NCBI GenBank assembly: GCA_947038515.1
Contig: CAMQWJ010000007.1
Span: 1-64,000, forward strand
Source of the DNA: an uncultured Fusobacteriaceae bacterium
GTDB taxonomy: Bacteria > Fusobacteriota > Fusobacteriia > Fusobacteriales > Fusobacteriaceae
Direction: 5' to 3'
DNA: 64,000 nt
Shown here piece by piece: positions 1-64,000 of this stretch. Position numbers and translations under genes: made by a program. The notes beneath the pieces are model-generated. The model searched no databases and was not told the origin of the DNA. It saw nothing but the letters and a program-made list of their open reading frames with translations. Position 1 is the stretch's first letter, and every line of letters begins with the position of its first letter.

Positions 1-39
1 TAATATTTTGACGCAACGACTAAGAGGAAAGTTTAAAAA

Positions 40-70
40 TAAAAAAAGACCTCACCTAAAGTGAAGTCTT
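40..70 (-). terminator. Terminator hairpin in first repeat copy
   Basis: Same stem as the other two copies; one loop-side base differs (CACCT instead of CACTT on the plus strand), leaving the stem intact. T tract follows on the minus strand. Confidence 0.65.
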
Positions 71-135
71 CTATCTTTCTCGGGGGAGAGAAACTATAAT
101 ATTTTGACGCAACGACTAAAAGGAAAGTTTAAAAA

Positions 136-166
136 TAAAAAAAGACCTCACTTAAAGTGAAGTCTT
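136..166 (-). terminator. Terminator hairpin in second repeat copy
   Basis: Same hairpin and T tract as in the neighbouring copy, 96 bp further from der. A second identical terminator would be redundant for der alone, which suggests each repeat carries its own transcription unit. Confidence 0.65.
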
Positions 167-231
167 CTATCTTCCTCGGGGGAGAGAAATTATAATATTT
201 TGACGCAACGACTAAGAGGAAAGTTTAAAAA

Positions 232-262
232 TAAAAAAAGACCTCACTTAAAGTGAAGTCTT
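232..262 (-). terminator. Terminator hairpin in repeat copy nearest der
   Basis: Read on the minus strand, AAGACTTCAC pairs with GTGAGGTCTT (one U-G wobble) and is followed by seven T and an AT tract. It sits about 70 bp past the der stop, so it can end the der transcript. On the plus strand the wobble becomes a C-A mismatch, so minus is the favoured direction. Confidence 0.75.
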
Positions 263-333
263 CTATCTTTCTCGGGGGAGAGAAATTATAATATTTTGAC
301 GATGATATAGGTAAAAAAGTTTAAAAAAACTAA

Positions 334-1653
334 TTATTTTTCATTTTTTCTTTCAAATTTAATTTCAATTGGGGTTCCATCAAATCCAAAAGCTTCACGA
401 AGTCTATTTTCTATATATCTTGAATAAGAAAAATGTACCATATCTGGATAATTACAGAATAAAATAAATTTAGGCGGAGCAGTTGCTATTTGTGTTGCAT
501 AATTTATCTTTATCATATGTCCTTTTCTAGTAGGTGGAGCATTCATCATAATAGCATCTTTAATAACTGAATTTAGAAGTCCAGTAGAAATATGTCTAGT
601 ATATTCAGCAAAAACATTATCTGCATGTTCAAGAAGTCTCGAAGTTCTTTGACCAGTTAAGGCAGAAACTACTTCAACAGGAGCATAACTTAAAAACGGT
701 AGTTCTCCTAAAAGATATTCTTGCATAGATTTAATTGTATTTTTCTTCTTATCAATTAAATCCCATTTATTGACTACTATAATGATAGGCTTTTTTTCTT
801 CAAAAGCAAGTCCAGCTATTCTCTTATCTTGTTCAGTTAACCCCTCTGAGCCATCCAAAAGCCATAGGCAAACATCTGCTCGTTTAATACTTTTAATTGC
901 CCTAAGAACAGAATAATATTCTAAATCTTCTTCAATTTTAGATTTTCTACGAATACCAGCGGTATCAATTAAAGTATATTTTTCACCATTATATTCAACT
1001 AAAGTATCAATAGCATCTCTTGTTGTACCTGCAACTTCACTAACAATAGTTCTTTCTTCACCAGAAAGCCTATTAACAAGAGAAGATTTTCCAGCATTAG
1101 GTCTTCCGATTATTGCAAGTTTCAAAGAGTCGTCTATTTCTTCCACAGGCTCAACTTTTTCAACAAAACCTATAACTAAGTCCAACATATCTCCAAGATT
1201 GACTTTATGTTCTCCTGAAATTGCAATTAAGTGTTCAAAACCTAAACCCCAAAAATCATATATATCATCTTGTTGTGCAATATAATTATCTATTTTATTT
1301 ACACATAGAATAACAGGTTTTTTCTTTTTTCGAAGGATATAAGCAATTTCTTCATCTAAAGGGTTTACTCCAGCTTTTCCATCAACAATAAAAAGAATAA
1401 CATCAGCTTCTGTCATAGCAACTTCTGCCTGCTGTTTTATTTTAGACATCATAAATTCATTATTTCGAGGTTCAAGACCTCCAGTATCAACTAACATAAA
1501 TTCTGTTCCATTCCATTCGGTTTCTCTATAAAGTCTATCTCTTGTAACACCAGGGATATTATCAACAATAGCAACCCTATCTCCTACTAATTTATTAAAA
1601 AGTGTAGATTTTCCTACGTTAGGTCGCCCTACAACTGCAACAATTGGTTTCAA
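334..1653 (-). CDS. der: Ribosome biogenesis GTPase Der (EngA)
   Basis: Tandem-GTPase protein needed for 50S subunit assembly. Two G domains are visible: the first P-loop GRPNVGKST near the N-terminus, the second GRPNAGKSS about 180 residues later, each with DxxG and NKxD motifs, then a C-terminal KH-like domain. A reading frame opens with ATG at 1671, but a GGAGG lies inside that extension, 7 nt before a TTG at 1653; the TTG start gives the expected N-terminus MKPIVAVVGRP and 439 residues, normal for the family. Last gene of a minus-strand run ppaC-ygiQ-der. The 96-bp repeat array follows. Confidence 0.97.
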   Translation of the reverse strand: MKPIVAVVGRPNVGKSTLFNKLVGDRVAIVDNIPGVTRDRLYRETEWNGTEFMLVDTGGLEPRNNEFMMSKIKQQAEVAMTEADVILFIVDGKAGVNPLDEEIAYILRKKKKPVILCVNKIDNYIAQQDDIYDFWGLGFEHLIAISGEHKVNLGDMLDLVIGFVEKVEPVEEIDDSLKLAIIGRPNAGKSSLVNRLSGEERTIVSEVAGTTRDAIDTLVEYNGEKYTLIDTAGIRRKSKIEEDLEYYSVLRAIKSIKRADVCLWLLDGSEGLTEQDKRIAGLAFEEKKPIIIVVNKWDLIDKKKNTIKSMQEYLLGELPFLSYAPVEVVSALTGQRTSRLLEHADNVFAEYTRHISTGLLNSVIKDAIMMNAPPTRKGHMIKINYATQIATAPPKFILFCNYPDMVHFSYSRYIENRLREAFGFDGTPIEIKFERKNEK

Positions 1654-1692
1654 TTTATTACCTCCATTCATCTTATTTAATTCAATTATTTT

Positions 1693-3459
1693 TTATTTGT
1701 TTTTTTCAATGATAATTTCCTTTTGCTTTTGCTTTTTACTATTATCTTTCTCTACAAATATAGGCTCAAAATCAAAGGGATTAAGTTCTGTATAGTACAT
1801 TAATGTAGAATAAGTTGAGGAAGTAGGTGTAAAAATTTGAACTTGTTCAGGATTAAGCTTTAGCTCTTTCGAAGCAAATTTTTTCAAATCTTTCATATCC
1901 TTTTCATTACAATTAGGATGTCCTGCTATTAGATAATAGGTTAAAAATTGTTTTTTATCAAGCTTTTTATTAATTTCATAAAATTTATTTTTAAAGTCAA
2001 TAAGATAATTTTTTCCTTTTTTCCCCATTAAATTTAAAATTTTATTTTCTGTATGTTCAGGAGCAATCTTCATTTGTCCTGATACATGGTGTTTTATGAG
2101 TTCTTCCAAGTATTGTTCACCATATTTTTTATCATCTAAAATTAAGTCATATCGAATCCCTGAAGCAATAAAAATTTTTTTTATTCCTTGGATTTCTCTC
2201 ATTTTTTTTAAAAGTTCAATTTGTCCATGATGATTAATTTTTAATGAGGGACATGAGGTGGGGAAAAGACATCTTTTTTCAGAACAAGACCCCTTTGTTA
2301 ATTTTTTATTACATTCTATACCGTACATATTGGCAGTAGGTCCTCCCACATCTCTAATATAGCCATCAAAACCTTTTTTTTGAGCAATAAAATTAGCTTC
2401 TAAAAGGATTGAAGATTCAGTCCTTGATGTAACCGTTCTTCCTTGATGAATGGCAATAGCACAAAAGTTACACTCTCCATAACATCCCCTATGAGTTGTT
2501 ATAGAATTTTTAATAGTTTCCAAAGCTTTTACACTTCCATGTTGTTTATAAAATGGATGGACATCTCTTTCAAATTCCATACCGTAAATTGCATCCATCT
2601 CATCTTCTAAAAGAGGTGAACTAGGTGGATTTTGGATATAATATCTATCCCCATGTCCTTGATTAAGACCTGTTGCAGTAATTGAATCACAATTTGAATA
2701 AAAAATATTAAAAGCTTCAATTAATGTTTTTTTACTATTTTGACACTCTTCAAAAGTAGGTAAATCAATATAATTTTCATTTTTATTTTTAGAAATGTAT
2801 CCAATTCCCTCTATTTCTTTCCAGTTAGCTTTTTTTATTAGACCAGCATTTTTTTTAGTATTAAAGTATGGTTGTAATTCTATGAGTTTTTTTAATTCAA
2901 AAGAGTTTGAAAAAGCAGTAGCTAGTTCAAGCATTGATTTTTCACCCATACCATAAGATAATATGTCGGCTTTACTATCAAAAAGAATAGAACGTCGTAA
3001 AGAGTTACTCCAATAATCATAATGGACCACTCTACGTAGACTTGCTTCAATTCCTGCAATAACAACAGGTACATTAGAGTTTTTAAAAGCTTTTTTTATA
3101 AGGTTAGTATATGAAATAACTGCTCTATCAGGTCTTCTATTATTGATGCCACCAGGAGTAAAATCATCCTGGTGTCGTCGTTTTTTTAATGCAGTGTAAT
3201 TTGCAACCATAGAATCAACGCACCCAGCAGAAACTCCCCAATAAAGTCTAGGTTCACCAAGTCTTGTTATATCGTTAATATCTTCAATATTGGGCTGTGC
3301 AATAATTCCAACCTTATAATTATGTTTTAAAAGCCATTTTCCAACAACTGCTGTGCCATTATATGATGAATCAATGTAAGTATCACCAGAAACGAGAATA
3401 ATATCTAGATATTCCCAACCTAAATTCTGCATTTCTTCTTTGGTTGTAGGCAAAAACAT
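1693..3459 (-). CDS. ygiQ: YgiQ-family radical SAM protein
   Basis: Uncharacterised but widely conserved radical SAM enzyme. The cluster-binding CxxxCxxC is seen as CYGECNFC in the middle of the protein, preceded by the HRG typical of this family, and the N-terminus (FLPTTKEEMQNLGW, then SGDTYIDSSYNG) is the YgiQ N-terminal domain. 588 residues, close to the usual length. ATG start with GGAG upstream. Sits 39 bp before der's frame and 26 bp after the pyrophosphatase gene, so probably cotranscribed. Substrate unknown. Confidence 0.93.
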   Translation of the reverse strand: MFLPTTKEEMQNLGWEYLDIILVSGDTYIDSSYNGTAVVGKWLLKHNYKVGIIAQPNIEDINDITRLGEPRLYWGVSAGCVDSMVANYTALKKRRHQDDFTPGGINNRRPDRAVISYTNLIKKAFKNSNVPVVIAGIEASLRRVVHYDYWSNSLRRSILFDSKADILSYGMGEKSMLELATAFSNSFELKKLIELQPYFNTKKNAGLIKKANWKEIEGIGYISKNKNENYIDLPTFEECQNSKKTLIEAFNIFYSNCDSITATGLNQGHGDRYYIQNPPSSPLLEDEMDAIYGMEFERDVHPFYKQHGSVKALETIKNSITTHRGCYGECNFCAIAIHQGRTVTSRTESSILLEANFIAQKKGFDGYIRDVGGPTANMYGIECNKKLTKGSCSEKRCLFPTSCPSLKINHHGQIELLKKMREIQGIKKIFIASGIRYDLILDDKKYGEQYLEELIKHHVSGQMKIAPEHTENKILNLMGKKGKNYLIDFKNKFYEINKKLDKKQFLTYYLIAGHPNCNEKDMKDLKKFASKELKLNPEQVQIFTPTSSTYSTLMYYTELNPFDFEPIFVEKDNSKKQKQKEIIIEKNK

Positions 3460-3485
3460 TATCTCAACTCCTTTTTATATTTAAT

Positions 3486-5105
3486 TTAATCATCAATGTT
3501 TTGTGTTGCAGCCATTAAAAATGGTACTATTTGTTTTTTTCTTGAAACGACTCCTTTTAACCAAGCAGAATTATTTTCTATTTTTACTTTAAAAGCATTT
3601 TCAATCAAAGAAATATTGTCCCCAAGAGCTATGATTTGTGAACCAGAATTTACAATATCAGTTATAACAAGTAGGAAAAGATCATGTCCATTTGCATTAA
3701 TTTCATCGATTATCACTTTTTCTATTTCAGCTTGTCTGTTCATGACACCATTAATATCTACAGTATTTAACTGAGATATTGCTACTTCAATTCCATTCAT
3801 ATTAAATTCTTTTAAATCAATTTTTAATATATCAATAATTGACATATCTTCTAATGAAGTTCCAGCGATTAACATTTCCATACCATATTCTTCTATATTT
3901 TTAATTTCAGCTATTTGAGCAAGGTCTTTTGCAACTAATTGATCCTTTAAAGTACAAGTAGGAGATTTAAACAGAAGAGTATCTGAAAGAATTGCACTTA
4001 GTAGGATACCAGCAATGTTTTTATCTGGAACAATATTAGCCTCTTTATATAGATTATAGACTAGTGTACAAGTACTGCCCACAATTTCAGCACAGATGGA
4101 TAAAGGCTCATTTGTTTCAAAATTTCCAAACTTATGATGGTCAACAACCTGAATAATTTTTGCATCTTCAATTCCACTAACAGATTGAGATTTTTCGTTG
4201 TGATCTAAAAGAGCGATTTTTTTTCGGGTAAAATTAATTAGATTTTTACTTCTAATAGTTCCATAAACTTCACCTTTTAAGTCAACAATAGGAAAGTTAG
4301 ACTGTTCACTTTCTTTCATTAAATCTTTTATCTCGTGTAAGAAATCATCAGTTTTAAAACTATAAAAATCACTTTTTCTCATAATGGAACCAATGGAAAT
4401 AGATTGATTGATAAGTCTAGTTACTTTAAAAAGAGGAAAATTTACTCTAAGAATAGCACAGTCTTGTCCAATTCGTGGACTAATAAAATCTTTTTTTTCA
4501 CAGCAAACAATGATAACAGCAGCTCCTGCTTCAATAGAACGATCAATAGCATCAACCATACTGGTTGTCACGACAATGTCACCCTTTATAACTTTATCAA
4601 GTTCTGAAACAGCTCTAAGTGTCCCATTAATTCTACCTTTTGGATAAATCCCACTAATAGTATCCCCTTCAAGTACAGATTTTAAATTTTCATAGGTTCC
4701 ATAATGTTTTTTAAAAAGGTCTTCATGATCCAAATTTAGATAAGTATTTGCAATATCTGATATATAAATCATACCTTTTAGATGTTTTTTATCATCCATA
4801 ACCGGTAAACTTGAAAAGTTTTCTGTAGTAAGGACGTCTAAAGCTATTTTTAAAGAATCTTTTTGGTTTATAACTTTTTTCTCTACTCTAGTTAAATCTG
4901 AGATTTGAGCACTAACTGTTTTTAGCAAGAGAGGTATAGGAAAATCAAATGTTTCCAATACAAATTTACTTTCTTTACTAAGTTCTCCTAGTCTATATGG
5001 TACAGTAGTCTCACCCAAAAGATTTTTTAGATGAGCATATGCTATAGCAGAACAAATAGAATCAGTGTCAGGATTTTTGTGACCGAATGCCAAGATGTGT
5101 TCCAT
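3486..5105 (-). CDS. ppaC: Mn-dependent family II inorganic pyrophosphatase with CBS and DRTGG domains
   Basis: Hydrolyses pyrophosphate to phosphate in the cytoplasm. The DHH catalytic motifs are present: GHKNPDTDSI at the N-terminus and VVDHHKFG after the insert, with the DHHA2 motif SRKKQ near the C-terminus. Between them (roughly residues 65-300) lie two CBS regions flanking a DRTGG-like domain, the regulatory insert of nucleotide-controlled CBS-PPases, which accounts for the 539-residue length against about 310 for plain family II enzymes. First gene of the ppaC-ygiQ-der run, behind a good promoter. Confidence 0.92.
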   Translation of the reverse strand: MEHILAFGHKNPDTDSICSAIAYAHLKNLLGETTVPYRLGELSKESKFVLETFDFPIPLLLKTVSAQISDLTRVEKKVINQKDSLKIALDVLTTENFSSLPVMDDKKHLKGMIYISDIANTYLNLDHEDLFKKHYGTYENLKSVLEGDTISGIYPKGRINGTLRAVSELDKVIKGDIVVTTSMVDAIDRSIEAGAAVIIVCCEKKDFISPRIGQDCAILRVNFPLFKVTRLINQSISIGSIMRKSDFYSFKTDDFLHEIKDLMKESEQSNFPIVDLKGEVYGTIRSKNLINFTRKKIALLDHNEKSQSVSGIEDAKIIQVVDHHKFGNFETNEPLSICAEIVGSTCTLVYNLYKEANIVPDKNIAGILLSAILSDTLLFKSPTCTLKDQLVAKDLAQIAEIKNIEEYGMEMLIAGTSLEDMSIIDILKIDLKEFNMNGIEVAISQLNTVDINGVMNRQAEIEKVIIDEINANGHDLFLLVITDIVNSGSQIIALGDNISLIENAFKVKIENNSAWLKGVVSRKKQIVPFLMAATQNIDD

Positions 5106-5151
5106 TCCTTTGTCCTCCTATTTTAATAATATTAAAATTTTCTTATTTGAT

Positions 5152-5180
5152 ATTATATCATTTTTATTGAAAAGGGACAA
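5152..5180 (-). promoter_or_regulatory. Sigma70-type promoter for ppaC
   Basis: On the minus strand: TTGTCC, 17-bp spacer, TATAAT, with a TGA just before the -10 (extended -10). The downstream end is about 45 bp from the ppaC ATG. It also lies directly after the end of the efflux operon. Confidence 0.75.
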
Positions 5181-5207
5181 TTTTTTTATTAAAAATATTT
5201 ATCACAA

Positions 5208-8200
5208 TTAATTAGGTAAATTACTTTCTATAGATTTTGGTATATTATCATCAGTGTATTTATAGTCTTTAAATCTAATGTTATAAACTATTGAATATAT
5301 CACAGGTATAAAGCCTAAACATAGAAAAATATCAAATGCTAAACCAAAAATCATTACTGCAGATAATTGTGAGAATAGTGGGCCACCAAAAAAATATAGG
5401 GGAAGTAAACCAGCTAATGTGGTAAAAACAGTAAGTAAAATTGGTCTTAATCTAGTTTGACAACCAATAATAAGAGCGTCACATAGATCTCTTTTTATCA
5501 CTTCTTCCTCAATTGTTATTTTATCTATGAGTACAATAGTATGATTTAAAACAACACCAGCCAGTGAAATAATTCCAACTATAGCCATAAAACCAAAATT
5601 TAATCTTGTTATAATTAATCCTATAGAGCAACCTAATAATGCTAATGGGATTGAAGTCATTATAATAAGACCTTTTTTTATTGAATTAAACTGTAGTGTC
5701 ACAATAATTGTCATTAAAAGGAGTGCTATAGGAATTCCATTTACCAATCCTTGAGAATTTTCTTGAGAAGTTTGCATTGTTCCAGAAAGTTTAAAAGAGA
5801 GTTCTTTTTCTTTCCAGTCATTATTAAATTTTTCTTTTATCCATTTTTCCACAGTGGAATTAATATCTGTTGCAGAGTACCCCTCTAAAATTGTTGCTTG
5901 AACTTGCATAGTAGTGATGGAATCTCTTTTATATACGAATGTAGGGATATATTGTAATTTTAAAGTTGCAACTTGCTCCAAAGGAACAGAATACCCTTTA
6001 CTATTATTTATCTTAATTGATTTCAAAGAAGAAAGTTGATTTTTATAATCAGTAGTTCCTCTAATTTTTATAGGTATTACAGTATTAAGTGGTGGGGCTT
6101 TAAAATCATAAAAAAATGTTGAATTAAATCCTTGTAGAGAAAATTGTATTGCATCTGCAATTTCTTGAGAAGTTAAACCAGCTAAATTTGCTTTATTATA
6201 ATCTATTTCAATAGATATCTCAGGTGCAGAGTTCCCCCAGTTATTATTGACAATATCAATTTCTTTTAACCCTCTAAGATAAGTTTCTAGCTCTGTAGTT
6301 GCTTTATTTAGAGTTAATTGATTGGCAGAAATTAATTGATACGACAAATCAAATTCAGCTGAGGTGCCTGTCCCAAGGGCTCGTGTAATAATTGTAACGT
6401 TAGGATATTTGTTCTTTATATAAGTATCAATAGCAGAGGAATATTTTGGTATTAGAGAATAGTCAGTAACAGAGAATAGAACATATGCAAATTCTGATTG
6501 AGGAGCCTCTGGAGAATAACTAAGCGTATAACGAGGTCCACCAGCACCAATATAAGAATTCCAATCTAATATGCCATTTTTTTCATATACTTTTGATGTC
6601 CCCCCTGTAAGTAAAAAGTCTAAAATAGTTGTAGGAAGAGGCTTTAGATTCCCAACATATAATGTTTTATTAATATACTGATTTAAATCTGAGACAATAG
6701 CATTTGTTGTATTAATAGAGGAACCTTTTGGGAGATTGATATATGATGACATAACAGGAGTATCAGAGGCGGGCATAAATTCTGATGGAATATTTTTAAA
6801 TTGAAAGATACTTAGAACAAGAGAACCTATTATTAAAAATACTGATTTTTTAATATTTTTTAACATATATATTAATATTTTTCTATAACCAACATAAAGT
6901 TTATCTTTATTATAATCTGTAATTTTAGTAGATTGAGGATTTAAATAATCAAAAGAAATAAGAGGAATAAAAGTTTGATTAATAATCCAAGAACTTCCTA
7001 GTGCTATAAATACAACAATAGCCATAGGTCCAACATATTGTCCCATAGAAGCTCGATTTCCTATAATTGGTAACATTGCAACACAAGTGGCAAGGGAACC
7101 AGTGAAAAGAGGAATAGCTAAGGATTTTCCAGATTCTAGACAAGCTTCTTTTTTGTCCATTCCTTGTTGTGAGAGAACAATGATATTTTCGCTCATTACA
7201 ACAGCACTGTCAACTAGCATTCCAAGAGCAATTATAAGACCAGCTAAAGTTATTTGATTTATTCCATACCCAAAGAATTTAAGTCCAATTAGAGTGGCAG
7301 CTATTGATACTGGAGTAAGAGAGGCTACGATAAGTCCTGTTTTTAATCCTAAAAAAATTAACATAATAGCTACAATTGAGATTATTGCTTGGGCAAGACT
7401 TGATAAAAAACTTCCTATCTTATTTTCAACAAAGTCACCTTCATTATACACAAAGGATATATTTGTACTTAGTGGAAGGGTTTTAGAAAAATTTTTTATT
7501 ACTTTTTTAGTTTCTGATTTTAATTTCAAAATATTTTCACCATTGGAGAGGGCTATAGCTAAAACAATTGATTTAGTATTTTTATTAAAAGTCAAAAGAG
7601 AAGGAGGGTTAATATACCCTTTCTCTACAGTTGCAATTTCTCCTAAATAAATTCTTTCACCTCTTTTCTTACCAGAAACTACAATTTTTCTAATATCTTC
7701 TAAAGTTTTTAACGTTCCAGAAGGATTAATAAGGACTTTATAACTTTTTGTATTAAGATTACCACCACTTATTATTATATTTCCACCCTTGATAGAGGAA
7801 GAAATTTCTTGTAATGTGATACCCATTTCTGCTATTTTTTCATTATTTAAATTTATATAAATAATATTTTTTTGAATACCAAAAAATTCAATTTTACCGA
7901 TTTCTGGTACATTGAAAAGAAGGGCTTCTTCTAATTTTTTTCCTTGTTTATAGAGTTCTTCATAAGACAAATCAGTAGAGCTCACTGAGAGAACAGTTCC
8001 ATAAACATCTCCAAAATATGTATTAATTAAGGGAGGTTCAACTCCATACGGTAGTTGTGGAGTAACAAAAGTTGTTATTTTATTTCTTAATTCAGTCCAT
8101 TCTTTATCTGGATTCCAATATTTTTGTTTTAAATTTACATAGATATTAGATTGACCGGGTAAGTTTTTAGATTCTACATAATCTAAAGAGTCCATATTTC

Positions 8201-8414
8201 TTACTTCATTTTCTATTTTTTTACTAACTAAATTACCTACTTCCTCAGCTGTGGCTCCAGGCCAATTTGTAACAATAACTGCAGTTTTGATGGTATAACC
8301 AGGGTCTTCTGCTTTTTCCAAACTTAAATATGCTATTATTCCAAAAAAACAAATTAATAAAATAATCAAATAAGTACTAACTTTATTTTTTAATGCTAAA
8401 TTAGTTAGACTCAT
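5208..8414 (-). CDS. RND-family efflux transporter, inner-membrane pump
   Basis: AcrB/MexB-superfamily proton-driven exporter, 1068 residues, the usual size. N-terminal transmembrane segment (about residues 12-30), then the first periplasmic domain (TNWPGATAEEVGNLV is characteristic), TM2-6 with ALGMLVDSAVVMSENI, a second periplasmic domain and TM8-12 with SLAGVVLNHTIVLIDK. Acts with the adaptor encoded 1 bp upstream and the TolC-like gene before it. The acidic residue in LGMLVDSAVV fits the TM4 proton relay. The alignment of subfamily (drug versus heavy metal versus lipid) cannot be settled by eye. Confidence 0.94.
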   Translation of the reverse strand: MSLTNLALKNKVSTYLIILLICFFGIIAYLSLEKAEDPGYTIKTAVIVTNWPGATAEEVGNLVSKKIENEVRNMDSLDYVESKNLPGQSNIYVNLKQKYWNPDKEWTELRNKITTFVTPQLPYGVEPPLINTYFGDVYGTVLSVSSTDLSYEELYKQGKKLEEALLFNVPEIGKIEFFGIQKNIIYINLNNEKIAEMGITLQEISSSIKGGNIIISGGNLNTKSYKVLINPSGTLKTLEDIRKIVVSGKKRGERIYLGEIATVEKGYINPPSLLTFNKNTKSIVLAIALSNGENILKLKSETKKVIKNFSKTLPLSTNISFVYNEGDFVENKIGSFLSSLAQAIISIVAIMLIFLGLKTGLIVASLTPVSIAATLIGLKFFGYGINQITLAGLIIALGMLVDSAVVMSENIIVLSQQGMDKKEACLESGKSLAIPLFTGSLATCVAMLPIIGNRASMGQYVGPMAIVVFIALGSSWIINQTFIPLISFDYLNPQSTKITDYNKDKLYVGYRKILIYMLKNIKKSVFLIIGSLVLSIFQFKNIPSEFMPASDTPVMSSYINLPKGSSINTTNAIVSDLNQYINKTLYVGNLKPLPTTILDFLLTGGTSKVYEKNGILDWNSYIGAGGPRYTLSYSPEAPQSEFAYVLFSVTDYSLIPKYSSAIDTYIKNKYPNVTIITRALGTGTSAEFDLSYQLISANQLTLNKATTELETYLRGLKEIDIVNNNWGNSAPEISIEIDYNKANLAGLTSQEIADAIQFSLQGFNSTFFYDFKAPPLNTVIPIKIRGTTDYKNQLSSLKSIKINNSKGYSVPLEQVATLKLQYIPTFVYKRDSITTMQVQATILEGYSATDINSTVEKWIKEKFNNDWKEKELSFKLSGTMQTSQENSQGLVNGIPIALLLMTIIVTLQFNSIKKGLIIMTSIPLALLGCSIGLIITRLNFGFMAIVGIISLAGVVLNHTIVLIDKITIEEEVIKRDLCDALIIGCQTRLRPILLTVFTTLAGLLPLYFFGGPLFSQLSAVMIFGLAFDIFLCLGFIPVIYSIVYNIRFKDYKYTDDNIPKSIESNLPN

Positions 8415-8415
8415 C

Positions 8416-9519
8416 TTATTTTCCCCCTTTTATTCCTAGTTTCACGAGGTCACCATTTAAAAGTATAGTTGCACCAGTGGTAACAACATACTCACCTTCA
8501 CTTAATCCTTTTTTTATTTTTATACCATTGGAGGTAGTAGTTCCTATTTCTACTTCTTTTTTTTGCACTGTTCCTATGTTATTTTTTATATTTTTTATAA
8601 CATAAACATAAGTATTAACTTTATTAGTATCGTTCTTCTCACTAAGTATAGAGTTAATAGGAACAGAAATACTCGTATTATTATCTGATAAAATTAGATG
8701 AACTGTTCCGACCATTCCAACTCTTAGATTGTTTTGCTCTGAAAGAATTTTAGCCTTAATTGGAAAAGTATTTCCATACCCATTGGAAACCGTCCCAATA
8801 TTTATGATTTTCCCTTTTAAAGTTTTATTGCTTACTACGAGATTAAAATTAATTTTATCACCTAATTTTAATTGGTTAATTATATTATCTGATACACTAA
8901 AAAGAATATTTAAATCTTCACTTTCATTAAGTGTAAAGACTGGTGTTCCACTAGTTATATTCTCATTTAATTCTATATTAACTTCTGATATTGTACCATT
9001 TGCTGGAGAGATTAAAGAGGTATAATTTAATTGTTTTTTAGCATATGCTTCTTTTTGTTTTGAAACTTGTAGTTGTGCCATACTTGCATTGTAATTGGCT
9101 AATGACTGTTCATATAATGCTCTAGAAACACTATTTTCTAAGTACAAAATTTTATTTCTAGTGAAAATTGAATATGAATTTTTTGAAAGTGCAGCAAAAT
9201 TTCTAACTTCTGCCACTGCTTCTCTATATTGGATAAGATAGTCAGTAGGATCAATTTTTGCTAAAATTTCTCCTTTTTTTACTTTATCACCTAAATCTAC
9301 ATTTTTATTTATTAAAGTTCCATTAACACGGAAACTTAATTTAGAAAGAACTTCAGGATGTATCATGCCTGAGAAAACTTCATTTTTTAAAGGATTACTT
9401 TTAGAAACTATAATATAATTAACTGGTCGAATATTTTTTTTTACTTCTTTATTATTTTCTTTTTTTCCACAGTTTGAAAAAAAGAGTACAGATATAAATA
9501 GTAATATAATTTTTTTCAT
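8416..9519 (-). CDS. RND efflux periplasmic adaptor lipoprotein (MFP)
   Basis: Links the inner-membrane pump to the outer-membrane channel. N-terminal lipoprotein signal with Cys in FFSNCGKK, so probably lipid-anchored. Then the first beta-barrel/lipoyl half (KISFRVNGTL-type segment, VDLGDKVKKGE, AKIDPTDY), a coiled-coil hairpin (about residues 95-160), the returning lipoyl half (SPANGTISEVNIELNENI) and C-terminal membrane-proximal domain. 367 residues, normal. Stop codon lies one base before the pump ATG, implying coupled translation. Confidence 0.93.
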   Translation of the reverse strand: MKKIILLFISVLFFSNCGKKENNKEVKKNIRPVNYIIVSKSNPLKNEVFSGMIHPEVLSKLSFRVNGTLINKNVDLGDKVKKGEILAKIDPTDYLIQYREAVAEVRNFAALSKNSYSIFTRNKILYLENSVSRALYEQSLANYNASMAQLQVSKQKEAYAKKQLNYTSLISPANGTISEVNIELNENITSGTPVFTLNESEDLNILFSVSDNIINQLKLGDKINFNLVVSNKTLKGKIINIGTVSNGYGNTFPIKAKILSEQNNLRVGMVGTVHLILSDNNTSISVPINSILSEKNDTNKVNTYVYVIKNIKNNIGTVQKKEVEIGTTTSNGIKIKKGLSEGEYVVTTGATILLNGDLVKLGIKGGK

Positions 9520-9650
9520 AACATCTCCTTATATAATGAGGATAGAAAATCTTCATTAATTTATTTGTTTTTTTATTAAAGGGTTATATATCATTAGTTT
9601 TTCTGATAGTTTCACTGATTGATTATCTCTAATTAGATATATTGGAGTTT

Positions 9651-11894
9651 TTATAGTGACTTATTTTCTATATTTTGGTTATTTTTTAGTAAGAAAAATT
9701 TTCCATAAGCTTTTTCCAGTTTAAATAAAGAAATTAAAAAATTATAATTATCAATAGAATTTGAAAGGTTTGTGGAGAAGCTTGTATTTTGAGCATCTAA
9801 AATTTCAGTAATATTAATACTTCCATTGGCATATAAATTTTTTGAAATTTTAAGATATTTATTAGCTAGATTAGCAGAAATTTTAGAACCATTTATTTTT
9901 ATAAAGTTATCTTTTAAATTATTATATCCAGTATTTATTTCTTGAGATAAAAGATTTTCATAATTTTTCTTTTCATAGATGAGGCTTTCTTTACTTGCTT
10001 TTAAACTTTCTTGATCAAAATAAGTTTCACCGCTGCTAAAGATAGGAATTGAAAAACTGACACCAGCTCGCCAATTATTAGGTTCATTGTAATCACTTCC
10101 TTCCCCCCAAGGTTCTATCATATTATTCTTTGAATATTGCCCAAAAGCAGAAATTTTAGGTATTATTCTGGAATATGCAACAGCGTTATATTGAGTTTTT
10201 AGTGATTGTACTGTATTAGAATAACTTTTTAAAATATTTGAATTATTAATAGCCCCTTTAGTTAAAATGTTTAAAATTTTATTGTTTTCTTCTGCACTAT
10301 AAAGGACTTTATCTAATTTTATTTTTATAAAAGCAAATTCTTTATTTAGTTCTTCTAAAGATTGGTAGCTATGTCTTGTATTAATTGGAATATTTAATAA
10401 TGTGTTTAATTGGAACACGTTATTATTAAATATGGTTTCAGCATTTGAAAGGGATGTAGTAGATGTTGAAAGGGAACTTTCTAAACGATAAATATCTTGG
10501 ATTCCTGTGGCACCACTTTCATACTTAATTTTGCTTACTCTTAAAAGTTCTTTTGCTAGATTAAAATTATCTAGTTGAATTTTGTAATGAGACTGACTTT
10601 CTAAAACACTGACATAGGCAACTAAAATTTCATAAGTGGTGTTTTTTAATTGTTCTTGAAATTCTAATCCTGTATTTTTCGAAATCATTTTTTCAGAAAA
10701 TATTTCTGCATTTAATTCATTATCAAAAATTACTTGTGTTATTTTAAGTCCACCAACTATTCTATCTTCAGGACCACTGATAGGATTAACAACTCGTTTA
10801 TCTAAATAAGAATAGTCGGCTGTTAAGGAGACTTTAGGTAGTCTTTTAGAATTTTTAGAACGATAACTATAATTATTAGCAATAACTTTCTTAAATTTAG
10901 AATTTAAAAGAGGATTATTATCAATACCTATTTTCAAGGCTTGTCTTATACTTAGTTTTTTTGAGGTAGGAGCAACTTTCTGAATTAATTCTAAATTTTT
11001 AAGTGCTATGACACTGGGTAAAATCCCTAATTTATTTCCAACTTCAAGATTATAATAAATATCTCCTGTTAAGATTCCTAAATTAAAAAGTTGATTTTTT
11101 CTTTTACTATTAGAGTTATTATATAAATTGAAAACTCCTGTTCGAATTCTTTTTTTTATTTCAAAATCTAAATTATATCCCATTAAAGTATTTTTATTTG
11201 GTTCTTTTGAAAAGGCGATAAGAAAAGTAGAGACTTTTTTTTCTAATGCTAATGAAATAATATTTGAAGTAGCTTTAGAATTAGAAACTAGATAGAGAGC
11301 ATCAGAAGTTTCTAAAGATTTTTTGATTGAAATTAAATCGTTGGAATTATTAAAAAAATCTAATTTTATATTTTTTTCTTTAGTATATTTTTCTAACTGT
11401 AAAATTTCTTTTGAACTGTCTTTTAATGAAATATTATCAATGATTAAAGTAATTTTTTTTAAGTTAACGATTTTATTCAGTTTATTTAAATCAGAAGTAA
11501 TATTTGGTTTACTATGAATATAAATAAAATTTTTATTATGTTTTTTAGTAGAAGCCTCTATCCCAAAAGGGTAAATAATCAATTTTGAAGATTTTTTTAA
11601 AAAGTCAAAATTAGTTATTTGATAATCCAGTATAAAAATAGTATCAATTTTAGAATTTTTTTCAAAATTAGAAATTATAGTATTCAAATTTTCTTTTTCT
11701 GAATATGCAACTTCAATTATAGGTGGTATTTTAGTATCATTTTTGAAACCAATATATAACTCTTTTTTCAAATTATCTAATAAATAATTATTTTTAGAAT
11801 TGGATAATATAATACCAATTCCTTTGGTTGTGGAAAAAGAATTATTGCTAGATAAAAATAATAGTACAAGTAAAAATTTAAGTAATTGGGGCAT
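9651..11894 (-). CDS. TolC-family outer-membrane channel with N-terminal ABC-substrate-binding-like domain
   Basis: Signal peptide of about 22 residues, then about 270 residues resembling the ABC transporter substrate-binding-like fold (alternating hydrophobic strands such as IDTIFILDYQI, KITLIIDNISL, DALYLVSNSK), then a complete TolC/OEP region from about residue 315 (KLSIRQALKIGIDNNPLL) to the end, with the internal repeat expected for this family. 747 residues compared with 420-500 for ordinary TolC proteins. ATG with GGAGG 7 nt upstream. Followed after 131 bp by the adaptor and pump genes, so all three efflux parts are one operon. The N-terminal domain assignment is by pattern only. Confidence 0.85.
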   Translation of the reverse strand: MPQLLKFLLVLLFLSSNNSFSTTKGIGIILSNSKNNYLLDNLKKELYIGFKNDTKIPPIIEVAYSEKENLNTIISNFEKNSKIDTIFILDYQITNFDFLKKSSKLIIYPFGIEASTKKHNKNFIYIHSKPNITSDLNKLNKIVNLKKITLIIDNISLKDSSKEILQLEKYTKEKNIKLDFFNNSNDLISIKKSLETSDALYLVSNSKATSNIISLALEKKVSTFLIAFSKEPNKNTLMGYNLDFEIKKRIRTGVFNLYNNSNSKRKNQLFNLGILTGDIYYNLEVGNKLGILPSVIALKNLELIQKVAPTSKKLSIRQALKIGIDNNPLLNSKFKKVIANNYSYRSKNSKRLPKVSLTADYSYLDKRVVNPISGPEDRIVGGLKITQVIFDNELNAEIFSEKMISKNTGLEFQEQLKNTTYEILVAYVSVLESQSHYKIQLDNFNLAKELLRVSKIKYESGATGIQDIYRLESSLSTSTTSLSNAETIFNNNVFQLNTLLNIPINTRHSYQSLEELNKEFAFIKIKLDKVLYSAEENNKILNILTKGAINNSNILKSYSNTVQSLKTQYNAVAYSRIIPKISAFGQYSKNNMIEPWGEGSDYNEPNNWRAGVSFSIPIFSSGETYFDQESLKASKESLIYEKKNYENLLSQEINTGYNNLKDNFIKINGSKISANLANKYLKISKNLYANGSINITEILDAQNTSFSTNLSNSIDNYNFLISLFKLEKAYGKFFLLKNNQNIENKSL

Positions 11895-12052
11895 TTGTGT
11901 TCCTCCTTAAATATAGTAATTAATATTTTATTAAAACCCTAATTACATATTCTAATAAAATCACTTTTTTCATTTAATATTTCACCAAAATTTAATATGA
12001 AAAAAGAGCCTCTTTAAAATTAAAAGAAACTGCTTTTATAAAATAGAAAAAC
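11895..12052. other. Divergent intergenic region between efflux operon and hpt operon
   Basis: AT-rich spacer. It contains a 13-bp palindrome, AAAGAG-C-CTCTTT, at 12003-12015, between the two divergent starts, which could be an operator. I see no consensus -35/-10 pair for the leftward efflux operon, although its ribosome site is strong. Confidence 0.35.
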
Positions 12053-12081
12053 TTGAAAAAGTCTTAATAAAATGGTATTAT
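12053..12081 (+). promoter_or_regulatory. Sigma70-type promoter for the hpt operon
   Basis: TTGAAA, 17-bp spacer, TATTAT, ending 38 bp before the hpt ATG. Likely drives the long core operon that starts with hpt. Confidence 0.75.
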
Positions 12082-12119
12082 AAATTGTAATATTATTTTA
12101 TTAAATTTGGGAGGAACAA

Positions 12120-12668
12120 ATGAAAAAATCTTGGAATTTTGGAATTAATAAGATTTTAATAAGCGAAGCTGATTTGAGCAAAAGAATAAAAGAGTTGGGA
12201 GCTCAAATAACAAACGATTACAAAAATTCTGAGAAACCTCTTATAATAGTATGTTTATTAAAAGGTTCTATTCTTTTTATGTCTGACTTATGCAGAGAAA
12301 TAAAATTACCTTTAAAAATGGATTTTTTAAGTGTAAGTAGCTATGGAGATGGATTTTCTTCTTCTGGAGAGGTTAAAATATTAAAAGAGTTAGATGAAAC
12401 AATAATGGGGAAAGATGTTCTAATTGTAGAAGATATTATCGATACAGGGAGAACACTAGATAAAATAATTTCAATTTTATCTATCAGAGAGCCTAATTCT
12501 TTGAAAATTGTTTCTCTTCTAGATAAACCATCACGTAGAGAAGTGGAGATGGAGGGTGACTACATCGGCTTCATAATACCCAATGAATTCGTAATAGGAT
12601 ATGGCTTAGATTATAAACAAGAATATCGAAATATTCCTTATATTGGCGTTATGGGGAGTGATATCTAA
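12120..12668 (+). CDS. hpt: Hypoxanthine phosphoribosyltransferase
   Basis: Converts hypoxanthine or guanine plus PRPP to IMP or GMP (purine salvage, cytoplasm). The PRPP-binding motif VLIVEDIIDTGRTL is clear, with the N-terminal KGSILFMSDL and the C-terminal FVIGYGLDYKQEYRNIPYIG typical of the family. 182 residues, normal. ATG with GGGAGGA upstream. First gene of the plus-strand core operon; rsmA follows after 18 bp. Confidence 0.96.
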   Translation: MKKSWNFGINKILISEADLSKRIKELGAQITNDYKNSEKPLIIVCLLKGSILFMSDLCREIKLPLKMDFLSVSSYGDGFSSSGEVKILKELDETIMGKDVLIVEDIIDTGRTLDKIISILSIREPNSLKIVSLLDKPSRREVEMEGDYIGFIIPNEFVIGYGLDYKQEYRNIPYIGVMGSDI

Positions 12669-12686
12669 GGTTTTATAGGGGGGAAA

Positions 12687-13487
12687 GTGAGCTTTAATCA
12701 TAAGAAAAAATTTGGTCAAAATTTTTTGACAAATCAAGGACAAGTTTTAAATAAAATAATGGATATTTCCAATGTTGGTGAGAATGACGTTATTGTGGAA
12801 ATTGGACCTGGTGAAGGGGCTTTAACAGAACTTTTATTAGCAAAAGCAAGCAAAGTATATTGTTTTGAAATAGATGAGGATTTAGAAAAAATTCTTTTGA
12901 ATAAATTTGAAAAGAATCCTAAATTTAATCTTATTATGGGTGATATCTTACAAGCAGATTTAAAAACAATATTAGAGAATGATAAAAATGTAAAAGTAGT
13001 TGCAAATATTCCATACTACATAACTTCACCGATAATAAATAAACTTCTTGAATATCGTGATAAAGTGGATGAAATATATATTATGGTTCAAAAAGAAGTA
13101 GCAGAAAGAATAGCATCTAAATCAGGAAAAGAAAGGAGTGTTCTTACACTTGCAGTAGAATATTTTGGAGTAGCAGAATATTTATTTACGATTCCAAAAG
13201 AATTATTTACTCCAATTCCAAAAGTAGATTCTGCTTTTATATCAATTAAACCATATAAAACTTCATATACTGATAAAATAAGAGAGGAAGTTTTTTTCAA
13301 GTATGTGAAAATGGCCTTTGCAAATAAAAGAAAAAATATTTTAAATAACCTTCAGAGTTTGGGGCATTCAAAAGATATCTTAAGAGAAAAAATGGAAGTT
13401 TTAGGAATTTCACCAAATGAAAGAGCTGAAAATATAACTATTGATCAGTTTATTGAATTAGCACTATTATTTGAAAATTTGAAGTGA
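12687..13487 (+). CDS. rsmA: 16S rRNA adenine(1518/1519)-N6-dimethyltransferase
   Basis: KsgA-type enzyme that dimethylates two adjacent adenines in helix 45 of 16S rRNA late in 30S assembly. N-terminal KKFGQNFLTN, SAM motif VEIGPGEGALT, and the catalytic ANIPYYITSP (NxPY) are all present; C-terminal helical domain ends in NERAENITIDQF. 266 residues. GTG start preceded by a GGGGGG tract; no better start is nearby. Confidence 0.96.
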   Translation: MSFNHKKKFGQNFLTNQGQVLNKIMDISNVGENDVIVEIGPGEGALTELLLAKASKVYCFEIDEDLEKILLNKFEKNPKFNLIMGDILQADLKTILENDKNVKVVANIPYYITSPIINKLLEYRDKVDEIYIMVQKEVAERIASKSGKERSVLTLAVEYFGVAEYLFTIPKELFTPIPKVDSAFISIKPYKTSYTDKIREEVFFKYVKMAFANKRKNILNNLQSLGHSKDILREKMEVLGISPNERAENITIDQFIELALLFENLK

Positions 13488-13494
13488 GGTAACG

Positions 13495-13737
13495 ATGTTA
13501 AAAAGTTATGAATTTTTAATAAAAACCACAAGAAAAGATATAGATTTTATTAATAAAATAATAGAAGCATATGAAGGTGTTGGAGTGGTGAGAACAATTA
13601 GTGCAGAAAAAGGATTATTAAATATAATTACAACTTATGATTTTAAGGAGTATCTAAGAGATATTCTTGAAGATTTAAACACTAAGTGGGTAAAAGCTGA
13701 GATTTTAGATGAAAAACCGTGGACAGGAGGATTGTAA
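13495..13737 (+). CDS. Small conserved protein, DUF4911-like
   Basis: 80-residue protein with no recognised catalytic motif. Predicted alternating helix/strand pattern (KDIDFINKIIEAYEGVGVVRTISAEKG, then LNIITTYDF), possibly a small ferredoxin-like fold. It sits 7 bp after rsmA and 1 bp before khpA and has a matching ribosome site (GAGGTAACG), so it is translated as part of the ribosome/RNA operon. The DUF4911 name is recalled from similar proteins at this locus in Fusobacteria and Clostridia; treat as tentative. Confidence 0.75.
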   Translation: MLKSYEFLIKTTRKDIDFINKIIEAYEGVGVVRTISAEKGLLNIITTYDFKEYLRDILEDLNTKWVKAEILDEKPWTGGL

Positions 13738-13738
13738 A

Positions 13739-13978
13739 ATGGAAAAATTAGAAAAATTACTTAGATTTATAGTTGAGGAATTAGTTGAAACAAAAGAGGA
13801 GATTCAAATAACTTATGAGGTAATTGATGAGAATATTAATTTTAAAATAAGTGTTGCTAAAGGTGAAATGGGACGTCTTATTGGAAAAAATGGAGTTATT
13901 GCAAATTCTATTAGAGTTCTAATGCAAGCTTCTGGAATAAAAGGGAAAGTTTTCGTTAATGTTGAATTTGTAGATTAG
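13739..13978 (+). CDS. khpA: KH-domain RNA-binding protein KhpA
   Basis: Single KH domain with the GxxG loop as LIGKNGVIANSIR, 79 residues, the typical size. KhpA acts with KhpB as a broad RNA chaperone in Firmicutes and Fusobacteria. An in-frame upstream ATG at 13709 lies inside the preceding gene; AGGAGG at 13725-13730, 8 nt before the ATG at 13739, fixes the start here, one base after the previous stop. Position between rsmA and rimM is the usual rpsP-khpA-rimM type of neighbourhood. Confidence 0.93.
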   Translation: MEKLEKLLRFIVEELVETKEEIQITYEVIDENINFKISVAKGEMGRLIGKNGVIANSIRVLMQASGIKGKVFVNVEFVD

Positions 13979-13986
13979 GAGGTATT

Positions 13987-14502
13987 GTGGAATTAATAAC
14001 AGTTGGAAAAATAGGAGGAACTCATCATCTAAAAGGTGCATTGAAGTTTCATTCTAATGTTGGTGATAGTGTAAAAAATATGATAGGTACAAAAGTCATG
14101 GTTGAGTATTCTGGAGGTCTTTCAGAATTATATACAGTAAAATCTATTGCTTCTTTTGTTGGTGAAATATGGATGATTGAATTTTTAGAAATTACGAATA
14201 AAAATCAAGCAAGTGTATTATCTAATGGAATTATAAAGGCAAGACGAGATTTAATAGGAATTACTGATGATGAATACCTATTAAATGATTTATTAGAAAT
14301 GAAAGTTTTGGATGAAAATAATAATTTTATTGGTAATGTTGTGAAAATTTTTGATACTTCTGCACATGAAATTTTAGAAGTTGAAAGTGACAAATATGAA
14401 GTGATGATTCCAAATATTGAAGAATTTATAAAAAATATAGATTTTCAAAATCGTGAAATAATCGTATCATTGATAGAAGGAATGCTTGAAGAAAAAAAAT
14501 AA
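13987..14502 (+). CDS. rimM: Ribosome maturation factor RimM
   Basis: Assists 30S head assembly and binds S19. N-terminal ITVGKIGGTHHLKGALKF is the RimM signature; the C-terminal PRC-barrel half ends ...MIPNIEEFIKNID. 171 residues. GTG start with AGGAGG at 13977-13982 overlapping the stop of khpA, which suggests translational coupling. trmD follows after 26 bp, as in most bacteria. Confidence 0.95.
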   Translation: MELITVGKIGGTHHLKGALKFHSNVGDSVKNMIGTKVMVEYSGGLSELYTVKSIASFVGEIWMIEFLEITNKNQASVLSNGIIKARRDLIGITDDEYLLNDLLEMKVLDENNNFIGNVVKIFDTSAHEILEVESDKYEVMIPNIEEFIKNIDFQNREIIVSLIEGMLEEKK

Positions 14503-14528
14503 ATTTTTATTAAATGGTGGAGGAAAAA

Positions 14529-15254
14529 ATGAAAATAAATATAATAACACTTTTTCCTGAGTTTTTTGATAATTTTAAAAAAGAAAGTATTATTGGGCGT
14601 GCTATAGAGAGCCAAAAAATTGAAATTAATATTATTAATTTAAGAGATTTTTGTTATGATAAGCATAAACAAGCAGATGATATGGCTTTTGGTGGAGGAC
14701 CAGGTATGGTTATGAAACTAGAGCCAATTTTTAATGCCTTGGAAACAGTTACTGGTAAAGTGATATATCCATCTCCTCAAGGTCCTGTTTTTACACAAAA
14801 ATTAGCTTTAGATTTGAGTATTGAAAAAGAAATTACTATTCTTTGTGGTCACTATGAAGGAATTGATGAAAGAGTAATAGAGGAAAAAGTTGATTTAGAA
14901 ATATCCATTGGGGATTATGTTCTAACTGGTGGAGAAATTCCTGCAATGGTCATGTGTGATGTAATTGCAAGAATGGTTCCAGGAGTTATAAAAAAAGAAT
15001 CTTATGAAAATGATTCTTTTTTTGATGGGTTACTTGATCATCCACACTATACAAGACCAAGTGATTTTAAAGGTTTAAAAATTCCAGAAGTTTTAATCTC
15101 AGGTCATCATAAAAATATAGATAATTGGAGATTAGAACAAAGTTTAAAAAGAACTATGGAACGGAGACCTGAATTATTAGAAAATAGAGAGTTTACTAAA
15201 GAAGAAAAAAAAATAATGGAAAAATTAGAAAAAAAATTGTTAAATCAAAATTAA
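14529..15254 (+). CDS. trmD: tRNA (guanine-37-N1)-methyltransferase
   Basis: Methylates G37 next to the anticodon to prevent +1 frameshifts. SPOUT knot motifs are visible: GGGPGMVMK, CGHYEGIDERV and SIGDYVLTGGE, then LDHPHYTRP. A longer frame opens at 14514, but GGTGGAGG within it is placed 5-6 nt before the ATG at 14529, giving MKINIITLFPEFF, the expected N-terminus; 241 residues. Confidence 0.96.
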   Translation: MKINIITLFPEFFDNFKKESIIGRAIESQKIEINIINLRDFCYDKHKQADDMAFGGGPGMVMKLEPIFNALETVTGKVIYPSPQGPVFTQKLALDLSIEKEITILCGHYEGIDERVIEEKVDLEISIGDYVLTGGEIPAMVMCDVIARMVPGVIKKESYENDSFFDGLLDHPHYTRPSDFKGLKIPEVLISGHHKNIDNWRLEQSLKRTMERRPELLENREFTKEEKKIMEKLEKKLLNQN

Positions 15255-15298
15255 AAATATAATAAAAAGAATAGATTCTTTTATAAAAAGGAGCTGAC

Positions 15299-15814
15299 AT
15301 GATATATAAATTTAATGGAATAGAACCTAAAATAGGGGAAAATAATTTTATTGCTGAAAATTCCAGTGTAATAGGAAGTGTTATTACAGGGAGTAATGTA
15401 TCTATATGGTTTTCTACTGTTCTTCGAGCAGATTGTTCTTATATTGAAGTGGGCAATAATAGTAATATTCAAGACAATTGTACAGTACATGGGGATATTA
15501 ATACCCCAGTAATAATTGGAGAAAATGTTACAATAGGTCACAACTGTGTCATTCATGGCTGTAAAATAGGGAATAATGTAGTTATTGGGATGGGCTCTAT
15601 TTTATTAAATGGCTCTATAGTTCCAGATAATTGTATTATTGGAGCAGGCAGTGTTGTAAGTAAGAAACTTATAATTGAAAAAGAAGATTTAGTTATTGGT
15701 AATCCTCCAAAGATAGTAAGAAAACTATCAGAAGCAAATGTTGAATATATAAAGTATGCTGCCAATCTTTATATAAAAGAAATTGAGTTATATAAAAAAT
15801 TAGTAAAAATTTAA
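15299..15814 (+). CDS. Gamma-class carbonic anhydrase-like hexapeptide-repeat protein
   Basis: Left-handed beta-helix protein of 171 residues. The three zinc-type histidines are present in CTVHGD and IGHNCVIHGC, and the conserved Arg/Asp pair in VLRADCSYIEVG. Proteins of this YrdA/PaaY/gamma-CA group are often annotated as transferases, and carbonic anhydrase activity is not proven for most. ATG with AAAGGAG upstream; 44 bp after trmD. Confidence 0.88.
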   Translation: MIYKFNGIEPKIGENNFIAENSSVIGSVITGSNVSIWFSTVLRADCSYIEVGNNSNIQDNCTVHGDINTPVIIGENVTIGHNCVIHGCKIGNNVVIGMGSILLNGSIVPDNCIIGAGSVVSKKLIIEKEDLVIGNPPKIVRKLSEANVEYIKYAANLYIKEIELYKKLVKI

Positions 15815-15842
15815 AACTATAAATTTAAAGTAGGTGAAAACA

Positions 15843-16406
15843 TTGAGAAATTCAATATATTTAGCACTAGTACATTATCCAGTTTTTAATAAAAATAAGG
15901 AAGTGGTTGCCACTTCAGTAACAAATTTTGATATTCACGATATATCAAGAAGTTGTAGAACATATGATATAAATCAGTATCATATTATCGTTCCAGTTGA
16001 AGCTCAAAAGCAACTAACAGAAAGAATCATTGGTTATTGGCAAGAAGGAGTAGGAGGAACTCATAACAAAGATAGAGAAGAAGCATTTGGTAATACTAGA
16101 GTTTATGATAGTATCCAAACATCTATTTTAGAAATTGAAAAGCGAGAAGGAAAAAAACCTTTAATTATTACTACTTCAGCAAAAATTTTTGAGAATTCAA
16201 TCTCTTATAAAGAATTAGGAGAAAAAATTATAGAGGATAATACCCCATATTTATTACTTTTTGGTACTGGATGGGGACTTACAGATGAGATTATGGAAAT
16301 GTCTAACTATATTTTAGAACCTATCAGAGGAATGACTAAATACAATCATTTGTCTGTTAGATCTGCAGTAGCAATTATATTGGATAGACTTATTGGAGAA
16401 AAATAA
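15843..16406 (+). CDS. SPOUT-type RNA methyltransferase (Methyltrn_RNA_4 family)
   Basis: 187-residue SAM-dependent RNA methyltransferase of the family often found beside trmD/rimM; its RNA target is not known to me. The SPOUT core is recognisable: LLFGTGWGLTDEIME (cofactor loop) and NHLSVRSAVAIILDRLIG at the end. A GTG at 15834 is in frame, but AGGTGA overlaps it and sits 5-6 nt before TTG at 15843, giving MRNSIYLALVHYPV, which I take as the true start. Confidence 0.85.
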   Translation: MRNSIYLALVHYPVFNKNKEVVATSVTNFDIHDISRSCRTYDINQYHIIVPVEAQKQLTERIIGYWQEGVGGTHNKDREEAFGNTRVYDSIQTSILEIEKREGKKPLIITTSAKIFENSISYKELGEKIIEDNTPYLLLFGTGWGLTDEIMEMSNYILEPIRGMTKYNHLSVRSAVAIILDRLIGEK

Positions 16407-16408
16407 AA

Positions 16409-19400
16409 ATGGCAAAAGAAATAATAATAGAACCTAGTGCAAATATATTTGCATCATTAGGGATAAAAGAGATAGAAATACAAGAAATTCGATATAATGA
16501 GAGATATAAACGTCTCAGTATCGATTGTTTTCTTTTATCAACAGATTTCTTCCATGAAATAGACACATTAGAAAATAAATTGAAAAATCATTTTGGTGAA
16601 AAATTAATTGTAGAAATAAAATTAACTTTGAAAACAACCGAAATAAAAAAAGAAGAATTAAGAAAAATTGTAGAGAGAGCTATTAAAAAGCTTAAAGAAA
16701 AAAATGCTATTTCACGTTCTTTTTTATATTTTTATAGAATAGCTTTAGAAAGTGATTATATCAATATTGAACTAAATGATGAAATGAGTGTTAAAACTTT
16801 ATATGACTCAAATATAAATATAAAACTAGAGAAAAAAATCAGTAACTATGGAATTAATGGATTTAAAATAAAATTTATAGTTGGGGATTTTAGTAAGAAG
16901 TTAGAAGAATTAGATAGTCAAAAAAATTCAGATTTGATTAGATTAAAGGAAAAAAGTGATGAACAATCTTTAATTAATCGTACTCAATCTAATAATGTAT
17001 CAACTAGTAAATCAACTGCTTCTAAAGATAATCCTAATGTTCAAAAATTTCAATATAAAAATAAAGGTTTAAATGGAACTATTATATCAATAGATGAATT
17101 TAGTGAACTACTTGAAACAGAAATTTGCTTAGTTTCAGGAGAGATTTTTTCATTAGAAATACGTGATATAAGAGGAGAAAAAAACCTTGTAACACTTCGA
17201 ATTACAGATAAAAAAAATTCAGTTACATTGAAAATTTTTATGAATAAAGATAAGAAACTAGAAGTGAAAGAGGGAGATTTAATCAAGGCTGTAGGAAGAA
17301 AACAAGTAGATAAATTTGCTAATAATGAAGAAATTATTATGATTACAGCAATAGAAAAATTGGAAAATACTACTGTTATAAAAAAAGATCATGCTATAAA
17401 AAAAATGGTTGAATTGCATACACATAGTAAAATGAGTGAAATGGTAGGAGTTACTGATATAAAAAACATTATAAATAGGGCTGAGCAATATGGGCATTCT
17501 TCAGTGGCAATTACAGATTATGGTGTTGTACACTCTTTTCCATTTGCTTACAAAGCAGCCAAGGGAAAAGATATTAAAGTTATATTAGGAAGTGAACTTT
17601 ATATGGTTGATGATATCTCTGATATTGTGACCAATTCTGATAATAGATTAATTGCTGAAGAAGTTTATACTGTTTTTGATTTAGAAACTACAGGTCTTAA
17701 TGGGCACTCCAATGAGATAATAGAAATAGGTGCTATAAAATTAAGCGGTTCTAGAATTGTAGATAAATATTCTGCTTTTGTTAAACCAGAAAGAAAAATT
17801 CCTAAAAAAATAACGGAACTAACTGGAATCAGCTCAGATATGGTAGAAAATGCCCAAAGTATTGAAGAAGTCCTACCCAAATTTTTAGAGTTTATAGGGG
17901 ATTCGACTTTGGTTGCACATAATGCTCCATTTGATATGAGTTTTATTGTACGAGAGACAAAAAGAATATTAAATAAAGAAATCAATAATCCTGTTATTGA
18001 TACTTTACGTATGGCAAGAGATGTTTTACCTAATATAAAGAGTTATGGACTAAAAGTCTTAACTAAGCATTTAGGAGTTGCTCTTGAATCACATCATAGA
18101 GCAGTAGATGATTCCCAAGCAACAGCAAATATGTTTTTAATCTTTCTTGAAAAATATATTGAGAAAGGGGCGATTACTCTAAAAGATATGAACTCTACTT
18201 TCCCTGTTAATATACAAAAGCAAAGTACAAGCAATATAATGGTACTGGTTAAAGATAAAATAGGTTTGAAAAATATGTATAAAATTATTTCTGAATCTCA
18301 TTTAAATTATTATGGTGGAAAAAAGCCAAGGATAACTAAAAGTTTTCTTATAGAACATCGAGAAGGTCTGATTTTTGGTAGCTCATTAAGCACACACTTT
18401 AATAATTCAGGAGAACTTGCAAATAATTACTTAGAGTATGATTTTAAAAAAGTTGAAAAAAATATAGATTTTTACGATTATATAGAATTACTACCACGAG
18501 TTGCACATACAGAACTTTTTGATGAAGATGATAGTGGAAGAATGAAAAATCATAATGAAGTTGAAAATATGAATAAATATTTTTATGAATTAGCAAAAAA
18601 ATATGGAAAAATAGTAACAGGAAGTTCTAATGTACACTATTTAGAACCAGAAGAAAGTAAAATTAGAAGTATTTTATTATATGGAAGTGGTTCAGTCTTT
18701 AGGGCTAATCAGTACCAATCTGATAATGGATTTTACTTTAGAACAACAGAAGAATTATTACAAGAATTTTCTTATTTAGGTCAAGATATAGCAGAAGAAA
18801 TTGTAGTAACAAATACTAATTTAATTTGTGAACAAATTGAAAAAATAAAACCTGTTCCTGATGGTTTCTATCCACCTAAAATAGATAATGCAGAAAATAT
18901 AGTTCGAGAAATGACTTATGAAAAATCTTATAAAATTTATGGAAATCCACTTCCAAAGATTGTAGAAGAAAGAGTAGAGAGAGAACTAAAATCTATTATA
19001 GGAAACGGCTTTGCTGTTTTATATCTTTCAGCTCAAAAACTTGTAAAAAAATCTTTGGATGCTGGATATATAGTTGGGTCTAGAGGTTCTGTAGGTTCTT
19101 CAATAGTGGCTTATATGATGGATATTACAGAAGTTAATGCTCTCTATCCTCACTATATTTGTGAAAATACAGAGTGTAAATATTCAGAATTTATTGAAAG
19201 AGAAGGGTCAGGAGTTGATTTAGAGCAAAAAGAGTGTCCTCACTGTGGTCTTATTTTAAAAAGAGATGGACATTCAATTCCATTTGAAGTTTTTATGGGA
19301 TTTGATGGGGATAAAGTTCCTGATATAGATTTAAATTTCTCTGGAGATTATCAATCAGAAATTCATCGTTATTGTGAAGAGCTTTTTGGAAAAGAAAATG

Positions 19401-20749
19401 TATTTAAAGCAGGAACTATTTCAACTTTAGCAGAAAAAAATGCTGAAGGATATGTAAAAAAATATTTTGAAGAACATGAAATAAAAATTTCTGGAACTGA
19501 AATAATTCGATTAGCCAAGAAAGTAGAAGGAGCTAAAAAGACTACAGGACAACATCCTGGTGGAATGATTGTAGTACCACAAGGAAATTCAATTTTTGAA
19601 TTTTGTCCTGTACAAAAACCTGCTAATGATATGAAAAATGATTCTATAACTACTCATTATGATTATCATGTTATGGATGAACAGCTAGTTAAATTAGATA
19701 TTCTTGGACATGACGATCCTACTACAATAAAATTATTACAAGAGTATACGGGAATAAAAATTGAAGATATTCCTTTAGCTGATCCAGAAACTTTAAAATT
19801 ATTTTCTTCTACGGAATCTCTAGGAGTGACTCCAGAACAGATTTTTTCAGAGGTAGGAACTTATGGAGTACCTGAATTTGGAACAGGTTTTGTACGACAA
19901 ATGTTATTAGATACAAAACCTACTACATTTGCTGAACTAGTAAGGATATCTGGTCTCTCCCATGGTACAGATGTATGGCTTAATAATGCACAAGAATTTG
20001 TTCGAGGTGGAACAGCAACACTTTCTGAAATTATTACAGTAAGAGATGATATAATGAACTATCTTATCGACCAAGGGTTAGATAAAGGTACATCATTTAA
20101 AATTATGGAATTTGTAAGAAAAGGTCAACCAAGTAAAAATTTAGAAGCATGGGAGAATTACTCTACTTTAATGAAAGAACATCAAGTAAAAGATTGGTAT
20201 ATAGAATCCTGTGGTCGAATAAAATATATGTTCCCTAAAGGACATGCAGTTGCTTATGTAATGATGGCAATTAGAATTGCATATTTTAAGGTACATTTTC
20301 CTATAGCATTTTATGCTGCATATTTATCTAGGAAAGTAGATAGTTTTGATTATGAGCTAATGTCAGACATGAAAAAAGTTTTTGCTAAAGTAAATGAATT
20401 AAATAAAGAAAAACGACTAGATGTTAAACAAAAGTCTGAGTTAGCACTTTGTGAAGTAATTGTAGAAATGAAAGCAAGAGGACTTGATTTTTTACCAATT
20501 AATGTGTATGATTCAGATGGAGATAAATTTACTATTGAAGATGGAAAAATTAGAATTCCTCTTATAGGACTAAATGGCCTAGGTGGAGCAGTAGTAGAAA
20601 ATTTACTAAGAGAAAGAGAGCTTGGAAGATTTACTTCTTTTGAAGAACTTAAACGGAGAACAAAAGTGTCACAAACAATTATTGAAAAATTAAAAGAATT
20701 TGAAGCAATAGAAGCTTTAAATGAAACTGATCAAATTACATTATTTTAA
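16409..20749 (+). CDS. polC: DNA polymerase III alpha subunit, PolC type
   Basis: Replicative polymerase with built-in proofreading, 1446 residues, normal for PolC. Order: N-terminal domain; OB domain (about 230-320); PHP domain split around the exonuclease (VELHTHSKMSEMVG before it, NIMVLVKDK after it); DEDDh exonuclease (FDLETTGLNGHSNEIIEIGAI ... HRAVDDSQAT); palm/fingers with GSRGSVGSS, zinc-binding CENTEC/CPHCG and PDIDLNFSG; TGQHPGGMIVVP; C-terminal SHGTDVWLNNA region. Begins 2 bp after the methyltransferase stop. PolC is typical of Firmicutes and Fusobacteria. Confidence 0.97.
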   Translation: MAKEIIIEPSANIFASLGIKEIEIQEIRYNERYKRLSIDCFLLSTDFFHEIDTLENKLKNHFGEKLIVEIKLTLKTTEIKKEELRKIVERAIKKLKEKNAISRSFLYFYRIALESDYINIELNDEMSVKTLYDSNINIKLEKKISNYGINGFKIKFIVGDFSKKLEELDSQKNSDLIRLKEKSDEQSLINRTQSNNVSTSKSTASKDNPNVQKFQYKNKGLNGTIISIDEFSELLETEICLVSGEIFSLEIRDIRGEKNLVTLRITDKKNSVTLKIFMNKDKKLEVKEGDLIKAVGRKQVDKFANNEEIIMITAIEKLENTTVIKKDHAIKKMVELHTHSKMSEMVGVTDIKNIINRAEQYGHSSVAITDYGVVHSFPFAYKAAKGKDIKVILGSELYMVDDISDIVTNSDNRLIAEEVYTVFDLETTGLNGHSNEIIEIGAIKLSGSRIVDKYSAFVKPERKIPKKITELTGISSDMVENAQSIEEVLPKFLEFIGDSTLVAHNAPFDMSFIVRETKRILNKEINNPVIDTLRMARDVLPNIKSYGLKVLTKHLGVALESHHRAVDDSQATANMFLIFLEKYIEKGAITLKDMNSTFPVNIQKQSTSNIMVLVKDKIGLKNMYKIISESHLNYYGGKKPRITKSFLIEHREGLIFGSSLSTHFNNSGELANNYLEYDFKKVEKNIDFYDYIELLPRVAHTELFDEDDSGRMKNHNEVENMNKYFYELAKKYGKIVTGSSNVHYLEPEESKIRSILLYGSGSVFRANQYQSDNGFYFRTTEELLQEFSYLGQDIAEEIVVTNTNLICEQIEKIKPVPDGFYPPKIDNAENIVREMTYEKSYKIYGNPLPKIVEERVERELKSIIGNGFAVLYLSAQKLVKKSLDAGYIVGSRGSVGSSIVAYMMDITEVNALYPHYICENTECKYSEFIEREGSGVDLEQKECPHCGLILKRDGHSIPFEVFMGFDGDKVPDIDLNFSGDYQSEIHRYCEELFGKENVFKAGTISTLAEKNAEGYVKKYFEEHEIKISGTEIIRLAKKVEGAKKTTGQHPGGMIVVPQGNSIFEFCPVQKPANDMKNDSITTHYDYHVMDEQLVKLDILGHDDPTTIKLLQEYTGIKIEDIPLADPETLKLFSSTESLGVTPEQIFSEVGTYGVPEFGTGFVRQMLLDTKPTTFAELVRISGLSHGTDVWLNNAQEFVRGGTATLSEIITVRDDIMNYLIDQGLDKGTSFKIMEFVRKGQPSKNLEAWENYSTLMKEHQVKDWYIESCGRIKYMFPKGHAVAYVMMAIRIAYFKVHFPIAFYAAYLSRKVDSFDYELMSDMKKVFAKVNELNKEKRLDVKQKSELALCEVIVEMKARGLDFLPINVYDSDGDKFTIEDGKIRIPLIGLNGLGGAVVENLLRERELGRFTSFEELKRRTKVSQTIIEKLKEFEAIEALNETDQITLF

Positions 20750-20790
20750 TTTAAAATACTTTTTATATTATGATTTAAAAGGAGAAAATG

Positions 20791-21996
20791 ATGAAAAAAG
20801 TTACTTTAAAATCAATTGAAGAAGCAAGAAGTGTTATAAAAGATGTAATAAGAGAAACACCTCTTATTCACTGTCCCACCCTTTTTGAGAGTTTAGGAAA
20901 TGAAATTTATTTCAAAATGGAAAATTTACAAAAAACTGGTTCTTTTAAATTAAGAGGAGCATTAAATAAGATTTATAATATGACAGAAGATGAAAAGAAA
21001 CATGGAATAATTGCTTCTTCTGCTGGAAATCATGCTCAAGGAGTTGCTTTAGGGGCTAAAGCAGCTAAAATAAAAGCAGTAATAGTAATGCCTAGTACTG
21101 CTCCTATGTCAAAAGTAGAAGCTACTAAGAGTTATGGAGCTGAAGTTGTTTTACATGGTGATGTCTATGATGACGCTTATAACAAAGCATGTGAAATACA
21201 AAAAGAGACAGGAGCTACCTTTGTTCACCCCTTTAATGACCCAGATGTTATTTCTGGTCAAGGAACAATAGGATTAGAAATTTTAGAACAACTTCCTGAT
21301 GTTGATATCGTTGTTGTTCCCATTGGTGGAGGCGGACTTCTTTCAGGTATAGTTACTGCTATTAAAGCAAAAAAACCTACTATAACTGTAATAGGTGTAC
21401 AAACTGTTAATCTTCCTTCTATGAAAGAAGCACTTAAAGCTAAGCATCCTGTTGAAGTTGAAAAAAATAGTACAATTGCAGATGGAATTGCAGTAAGAAA
21501 AGCTGGTGAATTGACTTATGGTATTATTTCAGAATTAGTGGATGAAATAGTAACTGTTACAGAAGACGAAATTGTTAATGCAATCCTTTTTCTTCTTGAA
21601 AAAAATAAAGTTCTTGCAGAGGGAGCAGGAGCAGTTTCTTTGGCTGCAATCCTTGCAGGGAAAATTGAGGCTAAAGATAAGAAAATTTGTTCTGTTATTT
21701 CTGGTGGTAATATTGATATAACCACTTTAAATAAAATAGTAAAAAAAGGATTAATTAATTTAGGGAGACAATATCAATTTACAACTAAAATACCAGATAA
21801 GCAAGGAGAATTAGCACAAATTTTAGAAATAATTAAAGAAAAAAATGCTAATATTTCTTTCTTAAATTATAGTATTTTAAAAGATGAGACTTTTGACAAT
21901 ATGCAAGAGATTGAAATAATTTTAGAGTGTAAAAATATAGAACATAAAAATGAAATTAAAAATTCACTTGAAAAATTTGGATATAAGTTATATTAA
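20791..21996 (+). CDS. ilvA: Threonine ammonia-lyase with C-terminal ACT domain
   Basis: PLP enzyme that converts threonine to 2-oxobutyrate and ammonia. PLP lysine in TGSFKLRGA, SSAGNHAQGVA, and the glycine-rich phosphate loop PIGGGGLLSG are present. Residues about 325-401 form an ACT regulatory domain (IPDKQGELAQILEIIKEKNA). Length (401) matches the TdcB/ACT type found in Clostridia, so it could be biosynthetic or catabolic. Two adjacent ATGs exist; the second is 6 nt from AGGAG and is preferred. Confidence 0.92.
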   Translation: MKKVTLKSIEEARSVIKDVIRETPLIHCPTLFESLGNEIYFKMENLQKTGSFKLRGALNKIYNMTEDEKKHGIIASSAGNHAQGVALGAKAAKIKAVIVMPSTAPMSKVEATKSYGAEVVLHGDVYDDAYNKACEIQKETGATFVHPFNDPDVISGQGTIGLEILEQLPDVDIVVVPIGGGGLLSGIVTAIKAKKPTITVIGVQTVNLPSMKEALKAKHPVEVEKNSTIADGIAVRKAGELTYGIISELVDEIVTVTEDEIVNAILFLLEKNKVLAEGAGAVSLAAILAGKIEAKDKKICSVISGGNIDITTLNKIVKKGLINLGRQYQFTTKIPDKQGELAQILEIIKEKNANISFLNYSILKDETFDNMQEIEIILECKNIEHKNEIKNSLEKFGYKLY

Positions 21997-22020
21997 AGTG
22001 AGATTTAAAAGAGAGGAGAA

Positions 22021-23295
22021 ATGAAAAAATTAATATTTCTTACTTATATAATAGTAAGTACATTTATTTATACAACAGAAAAAAATGCTTATAAATATCC
22101 TTATGAAAATAGATATGAATCAACTATATTGGGTGGGTCTACTCTTATGTTAGACTATCCTTTACCAAAAGTGAAAAATAAGGAATATTCTATTAAGATA
22201 AATCCTACAGAGAGTATTCCAAAAAATTTATGGTATCAAGAAGGATTTAAATTTTCTTTAGCGAAACAAAAAAATACTGCCCCTTTAATATTTGTTATCG
22301 CTGGAACAGGCTCTTCCCATGATAGTTTGAAAATGAAATATTTAGAAAGAATTTTTCATAATAAAGGATATCATGTTATATCGATTTCTTCTCCAATGTA
22401 TATTAACTTTCTTTTAAATGCTGGAACTGAAAAAGTTCCAGGATTACTAATGCCTGATAGTCAAGATATTTATAAAGTAATGGATTTAGCATATAAAAAA
22501 GTCAAAAATAAAATCTCTGTTACTGATTTTTATTTAACGGGATATTCTCTAGGAGCATCCCAAGCAGCATTTGTTTCTTATATTGATGAAAAGGAAAAAA
22601 AGTTTAATTTTAAAAGAGTATTTATGATAAATCCCACAGTGGACCTATATTCATCAGCACTTATTTTTGATGAGATGCTAAAAGAAAGTACTAATAATGA
22701 TAAAAAAAATATTGGTGTTTTAATAAAAGAAATGCTGTTACAAATTTCAAAAGTCACTTCGGATGGGGATATTAGTATAGATGAAGAAAAAATATTTTCT
22801 GCTTTTAAAGAGAAAAAAATTTCATATAAAAAAATGAAATCATTAATTGCTCTATCTTTTAGAATGATTTCCATTGATTTATCATATTTATCAGATCTTA
22901 TTTCTCATTCTGGTCTATATAGTAAAGAATTTGACAATAAAAAATATCCTGATATGTTTAGTATCTATGAAAAAATGAATTTCCCTTCATTTGAAGAATA
23001 TTTTGAAAATATAGCTGTGCCATATTATCAAAAACAAGGATATTCAAGAAGTGATATTTTAGAGAAAGCAAAAATAAATACAATTGAAAAATATTTAAAA
23101 AAATCGGAAAAAATAATGGTTGTAACTAATGATGATGAATTAATTTTAACTTCAAAAGAAATAAAATACTTGGAAACAATTTTCAAAGATAGATTTAAAA
23201 CTTATCCTTTGGGTGGACATTGTGGAAATATGTTTTATACTGAAAATGTAGAAATTATGCTAAAATTTTTACAAAAGGGGATGAAAAAAGAATGA
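22021..23295 (+). CDS. Exported alpha/beta-hydrolase, possible lipase
   Basis: 424 residues with an N-terminal signal peptide (about 1-18). The catalytic frame is visible: oxyanion region VIAGTGSSHDS (about 92-102), nucleophile elbow GYSLGAS with Ser176, and a late His in LGGHCGNMFY. Likely acts in the periplasm or outer membrane on an ester or lipid. Its stop overlaps the start of the MlaA-like gene (ATGA), so the two are coupled. This pairing suggests phospholipid turnover at the outer membrane, which is inference. Confidence 0.8.
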   Translation: MKKLIFLTYIIVSTFIYTTEKNAYKYPYENRYESTILGGSTLMLDYPLPKVKNKEYSIKINPTESIPKNLWYQEGFKFSLAKQKNTAPLIFVIAGTGSSHDSLKMKYLERIFHNKGYHVISISSPMYINFLLNAGTEKVPGLLMPDSQDIYKVMDLAYKKVKNKISVTDFYLTGYSLGASQAAFVSYIDEKEKKFNFKRVFMINPTVDLYSSALIFDEMLKESTNNDKKNIGVLIKEMLLQISKVTSDGDISIDEEKIFSAFKEKKISYKKMKSLIALSFRMISIDLSYLSDLISHSGLYSKEFDNKKYPDMFSIYEKMNFPSFEEYFENIAVPYYQKQGYSRSDILEKAKINTIEKYLKKSEKIMVVTNDDELILTSKEIKYLETIFKDRFKTYPLGGHCGNMFYTENVEIMLKFLQKGMKKE

Positions 23296-24017
23296 ATATA
23301 AAAGTCATATTTTCTATTTGTATATTCATGTTAATTTCTAAAGGTTCTTACAGTAATACTACAAATAAAGAGCAAACTACTACTAGTTTTATGGAAGTTT
23401 ATGATCCTTGGTATGGACTTAATAAACGAATGTATACTTTTAATTATTATGCTGATAAATATGGAATTTTACCTGTAGCTGATTTCTATAAAAATATTGT
23501 TCCAATAGTCGGACAAAAAGGTATTACTAATTTTTACACTAATCTCTCTTATATTGAAACAGTGACTAGTGCTACACTTCAAGGAAAAATAGCAAAAGGT
23601 ATGCGAGGACTTGGAAGATTAAGTATTAATTCTATTTTAGGACTGGGCGGACTTTTTGATGTAGCTGAGAAATTGGAAATGCCTCAAGAAAATGAAGACT
23701 TTGGGCTATTACTTGCAAACTATGGAGTTGGAGCAGGTCCTTATTTAATAGTTCCATTTATGGGGCCATCTAATCTAAGAGATTTACTAGGAAAAGGAAT
23801 GGGACTTTCTCTTGGAATTTTTACTAGTCCTCTTTCTTCTATTTATATCGGTTCTTATCCTTCAATGGGAGCTTTTGCTATTGAGAGTATTAATTGGAGA
23901 AATGAAATCAAATTTAGGCACTATGGGACTTCTACTCCCTTTGAATATGAATATTTAAGATTTTATTATAATGAAATAAGATATTTAGAAGAAAATGCAG
24001 ATAAAAAGGAAAATTAA
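23292..24017 (+). CDS. mlaA: MlaA (VacJ)-family phospholipid transport protein
   Basis: MlaA removes phospholipids from the outer leaflet of the outer membrane in the Mla pathway. Family hallmarks: DPWYGLNKRMYTFNYYADKY, then KGMRGLGRLSINSILGLGGLFDVA and DFGLLLANYGVGAGPYLIVPFMGPS. 241 residues. The N-terminal signal (1-20) has no lipobox cysteine at its predicted end (only Cys10, preceded by Ile), unlike the lipoprotein MlaA of E. coli. No mlaBCDEF genes are in the window. Overlaps the hydrolase gene by 4 bp. Confidence 0.93.
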   Translation: MNIKVIFSICIFMLISKGSYSNTTNKEQTTTSFMEVYDPWYGLNKRMYTFNYYADKYGILPVADFYKNIVPIVGQKGITNFYTNLSYIETVTSATLQGKIAKGMRGLGRLSINSILGLGGLFDVAEKLEMPQENEDFGLLLANYGVGAGPYLIVPFMGPSNLRDLLGKGMGLSLGIFTSPLSSIYIGSYPSMGAFAIESINWRNEIKFRHYGTSTPFEYEYLRFYYNEIRYLEENADKKEN

Positions 24018-24018
24018 A

Positions 24019-24888
24019 ATGGTCTGGAAAAAAATAACGATTGAAAGTAAAAAAATAATTAATGAATATTTAAAAAATAAATTTCTAATATGTGATTATA
24101 ATTTTACTAATTTACTTCTATGGAGTGAGGGAGATAATATTGAATTTTTTGAAAATGGAGAGCTACTTTTTTTAAGGGGAAACTATTTAGGAAAAAATAC
24201 TTATTTTATGCCAGTTTCAAAAACTAATGATATTTCTAATGTTAAGTTTGGAATTAATAAAATATTGTCATTGGGAGAAGAGATTCATTTGATTCCTGAA
24301 GAATGGAAAAATATTTTGTCTGATTTTTATATTTTTACCGAAAAAGAAGATAATTTTGATTATATGTATAATATAGCCTCTTTGATAACATTAGAAGGAA
24401 GAAAATATAATAAAAAAAAAAATAAATTAAATTTTTTCAAAAAAAATTATGATTTTAAATATCATAAAATTACAAAAGAAAATATTTCTCGAGTTAATAA
24501 TTTTCAAAATTTTTGGTGTTTAAAAAAAGAATGTGAAAAAAATAGAGATCTCTTTAATGAAAACTTAGGGATAAAATATCTTATTGATAATTATAGTGAA
24601 TTAGATATAAAAGGTGGATTTATAGAGGTTGATGGTAAAGTAATAGCCTATTCTTTTGGAGAAGTTATTAATGAAGATATTGTAGTAATTCATATAGAAA
24701 AAGCTGATGAAAATTATAAAGGGAGTTATCAAGCAATTAATGCTATTTTTTTAGAAAAAGAATGGCAAGGATATACCTTTGTTAATAGAGAAGATGACGC
24801 AGGTATTTTAGGAATTAGAATAGCTAAAAGTTCATATTTACCAGAAAAAATGTTGAAAAAATATTCTCTTATTTCAGTAAAAATATAA
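24019..24888 (+). CDS. Stand-alone LPG-synthase C-terminal domain protein (DUF2156-like)
   Basis: 289 residues resembling the soluble aminoacyl-transferase domain of phosphatidylglycerol lysyltransferase (MprF), without the membrane flippase part. Supporting segments: TLEGRKYNKKKNKLNFFKKNY, GGFIEVDGKVIAYSFGE, and VNREDDAGILGIRIAKSSY near the C-terminus, all characteristic of the family. It probably moves an aminoacyl group from tRNA to a lipid or other acceptor, but the substrate is unknown. A frame opens at 23995; AAGGA before the ATG at 24019, one base after the mlaA stop, gives the start. Confidence 0.82.
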   Translation: MVWKKITIESKKIINEYLKNKFLICDYNFTNLLLWSEGDNIEFFENGELLFLRGNYLGKNTYFMPVSKTNDISNVKFGINKILSLGEEIHLIPEEWKNILSDFYIFTEKEDNFDYMYNIASLITLEGRKYNKKKNKLNFFKKNYDFKYHKITKENISRVNNFQNFWCLKKECEKNRDLFNENLGIKYLIDNYSELDIKGGFIEVDGKVIAYSFGEVINEDIVVIHIEKADENYKGSYQAINAIFLEKEWQGYTFVNREDDAGILGIRIAKSSYLPEKMLKKYSLISVKI

Positions 24889-24999
24889 CAAAATAATTAT
24901 AAAAATAATTTTACTATATTTTGCTAAGGTAGATAAAAATACTTATCTTGAAAAATAAATAAAATTTTCTAAATTTATAGATATAAATTGAGGGGTTGT

Positions 25000-26127
25000 A
25001 TGGAAGAAAAAAAAGAAAGAGCTATAATTTTTTCTGGGGGAGGCTCAAGATTTGCAATTTATGCTGGAATATATGCAGCATTGGAAGAATTGGGTCATAA
25101 GCCTGATTTAATTATAGGAAGTTGTGGCGGTGGAATGGCCACGAATATAATTAGCTCTTTTGAAACCAATATAGAAAGAAAAGAATATCTGAAATCTTTA
25201 GAATTTTATAATTTTATAAAAAAATTTTCTCTTACAAAAGAAAGAAAATTATATAAAATAGGATTAGATTTTAAAATAAGAGGAATAAGAAATAAAAAAA
25301 ATAATTATATAGAAGATATTTTTAATAAATATTTACTAGATATTCCTGAAAATGTAGAAGATTTTCTTCCAATATTGGCAAAGAGTCAAGGACCATATAT
25401 TTCCAATATAATAATTGGTTCAAAAATATTATTTAATAAATTTGAAGTTGGAGAAAAAGTTAATGGAAGAAAACTTTATAAAGAAATCTATATGACTGAT
25501 ATAAAAACTAAAAAACTAATAGAAGAAAATTGGTTATCTCAAAAGTCAAAAATCTTTTTAAATAGTTCTCTCTCTGAAAAAATAGAGATTAGAACGGATA
25601 TTCCTCTATTAAAAGCTTCAAGAATATCAGTTTCTGATATATTTTATACTAATCCTGTTTTCTATAATGGAGAAAATTTTAGTGGTGGATTTGTAGATTT
25701 AATTCCTATAGAATTAGCAAAATCATTATCAAAAGAAGTTATTTTAGAGTTAAAACAAAAATATAAAAAAATAGAAGAAATTGCACTTATATCCACAGTT
25801 GGTTATAGTGGAAATGAAAGAATGCGAGAAGTACATGATTTTAATGCTGATTATTGGATAGATACTTCAGATGCTGCAAAAAATTTAAAAGGTAGCTATA
25901 TAAGTACTAAGATTAATTTATTTAAATTTCAAGTAGAATTATCTATTCCAGAAACCTATGAAAAATATAAAAATGATGTTGATATCCAATGGGATTATGG
26001 TTATCAACGTGGAAAAGAAGCTATTTTAAGTGGGAAAAATAACAAAAAAAAGATGAGAGATGCAAATTTTTTAAATACATCAGAAGAATTTAGAAATAAA
26101 AGGAATTTATCAGGGGGGAAAAATTGA
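25000..26127 (+). CDS. Patatin-like protein lacking canonical catalytic residues
   Basis: Patatin/phospholipase fold: glycine-rich oxyanion loop FSGGGSRFAIYAGIYAALEE (about 11-30) and the nucleophile elbow position IIGSCGGGM. The usual GxSxG reads G-S-C-G-G, so Cys42 stands where the catalytic Ser should be. The usual DGG dyad motif reads SGG (228-230) followed by VD233. 375 residues. Start at ATG 25000, 4-5 nt after GAGGGG; an upstream in-frame TTG contains that SD. Follows a 111-bp gap after the DUF2156-like gene and overlaps the SDR start (TTGA). Confidence 0.82.
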   Translation: MEEKKERAIIFSGGGSRFAIYAGIYAALEELGHKPDLIIGSCGGGMATNIISSFETNIERKEYLKSLEFYNFIKKFSLTKERKLYKIGLDFKIRGIRNKKNNYIEDIFNKYLLDIPENVEDFLPILAKSQGPYISNIIIGSKILFNKFEVGEKVNGRKLYKEIYMTDIKTKKLIEENWLSQKSKIFLNSSLSEKIEIRTDIPLLKASRISVSDIFYTNPVFYNGENFSGGFVDLIPIELAKSLSKEVILELKQKYKKIEEIALISTVGYSGNERMREVHDFNADYWIDTSDAAKNLKGSYISTKINLFKFQVELSIPETYEKYKNDVDIQWDYGYQRGKEAILSGKNNKKKMRDANFLNTSEEFRNKRNLSGGKN

Positions 26128-26861
26128 AAATATTTATAGCAGGTGGGACTTCAGGGATAGGACTTGCAGTTGCTAAAAGATATCTAAATAATGGACATAA
26201 TGTAGCAATTTGTGGACGTAATCAAGACAGAATAGATAAAATAGAAAAAAGTGATAATTTAAAAATTTATAAACTTGATATTTATGACAATGAAAAATTT
26301 ATAGGAGCAGTGAAGGACTTTTCACATGGTGAACTAGATATCATGTTAGTAGCAGCAGGTAGTTATGGAAATAGTCGAACTAAAAAATTATCTCTAATGG
26401 AAGCTACTAACATGCTCAAAACAAATATTGTTTCTACAGTTAATGCTTTTGAAATTGCAAGGAAATTAATGATCCCCAGGGGAAAAGGACATATTGTGGC
26501 AATATCATCTGTAGCAGCATTATTAGATTATCCAGGGTGTTCTGTCTATAGTAAGACAAAAAGGATAGTAATTAACTTATGTGAAGCTTATAGAGCAGCA
26601 TTATCTGATTATGGAATAAAAGTAACAGCTATTATTCCAGGATATATTGATACATTGAAATTGAGAGAAATAAGTGGTGATGTATCTAATAAACCATTTA
26701 TCATGAGTGAAGAAAATGCTGCTAAAATTATAATAGACAGTATAGAAAAAAATGTAGATAGAGTAATTTTTCCTAAAAAAATGAAAGTTCTTATTTCTAT
26801 TCTTTCATTATTACCTAAAAAAATACTAAGTTTAATATTATTGAGAAAAAAAAATGGATAA
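26124..26861 (+). CDS. Short-chain dehydrogenase/reductase
   Basis: NAD(P)-dependent oxidoreductase of 245 residues. Rossmann motif GGTSGIG at the N-terminus, NNAG-equivalent as VAAGSYG, catalytic Ser in AISSVAA and YSKTK (YxxxK). The last 30 residues are hydrophobic and basic (MKVLISILSLLPKKILSLILL), suggesting membrane association. TTG start with CAGGGGGG upstream; TTGA overlap with the patatin-like gene. Within the lipid cluster it may reduce a keto-lipid intermediate (inference). Confidence 0.88.
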   Translation: MKIFIAGGTSGIGLAVAKRYLNNGHNVAICGRNQDRIDKIEKSDNLKIYKLDIYDNEKFIGAVKDFSHGELDIMLVAAGSYGNSRTKKLSLMEATNMLKTNIVSTVNAFEIARKLMIPRGKGHIVAISSVAALLDYPGCSVYSKTKRIVINLCEAYRAALSDYGIKVTAIIPGYIDTLKLREISGDVSNKPFIMSEENAAKIIIDSIEKNVDRVIFPKKMKVLISILSLLPKKILSLILLRKKNG

Positions 26862-28161
26862 TATAAAAAAAAAATTAAAAAAACAAAGTTTTTTCCTCAT
26901 GTTAGCAAGTTATTTTGTTTTTATTTTCTTGTATCAAAGTTCTGGAATATATACTTCTAAACTAAATGATGTTCCCTCTATATATATGAGGTGGGAAAAG
27001 AATATCCCTTTTATTTCTTGGCTTATAATTCCCTATATGAGTTCAGGAATCTTTTTTATAGCAATATTTTTTATGTGTAAAACAAAAGAACGTCTCTACT
27101 GGTTAGTTAAACAAATAAATATAATAACAATAACATCCACAATAATATTTTTTCTCTTTCCTCTGCAATTTGCATTTGAAAAACCTGAAGTAAATAATAG
27201 AGTAATTGGATTTCTTTTTAAAAATCTTTCTGAATTAGATACTATTTTTAATCTATGTCCTTCACTTCATATTAGTTATGCTATTATATTTACTTTAATA
27301 TTTTATAAAGAAATAAGAAGTAAAATAAAATATATATTTTATTTATGGTTTTTTTTGTTAAGTATATCTACTATTTTTATTTATCAACACCATATAATAG
27401 ATGTAATTTGCTCCCTATTTTTAGTTTTAACAACCTTATTTATTTTTCCCGAAAATAGCAACGATCGGGAAAAAAGAAGTAGAAAAATAGGATTTATATA
27501 TTTATTTTTTAGTCTCACATTATTTACTCTAGGACTCCTATTTCTTAATTGGAGTATATTATTATTAGTTCCTTCTCTATCTCTTTTCTTAGTGGGAAAA
27601 ACCTATATAGAAAATAATCCAAGCCTTATTAAAAAAAGAGGACATATTAAATTTTGTAATAAATTATTATATTTTCCCTATTTATTTTGTTATAATATTT
27701 TATGGAAATATTTTAGAAAATATGAAGGGGAACCCTGGAAAGAGCTCGTACCAAATCTTTTTATTGGATCAAAACTAAATAATGAACAATCTAAAAAATT
27801 TGGATATGATAAAAAAATTATAATTATTGATTTATCAGTAGAAGCAGAAGAAAACAGTGTTTTAATCAAAAATAATGAGTATTATTCTTTTCCTTTTTTA
27901 GATATTTGTGAATTAGAAGAAACTGCATTTTTAACTGCACTTGAATTAGTGATAAAAAAATATAATAATTTAGAACACAATGAAAAAATATATATTCATT
28001 GCTTAATGGGTTATTCAAGAAGCGTGGCTTTAGCAATTGCTTTTTTAAAGAAAAATTATAAGATGGATAATTTAGAAGCTAGTTTAATAGTAAAAAAACT
28101 AATTAAAAATTCAGTTATTCCAGATTATATAATACAATCAATTAACAAAATAAAATTATAA
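26854..28161 (+). CDS. ynbD: YnbD-like membrane PAP2 phosphatase fused to dual-specificity phosphatase
   Basis: 435 residues. N-terminal multi-spanning PAP2-type part (about 15-245) with CPSLHISYA and YQHHIIDVI, matching the SxxH...HxxxD arrangement of lipid phosphatases; C-terminal cytosolic dual-specificity phosphatase domain with the P-loop HCLMGYSR (Cys383, Arg389). The same two-domain build and size as E. coli YnbD. Overlaps the SDR gene by 8 bp and lacks a strong ribosome site, so translation is probably coupled. Suggested role: dephosphorylating a phosphatidyl-alcohol phosphate made by the YnbA-like enzyme. Confidence 0.85.
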   Translation: MDNIKKKLKKQSFFLMLASYFVFIFLYQSSGIYTSKLNDVPSIYMRWEKNIPFISWLIIPYMSSGIFFIAIFFMCKTKERLYWLVKQINIITITSTIIFFLFPLQFAFEKPEVNNRVIGFLFKNLSELDTIFNLCPSLHISYAIIFTLIFYKEIRSKIKYIFYLWFFLLSISTIFIYQHHIIDVICSLFLVLTTLFIFPENSNDREKRSRKIGFIYLFFSLTLFTLGLLFLNWSILLLVPSLSLFLVGKTYIENNPSLIKKRGHIKFCNKLLYFPYLFCYNILWKYFRKYEGEPWKELVPNLFIGSKLNNEQSKKFGYDKKIIIIDLSVEAEENSVLIKNNEYYSFPFLDICELEETAFLTALELVIKKYNNLEHNEKIYIHCLMGYSRSVALAIAFLKKNYKMDNLEASLIVKKLIKNSVIPDYIIQSINKIKL

Positions 28162-28177
28162 TAAGGAGAAGTTGATA

Positions 28178-29875
28178 ATGAGTAATACTTTTAAAACTTT
28201 TGATAATAATGATATTTTTTATAGAACTTGGAATTTCCAGAAGGATAAAAAGACCATAGTTCTAATTCATAGGGGACATGAACATTCTCAAAGATTAGAA
28301 AATTTTGCCTTGGATAAAAAATTTGAAAATTTTAATATATTTTCATATGATTTACGAGGTCATGGATATACTAAAGCTGAAAGTTCTCCAAATTTTATGG
28401 ATTATGTACGGGATTTGAATGAATTTATAACTTTTATAAAAAAAGAATATGAAATACTTGAAGAAGAAATTTTTATTGTAGCTAACAGTATTGGAGGAGT
28501 TATTGTAACAGGTTGGGTACATGATTATGCCCCTAAAATTGCTGGAATGGCACTTCTTGCTCCTGCATTTAGTATAAAACTATATGTTCCTTTTGCTAAA
28601 GAATTTATTTCTCTTTTGACAAAATTTAATAAGAATGCAAAAGTACCAAGTTATGTAAAATCTAAGGTTTTAACTCATGATATAGAAGAGCAAAAGAAAT
28701 ATGATTTAGATAAATTAATTACTAAAGATATTGGTGCAAGTTTATTAGTCGATTTTCTTGAACACGGTAAGAGAATAAGCAATGATTCAGGAGCTATTGA
28801 AATTCCTACTCTAGTTTTTTCTGCTGGAAAAGATTATGTTGTAAAAAATACTCCACAAAAAGAATTTTATTTAAATTTAGAATCAGAGTTAAAAGAGTTT
28901 ATTGAGCTTAAAGATTGTTATCATGGAATTATGTTTGAGAAGAACAGGGAAGAGGTTTATGAAAAGATAAGTGAATTTATAGATAAGAGTTTTTCTAGAG
29001 AAAAAGAAACTATAACTATAAAACCAGAAAAATTTTCTAAAAAAGAGTATGATATTATTTTACTAAAAATGATTTCATTAAAAGAAAAAATTTCTTTTTC
29101 AATTCAAAGAACATTATTAAATAAAATAGGAAACTTAAGTGCGGGAATGGCAATTGGTTTAGAAGAAGGGTTTGATTCAGGTTCTTCTCTTGATTATGTA
29201 TATAAAAACGAACCTAGTGGAAAATCTATAATTGGAAAAAGTCTAGATAAATATTATTTAAATGAAATTGGTTGGGTAGGGATAAGAGATAGAAAAAGAA
29301 ATTTTCTTGAGATAATAAGAGAAAAAATACAGACATACCCTAATAAAGATATAAAGATATTAGATATTGCTGGAGGAGTTGGAAACTATATTTTTGACTT
29401 GAAAAAAGAATTTCCTGAGATTAGTTTTATAATAAACGAATTTAAAAAGAGTAATATTGAAAAGGGAGAAAAAGTAATAGCTGAAAATTCATGGGATAAT
29501 ATAAAATTTACTAATTTTGATTGTTTTGATATAGAAACATATAAAAAGATAAATTTTGAACCAGATATAGTAATAATTTCTGGAATATTTGAATTATTTA
29601 GTGATAATAAAATGTTAAACAGTGCACTAAAAGGTATTGATAATATTCTTAAAAAAGATGGATGTATAATCTATACTGGACAACCTTGGCACCCACAATT
29701 AAATAAAATAGCTTTTGTCTTAAATAATCATAGAGAAGGTAAATGGATTATGAGAAGAAGAAGTCAAAAAGAATTAGATAATATTTTTAGATATAATGGA
29801 TTTGAAAAAAATAAAATGCTTATAGATAATTTTGGAATTTTTACAGTTTCACTAGCTGAAAAGGGGAAAAAATAA
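28178..29875 (+). CDS. ynbC: YnbC-like alpha/beta hydrolase fused to SAM methyltransferase
   Basis: 565 residues, two catalytic domains. N-terminal hydrolase (about 1-270): RGHEHSQR, DLRGHGYT and nucleophile elbow VANSIGGVI, as in monoacylglycerol lipase-type enzymes. C-terminal class I methyltransferase (about 370-560): ILDIAGGVGNYIFDL (SAM motif I). Domain order and length match E. coli YnbC (recalled about 585 residues). A TTG at 28172 is in frame, but GGAG is 9 nt from the ATG at 28178 and only 3 nt from the TTG. Stop overlaps the ynbA-like start as TAATG. Confidence 0.86.
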   Translation: MSNTFKTFDNNDIFYRTWNFQKDKKTIVLIHRGHEHSQRLENFALDKKFENFNIFSYDLRGHGYTKAESSPNFMDYVRDLNEFITFIKKEYEILEEEIFIVANSIGGVIVTGWVHDYAPKIAGMALLAPAFSIKLYVPFAKEFISLLTKFNKNAKVPSYVKSKVLTHDIEEQKKYDLDKLITKDIGASLLVDFLEHGKRISNDSGAIEIPTLVFSAGKDYVVKNTPQKEFYLNLESELKEFIELKDCYHGIMFEKNREEVYEKISEFIDKSFSREKETITIKPEKFSKKEYDIILLKMISLKEKISFSIQRTLLNKIGNLSAGMAIGLEEGFDSGSSLDYVYKNEPSGKSIIGKSLDKYYLNEIGWVGIRDRKRNFLEIIREKIQTYPNKDIKILDIAGGVGNYIFDLKKEFPEISFIINEFKKSNIEKGEKVIAENSWDNIKFTNFDCFDIETYKKINFEPDIVIISGIFELFSDNKMLNSALKGIDNILKKDGCIIYTGQPWHPQLNKIAFVLNNHREGKWIMRRRSQKELDNIFRYNGFEKNKMLIDNFGIFTVSLAEKGKK

Positions 29876-30477
29876 TGCAATTTTCAATATATAATTTAAA
29901 AAATAAATTTCAAGATTTATTAATGCCATTATGTAAAAAAATAAATTTATATGGGATAACTCCAAATCAGATAACAGTAATGACTACTATTTTTAGTATA
30001 ACTTTTTCAATAATATTTTATAAATTTTCTAATAAAGATAGTTGGTTATTTATATCGATTCCAATATTCTTTTTAATAAGAATGGCATTGAATGCTTTGG
30101 ATGGAATGATAGCAAATAGATTTGATAAAAAAACTAAGTTAGGAATTTACTTTAATGAAATAGGGGATTTAATTTCAGATACTGTCTTCTTTTTCTGTTT
30201 TTTTTCTGTCTTAAATTTAAGCAATACTCTCTCTCTTGTTTTTATTTTTATCTCTATTCTTTCTGAATATGTTGGAGTAATTGGAGTACAAGTGGATAAT
30301 AAAAGACATTATGAGGGACCTATGGGTAAAAGTGATAGAGCATTTTTTATTAGTATATTATCTATTTTAATTTTTTATGGTATAGAAATGAAATATATAA
30401 AAGTTTTTATAATCTTTTCTATTCTTTTATTACTATCAACTGTATATAATCGAATAAAAAATTCATTAACAAATTAG
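29875..30477 (+). CDS. ynbA: YnbA-like CDP-alcohol phosphatidyltransferase
   Basis: 200-residue integral membrane enzyme that would join a CDP-diacylglycerol to an alcohol. The family signature is present in altered form: RMALNALDGMIANR, then LGIYFNEIGDLISD. Compared with DxxDGxxAR...GxxxDxxxD, the first and third Asp are Asn. The substrate-side motif GPMGKSDRAF follows. The same N-for-D pattern and GKSDRA are, as I recall, in E. coli YnbA, so this is a subfamily feature rather than decay. Confidence 0.87.
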   Translation: MQFSIYNLKNKFQDLLMPLCKKINLYGITPNQITVMTTIFSITFSIIFYKFSNKDSWLFISIPIFFLIRMALNALDGMIANRFDKKTKLGIYFNEIGDLISDTVFFFCFFSVLNLSNTLSLVFIFISILSEYVGVIGVQVDNKRHYEGPMGKSDRAFFISILSILIFYGIEMKYIKVFIIFSILLLLSTVYNRIKNSLTN

Positions 30478-30493
30478 AGTACAAGGGGAAAAG

Positions 30494-31348
30494 ATGAGAG
30501 ATTCATATATATTTATATTTTTAATATTTATAGCAACTATAAGTTATAGCATGATATTCTTATTCAGAAAAAGTTTAAGTGCCAGTCGTTACTTAAATCT
30601 CTGTCAAAGGATAAAAACTTGGTATCTCATAATTGGGATGCTCTATTTAGGAAGTAGAAATAAAATTCTTATAGTTTTTTTATTTATCTTTATATCATAC
30701 TTAGCAATGATAGAGTTTTTAGAACTTTTTGATCTTAAACTAGATTTAGTTAAAAAAACAAGTATTATATTAGTAATAGCTATACATTACTTTTTCCTAT
30801 ATAAAAATATATTATATGCTTTTTATTTTTTTATTCCTACCCTAATTGTGATAATATTTATATTTTTAAAAAAAAGAAATGAGGTATCTTTAGGTCTCAT
30901 CTCAACAGTTTATTTAATTAGTTATCTTCCATATCTAATTAACACAAAAATAGGAATTACTGGAATAATAGTGTATATTATTCTTGTGGAACTAAATGAT
31001 ATTTATCAGTATATTTCAGGTACCATTTTTGGTAAAATAAAAATAGTGCCTAAAACAAGTCCTAATAAGACATTAGAAGGTATTTTAGGTGGTATATTTC
31101 TATTGACTATAACAATATTTGTTTTAAATAAATCTTTTGATTACAAAATAAATATTTGGTTAGGAAGTGTAATTGGAATAGTTGGATTTTTAGGTGATAT
31201 TTATATTTCATATTTTAAAAGAAAAAATAATAAAAAAGATTCTGGAAGAATACTTTCAGGACATGGAGGAATATTAGATAGAATAGATAGCTTAATCTTT
31301 ACTTCCCCCCTTATTATGGTAACAATAGTATTTTTTGGTAATCAATAG
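30494..31348 (+). CDS. ynbB: YnbB-like phosphatidate cytidylyltransferase (CdsA family)
   Basis: 284-residue multi-spanning membrane protein. The C-terminal CdsA signature is clear: SYFKRKNNKKDSGRILSGHGG followed by ILDRIDS. It would make a CDP-activated lipid for the YnbA-like enzyme. Pairing a CdsA paralogue with a CDP-alcohol transferase inside one operon implies a dedicated lipid head-group pathway separate from the housekeeping cdsA, which is not in this window. Last gene of the lipid cluster; no obvious terminator before the ptsH promoter. Confidence 0.9.
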   Translation: MRDSYIFIFLIFIATISYSMIFLFRKSLSASRYLNLCQRIKTWYLIIGMLYLGSRNKILIVFLFIFISYLAMIEFLELFDLKLDLVKKTSIILVIAIHYFFLYKNILYAFYFFIPTLIVIIFIFLKKRNEVSLGLISTVYLISYLPYLINTKIGITGIIVYIILVELNDIYQYISGTIFGKIKIVPKTSPNKTLEGILGGIFLLTITIFVLNKSFDYKINIWLGSVIGIVGFLGDIYISYFKRKNNKKDSGRILSGHGGILDRIDSLIFTSPLIMVTIVFFGNQ

Positions 31349-31370
31349 TATTGATACCTTTATAAAATAC

Positions 31371-31399
31371 TTGATTTTTATAATAAAATTTGTTAAGAT
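31371..31399 (+). promoter_or_regulatory. Sigma70-type promoter for ptsH
   Basis: TTGATT, 17-bp spacer, TAAGAT, ending 36 bp before the ptsH ATG. Confidence 0.6.
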
Positions 31400-31435
31400 G
31401 TAGTTGAAAGATTTTAAATTATAAAGGAGTGAAAT

Positions 31436-31699
31436 ATGACTTCAAGATTGGTAGAAATTAAAAATGAAACTGGAATACATACAAGACCAGGAAATGAATT
31501 TGTTAGTTTAGCAAAGACTTTTGAATCTGAAATTGAGTTAGAAGATTGCAATGGAAAAAGAATAAAGGGAACTTCTCTACTAAAATTATTATCTTTGGGT
31601 ATAAAAAAGGGAAGTAAAATAACTGTTTATGCTAACGGTTCTGACGAAGAAATAGCAATAGAAAAATTAGCTTATCTTTTAGAAAATTTGAAAGATTAA
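31436..31699 (+). CDS. ptsH: Phosphocarrier protein HPr
   Basis: PTS phosphocarrier, 87 residues. Phosphorylated by enzyme I on His15 (ETGIHTRPG). The Ser46-type regulatory site used by HPr kinase in Firmicutes is conserved as Ser47 in GTSLLKLLSLGIKKG, so catabolite control through HPr-Ser-P is possible. Good ribosome site (AAAGGAG). A strong terminator separates it from ptsI. Confidence 0.96.
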   Translation: MTSRLVEIKNETGIHTRPGNEFVSLAKTFESEIELEDCNGKRIKGTSLLKLLSLGIKKGSKITVYANGSDEEIAIEKLAYLLENLKD

Positions 31700-31705
31700 T
31701 TTTAA

Positions 31706-31736
31706 GGGGGGATAGCATTGCTATCCCCCTCTTTTT
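31706..31736 (+). terminator. Terminator or attenuator between ptsH and ptsI
   Basis: GGGGGATAGC and GCTATCCCCC form a perfect 10-bp stem with a 3-nt loop ATT, followed by TCTTTTT. The stem is unusually GC-rich for this genome. Because ptsI follows 30 bp later with no clear promoter of its own, partial readthrough would set a high HPr:EI ratio. Confidence 0.88.
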
Positions 31737-31765
31737 AAATAAGAGAATAGAGGTGAAAAGTAAAT

Positions 31766-33490
31766 ATGAATAAAAAAATTAATGGTATTGATGCTTCTCC
31801 TGGATATTCTATTGGAATAGCATATATCTACTCTGAAATGGAACTTGATCTTAAAAAGGACCGTACTGGTAGAGCTGAATTAGAGATAGAAAAACTTTTA
31901 GAAGCTAGAAATAAGTCTAAGAATCAACTTGTATCTATTATGGAAAAAACAGTTCTTATTTTAGGAAAAGACAAAGCAGAGATTTTTCAAGGTCATATCA
32001 CTTTACTTGAAGATGAAGATCTTCTAGAAGAGGTTATAGAGCTAATTAAAGGAGACTCTTTAAGTGCTGAATATGCTTTGAATGTGGGAATAGAGGGCTA
32101 TTGTGAAATGCTTGATAATCTTGATGATGAATATTTACGGGAAAGAGGAGCAGATTTAAGAGATATTGCAAAAAGATGGTTAAAAAATATATTAGGAATA
32201 GAAATTGTCGATTTATCTTCTTTACCTAAAGATACTATAATTATTGCAAAAGATTTAACTCCTTCTGATACTGCACAACTTGATTTGAAAAATATAGTTG
32301 GTTTTGTTACTGAGATAGGTGGAAAAACAGCACATTCTTCAATAATGGCAAGATCTTTAGAAATACCTGCTATTGTTGGAACTGGTAATATTTGTTCTCA
32401 AGTAAAATCTGGAGAGGAAATAGCTATTGATGCAGTAGAGGGAATAGTTATTATTTCTCCTACAAAGGAAGAAAAAGATGATATCTTATCCAAAAAGGAA
32501 TCTTTTTTACAAGAAAAAGAAATTTTAAAAAAATTAAAAGATGTAGAAGCTATTTCAAAAGATGGAATTACAGTTGGGACTTGGGCAAATATTGGAGATC
32601 CTAAAGATGTCCCTGGTGTCTTAAGAAACGGTGGACTAGGAATTGGATTATATAGAACAGAATTTCTATTTATGAATAGTGATAAATTTCCAACTGAAAA
32701 TGAGCAATTTATTGCTTATAAAAATGTTGTAGAAGCTATGGATGGAAAGCCAGTAACAATTAGAACTATGGATATTGGAGGAGATAAATCCTTACCGTAT
32801 ATGGACCTACCAAAAGAAGAAAACCCTTTTCTTGGTTGGAGAGCTTTAAGAGTTTGTTTAGATAGACCCGAAATATTAAAAAGCCAGTATAGGGCTCTAC
32901 TAAGAACTTCTATGTATGGAATTGTAAAAATAATGTTACCTATGGTTATTTCTATTGAAGAAGTAAGAAAAGCAAAAGCTATTTTTGAAGAATGTAAAAA
33001 AGAATTAAGGGCTGAAAATATTCCTTTTAAAGATAATGTTGAGTTAGGTATAATGGTTGAAACTCCAGCTGTAGCCTTTAGAGCGAAGCAATTTGCAAAA
33101 GAAGTTGATTTTTTCTCTATAGGTACTAATGATTTGACACAATATACTTTAGCAGTAGATAGAGGAAATGAAAATATTGCTCATTTATATGATACCTATA
33201 ATCCTGGTGTTTTAGAAGCAATAAAATTATCTATTGAAGGAGCACATTTTGGTGGAATTAAAATTTCAATGTGTGGAGAATTTGCTGGTGATTCAGAAGC
33301 TACAGCTCTGCTTTTTGGAATGGGACTTGATGCTTTTTCAATGTCAGCTATATCAGTTCCTAAAATAAAGAGAAATATAAGGGAACTTAACAAAAGTGAT
33401 TGTGTTGCTCTAGTTGAAAGAGTCATGGAAAAATCTACTTCTGAAGAAGTTTTGATAGAAATTAGAAAATTTAATAAAAAATATTTATAA
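31766..33490 (+). CDS. ptsI: PTS enzyme I (phosphoenolpyruvate-protein phosphotransferase)
   Basis: Transfers phosphate from PEP to HPr. Active-site His190 in GGKTAHSSIMARSLEIPA; PEP-binding barrel motifs GIGLYRTEFLFM, MLPMVIS and the catalytic-Cys region SMCGEFAGD near the C-terminus. 574 residues, normal. ATG with GAGGTG 10 nt upstream. Followed by a strong terminator. No sugar-specific EII genes are in the window. Confidence 0.96.
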   Translation: MNKKINGIDASPGYSIGIAYIYSEMELDLKKDRTGRAELEIEKLLEARNKSKNQLVSIMEKTVLILGKDKAEIFQGHITLLEDEDLLEEVIELIKGDSLSAEYALNVGIEGYCEMLDNLDDEYLRERGADLRDIAKRWLKNILGIEIVDLSSLPKDTIIIAKDLTPSDTAQLDLKNIVGFVTEIGGKTAHSSIMARSLEIPAIVGTGNICSQVKSGEEIAIDAVEGIVIISPTKEEKDDILSKKESFLQEKEILKKLKDVEAISKDGITVGTWANIGDPKDVPGVLRNGGLGIGLYRTEFLFMNSDKFPTENEQFIAYKNVVEAMDGKPVTIRTMDIGGDKSLPYMDLPKEENPFLGWRALRVCLDRPEILKSQYRALLRTSMYGIVKIMLPMVISIEEVRKAKAIFEECKKELRAENIPFKDNVELGIMVETPAVAFRAKQFAKEVDFFSIGTNDLTQYTLAVDRGNENIAHLYDTYNPGVLEAIKLSIEGAHFGGIKISMCGEFAGDSEATALLFGMGLDAFSMSAISVPKIKRNIRELNKSDCVALVERVMEKSTSEEVLIEIRKFNKKYL

Positions 33491-33514
33491 AAGAGATATT
33501 AAGAGTAGCTTTTT

Positions 33515-33557
33515 AGGTGGATAAATTTTAAAAATAAAATTTATCCACCTTTTTTTA
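33515..33557 (+). terminator. Terminator after ptsI
   Basis: A perfect 16-bp stem (AGGTGGATAAATTTTA and its complement) with loop AAAA, followed by seven T. Starts 25 bp after the ptsI stop. Confidence 0.9.
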
Positions 33558-33818
33558 TTAATTTGGTAAAAAATTATAAAAGGAAGTTCAATAAATAATT
33601 AATATACTTAAAAAGTTAAAATATATTTTTAACTTAAAAAACTTTCAATATTTATATTAATTTTATATTTTAATATTCTTATTTTAGATATTCTTTTAAT
33701 CCCTTTACAGAAATAGCATAATAGAACATTAGATTAAAAATATTCTAAGTTTTACAGGTGTTTTTACCTATTATAATAGGGGGAAATTAATTTAGTAAAA
33801 TTTTAAAACAAGAAACTG
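33558..33818. other. Gene-free spacer upstream of opuC
   Basis: No ORF. Very AT-rich. Contains a 9-bp inverted repeat AAGTTAAAA/TTTTAACTT (33613-33635) and a 14-bp perfect palindrome CCTATTATAATAGG (33767-33780) that holds a TATAAT; TTTACA lies 15 bp upstream of it. The palindrome could be an operator for osmotic control of the transporter, but nothing in the window tests this. Confidence 0.4.
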
Positions 33819-33827
33819 TGATATAAT
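33819..33827 (+). promoter_or_regulatory. Extended -10 promoter for the osmolyte transporter
   Basis: TGATATAAT, an extended -10 element, 39 bp before the start codon. No convincing -35 hexamer. Confidence 0.6.
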
Positions 33828-33866
33828 AGTATTAGACCCTAAAAGAATTACAAGAGGAGGAATATA

Positions 33867-35003
33867 TTGATAAAGTTAGAGAATATTAGTAAGTCCTATA
33901 AAAAGATTAAAGTATTAAAAGACATCTCGCTAACAATAAAAAAAGGTGAACTTGTGGCATTAATAGGTCCATCTGGTTGTGGGAAAACAACAACTTTAAA
34001 AATGATAAATGGACTTGTAAAACCATCAAGTGGTAATATCTATATAGATGGGAAAAGTCTATTAACTCAAGATCTTATTACTCTTAGGAGAAGTATGGGA
34101 TACGTTATTCAACAAACAGGGCTATTTAGTCATATGACAGTCGAAGAGAATATTCAGATTATTCCAAAGCTTATGAAAAAAAAGAAAGAGGATATTCAAA
34201 AGAGAACTATTGAGTTATTGAAACTTATTAATTTAGATCCTGAAGAATTTTTATATAGATATCCACCACAGCTCTCTGGGGGACAACTTCAAAGAATAGG
34301 GGTGGCACGTGCATTTGCAACTGATCCAGAAATTATATTGATGGATGAACCATTCTCAGCTCTCGATCCCATTACAAGAGATCAGCTTCAAATCGAGTTA
34401 ATACATTTACAATCAAAACTTCATAAAACAATAGTTTTTGTAACACATGATATGGATGAAGCAGTTAAAATTGCTGATCGTATTTGTCTTATGAATGAAG
34501 GTAAAATCATTCAGTATGATACTCCTGAAAATATTTTGAAAAATCCAGTAGATGATTTTGTTGAACAATTTGTTGGAAAAAAAAGAATTTGGTCAAGTCC
34601 AGAACTAATTCGTGCTTCAGATATTATGATATCAGATCCAGTTTTTACTTATTCTGAAACAACATTACTTCGTGCTATTGAAATTATGCGTTATAAAAAG
34701 GTTGATAGCATCCTAATTGTTGATGATAACAAAATTTTATTAGGTTATATAAAAGCGAGTACTATTCAACGTATTTCTGACAAGAATATAGCAGTTTCAA
34801 ATATTCTAAGCAATCCTAAATTAACTGCAACACCTGATCAAAATATTATTGAATTATTATATATTATGCGTGAGAATGCGATGTCTAACATAGCAGTTGT
34901 AACTCCTAATAATGAGCTTTTAGGTCTTATAACAACCAGTAGTCTTGTGACAACATTAAGCACACAATTTATTGGTTTTGAAGAAGAGGGTGATCTAATA
35001 TGA
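33867..35003 (+). CDS. opuCA: Glycine betaine/carnitine/choline ABC transporter ATPase (OpuCA-like)
   Basis: ABC ATPase of an osmoprotectant importer, 378 residues. Walker A GPSGCGKTT, signature LSGGQLQRIGVARA, Walker B EIILMDEPFSALDP, H-loop FVTHDMDEA. C-terminal third (about 255-370) is a tandem CBS pair (SDIMISDPVFTYSETT ... LGLITTSSLV), the ionic-strength sensor in OpuA/OpuC systems. TTG start, with GAGGAGG 6 nt upstream. Stop overlaps the permease gene by 4 bp. Confidence 0.94.
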   Translation: MIKLENISKSYKKIKVLKDISLTIKKGELVALIGPSGCGKTTTLKMINGLVKPSSGNIYIDGKSLLTQDLITLRRSMGYVIQQTGLFSHMTVEENIQIIPKLMKKKKEDIQKRTIELLKLINLDPEEFLYRYPPQLSGGQLQRIGVARAFATDPEIILMDEPFSALDPITRDQLQIELIHLQSKLHKTIVFVTHDMDEAVKIADRICLMNEGKIIQYDTPENILKNPVDDFVEQFVGKKRIWSSPELIRASDIMISDPVFTYSETTLLRAIEIMRYKKVDSILIVDDNKILLGYIKASTIQRISDKNIAVSNILSNPKLTATPDQNIIELLYIMRENAMSNIAVVTPNNELLGLITTSSLVTTLSTQFIGFEEEGDLI

Positions 35004-36598
35004 ATGGATTCATAAATTTTTTGATAGTCGAGCGTAAAGATTTAATGATTTTAATTTGGGATCATATTGAACTTACTATGATTTCTGTATTCTTTGCCAT
35101 TATTATAGGAGTTCTTTTAGGAATTTTTATAGCAACAGTCGAAGGAACAAACCGACCCATTCTTGGTTTAGCAAATATTATGCAAGCCGTTCCAAGTCTT
35201 GCTGCACTTGGTCTACTTGTTCCAATTCTTGGAATTGGAAGTCATCCTGCAATTCTTATGGTAGTTCTCTATTCATTACTACCCATTTTAAAAAATACAT
35301 ATACAGGTATTAAAAATATAAATAAACAAACAATTGAAGCTGCACATGGAATAGGTATGACACAATTTCAAGTTCTCTATAAAATACAGTTACCTCTAGC
35401 CCTTCCAGTTATTATGGCAGGTGTAAGAATTTCTTCTGTAACTGCTGTTGGCTTAATGACAATTGCAGCTTATGTTGGAGCTGGTGGACTTGGAAACTTT
35501 GTAATTTCAGGTATTCAAACTAGCAATAATTATTTAATGCTTGCAGGTGCAATTCCAGCCTGTATTCTTGCTTTAATTATGGATATAGTTATGGGGAAAC
35601 TTGAAAAAGCAGTAACTCCAATAAGTCTTAGTACAGACCCAAGATTACTTACACAAGAACATATTAAAAAATTAAAAAGTTCTCAACGTAGGGTACTAAC
35701 AATTGCAATGATTTCTATTGTTACAGTAATTAGTATCTTTATATTCTCTCTTATTTCTATAAAAGATGATGAAGCTATTGTAGTATCTTCAAAACCAGAA
35801 GTTGAAGGTGTAATAATTGGTCATATGATTGCTGATGTTTTAGAAGCTCATACAGACTATACTATTAAAAGAAATCTTGGACTTGGGTCATCATCGATTA
35901 TTTATAGTGCAATTTTGAATGGAGATATTGATATATATCCTGAATATTCTGGTTCTGTTTACTCAGGGGTTATGAAAAAAACAGCTCCAGCCGGTACTCC
36001 AGCAGAAGTAACATTTCAAAAAGTTAAAGAATTTTATAGTGAAAATTCTCTTGTATATTTAGATCCATATGGATTTAATAATCAATATTCAATAGGAATA
36101 TTAAAAGAAACTGCTGATAAATATAAATTAAAGACTATTTCAGATCTTGAAAATATGAAAGAAAACTTAGTACTTGGATGTGATCAAGAATTTCCACATA
36201 GGGCCGATGGAATTCCTGCATTAAAATCAATATATAAAAACTTAAATTTTAAAAAATATCTCCAATTTCAAGGAACTCTTATGTATGAGGCATTATTATC
36301 AGGAGATGCTCAAGTAATAACACCTTTTACTACTGATGCCTTACGAATGAAATATGATATTTTTATTTTAGAGGATGACAAATCTGCTCTTAGTAATTAT
36401 CATATGGCAACTGTTGTTTCAATGCAAGCTTTAAAAAAATTTCCAGAATTAAAAAATGCATTGAATCTATTAGTTGGAAGTATTTCTGAAAGTGAAATGG
36501 CAAGTTTGAATTATGAAGTTGTTGTAAATAAACGGACTCAAAGAGAAGTTGCACATACATTTTTAATAAAAAAAGGAATTATAAAAAATAAATTATAA
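35000..36598 (+). CDS. Osmoprotectant ABC transporter permease fused to substrate-binding protein
   Basis: 532 residues. Residues about 1-215 are a BPD-type permease with five or six membrane segments and the EAA loop (EAAHGIGMTQFQVLYKIQLPLALPVI); a membrane segment at about 228-248 then leads to an extracytoplasmic OpuAC-type binding domain (VIIGHMIADVLEAHTDY ... GDIDIYPEYSGSVYSGV). This fusion is known in OpuA/OpuC-type systems. Together with the preceding ATPase it makes a complete two-gene importer for betaine, choline or carnitine. ATGA overlap with the ATPase gene. Confidence 0.93.
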   Translation: MNGFINFLIVERKDLMILIWDHIELTMISVFFAIIIGVLLGIFIATVEGTNRPILGLANIMQAVPSLAALGLLVPILGIGSHPAILMVVLYSLLPILKNTYTGIKNINKQTIEAAHGIGMTQFQVLYKIQLPLALPVIMAGVRISSVTAVGLMTIAAYVGAGGLGNFVISGIQTSNNYLMLAGAIPACILALIMDIVMGKLEKAVTPISLSTDPRLLTQEHIKKLKSSQRRVLTIAMISIVTVISIFIFSLISIKDDEAIVVSSKPEVEGVIIGHMIADVLEAHTDYTIKRNLGLGSSSIIYSAILNGDIDIYPEYSGSVYSGVMKKTAPAGTPAEVTFQKVKEFYSENSLVYLDPYGFNNQYSIGILKETADKYKLKTISDLENMKENLVLGCDQEFPHRADGIPALKSIYKNLNFKKYLQFQGTLMYEALLSGDAQVITPFTTDALRMKYDIFILEDDKSALSNYHMATVVSMQALKKFPELKNALNLLVGSISESEMASLNYEVVVNKRTQREVAHTFLIKKGIIKNKL

Positions 36599-36601
36599 TA
36601 A

Positions 36602-36645
36602 AAAAATGGATAAAGTTTAATCTAAATTAAATTTTATCCATTTTT
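36602..36645 (+). terminator. Terminator after the osmolyte transporter
   Basis: About 20-bp stem built from AAAAATGGATAAA and TTTATCCATTTTT plus an inner TTTAAT/ATTAAA with one G-T pair, loop CTAA, ending in five T. Roughly symmetrical, so may also act leftwards. Confidence 0.82.
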
Positions 36646-36805
36646 ATATCTAATATTTAGTAATGACATAAGTTTCAAAATCTATTCCAAAATTATTTCT
36701 TCCATTTATTTGTCTTTTTAAAAATAGAATCATTATCTGAAGACTAAAATATGGAATCGACAATAGAAGAAATTATTCTAAAGAAATAAAAAAATGTTTT
36801 TAAAA

Positions 36806-37357
36806 CTAGTCATAATTATTAATTAATTTTTTCATACTTTTCATAAGCTCTTTATCGCTATAAAGTTTTCTCATTTTATTTATGAAAGTGTTAAATTCTT
36901 CTTCGTCTAACTTTAATTTTTTCATAATTGTTTTTTCTAATAACTCTATTTCAGCAGGAAATAATTTTGTCTTTAAAGAGTCATTAATTTCTTGAATACT
37001 ACCTTTTCCCTGGAAATATTGAATAACTCTTTTCCAATTCAAGAGAGGCTCAACTTTTCTGAGCAACATAACCGACTTATAATCAAACTCTGGTAGTTCT
37101 GAATATCCTTGTCTTTTCATATAGGTAAGAAGTTCTTCATCCTTATAAGTTTGAAAAAGAATTTCACCAGCTTTTTTAGTATTCATTATTTTAGGAGTCT
37201 TTGATGTTTTCTCGATAGTCTTCAAATACTTTGAAATAGGGATACTCTTAGTTAAATTATAAAATTCCATACAAAATTTATTAAAAGAAAAATTTTCTGG
37301 TAAACTACCTTTTTCAATTATTTCAATATATTCATTAATTAAATTAAAATCAATCAT
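36806..37357 (-). CDS. Hypothetical protein, 183 residues
   Basis: I do not recognise the family. Mostly helical, charged, no signal peptide or membrane segment, no cysteine cluster. C-terminal half (KLFPAEIELLEKTIMKKLKLDEEEFNTFINKMRKLY) looks like a helical bundle. No ribosome site precedes the ATG; the only strong one (AAAAGGAG, 37391-37398) lies 33 nt away and is placed for a 10-codon leader ORF that overlaps this ATG. Transcribed away from the rsuA paralogue across a palindromic intergenic region. Confidence 0.65.
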   Translation of the reverse strand: MIDFNLINEYIEIIEKGSLPENFSFNKFCMEFYNLTKSIPISKYLKTIEKTSKTPKIMNTKKAGEILFQTYKDEELLTYMKRQGYSELPEFDYKSVMLLRKVEPLLNWKRVIQYFQGKGSIQEINDSLKTKLFPAEIELLEKTIMKKLKLDEEEFNTFINKMRKLYSDKELMKSMKKLINNYD

Positions 37358-37382
37358 AATTTTTAGAATAAGTTATATTCAA
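37350..37382 (-). CDS. Possible 10-codon leader ORF overlapping the next start
   Basis: TTG start 8 nt after AAAAGGAG, then nine codons and TGA; peptide MNITYSKNYD. Its stop lies just past the ATG of the 183-residue gene, so that ATG falls within the leader. This arrangement would couple translation of the gene to the leader. A frame this short can occur by chance; support is only the placement of the ribosome site. Confidence 0.35.
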   Translation of the reverse strand: MNITYSKNYD

Positions 37383-37441
37383 ACTTATCACTCCTTTTTT
37401 ATACAGTCATAATAAAAATAAAGAATTATATCTTTATTAAT

Positions 37442-37467
37442 TACTATTATAGATAACTATAATAGTA
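37442..37467. promoter_or_regulatory. Divergent palindrome containing -10 boxes on both strands
   Basis: TACTATTATAG, 4-bp spacer ATAA, CTATAATAGTA: an 11-bp perfect inverted repeat between two divergent genes. Each arm carries TATAAT on one strand. It could be back-to-back promoters or an operator. Confidence 0.5.
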
Positions 37468-37497
37468 TTAAGATTATAACATAAAAAACTTAATATG

Positions 37498-37506
37498 TGG
37501 TATAAT
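37498..37506 (+). promoter_or_regulatory. Extended -10 promoter for the first rsuA paralogue
   Basis: TGGTATAAT, 37 bp before the start codon. The same TGxTATAAT element precedes many genes in this window. Confidence 0.6.
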
Positions 37507-37543
37507 ATTTATAGAATTATATTATAAGCGAGGTTAAAATTAT

Positions 37544-38224
37544 ATGAGATTAGATAAATTTTTAGTAGAATGTGGAATAGGAAGTAGAAAAGAAGTGAAA
37601 GAATTGATACAAAATAGAGAAGTTTTTGTTAATGGAGTCCCTTCTAAAGATCCTACTCTTAACATAAAAATTGAAAACGATAAAATTGAATACAAGTCAA
37701 AAGTTCTTGTATACAAAGAGTTTAGATACTATATTTTAAATAAATTATCAGGTTATGTTACAGCACTTGTAGATAGTAAATCTCCAACAGTTATGGAATT
37801 ATTACCAGAATGGGTGAATAAAAAAGATCTTTTTCCAGTTGGAAGACTTGATAAAGATACTGTAGGACTACTTCTGTTTACAAACAATGGAAAGTTAGCT
37901 CATGAATTAATTTCTCCAAAAAAACATGTTGATAAAGTTTATTATGTTGAAGTTGAAAATTCAATATCTAAAGAAGATATTACACGATTAGAAGAAGGTA
38001 TTGATATTGGAGGCTATATTACAAAACCAAGTAAAGCAGAAAAGATATCCGACAAAAAATTATATTTAAACATACAAGAGGGTAAATTTCATCAAGTGAA
38101 AAAAATGATGCACGGAATATCTAATGAAGTTACATATTTAAAAAGAGTTACTTTTGGGAAACTAGAATTAGGAAATTTAGAAGCTGGTTCAGTTATAGAA
38201 ATTGAATTAAAAGATATTATATAA
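37544..38224 (+). CDS. RsuA-family pseudouridine synthase (first paralogue)
   Basis: 226 residues: N-terminal S4 RNA-binding domain (MRLDKFLVECGIGSRKEVKELI) and a pseudouridine synthase domain with catalytic Asp in VGRLDKDTVGLLL; the ending GKFHQVKKMMHGIS is typical of the family. Acts on 16S or 23S rRNA; which position cannot be told by eye. A second paralogue of similar length is at 49739. The A of YxLNKP is replaced (YILNKLSG), a small departure from the other copy. Confidence 0.88.
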   Translation: MRLDKFLVECGIGSRKEVKELIQNREVFVNGVPSKDPTLNIKIENDKIEYKSKVLVYKEFRYYILNKLSGYVTALVDSKSPTVMELLPEWVNKKDLFPVGRLDKDTVGLLLFTNNGKLAHELISPKKHVDKVYYVEVENSISKEDITRLEEGIDIGGYITKPSKAEKISDKKLYLNIQEGKFHQVKKMMHGISNEVTYLKRVTFGKLELGNLEAGSVIEIELKDII

Positions 38225-38267
38225 ATAGAACTCTTAGTAGCTAATCATACCCATTTTGGAGGTGAAA

Positions 38268-39281
38268 ATGAAAAATAATGAAATAGAAATTTTGACTAAT
38301 GATGCTGCAACTAAGAATAATGAAGTTACTACCTTACGAAAAAAAAAGAAAAAAAATTCAGAAAAAAATAGTATTTTTAATATCTATCTTAGTGAAAAAA
38401 CTATAAAAGACTATTTTTTTTATTTGCGAAATTTTTTGAATTATGTTTATGAAGAGGAAGGCTCTATAACAGATGAGGAATTAGTTAAATTAATGATTAA
38501 TATTGAGAAAGATGATATTGATGATTACATTGCACATTTAGTGAATGATCGTGCTTTAAAAAAAACTTCTATAAATAAAATAATTTCATCTTTAAAAAGC
38601 CTATATAAAGAAATAGAAAAAAATGGATATGAAAACCCTGTTAGACATATCAGACTTTTTAAAACAAGTCGTGATCTAGAAAATATTTTAAAATTATCTT
38701 ATCAAGATATTAAATCTATTTTGAATAATTATGATTCAATTGGTGAAAAATCTTATAGAAATATTTTAATTTTACAAACCTTATTCTATACAGGAATGAG
38801 AAGTAGTGAAATTACAAATCTCCTATTTAAAGATATTTTACAAAGAAATGGAGAATATTATATAAGATTAACAAAAACAAAAAGTGGAAAAGAACAATAT
38901 AAACCTATGCATGAATATTTAGTAAAGAAATTTGAAAATTATAAACATTATATAAAAAATCTCTTTTCTTTAACTTCGGAAGAATTAGAAGATAGATATG
39001 TTTTTCCAAGTTCTTTTGAAAAAAATACGATGCTGTCATATAGAGCACTTTATTCTCTTATACAAGAAATGGGGAAAGTTATAAATAAGGATATTAGCCC
39101 TCATAATGTGAGACATGCAATTGCAACAGAACTTTCTCTTAATGGTGCTGATCTCTTAGAGATACGAGATTTTCTAGGACACACTGATACAAGAGTCACA
39201 GAAATTTATATAAATGCTAAATCTATACTAGAAAAAAAAGTTTTGACTAAAATTCCAGTTCCTGATTTAGAGAAAGAATAA
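38268..39281 (+). CDS. Tyrosine recombinase/integrase
   Basis: 337 residues. SAM-like core-binding domain (about 35-130), then the catalytic domain with R in TGMRSSEI, K in TKSGKEQ, HNVRH (HxxR), LGHTD and nucleophile Tyr in VTEIYINA; the catalytic set is complete, so it should be active. The N-terminus (about 30 residues) is highly charged with a run of lysines. TTG at 38256 is in frame, but GGAGGTG precedes the ATG at 38268. Not obviously XerC or XerD. Immediately downstream is the array of AT-rich motifs, its best candidate target. Confidence 0.9.
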   Translation: MKNNEIEILTNDAATKNNEVTTLRKKKKKNSEKNSIFNIYLSEKTIKDYFFYLRNFLNYVYEEEGSITDEELVKLMINIEKDDIDDYIAHLVNDRALKKTSINKIISSLKSLYKEIEKNGYENPVRHIRLFKTSRDLENILKLSYQDIKSILNNYDSIGEKSYRNILILQTLFYTGMRSSEITNLLFKDILQRNGEYYIRLTKTKSGKEQYKPMHEYLVKKFENYKHYIKNLFSLTSEELEDRYVFPSSFEKNTMLSYRALYSLIQEMGKVINKDISPHNVRHAIATELSLNGADLLEIRDFLGHTDTRVTEIYINAKSILEKKVLTKIPVPDLEKE

Positions 39282-39291
39282 AATGACTTTT

Positions 39292-39320
39292 AAATAAAAA
39301 GTTTATTTTATTCTTTTTTT
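39292..39320 (+). terminator. Weak terminator after the recombinase
   Basis: AAATAAA / TTTATTT, 7-bp AT-only stem with a 3-nt loop, followed by TATTC and seven T. Confidence 0.4.
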
Positions 39321-39330
39321 ATAAAATAGT

Positions 39331-39716
39331 AATAATAAAAATTATCGAAAGAAAGGAAGTAAGATTTTTTTTGTTTCTGTAATTTTTATTATTGTTTTAA
39401 AAAAAGGAAATATATTTTCTAAGTGTTTTTCCATAATTTTTATTATTGACAAAACATAAAAATTATATCCATTTGTCTGTTTCTATAACTTTTATTATAA
39501 CTCAAATTTTATATTTCTTCTTATTACAAATATTTTTTTCCATAATTTTTATTATTGGTAAAGGATAAAAATTATATCCGTTTGTCTGTTTCTATAACTT
39601 TTATTATAACTCAAATTTTATATTTCTTCTTATTACAAATGTTTTTTCTATAATTTTTATTATTAGTAAAATATATGAAAAATATTCATGGATCCATTTC
39701 TATAATTTTTATTCTG
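39331..39716. repeat. Regular array of a 20-bp AT-rich motif with inverted cores
   Basis: Consensus TTTCYATAAYTTTTATTAT occurs in plus orientation at 39374, 39428, 39480, 39537, 39589, 39645 and 39697, a spacing of 52-57 bp. Inverted copies lie at 39331-39350, and as an 11-bp core (ATAAAAATTAT) at 39456-39466 and 39565-39575. Most copies contain the dyad ATAAT-TTTT-ATTAT. The block from 39428 is duplicated with a 109-bp period, including the sequence between motifs. No ORF overlaps it. Position directly after a tyrosine recombinase suggests recombination or binding sites, but iterons or a protein-binding array are also possible. Confidence 0.85.
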
Positions 39717-39766
39717 ATTATAATTTGGATAAAATAGCAAATAATTCAATTATCGGTATAAATTAA

Positions 39767-39854
39767 TAGAACTAATTATTATTATTGTTCTAAACAATCA
39801 TATAATTAACATTATATGATTGTTAGTTATTCAAAGTTAGAACTAATTATTATT
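39767..39854. repeat. 17-bp direct repeats flanking a 14-bp perfect hairpin
   Basis: TAGAACTAATTATTATT occurs at 39767-39783 and 39838-39854. Between them AACAATCATATAAT (39793-39806), loop TAAC, then ATTATATGATTGTT (39811-39824) form a perfect 14-bp stem. No T tract follows, so it is not a standard terminator. It could be a recombination/attachment site, a replication-related hairpin or a remnant of a mobile-element end. Confidence 0.75.
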
Positions 39855-40143
39855 TTAAATAATTATGTGCGTTAAAATCTATATATTATCTTTAATGATA
39901 TATAATAAGCATCTTTAATAATAATTTGAGATTTAAAACTAAGAGAGCTCACTAAAATAAAATAAGAATTCTATCTTTAAGAAGATATGAATTAAAAAAC
40001 CCCCAATTTATGGTAGTTTAAAGCAATTTTGAACAAACTGATAATTAGCGATTAAAAATTAGTTTTTGTCATCTGTAATTTGTTGAATAAAAAGATAATT
40101 TTACTATCCGCATATAAATGCTCGCCTTGTTTTTAGACGGTTT
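39855..40143. other. Gene-free AT-rich region before the Spx/ArsC-like gene
   Basis: No ORF above about 30 codons with a ribosome site. A short hairpin GATAG/TTATC with a T tract on the minus strand near 40092-40112 might end the minus-strand gene that stops at 40144; the stem is only 5 bp. A segment with CCCCC near 40001 is less AT-rich than its surroundings. I see no RNA gene. Confidence 0.4.
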
Positions 40144-40497
40144 TTATTTAATTTTATCATATTCGCTTATATCAAACCCTAAAATTATTTTATTTTTACT
40201 TCTTATTATTGGGGTCGATAATAAAGTAGAGTCCTCAAATAATATTTCTTTAGTATCAAATACTAAATATTTTAAATTTCTTTTAATATAATTTTTACTT
40301 GTGATATCTAATAAATCTTCAAGAGTATAAATTTTCAAAATACTCTCAAGCTCTCTTTCAGAAATATTCTTTTTAGAGAGATCTATATATTGGAAATTAA
40401 TTTTTCTTTCTTTAAAATAACGAATTGCCTTTTTGGTTTCTTGACAATCATTCTTCCCAAATATTTGAATAATCATCTCTGAATTTTTTCCTTTCAA
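40144..40497 (-). CDS. Spx/ArsC-family thioredoxin-fold protein
   Basis: 117 residues of the ArsC/Spx/YffB fold: N-terminal IQIFGKNDCQETKKAIRYFKERK with one redox Cys (CxxT, so no CxxC pair), and C-terminal STPIIRSKNKIILGFDISEY, the substrate-binding end of the family. Either a small reductase or an Spx-type regulator; the single Cys argues against classic Spx disulfide switching. TTG start at 40497 is 6 nt from GGAGG; an ATG seven codons on has no good ribosome site. Confidence 0.8.
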   Translation of the reverse strand: MKGKNSEMIIQIFGKNDCQETKKAIRYFKERKINFQYIDLSKKNISERELESILKIYTLEDLLDITSKNYIKRNLKYLVFDTKEILFEDSTLLSTPIIRSKNKIILGFDISEYDKIK

Positions 40498-40530
40498 TAT
40501 TTTCCTCCAATGTCATTTTTATTTAATAAA

Positions 40531-40539
40531 ATTATATCA
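40531..40539 (-). promoter_or_regulatory. Extended -10 promoter for the Spx/ArsC-like gene
   Basis: TGATATAAT on the minus strand, 34 bp before the start codon. Confidence 0.55.
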
Positions 40540-40592
40540 CTTAATTGTAAAAACACCTATTTTATATCAAAAAAATAAAAGTTAAAAATAGA

Positions 40593-40621
40593 TTGACATA
40601 TAAAACGAAATAAGTTAAAAT
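40593..40621 (+). promoter_or_regulatory. Consensus sigma70 promoter of the enolase/BCCT operon
   Basis: TTGACA, 17-bp spacer, TAAAAT. The -35 is perfect. The expected start of transcription (about 40628) falls at the edge of the palindrome that follows. Confidence 0.8.
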
Positions 40622-40629
40622 AAGTTAGA

Positions 40630-40655
40630 TATACAACTGATATATCAGTTGTATA
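40630..40655. promoter_or_regulatory. 26-bp perfect palindrome, probable repressor operator
   Basis: TATACAACTGATA and its exact complement TATCAGTTGTATA, without spacer. Lies from about +2 to +27 relative to the predicted start and just before the ribosome site, a position suited to repression. The GntR/FCD regulator at 47061 is the only regulator nearby likely to bind such a site, but that link is inference. In RNA it could form a 5' hairpin. Confidence 0.8.
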
Positions 40656-40672
40656 AAAGGAGGAGAACATTT

Positions 40673-41803
40673 ATGAAAAAATCATTAGAAATTGAAAAAG
40701 TAGAAATTTTTGTTACGGGAGATCCAACTCAAGATAGACCGCGATGGGCTAGGTATCTTGAAGATATTTATACTACTAATACTATAGTAAAAATTACTAC
40801 TAAAGATGGCTATGTTGGAATAGGTGGAACTATTACTTATACTGAAAATCATTTTGATGATTCAATTGGTGAAACAATAAGATTATATTTACCTAAATTA
40901 ATTGGACAATCTGCTTTGGATACAGAAAAAATTTGGAATTGGATGGCTAAAAGACCTACTGTGATTTCAAAACCAGCAATGTCATGTATTGATATTGCAC
41001 TGTGGGATCTTCGAGGAAAATATGCAGGGATGCCAATTTATCAAATGTTAGGTGCTGCTAGAGATAAAATTTTATCTTATGCCTCGACTCCTCTTTTAGG
41101 ATCAATCGAAGAATATTTGGAATTTATTACAAAATGTATAAATAATGGTTTTAAATCAATAAAAATTCATCCTTTTACAGATTTTGAAGAAGATTATGAA
41201 CTTGTAAAAGAAATAAATAAAAAATATAAAAATTCAGGAATTACTTTTAGTTTAGATCCTGATCAACAATACTCGAGAGAGCAAGCATATAAAATGGCTA
41301 AATTATTAGAAGATTTTAATTGGGTATGGTTTGAAGCTCCACTACCTGATACTGATTTAGAAGGTTATGCTGAGTTGCGAGCTAAAACAAATGTTCCTAT
41401 TTCTTGTGGTGGAAACCATTATTTATCGTTAATTGAAATTCAACACGGATTAAAAGTTGGAGCATGGTCTGATGTGAGAATAGATACTACTGTTTGTGGT
41501 GGAATAACTCCTACAAGAAAAATAGTAGCCGTTTCTGAAGCAAATAGTCGTAGAATAGAACTCCAATCATGGGGAGCTACATTGACTCAAGCAGCAAATT
41601 TACATATAATGCTATCCACAAATTCTTGTACTTATTTTGAACAAGCTTTTCCTTACGAACCTTTTGAAATTGGAGCAAAAGATGTTATTAGAACAGATAG
41701 TGAAGGATACGTACAAATTCCAGAAGGTAAAAATGGTCTTGGAATAGAGCTCGATTGGGAAGCTATTGAAAAAATAACACTAAAAAAATATCTTGTAAAA
41801 TAA
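40673..41803 (+). CDS. Enolase-superfamily protein, mandelate racemase/muconate-lactonizing group
   Basis: 376 residues: N-terminal capping domain and (beta/alpha)7-beta barrel. Visible active-site positions: Lys164 and His166 in KSIKIHPF, metal ligands Asp195 (LDPDQ) and Glu221 (WFEAPL). The third ligand, normally Glu in PIxxGE, is not there: the segment reads PISCGGNH (Gly247, Asn248). Asp271 is present, but the partner His expected about 27 residues later is absent (ELQSW). Reaction therefore unclear; acid-sugar dehydratase or betaine epimerase are family options. ATG 9-10 nt after GGAGGAG. Confidence 0.85.
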   Translation: MKKSLEIEKVEIFVTGDPTQDRPRWARYLEDIYTTNTIVKITTKDGYVGIGGTITYTENHFDDSIGETIRLYLPKLIGQSALDTEKIWNWMAKRPTVISKPAMSCIDIALWDLRGKYAGMPIYQMLGAARDKILSYASTPLLGSIEEYLEFITKCINNGFKSIKIHPFTDFEEDYELVKEINKKYKNSGITFSLDPDQQYSREQAYKMAKLLEDFNWVWFEAPLPDTDLEGYAELRAKTNVPISCGGNHYLSLIEIQHGLKVGAWSDVRIDTTVCGGITPTRKIVAVSEANSRRIELQSWGATLTQAANLHIMLSTNSCTYFEQAFPYEPFEIGAKDVIRTDSEGYVQIPEGKNGLGIELDWEAIEKITLKKYLVK

Positions 41804-41814
41804 AAGGAGGAAAA

Positions 41815-43371
41815 ATGAAAGAAATTATTATAGAAAAAAAATATGATATTCCAATTATTATTGCTTCATTAGCTTTAGTAGTTTTAGCATCAGGTTTTTT
41901 TATGTTTTTTCCAGAAGCTTCTGTAGAAGTCGCAAATAAAATTTTTAAGATGGTTACTGTAAGTTTCGGAACCCCAATCTTACTTTATGCTTTTGGATTA
42001 ATTATAATTGCTCTATTTCTATCTTTTAGTAAGTACGGAAATATCCGGTTTGGAAATGAAAAACCTGATTATTCAACTTTTAATTATATATCGATGATGG
42101 CTTGTGCTGGAGTTGGTTCTGGTACAATATATTGGGCATTTTTAGAGTGGTCATACTATATAAAAACACCACCATTTAGACTTATAGCTCAATCACAAGA
42201 AGCTTTTGAATGGTCTGTAACTTATAGTATGTTTCATTGGGGGATTACAGCTTGGGCTATTTATTGTATAACTGCATTACCAGTACTGTATTCATATCAT
42301 ATAAAGAAAAATAGATCTTTAAGATTAAGTGATATAACTCTAACTATCTTGAAATCAAAAGCTGCTAAACCAATCGGTAGATTAATAGATTGTTTATATC
42401 CTTTTGCTTGTATAGCTGGTCTTATTATTGTAATTGCTTTAGGAGTTCCTGTTATATCAGCAGCAGTTTCTTTAGTCTTTGGAATTGCAGATAGTTTATT
42501 TCTTAAATTAGCAATTGTATTTATTGTTACAATTATATATACTATCAGTTCTTTTTTTGGAATTGAAAAAGGAATGCAAAAAATTAGTAGCTCAGGTACG
42601 TATTTTATAATAGCATTAATGCTCTATATTCTATTTATGGGACCAACTCAATTTATTATTGAAAATACTAGTAATTCTATCGCTTTAATGGCACAAAATT
42701 ATTTAAAAATGAGTTTATATACAGATTCTATAGGAGGAAAAGGATTCCCACAGAGTTGGACAGCTTATTTTTGGGCATATTGGATGATTTTTATTCCTAT
42801 GATGTGTGTATTTGTTGCTAGAGTCTCTAAAGGAAGAACAGTTCGTGAAGTAATTTTTAGTATGATTGGTGGAGGAACTGCAGGAATTGCGACTCTGTTT
42901 GGAATAATAGGGTCTTTCACAATGAAAACTGAATTAGATGGCAAAGTTTTAGTATCTAAAATGGTTTCAGATGGAAAAGCGAGTAATGCTATTTCAGAAG
43001 TCTTAAGTACATTACCTTTCCCATCAATAATAATGATAATATTTATTGTTGCAACATTTTTACTATTAGCAACAACTTTAGATAGTTCTGCATTTTCTAT
43101 TGCTTGTAACACTCAACTAAAATTGGATAAAGATGGAAATCCATCTAAAGGGATTAAGATATTTTGGTGTTTAGCATTAGTAACAATTCCAATTGTATTT
43201 ATTATTATTGGAGCACCTGTTTCAGCAATGCAGTCTTGTATTTTAATTTTTGCTCTTCCGATTATGTTATTAACTGGAACCTTAATAATGGGAATGTTTA
43301 AATGGATGAAAGAAGATTATGGAACATTAACTTCTCAAGAAATAATTAAAATGCATGAAATTAAAAAATAA
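41815..43371 (+). CDS. BCCT-family transporter (betaine/carnitine/choline)
   Basis: 518 residues with about 12 membrane segments. BCCT hallmark WTAYFWAYWMIFIPMMCVFVARVSKGRTVREV and the first-repeat segment AGVGSGTIYWAFLEWSYY. The latter lacks the GMGIG sequence of Na+-coupled members and is nearer the CaiT-type exchanger, so substrate:product exchange is possible. Lies 11 bp after the enolase-superfamily gene and shares its promoter. The substrate is probably a quaternary-ammonium compound handled by the neighbouring enzymes. Confidence 0.92.
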   Translation: MKEIIIEKKYDIPIIIASLALVVLASGFFMFFPEASVEVANKIFKMVTVSFGTPILLYAFGLIIIALFLSFSKYGNIRFGNEKPDYSTFNYISMMACAGVGSGTIYWAFLEWSYYIKTPPFRLIAQSQEAFEWSVTYSMFHWGITAWAIYCITALPVLYSYHIKKNRSLRLSDITLTILKSKAAKPIGRLIDCLYPFACIAGLIIVIALGVPVISAAVSLVFGIADSLFLKLAIVFIVTIIYTISSFFGIEKGMQKISSSGTYFIIALMLYILFMGPTQFIIENTSNSIALMAQNYLKMSLYTDSIGGKGFPQSWTAYFWAYWMIFIPMMCVFVARVSKGRTVREVIFSMIGGGTAGIATLFGIIGSFTMKTELDGKVLVSKMVSDGKASNAISEVLSTLPFPSIIMIIFIVATFLLLATTLDSSAFSIACNTQLKLDKDGNPSKGIKIFWCLALVTIPIVFIIIGAPVSAMQSCILIFALPIMLLTGTLIMGMFKWMKEDYGTLTSQEIIKMHEIKK

Positions 43372-43419
43372 TTAAAATGGTTTTTAAGAATCGTTTTTAA
43401 GAAATACTTAGGAGAAAAA

Positions 43420-44739
43420 ATGAATATAAATATTGAAAAAGAAAGAAAAATTTTAGTTTTAGATGAAGTAGATGTAGTCGTTATAGGAGGTGGACCTTCT
43501 GGATTAGCTGCTGCTGTCAATGCTGCTGAAGAAGGTTTAACAACAGTAATCATTGAAAAAAATGGTTTTTTTGGTGGAGCAAATGTAGGAGGATATTCTG
43601 GTTCAATAGGTGGTTTATTTAACTCTACTGAAACGGGGGAACCAGTACAAATAGTAAATGGTTTTGCAGGTAGATTTGTAGATCTTATGGAATCTAAAAA
43701 TGGAATAGTGAGACATGAAAGATTTGGACATACTTGGCTTTCTCCTCATGATCCCTTTATTTGGAAAGAAACAGCAGATGAATTGATAGAAAAATCTGGA
43801 GCTAAAACTTATTTTCATACTAGTTATGTGGATTCTATTGTAGAAAATGGAGAAATTAAAGGTATAATTATTGAAAACAAAGATGGTAGATCAATGATAA
43901 AAGGTAAGTTATATATTGATTGTTCAGGTGATGGAGATGTAGCCCATAGATCAGGAGGATTATCACATTTTGGTAAAGATGGTGATATTCAATCAATGAC
44001 TTTTACATTTAGAATGACAGATGTAGACTGGGAAAAATATGGAGATTTTAAACTTGAAGATATTTGGTCTAAAACTTCAGAAGCTTCTAATACAGGTGAA
44101 TATTTTCTTCCAAGAAAGCACCCTTTTATTTTCAGAGCTCCGAATAAGAAACAAGCAATAATGAATGCAACTAGTATTGTTGCTAAAGATGGAAGAACTC
44201 TTTATCCTACAAAAACTTTAGACTTAACTGAAGCAGAATTTTTAGGTAGAAAACAAGTTAGAGAATACGAAAGATTCGTGCAAAATTATATCCCAGGTTT
44301 TGAAAATGCTTATTTAATGGATACTGCTTCTCAAATAGGAATAAGACAATCTCGAACTATTGTATGTGACTATACTTTAAAAAATGAAGATGTTGTAAAG
44401 GCAAAAAAGTTTGATACTGCAATCGTAAGGAGTGCTTGGCCAATCGAATTACATTTAGGAGAAAATGGAGTAAAGGTAATTAATTTAGATGAAGACTATT
44501 ATGAAATTCCATTTGAGACTTTAATTCCAAAAAATATTAATAACTTGTTAGTTGCAGGAAGATGTATCTCTGCAGAACACGAAGCATTAGCTTCTTGTAG
44601 AGTTGTCGCTCAATGCTTTGAAGAAGGAGCAGCAGCAGGTTTAGCAGCACTTCAAATTATTAAAGATAATAAAACTACAAGAACACTTTTAGTAGAAAAA
44701 TTAAGAAAAAAGATGATAGAAAAAGGATCTTTATTATAA
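43420..44739 (+). CDS. FAD-dependent oxidoreductase
   Basis: 439 residues. Dinucleotide-binding motif DVVVIGGGPSGLAAAVNAAEEG with the acidic end IIEK, followed by FFGGANVGGYSGSIGG; the C-terminal FAD motif reads NNLLVAGRCISAEHEALASCRV. Resembles the FAD_oxidored family (PF12831) seen in organic-acid and amine degradation loci. Third gene of the enolase/BCCT operon; ATG with AGGAG upstream. It likely oxidises the compound imported by the BCCT protein (inference). Confidence 0.88.
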   Translation: MNINIEKERKILVLDEVDVVVIGGGPSGLAAAVNAAEEGLTTVIIEKNGFFGGANVGGYSGSIGGLFNSTETGEPVQIVNGFAGRFVDLMESKNGIVRHERFGHTWLSPHDPFIWKETADELIEKSGAKTYFHTSYVDSIVENGEIKGIIIENKDGRSMIKGKLYIDCSGDGDVAHRSGGLSHFGKDGDIQSMTFTFRMTDVDWEKYGDFKLEDIWSKTSEASNTGEYFLPRKHPFIFRAPNKKQAIMNATSIVAKDGRTLYPTKTLDLTEAEFLGRKQVREYERFVQNYIPGFENAYLMDTASQIGIRQSRTIVCDYTLKNEDVVKAKKFDTAIVRSAWPIELHLGENGVKVINLDEDYYEIPFETLIPKNINNLLVAGRCISAEHEALASCRVVAQCFEEGAAAGLAALQIIKDNKTTRTLLVEKLRKKMIEKGSLL

Positions 44740-44764
44740 AAAGAGAGGTTCCTTATAATAGAAT

Positions 44765-44818
44765 ACCTGTAAGATATATACGTATAAAAACGAATATATC
44801 TTACAGGTTATTTTTTTG
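44765..44818 (+). terminator. Terminator of the enolase/BCCT/FAD operon
   Basis: 14-bp stem CCTGTAAGATATAT with its complement, plus a small inner CGT/ACG stem, then TTA and seven T. Confidence 0.88.
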
Positions 44819-44871
44819 ATTATCCAATTAAATCATTATTCTATAAATAACAAGTAATATAAGGGGAAATG

Positions 44872-44880
44872 TGGTATAAT
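44872..44880 (+). promoter_or_regulatory. Extended -10 promoter for the 85-residue gene and recQ
   Basis: TGGTATAAT, 57 bp before the start codon. Confidence 0.55.
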
Positions 44881-44936
44881 AGTATATATTCTTTTTTACT
44901 TTTAAAGAATAAAATTAGAATAGAGGAGATATTGCA

Positions 44937-45194
44937 ATGACGTTCCAAAGAAAAGATAATGTTAAAAGACAGTTTAGAGTTGAAATATATAAAGGAGTTA
45001 AAGTTTATGAAAATGAAAATTATGACTTTATCCAATCCCGAGAATTCTTTTTACTTGAAAAAGATGCTATAAAATGTATCGAAAAACTTACTCTTATTTT
45101 AGAACCTGATTGGATTATTCGTTATTTTAAAAAAGTAGACGCTGAATGGATTTTATTTCAAGAAATTGGATTAAATGAGACAAAAACTTTTTAA
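44937..45194 (+). CDS. Hypothetical protein, 85 residues
   Basis: Not recognised. Soluble, charged, with one Cys; no signal or membrane segment. Strand-rich start (RQFRVEIYKGVKVYENENYDF) and a helix around EKDAIKCIEKLTLIL. Good ribosome site (AGAGGAG) and its own promoter. Lies 36 bp before recQ and likely cotranscribed with it. Confidence 0.75.
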   Translation: MTFQRKDNVKRQFRVEIYKGVKVYENENYDFIQSREFFLLEKDAIKCIEKLTLILEPDWIIRYFKKVDAEWILFQEIGLNETKTF

Positions 45195-45230
45195 TTTATA
45201 AAATCTTAAAGGATAGTAAGGGAGAAAGAG

Positions 45231-47009
45231 ATGCAATATATTGACCTATTAAAAAAATATTTTGGTTATGACTCTTTTCGTGAAGGACAAGAAGAAATTA
45301 TAAAAAGTATACTTTCTCAAGTTGACACTCTTGCCATTATGCCAACAGGTGGGGGAAAATCAATATGTTATCAGATACCTAGCCTAATTTTAGACGGGAT
45401 CACAATAGTAATTTCACCCTTGATTTCTCTTATGAAAGATCAAGTTGATGGATTAAATCAAATAGGAATACCTTCTATTTTTATTAATAGTTCATTGACT
45501 AGAAAAGAACTTGAAAAATATTATCACGAAATTTTAAATAATAAATATAAAATAATCTACTTAGCACCAGAAAGATTAGAAAATGTTGAATTTTTAGAAA
45601 AAATTTCTCAAATAAAGGTATCTCAAGTAGCAATTGATGAAGCTCATTGTATTTCACAATGGGGACATGATTTTAGAAATAGCTACTTAAAAATACTTGA
45701 TTTTTTAAACTTATTGCAAGAAAGACCAATAATAACTGCTTTTACTGCTACCGCAACTTTAAAAGTTAAAGATGATATTATTAAACAATTAAAGATGAAA
45801 CCTAATATTTTTATAACTGGTTTTGATAGAAAAAATTTGAAATATAGTATTATTAAAGGTATTTCTTCCCTTGAATTTATTAAAAATTACTTAAAAGAAC
45901 ATAAAGATGAATCTGGAATAATATATGCTTCTACACGGAAAGAAGTAGAAAAAATCCATACTGAATTGGAGAAAAAAGGATATAATATAGGAAAATATCA
46001 TGCGGGATTAAAGGATAGAGAAAGAGAACAATATCAAAATGATTTTTTGAATGATAATACTCCTCTAATAGTTGCAACCAATGCTTTTGGAATGGGAATT
46101 GATAAATCCAATGTTAGATTTGTTATACATAACAATTTAACTAAAGATTTAGAAAGTTACTATCAAGAAGCTGGAAGAGCTGGAAGAGATGGTCTTAACT
46201 CTGATTGTATTTTGATTTTTAATCCAAAAGATATAAGCACTCAAAGATTTTTCATTGAAAATTCTCCCTTTCACTCTTCTGAAGAAATTTTAAGAAGAAA
46301 ATATGAAAAATTAAATCTTATGGTTAATTATTGTCATACTTCTAATTGTATTCGTTCTTATGTACTAGAATATTTTGGAGAAATCCCAATTGAAAATTGT
46401 AATAATTGTAGTAATTGTCTTGATCAAAATGAAGAAATTGATATAACTATTATTGTTCAAAAAATAGTTTCTTGTATTGGAAAAACTGGTATGAGATATG
46501 GAATAAATATGATCGTTGGAATTTTATCAGGTTCTAAAAATAAGAATTTATTAAATTGGAATCTTGATAGACAAAGTACATATGGAGTTTTATCAGAATA
46601 TTCTCAAAAAGAAATTAGAAGCTATATTGATTTATTAATTGGAAATGGGTATTTAGAAATAACCAATGGTGAATATCCTATTGTACAATTAAAATCTACA
46701 GCTATTTCTTTTATAAAAAATAAAGAAAATTTCTATATGAAATCTATTAAAATTGAAAAGAAAGTTTTATCTGAAAATATTGAAGTTTTAATTGAATTGA
46801 AAAAAATTAGAAAAAATATAGCCACTCGAGAAAAAGTTCCACCGTTTCTTATTTTCTCGGATAAAACATTAGATGAATTAAGTACAAAATTACCACAAAA
46901 CAAAATAGAAATGTTAGAGATTTCAGGTGTTGGAGAAATCAAATATAAAAAATATGGAGCTGAATTTTTAGAATTTATCTCTACTATTATACCACTTGAA
47001 GAAGAATAA
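45231..47009 (+). CDS. recQ: ATP-dependent DNA helicase RecQ
   Basis: 3'-5' helicase in recombination and fork repair, 592 residues. Walker A MPTGGGKS, DEAH box IDEAHCISQWGHDFR, motif III TAFTATAT, motif VI YYQEAGRAGRDG, the zinc cysteines in the RQC region (CHTSNC ... CNNCSNC), winged helix, and a C-terminal HRDC domain (about 510-585). Full length. Ends at a bidirectional terminator. Confidence 0.95.
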   Translation: MQYIDLLKKYFGYDSFREGQEEIIKSILSQVDTLAIMPTGGGKSICYQIPSLILDGITIVISPLISLMKDQVDGLNQIGIPSIFINSSLTRKELEKYYHEILNNKYKIIYLAPERLENVEFLEKISQIKVSQVAIDEAHCISQWGHDFRNSYLKILDFLNLLQERPIITAFTATATLKVKDDIIKQLKMKPNIFITGFDRKNLKYSIIKGISSLEFIKNYLKEHKDESGIIYASTRKEVEKIHTELEKKGYNIGKYHAGLKDREREQYQNDFLNDNTPLIVATNAFGMGIDKSNVRFVIHNNLTKDLESYYQEAGRAGRDGLNSDCILIFNPKDISTQRFFIENSPFHSSEEILRRKYEKLNLMVNYCHTSNCIRSYVLEYFGEIPIENCNNCSNCLDQNEEIDITIIVQKIVSCIGKTGMRYGINMIVGILSGSKNKNLLNWNLDRQSTYGVLSEYSQKEIRSYIDLLIGNGYLEITNGEYPIVQLKSTAISFIKNKENFYMKSIKIEKKVLSENIEVLIELKKIRKNIATREKVPPFLIFSDKTLDELSTKLPQNKIEMLEISGVGEIKYKKYGAEFLEFISTIIPLEEE

Positions 47010-47012
47010 AAT

Positions 47013-47049
47013 AAAAAATTCAGTAAAATATTATTTTACTGAATTTTTT
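47013..47049. terminator. Bidirectional terminator between recQ and gntR
   Basis: 17-bp perfect stem AAAAAATTCAGTAAAAT with its complement, loop ATT. T tract on one strand and A tract on the other serve both convergent genes. Confidence 0.9.
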
Positions 47050-47060
47050 ATTGAAATTTA

Positions 47061-47720
47061 TTATATGAGTCCTTTTAAATAAGAATCTTTATATAATAAT
47101 TCTACATTATCTATTATATTGTTTGAAATTTCAAGAGCTCCTTCTGAATCTCCTTCTGCTATCATTTTCATCAAAATATAATGACTGTCATTTATTTTGT
47201 CTATTAATTTTTTATTTTTTGAATAATTAATATAATAAAGTCTTCTTGCTAAGGCATGTAATGGTTTTAATGCTTCTTTTAAAAAAGGATTTTTACAAGC
47301 TTTCACTGACAAGAGGTTAAAAAGATTATCTATTCTTACAGACTCTTTTGAATCATTTTTTAAATTAGCAGCTTCAAATTCTTCTGCTAATCTAAGAAAA
47401 TTTTCTCTTTCTTCCACTGTTGCATTTATTGCAGCATCTCTCATAACGAGTCCTTCAATTGCCCTTCTCAATTCAATTTGTTGGAATATCTCTTCTAATT
47501 TAATTTCTGCTATCATCATCCCTCTTCTAGGCATAACATGAATCAAATGTGAACCTTCTAATCTCTTTAAAGCTTCCCTTACTGGCATTCTTCCTATTCC
47601 GATTTCTTCACTTATTTGCTTTTCTGAAATAATCATTCCAGGTTCTAAGCATAGAGTTACTATTTTTTCTTCTATTATTTCATAAGCTATATCAACTAAA
47701 GACTTTTTGATTTGTACCAC
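47061..47720 (-). CDS. GntR-family transcriptional regulator, FCD type
   Basis: 219 residues. N-terminal winged helix (ISEKQISEEIGIGRMPVREALKRLEGSHLIHVMPRRGMMIAEI is the FadR/GntR pattern), then an all-helical FCD ligand domain with ELRRAIEGLVMRDAA and a late SHYILMKMIAEGD. FCD domains usually bind a carboxylic acid with a metal. GTG start; ribosome site weak, so the start could be a few codons later. Follows pepT by 33 bp. Could control the enolase/BCCT operon 6 kb away (inference). Confidence 0.88.
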   Translation of the reverse strand: MVQIKKSLVDIAYEIIEEKIVTLCLEPGMIISEKQISEEIGIGRMPVREALKRLEGSHLIHVMPRRGMMIAEIKLEEIFQQIELRRAIEGLVMRDAAINATVEERENFLRLAEEFEAANLKNDSKESVRIDNLFNLLSVKACKNPFLKEALKPLHALARRLYYINYSKNKKLIDKINDSHYILMKMIAEGDSEGALEISNNIIDNVELLYKDSYLKGLI

Positions 47721-47753
47721 CTTCTCTCTTATATAGAATTTTAAATTAAATTA

Positions 47754-48992
47754 TTAATTGCTAAAATCTTTATTTATATTTTCAATAAGTTTTATTATTA
47801 CTTCAACTGCTTTATGCATGGAATTAATAGGAATATATTCAAATTTCCCATGAAAATTATGACCACCTGTAAAAATATTTGGACATGGTAATCCCATATA
47901 TGAGAGTCTTGCTCCATCTGTCCCTCCTCTAATTGGTGATACTAAAGGTTCAACTCCAACTTCAAGCATTGATTTTTTTACAATATCTATAATCTCAATA
48001 ACTGGCTCTATTTTTTCTTTCATATTTAAATAACTATCTTCTATTTCTACCAATATTTCTGATACTGGATATTTTATTTTTAAAAATTTTTCTATTTCTA
48101 ACATAAGAGTTTTTTTAGATTCAAATTTTTCTTTTGAATGGTCCCGTATAATATAATTAAGTTCACAATTTTCTACATTTCCAGACATTTCACAAAGTAG
48201 ATTAAACCCTTCATATCCAGATGTATATTCTGGTTTTTCATTAATAGGTAACATACTATTAAATTCCATTCCAATAAGAGTTGCATTTACCATTTTATTT
48301 TTTGCTGTTCCTGGATGAATGTCACAACCTTTAATTTTTACTTTTACACTTGCAGCATTAAAATTATCAAATTCTATCTCGCCAAGTTCTCCTCCATCAA
48401 TTGTATAAGCAAATTTAGCTCCAAATTTCTTAACATCAAAAAGATTTGCCCCACGTCCAATTTCTTCATCAGGTGTAAAAGCTATTTTTATTTCTCCATG
48501 CTCTATTTGAGGATTAGAAAGAAAAAACTTAATTGCCTCGATTATTTCAACTATTCCCGCTTTATTATCAGCTCCTAATAGAGAAGTTCCATCTGTAACT
48601 ATTAAATCTTGACCTTTATATTTTTTTAAATCTGGAAAAATCTCTGTACTCATAGTTATATTATTTTTTTGGTTTAATACTATATCTTTTCCATCATATG
48701 ATTTTATTATTTGTGGTTTCACATTTTTACCATTATATGAAGGAGCAGTATCTATATGTGCAATCAATCCAACTGTTGGAACATTTTTACTTGTGGTACT
48801 AGGTAGTGTCGCCATAATATACCCATTTGTATCCAAAGAAATATCACTTAATCCTATAGTTTCTAAATCTTTAATAATTAATTCAGCTAAATTAAATTGA
48901 ATTTTTGTACTGGGACATGTTTTAGATTCTTCATCTGAAGTTGTATCAATTTTAATATATTCTAAAAATCTCTGAACCATATCTTTTTGCAT
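47754..48992 (-). CDS. pepT: Peptidase T (tripeptide aminopeptidase)
   Basis: Zinc M20 peptidase releasing the N-terminal residue of tripeptides, cytoplasmic. 412 residues. Metal ligands: His in GLIAHIDTAPSY, Asp in LLGADNKAGI, catalytic and ligand Glu pair in FTPDEEIGRGA, Asp in TIDGGELGE, late His in GGHNFHGKFEY. ATG with GGGAGG upstream. Runs with the HD hydrolase and the GntR gene on the minus strand. Confidence 0.95.
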   Translation of the reverse strand: MQKDMVQRFLEYIKIDTTSDEESKTCPSTKIQFNLAELIIKDLETIGLSDISLDTNGYIMATLPSTTSKNVPTVGLIAHIDTAPSYNGKNVKPQIIKSYDGKDIVLNQKNNITMSTEIFPDLKKYKGQDLIVTDGTSLLGADNKAGIVEIIEAIKFFLSNPQIEHGEIKIAFTPDEEIGRGANLFDVKKFGAKFAYTIDGGELGEIEFDNFNAASVKVKIKGCDIHPGTAKNKMVNATLIGMEFNSMLPINEKPEYTSGYEGFNLLCEMSGNVENCELNYIIRDHSKEKFESKKTLMLEIEKFLKIKYPVSEILVEIEDSYLNMKEKIEPVIEIIDIVKKSMLEVGVEPLVSPIRGGTDGARLSYMGLPCPNIFTGGHNFHGKFEYIPINSMHKAVEVIIKLIENINKDFSN

Positions 48993-49019
48993 ATTGACCT
49001 CCCTAAAGTTATTAAAAAT

Positions 49020-49607
49020 TTATTTTATAATATCTCTTTCAATCACACCTTTATTAATATATTTCTCAAGTTCTGGTAATACAACTTCTTCATAAACTTG
49101 TGGAATATATAACTTTATAGGCTCCATCCTCTTACAAAAAGCTGATTCTTTTACTTTATATTTTCTCCAACTGTGCCCATCAGAGGTTATATTTTGTAAA
49201 AAGCCTTGAAAAGTATCACATGCTTTTGCAAATTTTGCTTCTGGAGACTCAAGAAGTTCAAATTCTAGCCATAAATTCATCATTTCTTTTTCTAATTTTT
49301 CAGGTAATAAAGAAAAAATCTTTTCAGCAGACTTTAGTTCATCATTATATTTATTAGGATTATGAGTACCAAAAGCAGGAGTATCTCCAGCATATATTTC
49401 TACAATATCATGAATAAGTGCCATTTTTAATACTTTTTTCATATCCACAGTTTCATTATGATATTTTTCTAGTACTATAGCAGACATAGCCATATGCCAA
49501 GAATGTTCAGCATCATTTTCTTGCCTTATTCCGTTCAACACCATAGTTTGTCTAAAAATATTTTTTAATTTATCAATTTCTATTAAAAATTTTATTTCAT
49601 CTATCAT
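49020..49607 (-). CDS. HD-domain hydrolase (YfbR/HDDC2-like)
   Basis: 195 residues. HD metal-binding residues in NDAEHSWHMA (H), MALIHDIVEIYAGD (HD) and FAKACDTFQG (D), the layout of the HD_3 group of 5'-deoxynucleotidases. Likely a nucleoside monophosphate phosphatase. ATG with AAAGGAG upstream. First gene of the HD-pepT-gntR run, behind its own promoter. Confidence 0.88.
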   Translation of the reverse strand: MIDEIKFLIEIDKLKNIFRQTMVLNGIRQENDAEHSWHMAMSAIVLEKYHNETVDMKKVLKMALIHDIVEIYAGDTPAFGTHNPNKYNDELKSAEKIFSLLPEKLEKEMMNLWLEFELLESPEAKFAKACDTFQGFLQNITSDGHSWRKYKVKESAFCKRMEPIKLYIPQVYEEVVLPELEKYINKGVIERDIIK

Positions 49608-49641
49608 AATTACTCCTTTAATTTTTTAGTCCTCTTTATTC

Positions 49642-49670
49642 ATTATAGCACCTTTTTAAAATAGGATAAA
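49642..49670 (-). promoter_or_regulatory. Promoter of the HD-pepT-gntR run
   Basis: On the minus strand TTTATC, 17-bp spacer ending TGC, TATAAT (extended -10), 35 bp before the HD gene start. Confidence 0.65.
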
Positions 49671-49703
49671 GGATTTTTTCTAGTACAACGTTTTTGTATT
49701 TTA

Positions 49704-49712
49704 TGGTATAAT
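49704..49712 (+). promoter_or_regulatory. Extended -10 promoter for the second rsuA paralogue
   Basis: TGGTATAAT, 27 bp before the ATG. Confidence 0.6.
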
Positions 49713-49738
49713 TATAGTGAAGTATAATAGGGGGCTTT

Positions 49739-50425
49739 ATGAGATTAGAGAAATATTTAATTAGCTGTGGAATTGCTAGTGGAAAAGTTATAAAAAAAAT
49801 AATCAAAAATTCTGAAATAATAGTTAATGGTCTCATTGAAAATGATCCTGGAAGATCTATTGATTTAGAAATAGATCTTATTCAATATAAAGAAAAAGAA
49901 CTAGTGGAAAAAGAGTTGAAATATTATGTTTTAAATAAACCAGCTGGTTATATAACTGCTATGTCTAATCCTGTAAATAATCGTCCTATAATTTCTGATG
50001 TTTTATCTAAAGATATTGATTGGAGTGGTATTTCACCTGTTGGACGTCTTGATAAAGATACGGAAGGAGTATTAATTTTTACTAATGATGGTGCCCTTAA
50101 CCATGAACTTACTTATCCTGAAAAAAATATTGATAAAGAATATTATGTTGAACTAAGTAAAGAAATTAGTGATGAAGATCTCGCCAAGCTGGAGACAGGA
50201 GTAGAAATAGACAATTATATTTCAAAACCTGGTAAAGTAAAAAAAATTACAGATAAAGTAATTCACTTAACTATAATAGAGGGACGTTATCATCAAGTAA
50301 AAAAAATGTTACGTGCTATAGGAAACCGTGTTGTTTTTCTTAGAAGAATTCGATTTGCTAAAATAGAGCTAGGGGACCTAAAATTAGGTGAAATCCGTGA
50401 AGTTCATCGCAACGATATAGTTTAA
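49739..50425 (+). CDS. RsuA-family pseudouridine synthase (second paralogue)
   Basis: 228 residues. S4 domain MRLEKYLISCGIASGKVIKKII, YVLNKPAGYITA, catalytic Asp in VGRLDKDTEGVLIFTNDG, ending GRYHQVKKMLRAIGN. It keeps the canonical NKPAG that the paralogue at 37544 has lost, so this is the better candidate for the conserved 16S rRNA enzyme. ATG with TAGGGGG upstream. Confidence 0.9.
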   Translation: MRLEKYLISCGIASGKVIKKIIKNSEIIVNGLIENDPGRSIDLEIDLIQYKEKELVEKELKYYVLNKPAGYITAMSNPVNNRPIISDVLSKDIDWSGISPVGRLDKDTEGVLIFTNDGALNHELTYPEKNIDKEYYVELSKEISDEDLAKLETGVEIDNYISKPGKVKKITDKVIHLTIIEGRYHQVKKMLRAIGNRVVFLRRIRFAKIELGDLKLGEIREVHRNDIV

Positions 50426-50462
50426 TCTTTATCATATTTAAATTATTCAAAGGAGGTAAAAA

Positions 50463-51392
50463 ATTAAATCTGAAAAATATTTCTATAATTTTAATTATCC
50501 CGTTTTAGAAAAAGAATTATGTCTTTTAGAATCTAGAATCTTATTTAAAAAAGATATTATAGATAAAGTTATTTTTTCAAATGTTGATTTTCCCGCTTCT
50601 AATAGCCCTTTTATAAAAAATAAGTTAGTAATTATTTCACGCTCTTCTTCTTTGGAAGAACTTCTTCAAGAACTAGAAAGTAAAGAACTTATGTTTGAGA
50701 ATTATAAAGTAGAATATATTAGATTAGAAAGTGGAAATATTTTATATTCAGAAAGATTAATTTTAATAAAAAAAATTGCAGAAAAAATTACTGGTAAGTT
50801 TTCATTAACAAAACCAGAAATAGTTTTAGGAATAACTTTTTATGAAAATGAATGGATATTCGGGATTAATAATAAAAATAACTTTCTTTGGAATTCCCAC
50901 CATACTAAACCGTACTCTTATTCTAATTCTTTTGGAGTTAAGCTTGCAAAAACATTAGTCAATATTGCAACATTTGGAGATTCTAATTCTAAAATTATTG
51001 ATCCTTGTTGTGGAATAGGAACTACTATAGTGGAAGGATTATCTATGAATTATAATATTTCAGGACAAGAAATTAATTCTCTAATTGCAGAAAATGCAAA
51101 TAAAAACTTAATTCATTATAATTTACCCCCTATCGTTCTAAATAAAGATATGCATTTAATAACCAATTTTTATGATACTTCTATCATTGATTTACCCTAT
51201 GGGATTTTTAGTCATACTTCTCTAACAGAACAAAAAAAAATGATTGAAACAGGAAAAAAAATTTCTTCAAAAATGATACTTATTACTTTTGAACCTTTGG
51301 AAAAAATAATTGAAGAATGTGATTTTAAAATCATTGACTTTTGCACTCTAAAAAAAGGAAATTTTAAGCGTCATATCTATATTTGTGAATAA
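50463..51392 (+). CDS. TRM11-like RNA methyltransferase with ATT start
   Basis: 309 residues. Class I SAM domain with IDPCCGIGTTIVEG and the N2-guanine-type catalytic motif DLPYG, preceded by a THUMP-like N-terminal region, as in TRM11/TrmG10 tRNA guanine methyltransferases. A TTG at 50652 opens a shorter frame but has no ribosome site and cuts the N-terminal domain. The frame stays open 63 codons upstream to an ATT at 50463, 6 nt after AGGAGG (50451-50456); no ATG, GTG or TTG lies at that site. I therefore call ATT as the start. Confidence 0.85.
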   Translation: MKSEKYFYNFNYPVLEKELCLLESRILFKKDIIDKVIFSNVDFPASNSPFIKNKLVIISRSSSLEELLQELESKELMFENYKVEYIRLESGNILYSERLILIKKIAEKITGKFSLTKPEIVLGITFYENEWIFGINNKNNFLWNSHHTKPYSYSNSFGVKLAKTLVNIATFGDSNSKIIDPCCGIGTTIVEGLSMNYNISGQEINSLIAENANKNLIHYNLPPIVLNKDMHLITNFYDTSIIDLPYGIFSHTSLTEQKKMIETGKKISSKMILITFEPLEKIIEECDFKIIDFCTLKKGNFKRHIYICE

Positions 51393-51450
51393 AATTTGTA
51401 AAAATAAATAATATACTTTAAGTATAATTAAATTTAAAAGGAGATATTAA

Positions 51451-51783
51451 ATGACTATATTACCAAAATGCCCTAAATGTAATTCTGAATACACTTATGA
51501 GGATGGAGAGATGTTTGTTTGTCCTGAATGTTTCAATGAATGGACAATGACAATGGAAGAGGAAGATGTGAAAGTCATTAAAGATTCCAATGGTGTTATC
51601 TTAAATGATGGAAATTCTATTTCTGTTATTAAAGATTTAAAAGTAAAAGGTAGCTCTCTTGTGGTAAAAATGGGAACTAAAGTTAAAAATATTCGTTTGG
51701 TAGATGGAGATCATGACATAGATTGTAAAATAGACGGTATTGGCTCTATGAAATTAAAATCTGAATTTGTAAAAAAAATATAA
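51451..51783 (+). CDS. yjdM: YjdM/PhnA-family zinc-ribbon protein
   Basis: 110 residues. N-terminal zinc ribbon [21 protein letters not shown], then the PhnA/YjdM core [38 protein letters not shown]. Historically called alkylphosphonate utilisation protein, but its function is not established. A 15-bp palindrome TATACTT-T-AAGTATA (51412-51426) precedes its ribosome site. Confidence 0.93.
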
Positions 51784-51821
51784 AATTAATAAATAATTTT
51801 ATTATATTTATTAATTTAAAT

Positions 51822-51867
51822 AAAAATATAGGTGTTAAATAAAAGAGTTCTTTTATTTAACACCTAT
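51822..51867 (-). terminator. Terminator overlapping the end of the NFACT gene
   Basis: Perfect 19-bp stem (51828-51846 with 51849-51867) and a 2-nt loop, followed on the minus strand by A and five T. The far arm contains the NFACT stop codon and its last codons. Beside it (51783-51817) is an AT-only 13-bp stem that may serve yjdM. Confidence 0.82.
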
Positions 51868-53469
51868 AAATTCTTTTGAATTTTTAAAAATAACATTACC
51901 TATTTTAGCTCCTTTAGGCTTAGAAACATTCTTTCGATATGTATAATCTACAATAACCTTATCCCCTAATTTTGCACTAGAAAATTTAATTGCAAGTTGA
52001 GCTGCTTCAGAAATAATTTCATCAGTCAAATCTTCTCTTTTAATCTTTAATACTACATGTGAGCCTGGTATATTTCTAATATGGAACCAAAGATCTTCTT
52101 TTATAGCAATTTTAAAAGTAACAAATTCATTTTCTATATTATTTCTACCATAAATTATTGAATATTTTTCATTTTCTATAAAGACAGCCTTACACTCTTT
52201 TTTTAGTTCTTTTTTCTTCTTTTTAGGTTGCGATTCTTTTTTTAAATAACCACCATTCTCAAGCTCTGAAATTATACTTTTAAGATTTTCACTTGTTGTT
52301 GTTATTTGTGCAAAAGATATAACAGATTCTAAATATTCAATCTCTTCACTTACCTCAATAACCCTTCGTTTATTAGATTCTAATCCTCTTTTTAATTTAT
52401 TATATTTCTTATAATAGCTCTCAATATTTTTTTGAGGTGTCAACTTTGAATCAAGGTCTATTTCAACCTCAACATTATTGTAAAAATCAAATAAGGTTAC
52501 TGAAGATATATATTTCTTTAGAGAATAGATATTGGCTGAAAGAATATCTCCATAATTTTTATAATTTATATAATTCTCTTTATCTTGATTATCCAATTCA
52601 ATATTTAATAAAATTTTTTTTAATTTTTTAATTTTTTTTGAAATTGTACCTACTATTTTATAATTTAAAGATTCAATGGTAGAATTTAGAAGTGTTTTTT
52701 CCATATAATACTCTACAAATTTTCCAAAGTTTTCAAAATAAAGTATGTCATCATAATCAGAGATAGAAAGCTCCGGTAATACAGTAGCTAAAATTATTTT
52801 ATCATTTTTTAAAAATATTTTAGGCTCTATTTCACCTTCTAAAATATTTTTGAGATTAGTAAAATTACTCAAGGATTGTGCCAAATATTTTCCTATCCCT
52901 TCATAATTAATATGTAATCCCTCTTCTTGTAAAGAAGAAAATTCTTCCTCTTTTATCTCAAAAAGAGATTTTTTTAAAGTGAATAGAGGTTGTTTATAAT
53001 CAGCCCCTGGAAGAAGTATACGAAAAGAATTTTCTTCTAATGAAAATCTTTTTAATAAATCAAGTATCTTATTTTTTTCATCTGTTATTATCAAATTAGA
53101 GTGTTTCCCCATTAATTCAAAATAGAGTTTATAGATTTTAACTTCTCCTAACTCATTCATCTTTTTAAAATGAAATATTAGGACTCTATCCAGCCCTAGC
53201 TGCTCTATTTTTATCAAAGCACTATTACTAAAATACTTTCTAAGTGAAAGTAGAAAATTAAATTGTATATCTAATTTTTGACTTTTTTCTTCAGATAAAT
53301 AACAAATTGGAAAACTGCTTGCACAAGAAAAAACGAGGGAAGTTCTTCCAAAGTTTAATGTAACAGATAAGGCAGTCTCTTGTGAGATTTTTCCTATTTT
53401 TTTTCCTAAAATTTCTTTTTCAAATTCATTTTTGATTTTTTCTAAAGATATTCCATCTAAATAGAACAT
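51853..53469 (-). CDS. rqcH: NFACT-family protein (RqcH/FpbA-like)
   Basis: 538 residues. N-terminal NFACT-N domain (MFYLDGISLEKIKNEF), helix-hairpin-helix, a long coiled coil (about 280-420) and the C-terminal NFACT-R domain (DLWFHIRNIPGSHVVLK). In bacteria RqcH adds alanine tails to nascent chains on stalled 50S subunits; older annotation is fibronectin-binding. A frame opens at 53511, but AGAGGGG lies 5-6 nt before the ATG at 53469. Last gene of the PASTA-rsgA-rpe-marR run. Confidence 0.88.
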   Translation of the reverse strand: MFYLDGISLEKIKNEFEKEILGKKIGKISQETALSVTLNFGRTSLVFSCASSFPICYLSEEKSQKLDIQFNFLLSLRKYFSNSALIKIEQLGLDRVLIFHFKKMNELGEVKIYKLYFELMGKHSNLIITDEKNKILDLLKRFSLEENSFRILLPGADYKQPLFTLKKSLFEIKEEEFSSLQEEGLHINYEGIGKYLAQSLSNFTNLKNILEGEIEPKIFLKNDKIILATVLPELSISDYDDILYFENFGKFVEYYMEKTLLNSTIESLNYKIVGTISKKIKKLKKILLNIELDNQDKENYINYKNYGDILSANIYSLKKYISSVTLFDFYNNVEVEIDLDSKLTPQKNIESYYKKYNKLKRGLESNKRRVIEVSEEIEYLESVISFAQITTTSENLKSIISELENGGYLKKESQPKKKKKELKKECKAVFIENEKYSIIYGRNNIENEFVTFKIAIKEDLWFHIRNIPGSHVVLKIKREDLTDEIISEAAQLAIKFSSAKLGDKVIVDYTYRKNVSKPKGAKIGNVIFKNSKEFIGVK

Positions 53470-53479
53470 ATAATCCCCT

Positions 53480-54139
53480 CTATAATTTTGTCCCAATAAT
53501 ATTTTTAGCATCCTGTGGATCTAAAATCATTTTTTTCTTGTTATCTATTAAAATTTCGATAACTTTAGATTTTTTTAAAATTTCAACAATAGTAAAGTTA
53601 GTGATTCCATTCTCTTTAAAAAAGTTTTGAACAATGGGGGTTCCTTTTATTGTAACAATAGAAACTTTATTTCCTACAGAAAACTCATCTAAAGGAAGTG
53701 GAGTAAAAAATTCAGTTTTTTTTGATAAATTTTCAAGTATCAATTCAAATGTTAGAATAAAAGTTTTTAATTTATCCTCAGGAATATTTTCAGTTATTGA
53801 AGAAAAAAGAACCTTATGATAATTATTATGATATTCCAATGCATCTGTTCCTTTTTTTTCTAAATTAACATAGACTTTTCTTCTATCTAATTCTGAACGT
53901 TTTCTATTTACAAATCCTTTTTCAGAAAGTTTTGCAATAGCAACTGTTGCAGTTCCCATTGTTATCCCTACTTTCTCAGAAAGTTCGTGCATAGTAAGAA
54001 AATCACTGCCTACTGCATCAATTATATGAAGTTCAGTATGAGTAAGTCCCTTTATTCCAATTTTCAATGCCATATCTTCAGTTTTATAGTATAATTTATA
54101 AAAATTTTCAAACACATCGTTAGCTCTATCTATATTCAT
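53480..54139 (-). CDS. MarR-family regulator fused to FeoA-like domain
   Basis: 219 residues. Winged helix (LTMHELSEKVGITMGTATVAIAKLSEKGFVNRKRSELDRRKVYV) of the MarR type in the first 140 residues, then an SH3-like FeoA domain (LDEFSVGNKVSIVTIKGTPIVQNFF ... ILDPQDAKNIIGT). The build recalls metalloregulators, but the metal ligands of DtxR/MntR are not evident. AGGAG places the start at ATG 54139 rather than 54208. Lies 13 bp after rpe. Confidence 0.85.
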   Translation of the reverse strand: MNIDRANDVFENFYKLYYKTEDMALKIGIKGLTHTELHIIDAVGSDFLTMHELSEKVGITMGTATVAIAKLSEKGFVNRKRSELDRRKVYVNLEKKGTDALEYHNNYHKVLFSSITENIPEDKLKTFILTFELILENLSKKTEFFTPLPLDEFSVGNKVSIVTIKGTPIVQNFFKENGITNFTIVEILKKSKVIEILIDNKKKMILDPQDAKNIIGTKL

Positions 54140-54152
54140 ATCTTCTCCTAAA

Positions 54153-54803
54153 TTAGTTCTGAGATCGAAGTTTTTCAATTCGTTCTTTATAATTACCTGC
54201 AAAAACATATGAACCTGCTACAAATATATTTGCTCCTGCTTCAATACAAGAACCAATAGTTTTATCTGTAATTCCACCATCTACTTGAATATCAATATTA
54301 GAATTTAGTTTTCTGATTTCTTTAATTTTTTCAATTGTAGACGATATAAATGATTGACCACCAAAACCTGGATTCACACTCATAAGAAGTACCATATCAA
54401 GTTCATCTATAATATACTTGATAGACTCAATAGAAGTGGCAGGATTAAGAGAAACTCCTACTTTAACTCCTAATCCCTTAATTTGTTGTATAACTCTATG
54501 AAGATGAATAGTAGACTCAGCATGAATAGTTATAATATCAGCTCCTGCTTTGACAAAATCCTCAACATATCGCTCTGGAGCTTGTATCATCAAGTGAACA
54601 TCAAAAATTAAATTAGTTTTACTTCTAATTGATTTTATAATAGGAGAACCAAAACTTATATTGGGAACAAAATTACCATCCATAACATCTAAATGAATCA
54701 TATCAGCCCCTGCTTCCTCTATTTGTTTAACTTCTTCACCTAACATACTAAAATCAGCAGACAATAGTGATGGAGAAATTAAAATCTTATTCTTATTAGT
54801 CAT
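54153..54803 (-). CDS. rpe: Ribulose-phosphate 3-epimerase
   Basis: Interconverts ribulose 5-phosphate and xylulose 5-phosphate. 216 residues. Motifs: ISPSLLSADF, HLDVMDGNFVPNISFG, VHLMIQAPE, SVNPGFGGQSF, DGGI and late GSYVFAG. GGTGG 7 nt before the ATG at 54803 sets the start; the rsgA stop overlaps it by 8 bp, so the two are translationally coupled. The rsgA-rpe order is conserved in Firmicutes. Confidence 0.95.
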   Translation of the reverse strand: MTNKNKILISPSLLSADFSMLGEEVKQIEEAGADMIHLDVMDGNFVPNISFGSPIIKSIRSKTNLIFDVHLMIQAPERYVEDFVKAGADIITIHAESTIHLHRVIQQIKGLGVKVGVSLNPATSIESIKYIIDELDMVLLMSVNPGFGGQSFISSTIEKIKEIRKLNSNIDIQVDGGITDKTIGSCIEAGANIFVAGSYVFAGNYKERIEKLRSQN

Positions 54804-55680
54804 ATTTATTCCACCTTTCATTTTTTAATAAATTATATACTTTTTTATAAAATTCATATCTATATTCTGAAAATTCGCCAGTAATAAGCAAATCTTTAAC
54901 TCCACACTGGGGTTCATTAATATGGATACAATCTGTAAATTTACAATTTTTTTTCGCCTTATTTATTTCAGGAAATAATTGGATCAAAGAATCAAAATCT
55001 TTTATAAGAGGAATTTCTACAGAAGAGAATCCAGGAGTATCGATTATAAAGCCACCATTTTTCATAAGCATAAGATTGCTATCACGAGTTGTATGTTTTC
55101 CTCTTTTTAGCCTCACACTTGTTTCACCTGTTTTTAGAAATCTTTCATTTTGAAACATATTTATAATACTTGATTTTCCAACTCCACTTGGTCCTCCAAA
55201 TGCATTAATTTTATCTTTTAAATAATCTTCTAAAGCATCAAGACCAATATTTTTTTCTTGTGAAATATAATAAATTGGTACATCAATATCTTCTAAATAA
55301 ATTAGTTTTTTCTTGATATCTAATAGCTCTTCTTCAGTGACAAGATCTATTTTATTAATAACAATTATCGGATTTATTTTATTAAACATACTATGTAAAA
55401 GAAGAATATTTAATCTTTCATAATCAATAACTGGATTTTTACAAGCAAATTGTATTATAAAGTTATCTATATTAGCAACTACAGGTCGTAAAAGGAGATT
55501 TTTTCTAGGATAAATTTTAATAATAGAAAAATCTTCACAAAGTTCAACAATATCTCCAACTACACAATTTTCTTTTCTATCTGTTTTTTTTAAAATTCCT
55601 CGTAATCGAGATTCGTAAACAGTTCCATCAACATCTACATAGTAAAAACCTTGAACCTTATTAATTACCCTTCCTTTAAT
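54796..55680 (-). CDS. rsgA: Ribosome small-subunit GTPase RsgA with ATT start
   Basis: Circularly permuted GTPase in 30S maturation: G4 NKIDLV comes before the P-loop GGPSGVGKSS, then IDTPGF; zinc site CKFTDCIHINEPQC. From the first ATG (55389) the protein would be only 197 residues and lack the N-terminal OB domain. The frame is open a further 97 codons and encodes that domain (KGRVINKVQGFYYVDVDG, PVVANIDNFIIQFA). No ATG, GTG or TTG is available at its head; ATT at 55680 lies 9 nt after GGAGG. Total 294 residues, normal for RsgA. Confidence 0.9.
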   Translation of the reverse strand: MKGRVINKVQGFYYVDVDGTVYESRLRGILKKTDRKENCVVGDIVELCEDFSIIKIYPRKNLLLRPVVANIDNFIIQFACKNPVIDYERLNILLLHSMFNKINPIIVINKIDLVTEEELLDIKKKLIYLEDIDVPIYYISQEKNIGLDALEDYLKDKINAFGGPSGVGKSSIINMFQNERFLKTGETSVRLKRGKHTTRDSNLMLMKNGGFIIDTPGFSSVEIPLIKDFDSLIQLFPEINKAKKNCKFTDCIHINEPQCGVKDLLITGEFSEYRYEFYKKVYNLLKNERWNKYD

Positions 55681-55708
55681 AAAAATTCACCTCCAATTAA
55701 TAAATAAT

Positions 55709-56407
55709 TTATTTGCTAACTTTCAAATCTACTGAACTACCTTTTATAACATCGGTTTTAGGTAAAACACTAGCTTCAATTATTATATTAGGTTCCATCT
55801 CTTCAAATGTAACATACTCTATTTTTCCAAGTAATAATGATTTTTTTTTCAAACTTTCTTTTCCTTCTTCAAAAGTTAACCCTACAAGGTCAGGAGCTTT
55901 TATTATTTCAACATCACTACTAACCAAAATATTAATTTTTTCTTTTTTTAGAATTCTATTTCCTGCGGAAGGTTCTGTTGCAATAACTTCTCCAGTAGGA
56001 AATTCTGATATAATATTAAAAATATTACCTATTTCATATCCACTATTTTCAATAATCGATTTAGCATCAATGTATTTTAGACCTGTAATATCTGGAAACT
56101 CATCTTCACTGGCTCCCTTACTAATCCAAACACTAATTCTTCGATTTTTTTTGATCACTTGATTTTCTATAGGATCTTGAAAAATAATAGTCCCAATAGG
56201 GGCTTTACTAAATTCTTTTTCTGCAATTTTAATTCCTACACCTCTTCCTTTTATCATTCGTGTTGCTTCATCCACATGATATCCCACCAAATTAGGTGTA
56301 TAATAAAAAGATTTATTAAAATATTTTATAAGAAAAATATTTGTTCCAAAAAATAAAATTACAATTACACTTAAAGCTATTAATATATATATATATACTT
56401 TTTTCAA
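55709..56407 (-). CDS. Membrane-anchored PASTA-domain protein without kinase domain
   Basis: 232 residues. One N-terminal membrane helix (about 5-27), then three PASTA repeats (about 37-98, 103-165, 170-232), e.g. TPNLVGYHVDEATRMIKGRGV, FPDITGLKYIDAKSIIENSGY, APDLVGLTFEEGKESLKKKSL. PASTA domains bind muropeptides or cell-wall precursors outside the membrane. No Ser/Thr kinase or transpeptidase domain is present. TTG start after AGGAG. It occupies the position of the PASTA kinase gene in Firmicutes rsgA-rpe loci. Confidence 0.9.
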   Translation of the reverse strand: MKKVYIYILIALSVIVILFFGTNIFLIKYFNKSFYYTPNLVGYHVDEATRMIKGRGVGIKIAEKEFSKAPIGTIIFQDPIENQVIKKNRRISVWISKGASEDEFPDITGLKYIDAKSIIENSGYEIGNIFNIISEFPTGEVIATEPSAGNRILKKEKINILVSSDVEIIKAPDLVGLTFEEGKESLKKKSLLLGKIEYVTFEEMEPNIIIEASVLPKTDVIKGSSVDLKVSK

Positions 56408-56439
56408 TTTACTTACTCCTTCTAACTAATTCTATGAAA

Positions 56440-56468
56440 ATGATACCATAAAAACGGTAAAACTTCAA
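56440..56468 (-). promoter_or_regulatory. Promoter of the PASTA-rsgA-rpe-marR-rqcH run
   Basis: On the minus strand TTGAAG, 17-bp spacer ending TGG, TATCAT; 32 bp before the TTG start. Confidence 0.65.
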
Positions 56469-56581
56469 CATTAATTAATTTTATAATTTATCAAAACGCT
56501 ATTTATTTTATTAATAATTATGAGTAAAACTGCTTTAATATATATGTTTTTCTTGAATTAATATACAGTATTTTCAATTTA

Positions 56582-56590
56582 TGATATAAT
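56582..56590 (+). promoter_or_regulatory. Extended -10 promoter for the radical SAM gene
   Basis: TGATATAAT, 29 bp before the ATG. Confidence 0.55.
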
Positions 56591-56619
56591 TAGAATAATA
56601 TTTTAAAACAAGGTGGCTT

Positions 56620-57495
56620 ATGAAAAAATTCAAAAAAATTTATATTGAAATTACGAATATATGTAACTTAAAATGTGATTTTTGTCCTACGACTAAAAGA
56701 AAAAATGAAGAAATGACTGTTGAAAATTTTCAGATTATTTTACAAAAAATAAAACCTTTTACTAATCATATTTATCTCCATGTAAAAGGAGAACCTCTTT
56801 TTCATTCTAACATAAAAAAACTTTTAAATCTCGCTCATAGTATGGAATTTAATATAAATATTACTACTAACGGAACTCTAATTTCTGAATATACCGATTT
56901 TTTTTCCAATGAAGTGCAACCAAGACAAATTAATTTTTCATTACATAGTTTTGATAATACTCATGATACAATTACTCCTAATAAATATCTAAAAGATATT
57001 TTTTTATTTTTAGACTCTATTCTTTTATCTGAAAAAACCTATGTATCACTTCGATTATGGAATTTCAATAAAGATGATAAAAATTCTCGAAACTGGGAAA
57101 AAAATAATTATATTTTAAAAGAAATAGAGAAACATTTTAAACTAGAGTATGAAATTGCTCATTTACTAACTCCAGGAATTGGTCTTAAAATAGGTGAAAA
57201 ATTATATATTAATTCTGATTATGAATTTATTTGGCCTACTTTAGACACCACTTATTTTGAAGAAAAAGGATTTTGTTATGCTTTAAGAAATCAAATTGCT
57301 ATCCTTGTGGACGGAACTGTTGTTCCATGCTGCCTTGATAATGACGGAATTATCAATCTAGGCAATATTTTTAAAACAGAATTTTCTGAAATACTAAAAA
57401 ATAAAAAAACTTTAGATATATACAATGGATTTTCACAAAATAATGCAGTTGAAGAACTTTGTAAAAAATGTCAATTCAAAGAAAAATTTATATAG
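56620..57495 (+). CDS. Radical SAM/SPASM-domain protein
   Basis: 291 residues. Cluster motif CNLKCDFC in ITNICNLKCDFCPTTKR near the N-terminus; the C-terminal SPASM-like part has CYALRNQIAILVDGTVVPCC and CKKCQ, giving cysteines for an auxiliary iron-sulfur cluster. Such proteins modify peptides or carry out related radical chemistry. No obvious peptide substrate gene is beside it; the 62-residue protein 47 bp downstream has one Cys. Function not assignable. Confidence 0.85.
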   Translation: MKKFKKIYIEITNICNLKCDFCPTTKRKNEEMTVENFQIILQKIKPFTNHIYLHVKGEPLFHSNIKKLLNLAHSMEFNINITTNGTLISEYTDFFSNEVQPRQINFSLHSFDNTHDTITPNKYLKDIFLFLDSILLSEKTYVSLRLWNFNKDDKNSRNWEKNNYILKEIEKHFKLEYEIAHLLTPGIGLKIGEKLYINSDYEFIWPTLDTTYFEEKGFCYALRNQIAILVDGTVVPCCLDNDGIINLGNIFKTEFSEILKNKKTLDIYNGFSQNNAVEELCKKCQFKEKFI

Positions 57496-57542
57496 TTTTT
57501 TTAGTGATAAAATAAATAATTTAATTGTAAAAAGGAGACAGT

Positions 57543-57731
57543 ATGAAGTTAGGGATATGGAAAAATAAAAAAAACAATGAATTATATAAAGTACTTGATG
57601 GTAATGTTATGGATTGTACTAATAGTGCAAATGAAAAACGAATGGTTTTGTATATTAATTTTACTAAAGAGCTACAGTTTGTCAGAGAATATGAGGAATT
57701 TTTAGAAAAATTTACTTTTATTTCTAATTAA
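57543..57731 (+). CDS. Small conserved-looking protein, possibly DUF1653-like
   Basis: 62 residues, soluble. Its pattern (IWKNKKNNELYKVL, MVLYIN, VREYEEFLEKF) resembles the DUF1653 family, in which a short beta-rich domain ends in VRPxxMF-type sequence; this is a tentative match. Strong ribosome site (AAAGGAGA). Probably cotranscribed with the radical SAM gene and followed by a terminator. Confidence 0.65.
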   Translation: MKLGIWKNKKNNELYKVLDGNVMDCTNSANEKRMVLYINFTKELQFVREYEEFLEKFTFISN

Positions 57732-57757
57732 AAATAAAAAGAGAGCAAATATTTAAG

Positions 57758-57794
57758 AGCTAATTTCTATATTCTATAGGAGTTAGTTTTTTTT
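57758..57794 (+). terminator. Terminator after the 62-residue gene
   Basis: Stem AGCTAATTTCTATA with TATAGGAGTTAGTT (several G-T pairs), loop TTC, followed by T8. An outer AATATTTAAGA/TCTTAAATATT pair can extend it. Confidence 0.8.
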
Positions 57795-57930
57795 CTTAAA
57801 TATTATTCTTGATTGTAGCAATAAATACATAGCTAAAATAAGCTATTGGAAAAAAAGAATAAACAAATCATGAAAAAAATAAGTTTCTGTCATATACTAA
57901 AAATAATAATAGATTAATAGAGTAGTCCTA

Positions 57931-57959
57931 TTGACATATATTTAATTATGAACTAAAGT
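57931..57959 (+). promoter_or_regulatory. Promoter for the 345-residue orphan gene
   Basis: TTGACA (perfect -35), 17-bp spacer, TAAAGT. 36 bp before the ATG. Confidence 0.65.
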
Positions 57960-57995
57960 AACTATATTAAAAGAATACTAGGGGGGTATAATAAG

Positions 57996-59033
57996 ATGAC
58001 AAAAAGAAAGAAACAACTAATCCTATTAAGTATAGTATTGTTATTAGTGTATCTAGTAACCGGGCCATTAAAAGAGCAAAGGCGAGAGAATAGAATAGCC
58101 AAAAACAAGAAGATAAAAGCAGAAAATTTAGGAGCAAGAAAGAAAGTATTTAGTAAATCCTATAAGATAGAGGTATCCGAGAAATTAAAGAAAGAGGTAT
58201 TAGAAGTATTCCAAGAAGAGTATCCAGAAGATAAATTTTATTATAGAGTGGAACCAAGTAAAATAGATGATTACTTTTTAAGTGAAGATGGACCGAGATA
58301 TGAAGCTGTAGTGACAAGTGAAAAATTAGATTTAGCAGATCGACCAATATATTTAAGATTAAAAACAGAGGATAGTGCTCGAGAAAAAACCTCTTCAGAT
58401 GAATATAAAATAACTAAGGAATATAGAAATTTAGGAAGAATGTTAGATGTATATGCAAAAATGGGAAAGATATTAAATGAAACATTTGGAGAAGGGACAG
58501 ATTTTTCATTTCAATACAATGGTGGTTTATCACCGAGACATTATTGGCGAATAGAGAACGGGATAGCTAGGGACCCAGAAGATGATACAGAAAGACCATC
58601 AAACTATGTTCCGGGTATATCGACCCAAGGAATATTTATAAGCCTAGTAGTAGATGATGCAACCAAGGTAGATCCAGAAAAAATAAAGAAACAAATGTTA
58701 TTATATGGCGAGCGAATAGTAAAAGAAATGTCAACGAAAGGCGATATATTTTTATATATAATGGATAAAGGAAATTATAGTAAAGATGAAAGAATAGGTT
58801 ATATGGAAATAGCTTCTTTAAAAGATAAAAGATTACAAGAGGCAATGAGTCATTGGGAAGAAGAAGAGACAAAAGATTTAGCCTATGTGAGTAAATTTAT
58901 TCCAAGGGCTTGGCAAAAGAAATTTTGGTATGTAAAATATAGTGTAACTACAAATGGAAAAGAGAAAGGGGTAGACATTACATTTTTCGATTATACAGTT
59001 AAAAATGGACCTAGAAAAATGCAAGAATTTTAG
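57996..59033 (+). CDS. Membrane-anchored hypothetical protein with atypical codon use
   Basis: 345 residues, family not recognised. One N-terminal membrane helix after a basic start (MTKRKKQLILLSIVLLLVYLV), then a charged linker and a large domain predicted outside the cytoplasm. Rich in tryptophan and tyrosine near the end (FIPRAWQKKFWYVKYSV). Uses CGA, CCG, GGG and CCC more than its neighbours, suggesting a different history. ATG after AGGGGGG. Between a terminator and a remnant-like short ORF. Confidence 0.75.
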   Translation: MTKRKKQLILLSIVLLLVYLVTGPLKEQRRENRIAKNKKIKAENLGARKKVFSKSYKIEVSEKLKKEVLEVFQEEYPEDKFYYRVEPSKIDDYFLSEDGPRYEAVVTSEKLDLADRPIYLRLKTEDSAREKTSSDEYKITKEYRNLGRMLDVYAKMGKILNETFGEGTDFSFQYNGGLSPRHYWRIENGIARDPEDDTERPSNYVPGISTQGIFISLVVDDATKVDPEKIKKQMLLYGERIVKEMSTKGDIFLYIMDKGNYSKDERIGYMEIASLKDKRLQEAMSHWEEEETKDLAYVSKFIPRAWQKKFWYVKYSVTTNGKEKGVDITFFDYTVKNGPRKMQEF

Positions 59034-59151
59034 TAGATATGAATAGTTTTCATATAAAAAAAAATTGGAATGTGGAGGATAGAGTAATAACCAATAGAAA
59101 AGAGTAGGCAGTAAATTTACGATGATCCAGTTGAAAAATAGGGGGAATAAA
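59034..59151. other. Spacer after the orphan gene
   Basis: No ORF with a ribosome site other than the short one starting at 59152. A GTGGAGGATAG at 59072-59082 resembles a ribosome site, but no start codon with an open frame follows. No terminator was seen directly after the 345-residue gene. Confidence 0.4.
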
Positions 59152-59238
59152 ATGCTAAAAGATGTAGAATCTTTGGCTCTTACCAACTTATCATACTATG
59201 ATTGGTCTCAAAATTTAAACTACAATTTTAAATTATAA
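59152..59238 (+). pseudogene. Short ORF, possible remnant of a larger gene
   Basis: 28 codons starting ATG, 6-7 nt after TAGGGGG, beginning MLKDVESLALTNLSYYDW and ending NYNFKL. The strong ribosome site and amphipathic start resemble the N-terminus of a longer protein (for instance the Mbeg1/DUF2974 lipase-like group, a weak recollection), with the rest lost. It could also be a genuine small protein. Confidence 0.35.
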
Positions 59239-59310
59239 AAAAGAAGAAATAATATAGTTTTATTTATAAATAAAGAGAATTTATAAAAGTTAGAAAATCA
59301 AGAACAAATT

Positions 59311-59341
59311 AAAAAGAGCCTATTAAGATAGACTCTTTTTT
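59311..59341. terminator. Terminator after the amino-acid ABC operon
   Basis: AAAAAGAG-CTAT paired with ATAG-CTCTTTTT with one mismatched position that becomes a G-U pair on the minus strand; loop of 4. Tracts on both sides make it bidirectional; the minus-strand reading is better. Confidence 0.75.
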
Positions 59342-59397
59342 AATACATACTCATCTTATCCATTCCAGTTTATAAATTTTTTATTCTCTTTTTACTC

Positions 59398-60126
59398 TTA
59401 ATGATTCAATACTTTTTCTAAAAATTCTTTTGTACGTAAATTTTTTGGAGTATTAAAAATTTCATTTGGAGTAGAATCTTCTAATATAATTCCATTGTCC
59501 ATAAATAGAACTCTACTGGCAACACTTTTTGCAAATCCCATTTCATGTGTAACAATTACCATTGTCATTCCCTCAGTAGCTAAAGATTTGATAACATCAA
59601 GAACTTCATTAACCATTTCAGGATCCAATGCTGAAGTAGGTTCATCAAATAGCAGGATCTCAGGTTCCATAGCTAGTGCTCTAGCAATAGCTATTCTCTG
59701 TTTTTGTCCACCTGATAATTGATTTGGATAGACAAAAGCCTTATCTTCTAAACCTACTTTCTTCAATAGAGAAAATGCTTTTATTTTTATGGTTTCTAAA
59801 TCTATTTTTCTAACTTTCATTGGTGCTAAAATTAAATTTTCTAATACAGTTTTATGTGGAAATAAATTAAAATGTTGAAAAACCATTCCTATCTCCCGTC
59901 GGATGTTGTCTATATTACAATCTTTGGCTAAAATATTAGTTCCTTTAATTAAAATATCCCCTTTTGTTGCTAGTTCTAAGCGATTTAAACAACGTAAAAA
60001 AGTTGATTTTCCACTTCCAGAGGGACCAATAATTGCTATTATTTCTCCCTTATTAATTTGAGTTGAAATTCCTTTTAATACTTCTAAATCTCCAAATTTT
60101 TTATATAAATTTTGTATCTTAATCAC
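59398..60126 (-). CDS. glnQ: Polar amino-acid ABC transporter ATP-binding protein
   Basis: 242 residues. Walker [10 protein letters not shown], signature [16 protein letters not shown], Walker [16 protein letters not shown]-loop IVTHEMGFA. Closest in pattern to GlnQ/ArtP/HisP. Overlaps the permease stop by 8 bp. The two genes lack a binding protein here, so the substrate (glutamine, arginine, cystine or similar) is open. Confidence 0.93.
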
Positions 60127-60829
60127 TTACTCTCAACCCCCTTTCAACTTTTCTGACAAAGCATGTAAAAATAGTAGTTAAAATTAAGTAAATTATCCCT
60201 ACAGCAAGTAAAGGTTCGACACCACGATAAGTTTGACTAGTGATAATATTTGCTGAACGTAACAGGTCTATTCCACCAATGAACCCTACTATAGATGTTT
60301 CTTTAAGTAAAGTGATAAATTCACTTGCTAAAGCTGGTAATATTTTTTTTATCGCCTGTGGTACTATTATTTCAATCATGGTAGTATAATATGACATTCC
60401 TAATGCACGTCCTGCCTCCATTTGTCCTTTATCAAGTCCTTCTATACCAGAACGAATGATTTCTGCTACATATGCAGCGGAATTAATTCCAAAAGCTATA
60501 CTTGCAATAACCATTATAGGAGTCTCTCTAAGAATACCTATAAAGACAATATTAGCTAAAATCATAAGTTGAACAACTGCAGGAGTACCTCTTATAAGAT
60601 CTATAAATACTATTGCAATTGCATTTAAAGGATTAAAATTTTGAAGTTTTTTAAATTTTTTAAATGGGTAAAACTTTGAAATTCTCATTAAAGCTAGTCC
60701 TACACCTAAAATAACACCTAAAATTCCTGCAAACAATGTTACAGAAATAGAAAATATTAATCCTTGTATAATATATTTATATCTTGCACCTTCTATAAAA
60801 ATTTCATGTAATGTTTCTAAATATTCCAT
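60119..60829 (-). CDS. Polar amino-acid ABC transporter permease
   Basis: 236 residues with about five membrane helices and the HEAA-type loop [30 protein letters not shown]. HisM/GlnP group. GGAG is 6 nt before the ATG at 60829; an in-frame TTG at 60841 contains that ribosome site. Partner of the ATPase gene that overlaps its end; the binding protein must be elsewhere. Confidence 0.92.
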
Positions 60830-60866
60830 ATCACTCTCCAATATAAGTTAAATATCATCTATAATT

Positions 60867-61754
60867 TTATTTGTTTTTTAATCTGTTTTTTTTTAGTTCT
60901 TTATATATATTCCACCTGTCATGACACCACATCCACTGTTCTGGGTTTTCTACTATTATTTTTTCCATTCTATACATAAGTCTTTGTAAATTTTCCTGAA
61001 GATCTGATTTAAAATTACCTGTATCTAAAAGGTGAATTTCTTCACTAACATAACTAGTTGAAGTATTGTCTGCATTTAAAATATTATATGCTAAGAACAA
61101 AGGAATTTTATTTCTTAATGCAATTGAGACTGGACCTGTAGGGGCTATTGTCTCCTTTCCAAAAAATTCAACCTTTCCATTCCCATCTCGGTGATCACAA
61201 AAAAGTGCAATAATATCATTATTTGCAAGCAAATTTATTAAATCATGTCCAGTTCTTTTATTTCTTTTTAATAGTGTTATATTTAATTTTTCTCTATTTT
61301 TAGTTATGTAATTATCTAAATAAGGATTTTTTTGTTTTTTTGCAACAGTTATAATATGATATTTTTCAGCAATTTTAAGTGAAGCTTCCATATTTCCAGA
61401 GTGCATCACACCAAAAATTGCTCCTTTTCCTCTAGCCATAGCAGTATCTATTACCTCTGTATTGATAAGTGTGACTCTACCTGGAGTTTTTAAATATTCT
61501 TCAAATGATAAGGTGCTCATAAATGCTTTTGAAAGATTTTCTAATGATTTTATTGCAATTTTTTCTCTTTCACTTTCTTTCATTTCTGGAAAAACTAACC
61601 TGAGATTAATCAAAGAAATTTCACGTCTTTTTCTTATAAGTTTATATGTAAGTCTTCCTAAAAAAGCTGCAAAAGTAAACCTTGCTTTTTCAGGAAAAAG
61701 CCTTATTATTTTTATAAAAATCATTATAAAAATAAATTCTATTTTAAATTTCAT
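60867..61754 (-). CDS. Lipid A biosynthesis-type acyltransferase (LpxL/HtrB family)
   Basis: 295 residues. N-terminal membrane helix (about 8-22), then the acyltransferase core with the HxxxxE motif in MHSGNMEAS, the CDHRDG loop and NPEQWMWCHDRW near the C-terminus, all typical of LpxL/LpxM. Adds a secondary acyl chain to lipid A or a related lipid, consistent with an LPS-bearing outer membrane. Followed after 37 bp by the amino-acid ABC operon. ATG with AGGAG upstream. Confidence 0.92.
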   Translation of the reverse strand: MKFKIEFIFIMIFIKIIRLFPEKARFTFAAFLGRLTYKLIRKRREISLINLRLVFPEMKESEREKIAIKSLENLSKAFMSTLSFEEYLKTPGRVTLINTEVIDTAMARGKGAIFGVMHSGNMEASLKIAEKYHIITVAKKQKNPYLDNYITKNREKLNITLLKRNKRTGHDLINLLANNDIIALFCDHRDGNGKVEFFGKETIAPTGPVSIALRNKIPLFLAYNILNADNTSTSYVSEEIHLLDTGNFKSDLQENLQRLMYRMEKIIVENPEQWMWCHDRWNIYKELKKNRLKNK

Positions 61755-61783
61755 AATTATCTCCTAAAACATATTTTATAAAA

Positions 61784-61792
61784 AGTGTACCA
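61784..61792 (-). promoter_or_regulatory. Extended -10 promoter for the acyltransferase gene
   Basis: TGGTACACT on the minus strand, 29 bp before the ATG; the -10 is imperfect. Confidence 0.45.
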
Positions 61793-61888
61793 TATTTTTA
61801 TAAAAAATACTATCAGAATTCCTATTTATATTAAATATTTGTTAATATAAAAATTAATTTCTAACTATTGATAAAAAATAGGAAAATA

Positions 61889-61897
61889 TGGTATAAT
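61889..61897 (+). promoter_or_regulatory. Extended -10 promoter for mtnN
   Basis: TGGTATAAT, 28 bp before the ATG. Confidence 0.6.
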
Positions 61898-61925
61898 TAA
61901 TAATAAAATATTATGGGAGATAGCT

Positions 61926-62624
61926 ATGACAATTGGTATTATTGGAGCAATGACAGAAGAAATTATTGAATTAAAAAAAGAAATGACTTTGATTCATGAA
62001 AAAAAGATTGGTAATAACACTTTTTATAGTGGTCAACTATTAGAAAAACAAATAATTCTTGTAGAGTCTGGAATAGGAAAAGTAAATGCAGCTATTTCAA
62101 CAACACTTCTAATTAATGAATTTAAAGTTGATAAAATTATTTTTACAGGAGTTGCTGGTTGTACCAATAACAATTTGAATATTGGAGATATAGTTATCTC
62201 AACAGCTCTAATTGAACATGATTTTGATACTACTGCTTTTGGTGATAAATTTGGACATATTCCAAGGATGGAAAACTCTACTTTTAAAGCTGATACCTCT
62301 TTAATTAAAATAGCTACTTTAGCCTCGGAAAAAATAGTTGGAGAAAATTCTACAGTTGTTGGTATAATTGTAAGTGGAGATCAATTTATTTCAAATATAG
62401 ATAAAATAAATTGGTTACATGAATACTTTAATTCTCAATGTGTAGAAATGGAAGGAGCAGCAGTTGCACATGTTTGTACTACTTTTAATATTCCTTTTGT
62501 TGTTATTCGTTCTATTTCTGATAAAGCAGATAAAAGTGCACATATAGACTTTAAGACTTTTGTTGAGTTAGCTGCAAGAAACTCTAAAAATATTGTTCTA
62601 GAAATGCTAATCTTAATCTCTTAA
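61926..62624 (+). CDS. mtnN: 5'-methylthioadenosine/S-adenosylhomocysteine nucleosidase
   Basis: Cleaves MTA and SAH to adenine plus the thioribose; part of SAM recycling and AI-2 precursor formation. 232 residues. MTIGIIGAMTEEI, GVAGCTNNNLNIGDIVIS, VEMEGAAVAHVC and the catalytic Asp in SISDKAD are all present. ATG with GGGAGA upstream. Confidence 0.95.
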   Translation: MTIGIIGAMTEEIIELKKEMTLIHEKKIGNNTFYSGQLLEKQIILVESGIGKVNAAISTTLLINEFKVDKIIFTGVAGCTNNNLNIGDIVISTALIEHDFDTTAFGDKFGHIPRMENSTFKADTSLIKIATLASEKIVGENSTVVGIIVSGDQFISNIDKINWLHEYFNSQCVEMEGAAVAHVCTTFNIPFVVIRSISDKADKSAHIDFKTFVELAARNSKNIVLEMLILIS

Positions 62625-62671
62625 ACAAAAAATATTACTTGAGATTTTATTAATTTTTAGGAGTGATTATT

Positions 62672-63940
62672 ATGAAATTTGAAACTGAAATGGAAGAAAT
62701 CACAAGAAAAATATCTTCTTTTTCCAATTTTGGAAAAAAAATAGGTCTAGAAAATATAAGAAAAATTTGTGCAGAACTAAACAATCCACAAGATTTTTAT
62801 AAAACTATTCATATTGCAGGTACTAATGGAAAAGGTTCTGTTGCTACTACTATTGAAGCCATTCTTTTAGAAGCAGGAATTCAAGTAGGTAAATTTACTT
62901 CACCACACATTACCAATATAAATGAGAGAATAGCTCTAAATGGAGTCCCTATCTCTGATTTAGATTTTATTAAATATTTTAAGATTGTTGATAATGTTAT
63001 TAAAAAAATTCATGTTGAACCAACTTTTTTTGAAATTGTTACTGCAATGATGTTTTTATATTTTAAGGACAAAAAAATTTCATATTTAATTTTAGAAACA
63101 GGCTTAGGAGGGCGATTTGATTCTACTAACATAGTAAAATCTGATTTTGCATTAATAACTAATATTTCATATGATCATTGCAATATATTGGGAGATACTC
63201 TTGAAAAAATTACATTTGAAAAACTTGGTATTGTAAAAAATAATTCTATTGTTCTCATCGGAGAAAATACTCCATTAATTGAAAGTGAACTTACTAGAAT
63301 TAATTTTAAAAAATTAATTCTTTCAGAAGAATATTCTAAAAATTCTTCTTATATTCTCGACTTTGAAAACTTTATAACAAAAATAAATATTGATAACTCA
63401 GAATACTTATTTTCACTTTTTGGACACCATCAATATAAAAATTTCTTATTAGCTTTTGCTCTTGCCAAAGAATTAAAAATTGATACACTTTTAATAAAGA
63501 ATGCTATTCAAAAAGTTACTTGGCAATGTAGGTTTCAAGTTATAAAAAAAAATAATATCTTTCTAATTCTTGATGGAGGTCATAATGAAGAAGGAATCAA
63601 AGTTTTAAAAAATACTTTATTAAGTAAATACACCCCAAATGAGATTACAACAGTTACATCAATTTTGGAGGATAAAAATATTCCAATAATCTTAGAAGAA
63701 ATTAGTCAATTTTCAAAAAATATAATTTTCACCTCTTTATCTAATATAAAAAGAGGACTTAATGGAAATCAAATAAATGAAAGATGGGAAAATCTCACTT
63801 GTATAAAAAATGATGAGTTTAATATTGAAATAGAAAATAATATTGAAAAGACTCTTAAAAGTGCACTCAAAAAAAACACTAAAATCATTGTTTATTGTGG
63901 TTCTTTTTACCTTCTTTCAAAACTAAAGGAGATTTTATAA
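62672..63940 (+). CDS. folC: Folylpolyglutamate synthase/dihydrofolate synthase
   Basis: Adds glutamate to folates; Mur-ligase-like. 422 residues. ATP loop HIAGTNGKGSVA, TSPHITNINERI, ETGLGGRFDSTN, and the C-terminal LILDGGHNEEGI. A GTG at 62663 is in frame but overlaps the ribosome site AGGAGTG; ATG at 62672 is 8 nt from GGAG and is preferred. Ends one base before the next ATG. Confidence 0.94.
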   Translation: MKFETEMEEITRKISSFSNFGKKIGLENIRKICAELNNPQDFYKTIHIAGTNGKGSVATTIEAILLEAGIQVGKFTSPHITNINERIALNGVPISDLDFIKYFKIVDNVIKKIHVEPTFFEIVTAMMFLYFKDKKISYLILETGLGGRFDSTNIVKSDFALITNISYDHCNILGDTLEKITFEKLGIVKNNSIVLIGENTPLIESELTRINFKKLILSEEYSKNSSYILDFENFITKINIDNSEYLFSLFGHHQYKNFLLAFALAKELKIDTLLIKNAIQKVTWQCRFQVIKKNNIFLILDGGHNEEGIKVLKNTLLSKYTPNEITTVTSILEDKNIPIILEEISQFSKNIIFTSLSNIKRGLNGNQINERWENLTCIKNDEFNIEIENNIEKTLKSALKKNTKIIVYCGSFYLLSKLKEIL

Positions 63941-64000
63941 ATGTCTAAAAATAAACAAGGGATTTTTTCAAACTTGAATAATGTTTTTTTTATTTGTTTT
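63941..64000 (+). CDS. Start of an unidentified gene, cut by the window end
   Basis: First 20 codons only: MSKNKQGIFSNLNNVFFICF. ATG directly after the folC stop, with AAAGGAG 8-9 nt upstream. A hydrophobic segment is beginning at the cut, so a membrane or secreted protein is likely. The family cannot be named. Confidence 0.75.
   Translation, partial: MSKNKQGIFSNLNNVFFICF

Follow-up and report, generated by a model that had tools for sequence, protein, structure and literature searches.

A predicted MlaYZ pair and an accessory ynb cassette side by side in a lipid-related gene run of a Fusobacteriota genome

We found that a compact run of nine lipid-related genes in a Fusobacteriota genome of 1.78 Mb probably consists of two separate units side by side, an MlaYZ pair followed by an accessory ynb cassette (genes 4-9), a judgement that covers the division jointly with the roles proposed below for both units. 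The genes lie within the window, the 64,000-nucleotide stretch of DNA analysed here, which is part of contig 7. An earlier note on this DNA had described nine consecutive plus-strand, lipid-related open reading frames (22021-31348), and both the coordinates and the Pfam domains agree with that description. Its naming of the last four genes as YnbD-, YnbC-, YnbA- and YnbB-like likewise held over end-to-end alignment with the E. coli K-12 proteins (29, 38, 33 and 34% identity, respectively). The further proposal, that all nine genes form one dedicated lipid pathway, did not hold, as genes 1-3 were separable from ynb by both conservation and congener synteny.

Organization of the locus

The intergenic distances from gene 1 to gene 9 were -4, -23, +111, -4, -8, +16, -1 and +16 bp, taking the ATG at 25000 as the start of gene 4 and the ATG at 28178 as that of gene 7. 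A site scan of the locus returned no terminator-like site between the nine genes, and promoter-like sites were not above chance, the scan being uninformative in this AT-rich DNA; a single transcript for the nine genes is neither shown nor excluded by the scan. No Rfam RNA was found in the window. GC3 was uniform along the locus and the same on both sides of the junction between gene 3 and the cassette, so composition gives no sign of a recent foreign origin.

The MlaYZ pair

By sequence comparison, genes 1 and 2 are an MlaYZ pair. Gene 1 (22021..23295, plus strand) encodes an exported alpha/beta hydrolase with a GYSLG motif and a Ser-Asp-His triad, predicted to be a periplasmic phospholipase, and gene 2 (23292..24017, plus strand), which overlaps it by 4 bp, encodes an MlaA-family protein (PF04333, 1.4e-50) whose signal sequence has no lipobox Cys. 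Pfam gave gene 1 a weak lipase/alpha-beta hydrolase match below the cut-off, and a gene-1 profile run against PDB sequences returned only weak alpha/beta-hydrolase matches. In two Pseudomonas genomes, a profile built from Fusobacteriota sequences recovered strong relatives (E 7.5e-114 and 4.1e-111), both overlapping an MlaA-family gene, and annotations of P. aeruginosa and Skermanella replicons show the same arrangement of hydrolase and MlaA-family gene. Gene 1 was 33% identical to its P. aeruginosa relative and gene 2 was 36% identical to the VacJ-family partner.

In P. aeruginosa, PA3238/PA3239 are named MlaY and MlaZ, and the role proposed for them is that the lipase MlaY destroys mislocalised phospholipid handed over to it by MlaZ (PMC11131202, PMC12569750, PMC11977310; the order of the two gene numbers is ambiguous within PMC11977310). 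The plasmid-borne P. aeruginosa pair compared here was equated with PA3238/PA3239 through residue numbering and gene order. Residues S176, D372 and H400 of gene 1 were conserved in an alignment of 55 Fusobacteriota sequences; the Ser and His align with the reported MlaY Ser187 and His415, and D372 aligns with D387, the neighbour of the reported D388. The window pair resembles P. aeruginosa MlaYZ in having an exported alpha/beta hydrolase beside an MlaA-family gene and in its aligned catalytic Ser and His. Gene 1 had earlier been counted as a step in making a lipid, whereas a predicted phospholipase would dispose of lipid.

Mla components across Fusobacteriota

MlaA is commonly regarded as the entry step of retrograde transport by the Mla system. 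We surveyed 98 Fusobacteriota genomes, some of them incomplete, for MlaA, MlaC and MlaD, with gene adjacency judged from coordinates. The MlaA family of gene 2 was present in 77 of the 98 genomes and the gene 1 family in 78. The two genes were adjacent on the same strand in 76 of the 77 MlaA genomes, the exception being G016, and in the sampled loci they overlapped or were separated by a gap of at most 4 bp. In one genome (G012, locus L127) mlaY and mlaZ are fused in a single frame of 681 residues, which reads as signal peptide, hydrolase, proline-rich linker and an MlaA domain without its own signal peptide; this natural fusion supports direct coupling of the two proteins in one compartment.

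None of the 98 genomes gave an MlaC match, with E. coli and Caulobacter controls positive, while MlaD scored above the cut-off in four, all of them without MlaA. The canonical Mla retrograde pathway (MlaABCDEF), which shares an MlaA-family protein with the phylum, was rejected on the absence of MlaC and on MlaD never occurring with MlaA. The same two features set the Fusobacteriota apart from P. aeruginosa MlaYZ, as do the missing lipobox of gene 2 in the window and the fused pair in one genome. From this distribution, MlaYZ looks like the only MlaA-type route of the phylum. The main text of a survey of Mla component distribution makes no mention of Fusobacteria (PMC10665443), and we found nothing direct on MlaA in Fusobacteria in the literature searched.

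Distribution and junctions of the ynb cassette

Genes 4-9 are an accessory cassette. The YnbC methyltransferase family was observed in only 5 of the 98 Fusobacteriota genomes, and exactly the same five had a close orthologue of gene 4, the patatin-like gene (the chance of such a match is about 1.5e-8, ignoring kinship; three of the five genomes share a genus). The gene order in all five is patatin-SDR-ynbD-ynbC-ynbA-ynbB, with ynbD missing in G052. The five genes upstream of the ynb genes had been claimed as part of a ynb operon, and for two of them the claim stands, as the patatin-like and SDR genes adjoin the ynb genes in each of the five genomes having them. It fails for genes 1-3, which occur without the cassette in congeners; the mlaYZ pair of the remaining four ynb genomes is either distant from the cassette or on a different contig. 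Lack of conservation beside ynb in relatives was the observation that the earlier note had itself named as telling against its reading, and it is what we found for these three genes.

Two congeners (G001 and G002) carry polC-ilvA-mlaY-mlaZ-gene3-ptsH-ptsI on unbroken contigs with no ynb genes at the site, the spacer between gene 3 and ptsH being about 115-150 bp. The six cassette genes of the window sit exactly where the congeners have this spacer. Relative to the congeners, the left edge of the cassette is the 111 bp spacer at 24889..24999 and the right edge is the spacer before ptsH at 31349..31435. In G052 the cassette is also near ptsHI, about 3.4 kb away and on the other side, so the difference from the congeners may reflect either gain at this site or loss in the congeners.

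Proteins of the cassette

Gene 4 (25000..26127, plus strand; PF01734, 4e-12) is patatin-like and lacks the patatin Ser-Asp dyad (GxSxG, DG[GA]), having GSCGG and SGG in the window, where Cys42 replaces the nucleophile Ser. In all five homologues Cys takes the place of this Ser, and the Asp is replaced by Ser, Ala or Phe. With the dyad lost, the ordinary patatin hydrolysis that had been suggested for gene 4 is doubtful. The SDR encoded by gene 5 (26124..26861, plus strand; PF00106, adh_short, 1.5e-35), present in all five Fusobacteriota cassettes, retains both motifs of its family (GxxxGxG as GGTSGIG and YxxxK as YSKTK). Gene 6, ynbD (26854..28161, plus strand), combines a PAP2-type membrane phosphatase with a dual-specificity phosphatase (DSPc) domain (HCLMGYSR), and the latter has PTPMT1 among many similarly scoring relatives. 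PTPMT1 is a phosphatidylglycerophosphate phosphatase, a kinship with which dephosphorylation by YnbD would fit naturally.

Gene 7, ynbC (28178..29875, plus strand), joins a monoglyceride-lipase-like Hydrolase_4 domain to Methyltransf_20 (6e-88); its structural model (pLDDT 91.6) had monoglyceride lipases as best folds, matching the N-terminal domain. Gene 9, ynbB (30494..31348, plus strand; CTP_transf_1, 2e-44), encodes a CdsA-like cytidylyltransferase carrying the CdsA C-terminal signature S-x2-KR...KD-x-G...GHGG-x2-DR-x-D in full.

Gene 8, ynbA (29875..30477, plus strand; CDP-OH_P_transf, 8e-10), has a Pfam domain above the cut-off and still departs from the CDP-alcohol phosphotransferase signature D-x2-D-G-x2-A-R-x8-G-x3-D-x3-D. 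Asn stands at the first and third signature Asp in all 73 YnbA sequences having the region (N73 and N94 in the window), and the window protein has AN instead of the signature AR. D76, D98 and D102 were invariant, as were R155 and R193 in 74 sequences, all of these counts coming from loci chosen for strong YnbC matches. We know of no prior description of this Asn-for-Asp substitution. The best solved-structure sequence match of the YnbA profile was the M. tuberculosis PIP synthase (MtPIPS), in which mutation of R155 and R195 shows their importance for inositol phosphate binding (PMC4634129). Both acceptor-phosphate arginines align with YnbA residues (R155 and R193), and their conservation suggests that YnbA uses a phosphorylated acceptor or head-group donor. 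The Asn residues at the first and third signature Asp, which distinguish YnbA from MtPIPS, count against a simple transfer of PIP synthase function. Inositol as the head group was not supported, since the YnbA alignment is without a Lys at the position of MtPIPS K135. The genome of the window encodes three further CDP-alcohol phosphotransferases, two of them scoring as high as expected of housekeeping enzymes, so YnbA is an extra one.

ynb systems in other bacteria

YnbA, B, C and D occur together in the window as they do in E. coli ynbABCD, the four proteins common to both being 29-38% identical. The window differs in its order (D-C-A-B versus A-B-C-D in E. coli) and in the addition of the patatin-like and SDR genes. 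Among species genomes we found 541 YnbC relatives and retained the best 80; these came from Pseudomonadota, Acidobacteriota, Verrucomicrobiota, Planctomycetota and others, and most of them cluster with ynbA, B and D. An extra family was present in 39 loci among these best 80 of 541, and the member tested was a PlsC-type acyltransferase. Many Pseudomonadota ynb loci have such a partner, in contrast to the window. No patatin partner and a single weak SDR match were seen outside Fusobacteriota among the ynb loci of the best 80 of 541. Short proteins without a Pfam match were also common at the ynb loci of this set.

Overproduction of E. coli YnbB gave more MPIase, yet YnbB did not replace cdsA, and MPIase and growth changed little when ynbB was deleted (PMC6362211). 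The literature searched yielded nothing direct on ynb function and no study of what ynbA, ynbC or ynbD do.

Proposed roles and alternative explanations

In the explanation we propose, the MlaA-type protein MlaZ would pass mislocalised outer-leaflet phospholipid to the adjoining exported serine hydrolase MlaY, which would destroy it. This carries the Pseudomonas MlaYZ mechanism over to Fusobacteriota by analogy, and there the hydrolytic route would stand alone, without MlaC/MlaD-dependent return to the inner membrane. With 77 genomes having an MlaA-family gene without MlaC/MlaD, nearly all of them beside a predicted lipase, the Fusobacteriota may provide a clean setting for asking whether hydrolysis alone holds outer-membrane asymmetry.

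For the cassette, the best-supported reading we infer is that it makes a minor modified phospholipid by way of a phosphatidyl-X-phosphate. YnbB would convert phosphatidate to CDP-diacylglycerol, YnbA would join CDP-diacylglycerol to a phosphorylated alcohol, YnbD would take off the phosphate, and YnbC would methylate and deacylate or remodel, with the SDR and the patatin-derived protein handling a precursor. The YnbA arginines suggest that the head-group donor is phosphorylated, and the invariant Asn residues hint at unusual catalysis; the loss of two signature Asp from YnbA and of the dyad from the patatin-like protein makes the cassette chemistry uncertain. More tentatively, and as something we think possible rather than probable, the ynb route may lead to a phospholipid not previously described through an Asn-motif phosphotransferase and a Cys-nucleophile patatin derivative and, separately, the phylum may maintain asymmetry by MlaYZ destruction with no MlaC/MlaD retrograde transport.

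The same departures from known motifs could also be explained if the cassette regulated or remodelled an existing phospholipid, for example by supplying the MPIase anchor or acting in its turnover, with YnbA and the patatin-like protein dead or repurposed. The Asn residues in 73 of 73 YnbA sequences, the dyad gone in five of five patatin-like proteins and the rise in MPIase upon YnbB overproduction in E. coli (PMC6362211) are all consistent with such a role, which we consider unlikely because YnbB keeps the full CdsA signature, the invariant D76, D98, D102, R155 and R193 argue for retained chemistry in YnbA, and many Pseudomonadota versions also have a PlsC-type acyltransferase. Less likely again is that genes 1 and 2 deliver lipid or act as a scaffold and do not destroy lipid; the conserved Ser-Asp-His and the homology to a system with a proposed lipase role stand against this, although both the direction and the activity are predictions in Fusobacteriota. 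The least probable explanation in our estimation, to the point of being rejected, joins all nine genes in a single pathway dedicated to making an unusual phospholipid and placing it in the outer membrane. A common strand, tight spacing, lipid-related domains throughout and the lack of a terminator between the units would suit such a pathway, but conservation across the 98 genomes and congener synteny are against it: across most of the phylum genes 1-3 are found where ynb is absent, the other four genomes with ynb have them at a different place, and gene 1 resembles a lipid-destroying enzyme. Two units side by side remain our preferred reading.

Gene 3

Between the pair and the cassette, gene 3 (23995..24888, plus strand) encodes 297 residues and matches the C-terminal LPG synthase domain alone (LPG_synthase_C, PF09924, 6e-39). 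Lysyl-phosphatidylglycerol synthases of the MprF type have an N-terminal membrane flippase domain in addition to the C-terminal transferase, and gene 3 differs from them in lacking the former. The aminoacyl transfer earlier ascribed to it is suggested by the name of the matched domain only. Gene 3 was observed in 42 of the 98 Fusobacteriota genomes, in some beside or near mlaYZ and in others elsewhere, and it appears loosely linked to mlaYZ and not to ynb.

Distribution and organization of mlaY and mlaZ in Fusobacteriota

Among the 98 Fusobacteriota genomes, MlaD was found above the cut-off in only four (G025, G026, G041 and G097), and both MlaA and the exported hydrolase encoded by gene 1 of the window (the mlaY homologue) were absent from each of these. 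In these genomes MlaD was mutually exclusive with MlaA and the gene-1 hydrolase. A lipobox cysteine was not seen in the signal sequence of many Fusobacteriota MlaA-family proteins, including that of gene 2 in the window, the mlaZ homologue (23292-24017, plus strand), and because their signal sequences lack this residue these proteins may not be lipoproteins.

The arrangement of the mlaYZ pair was observed to vary. A natural mlaY-mlaZ fusion was present at locus L127 (G012:C16, 194-2239, minus strand) as a single frame of 681 residues, the product of which has a single signal peptide and a linker rich in proline, and a tandem duplication at L102 (G024:C20, about 6-10.3 kb) carried two copies of the pair. 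TolC/RND-type efflux genes were observed 3' of mlaYZ on the same strand in two Fusobacteriota loci, L096 (G069) and L102. In the Skermanella loci (L152, L153), mlaYZ was preceded by RND genes on its upstream side and followed downstream by a gene for a TamB-domain protein. One possibility is that the efflux neighbours of mlaYZ are its partner in exporting the products of lipid breakdown.

Altered motifs and placement of the ynb cassette

Two proteins of the cassette had altered catalytic motifs. In YnbA (29875-30477 in the window) and its relatives, sampled from loci chosen for strong YnbC matches, the first and third aspartates of the CDP-alcohol phosphotransferase signature were replaced by asparagine in all 73 sequences. 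The patatin-like protein (25000-26127 in the window) had GxCxG and no dyad aspartate in five of five Fusobacteriota homologues.

The cassette in G052 (L088, contig C48) was without ynbD and was located on the downstream side of ptsHI, at a distance of about 3.4 kb, whereas the window cassette lies just upstream of ptsHI.

The 2.1 Mb Fusobacterium vincentii record NZ_CP084075.1 (L154) is labelled a plasmid but, from its size, looks like a chromosome.
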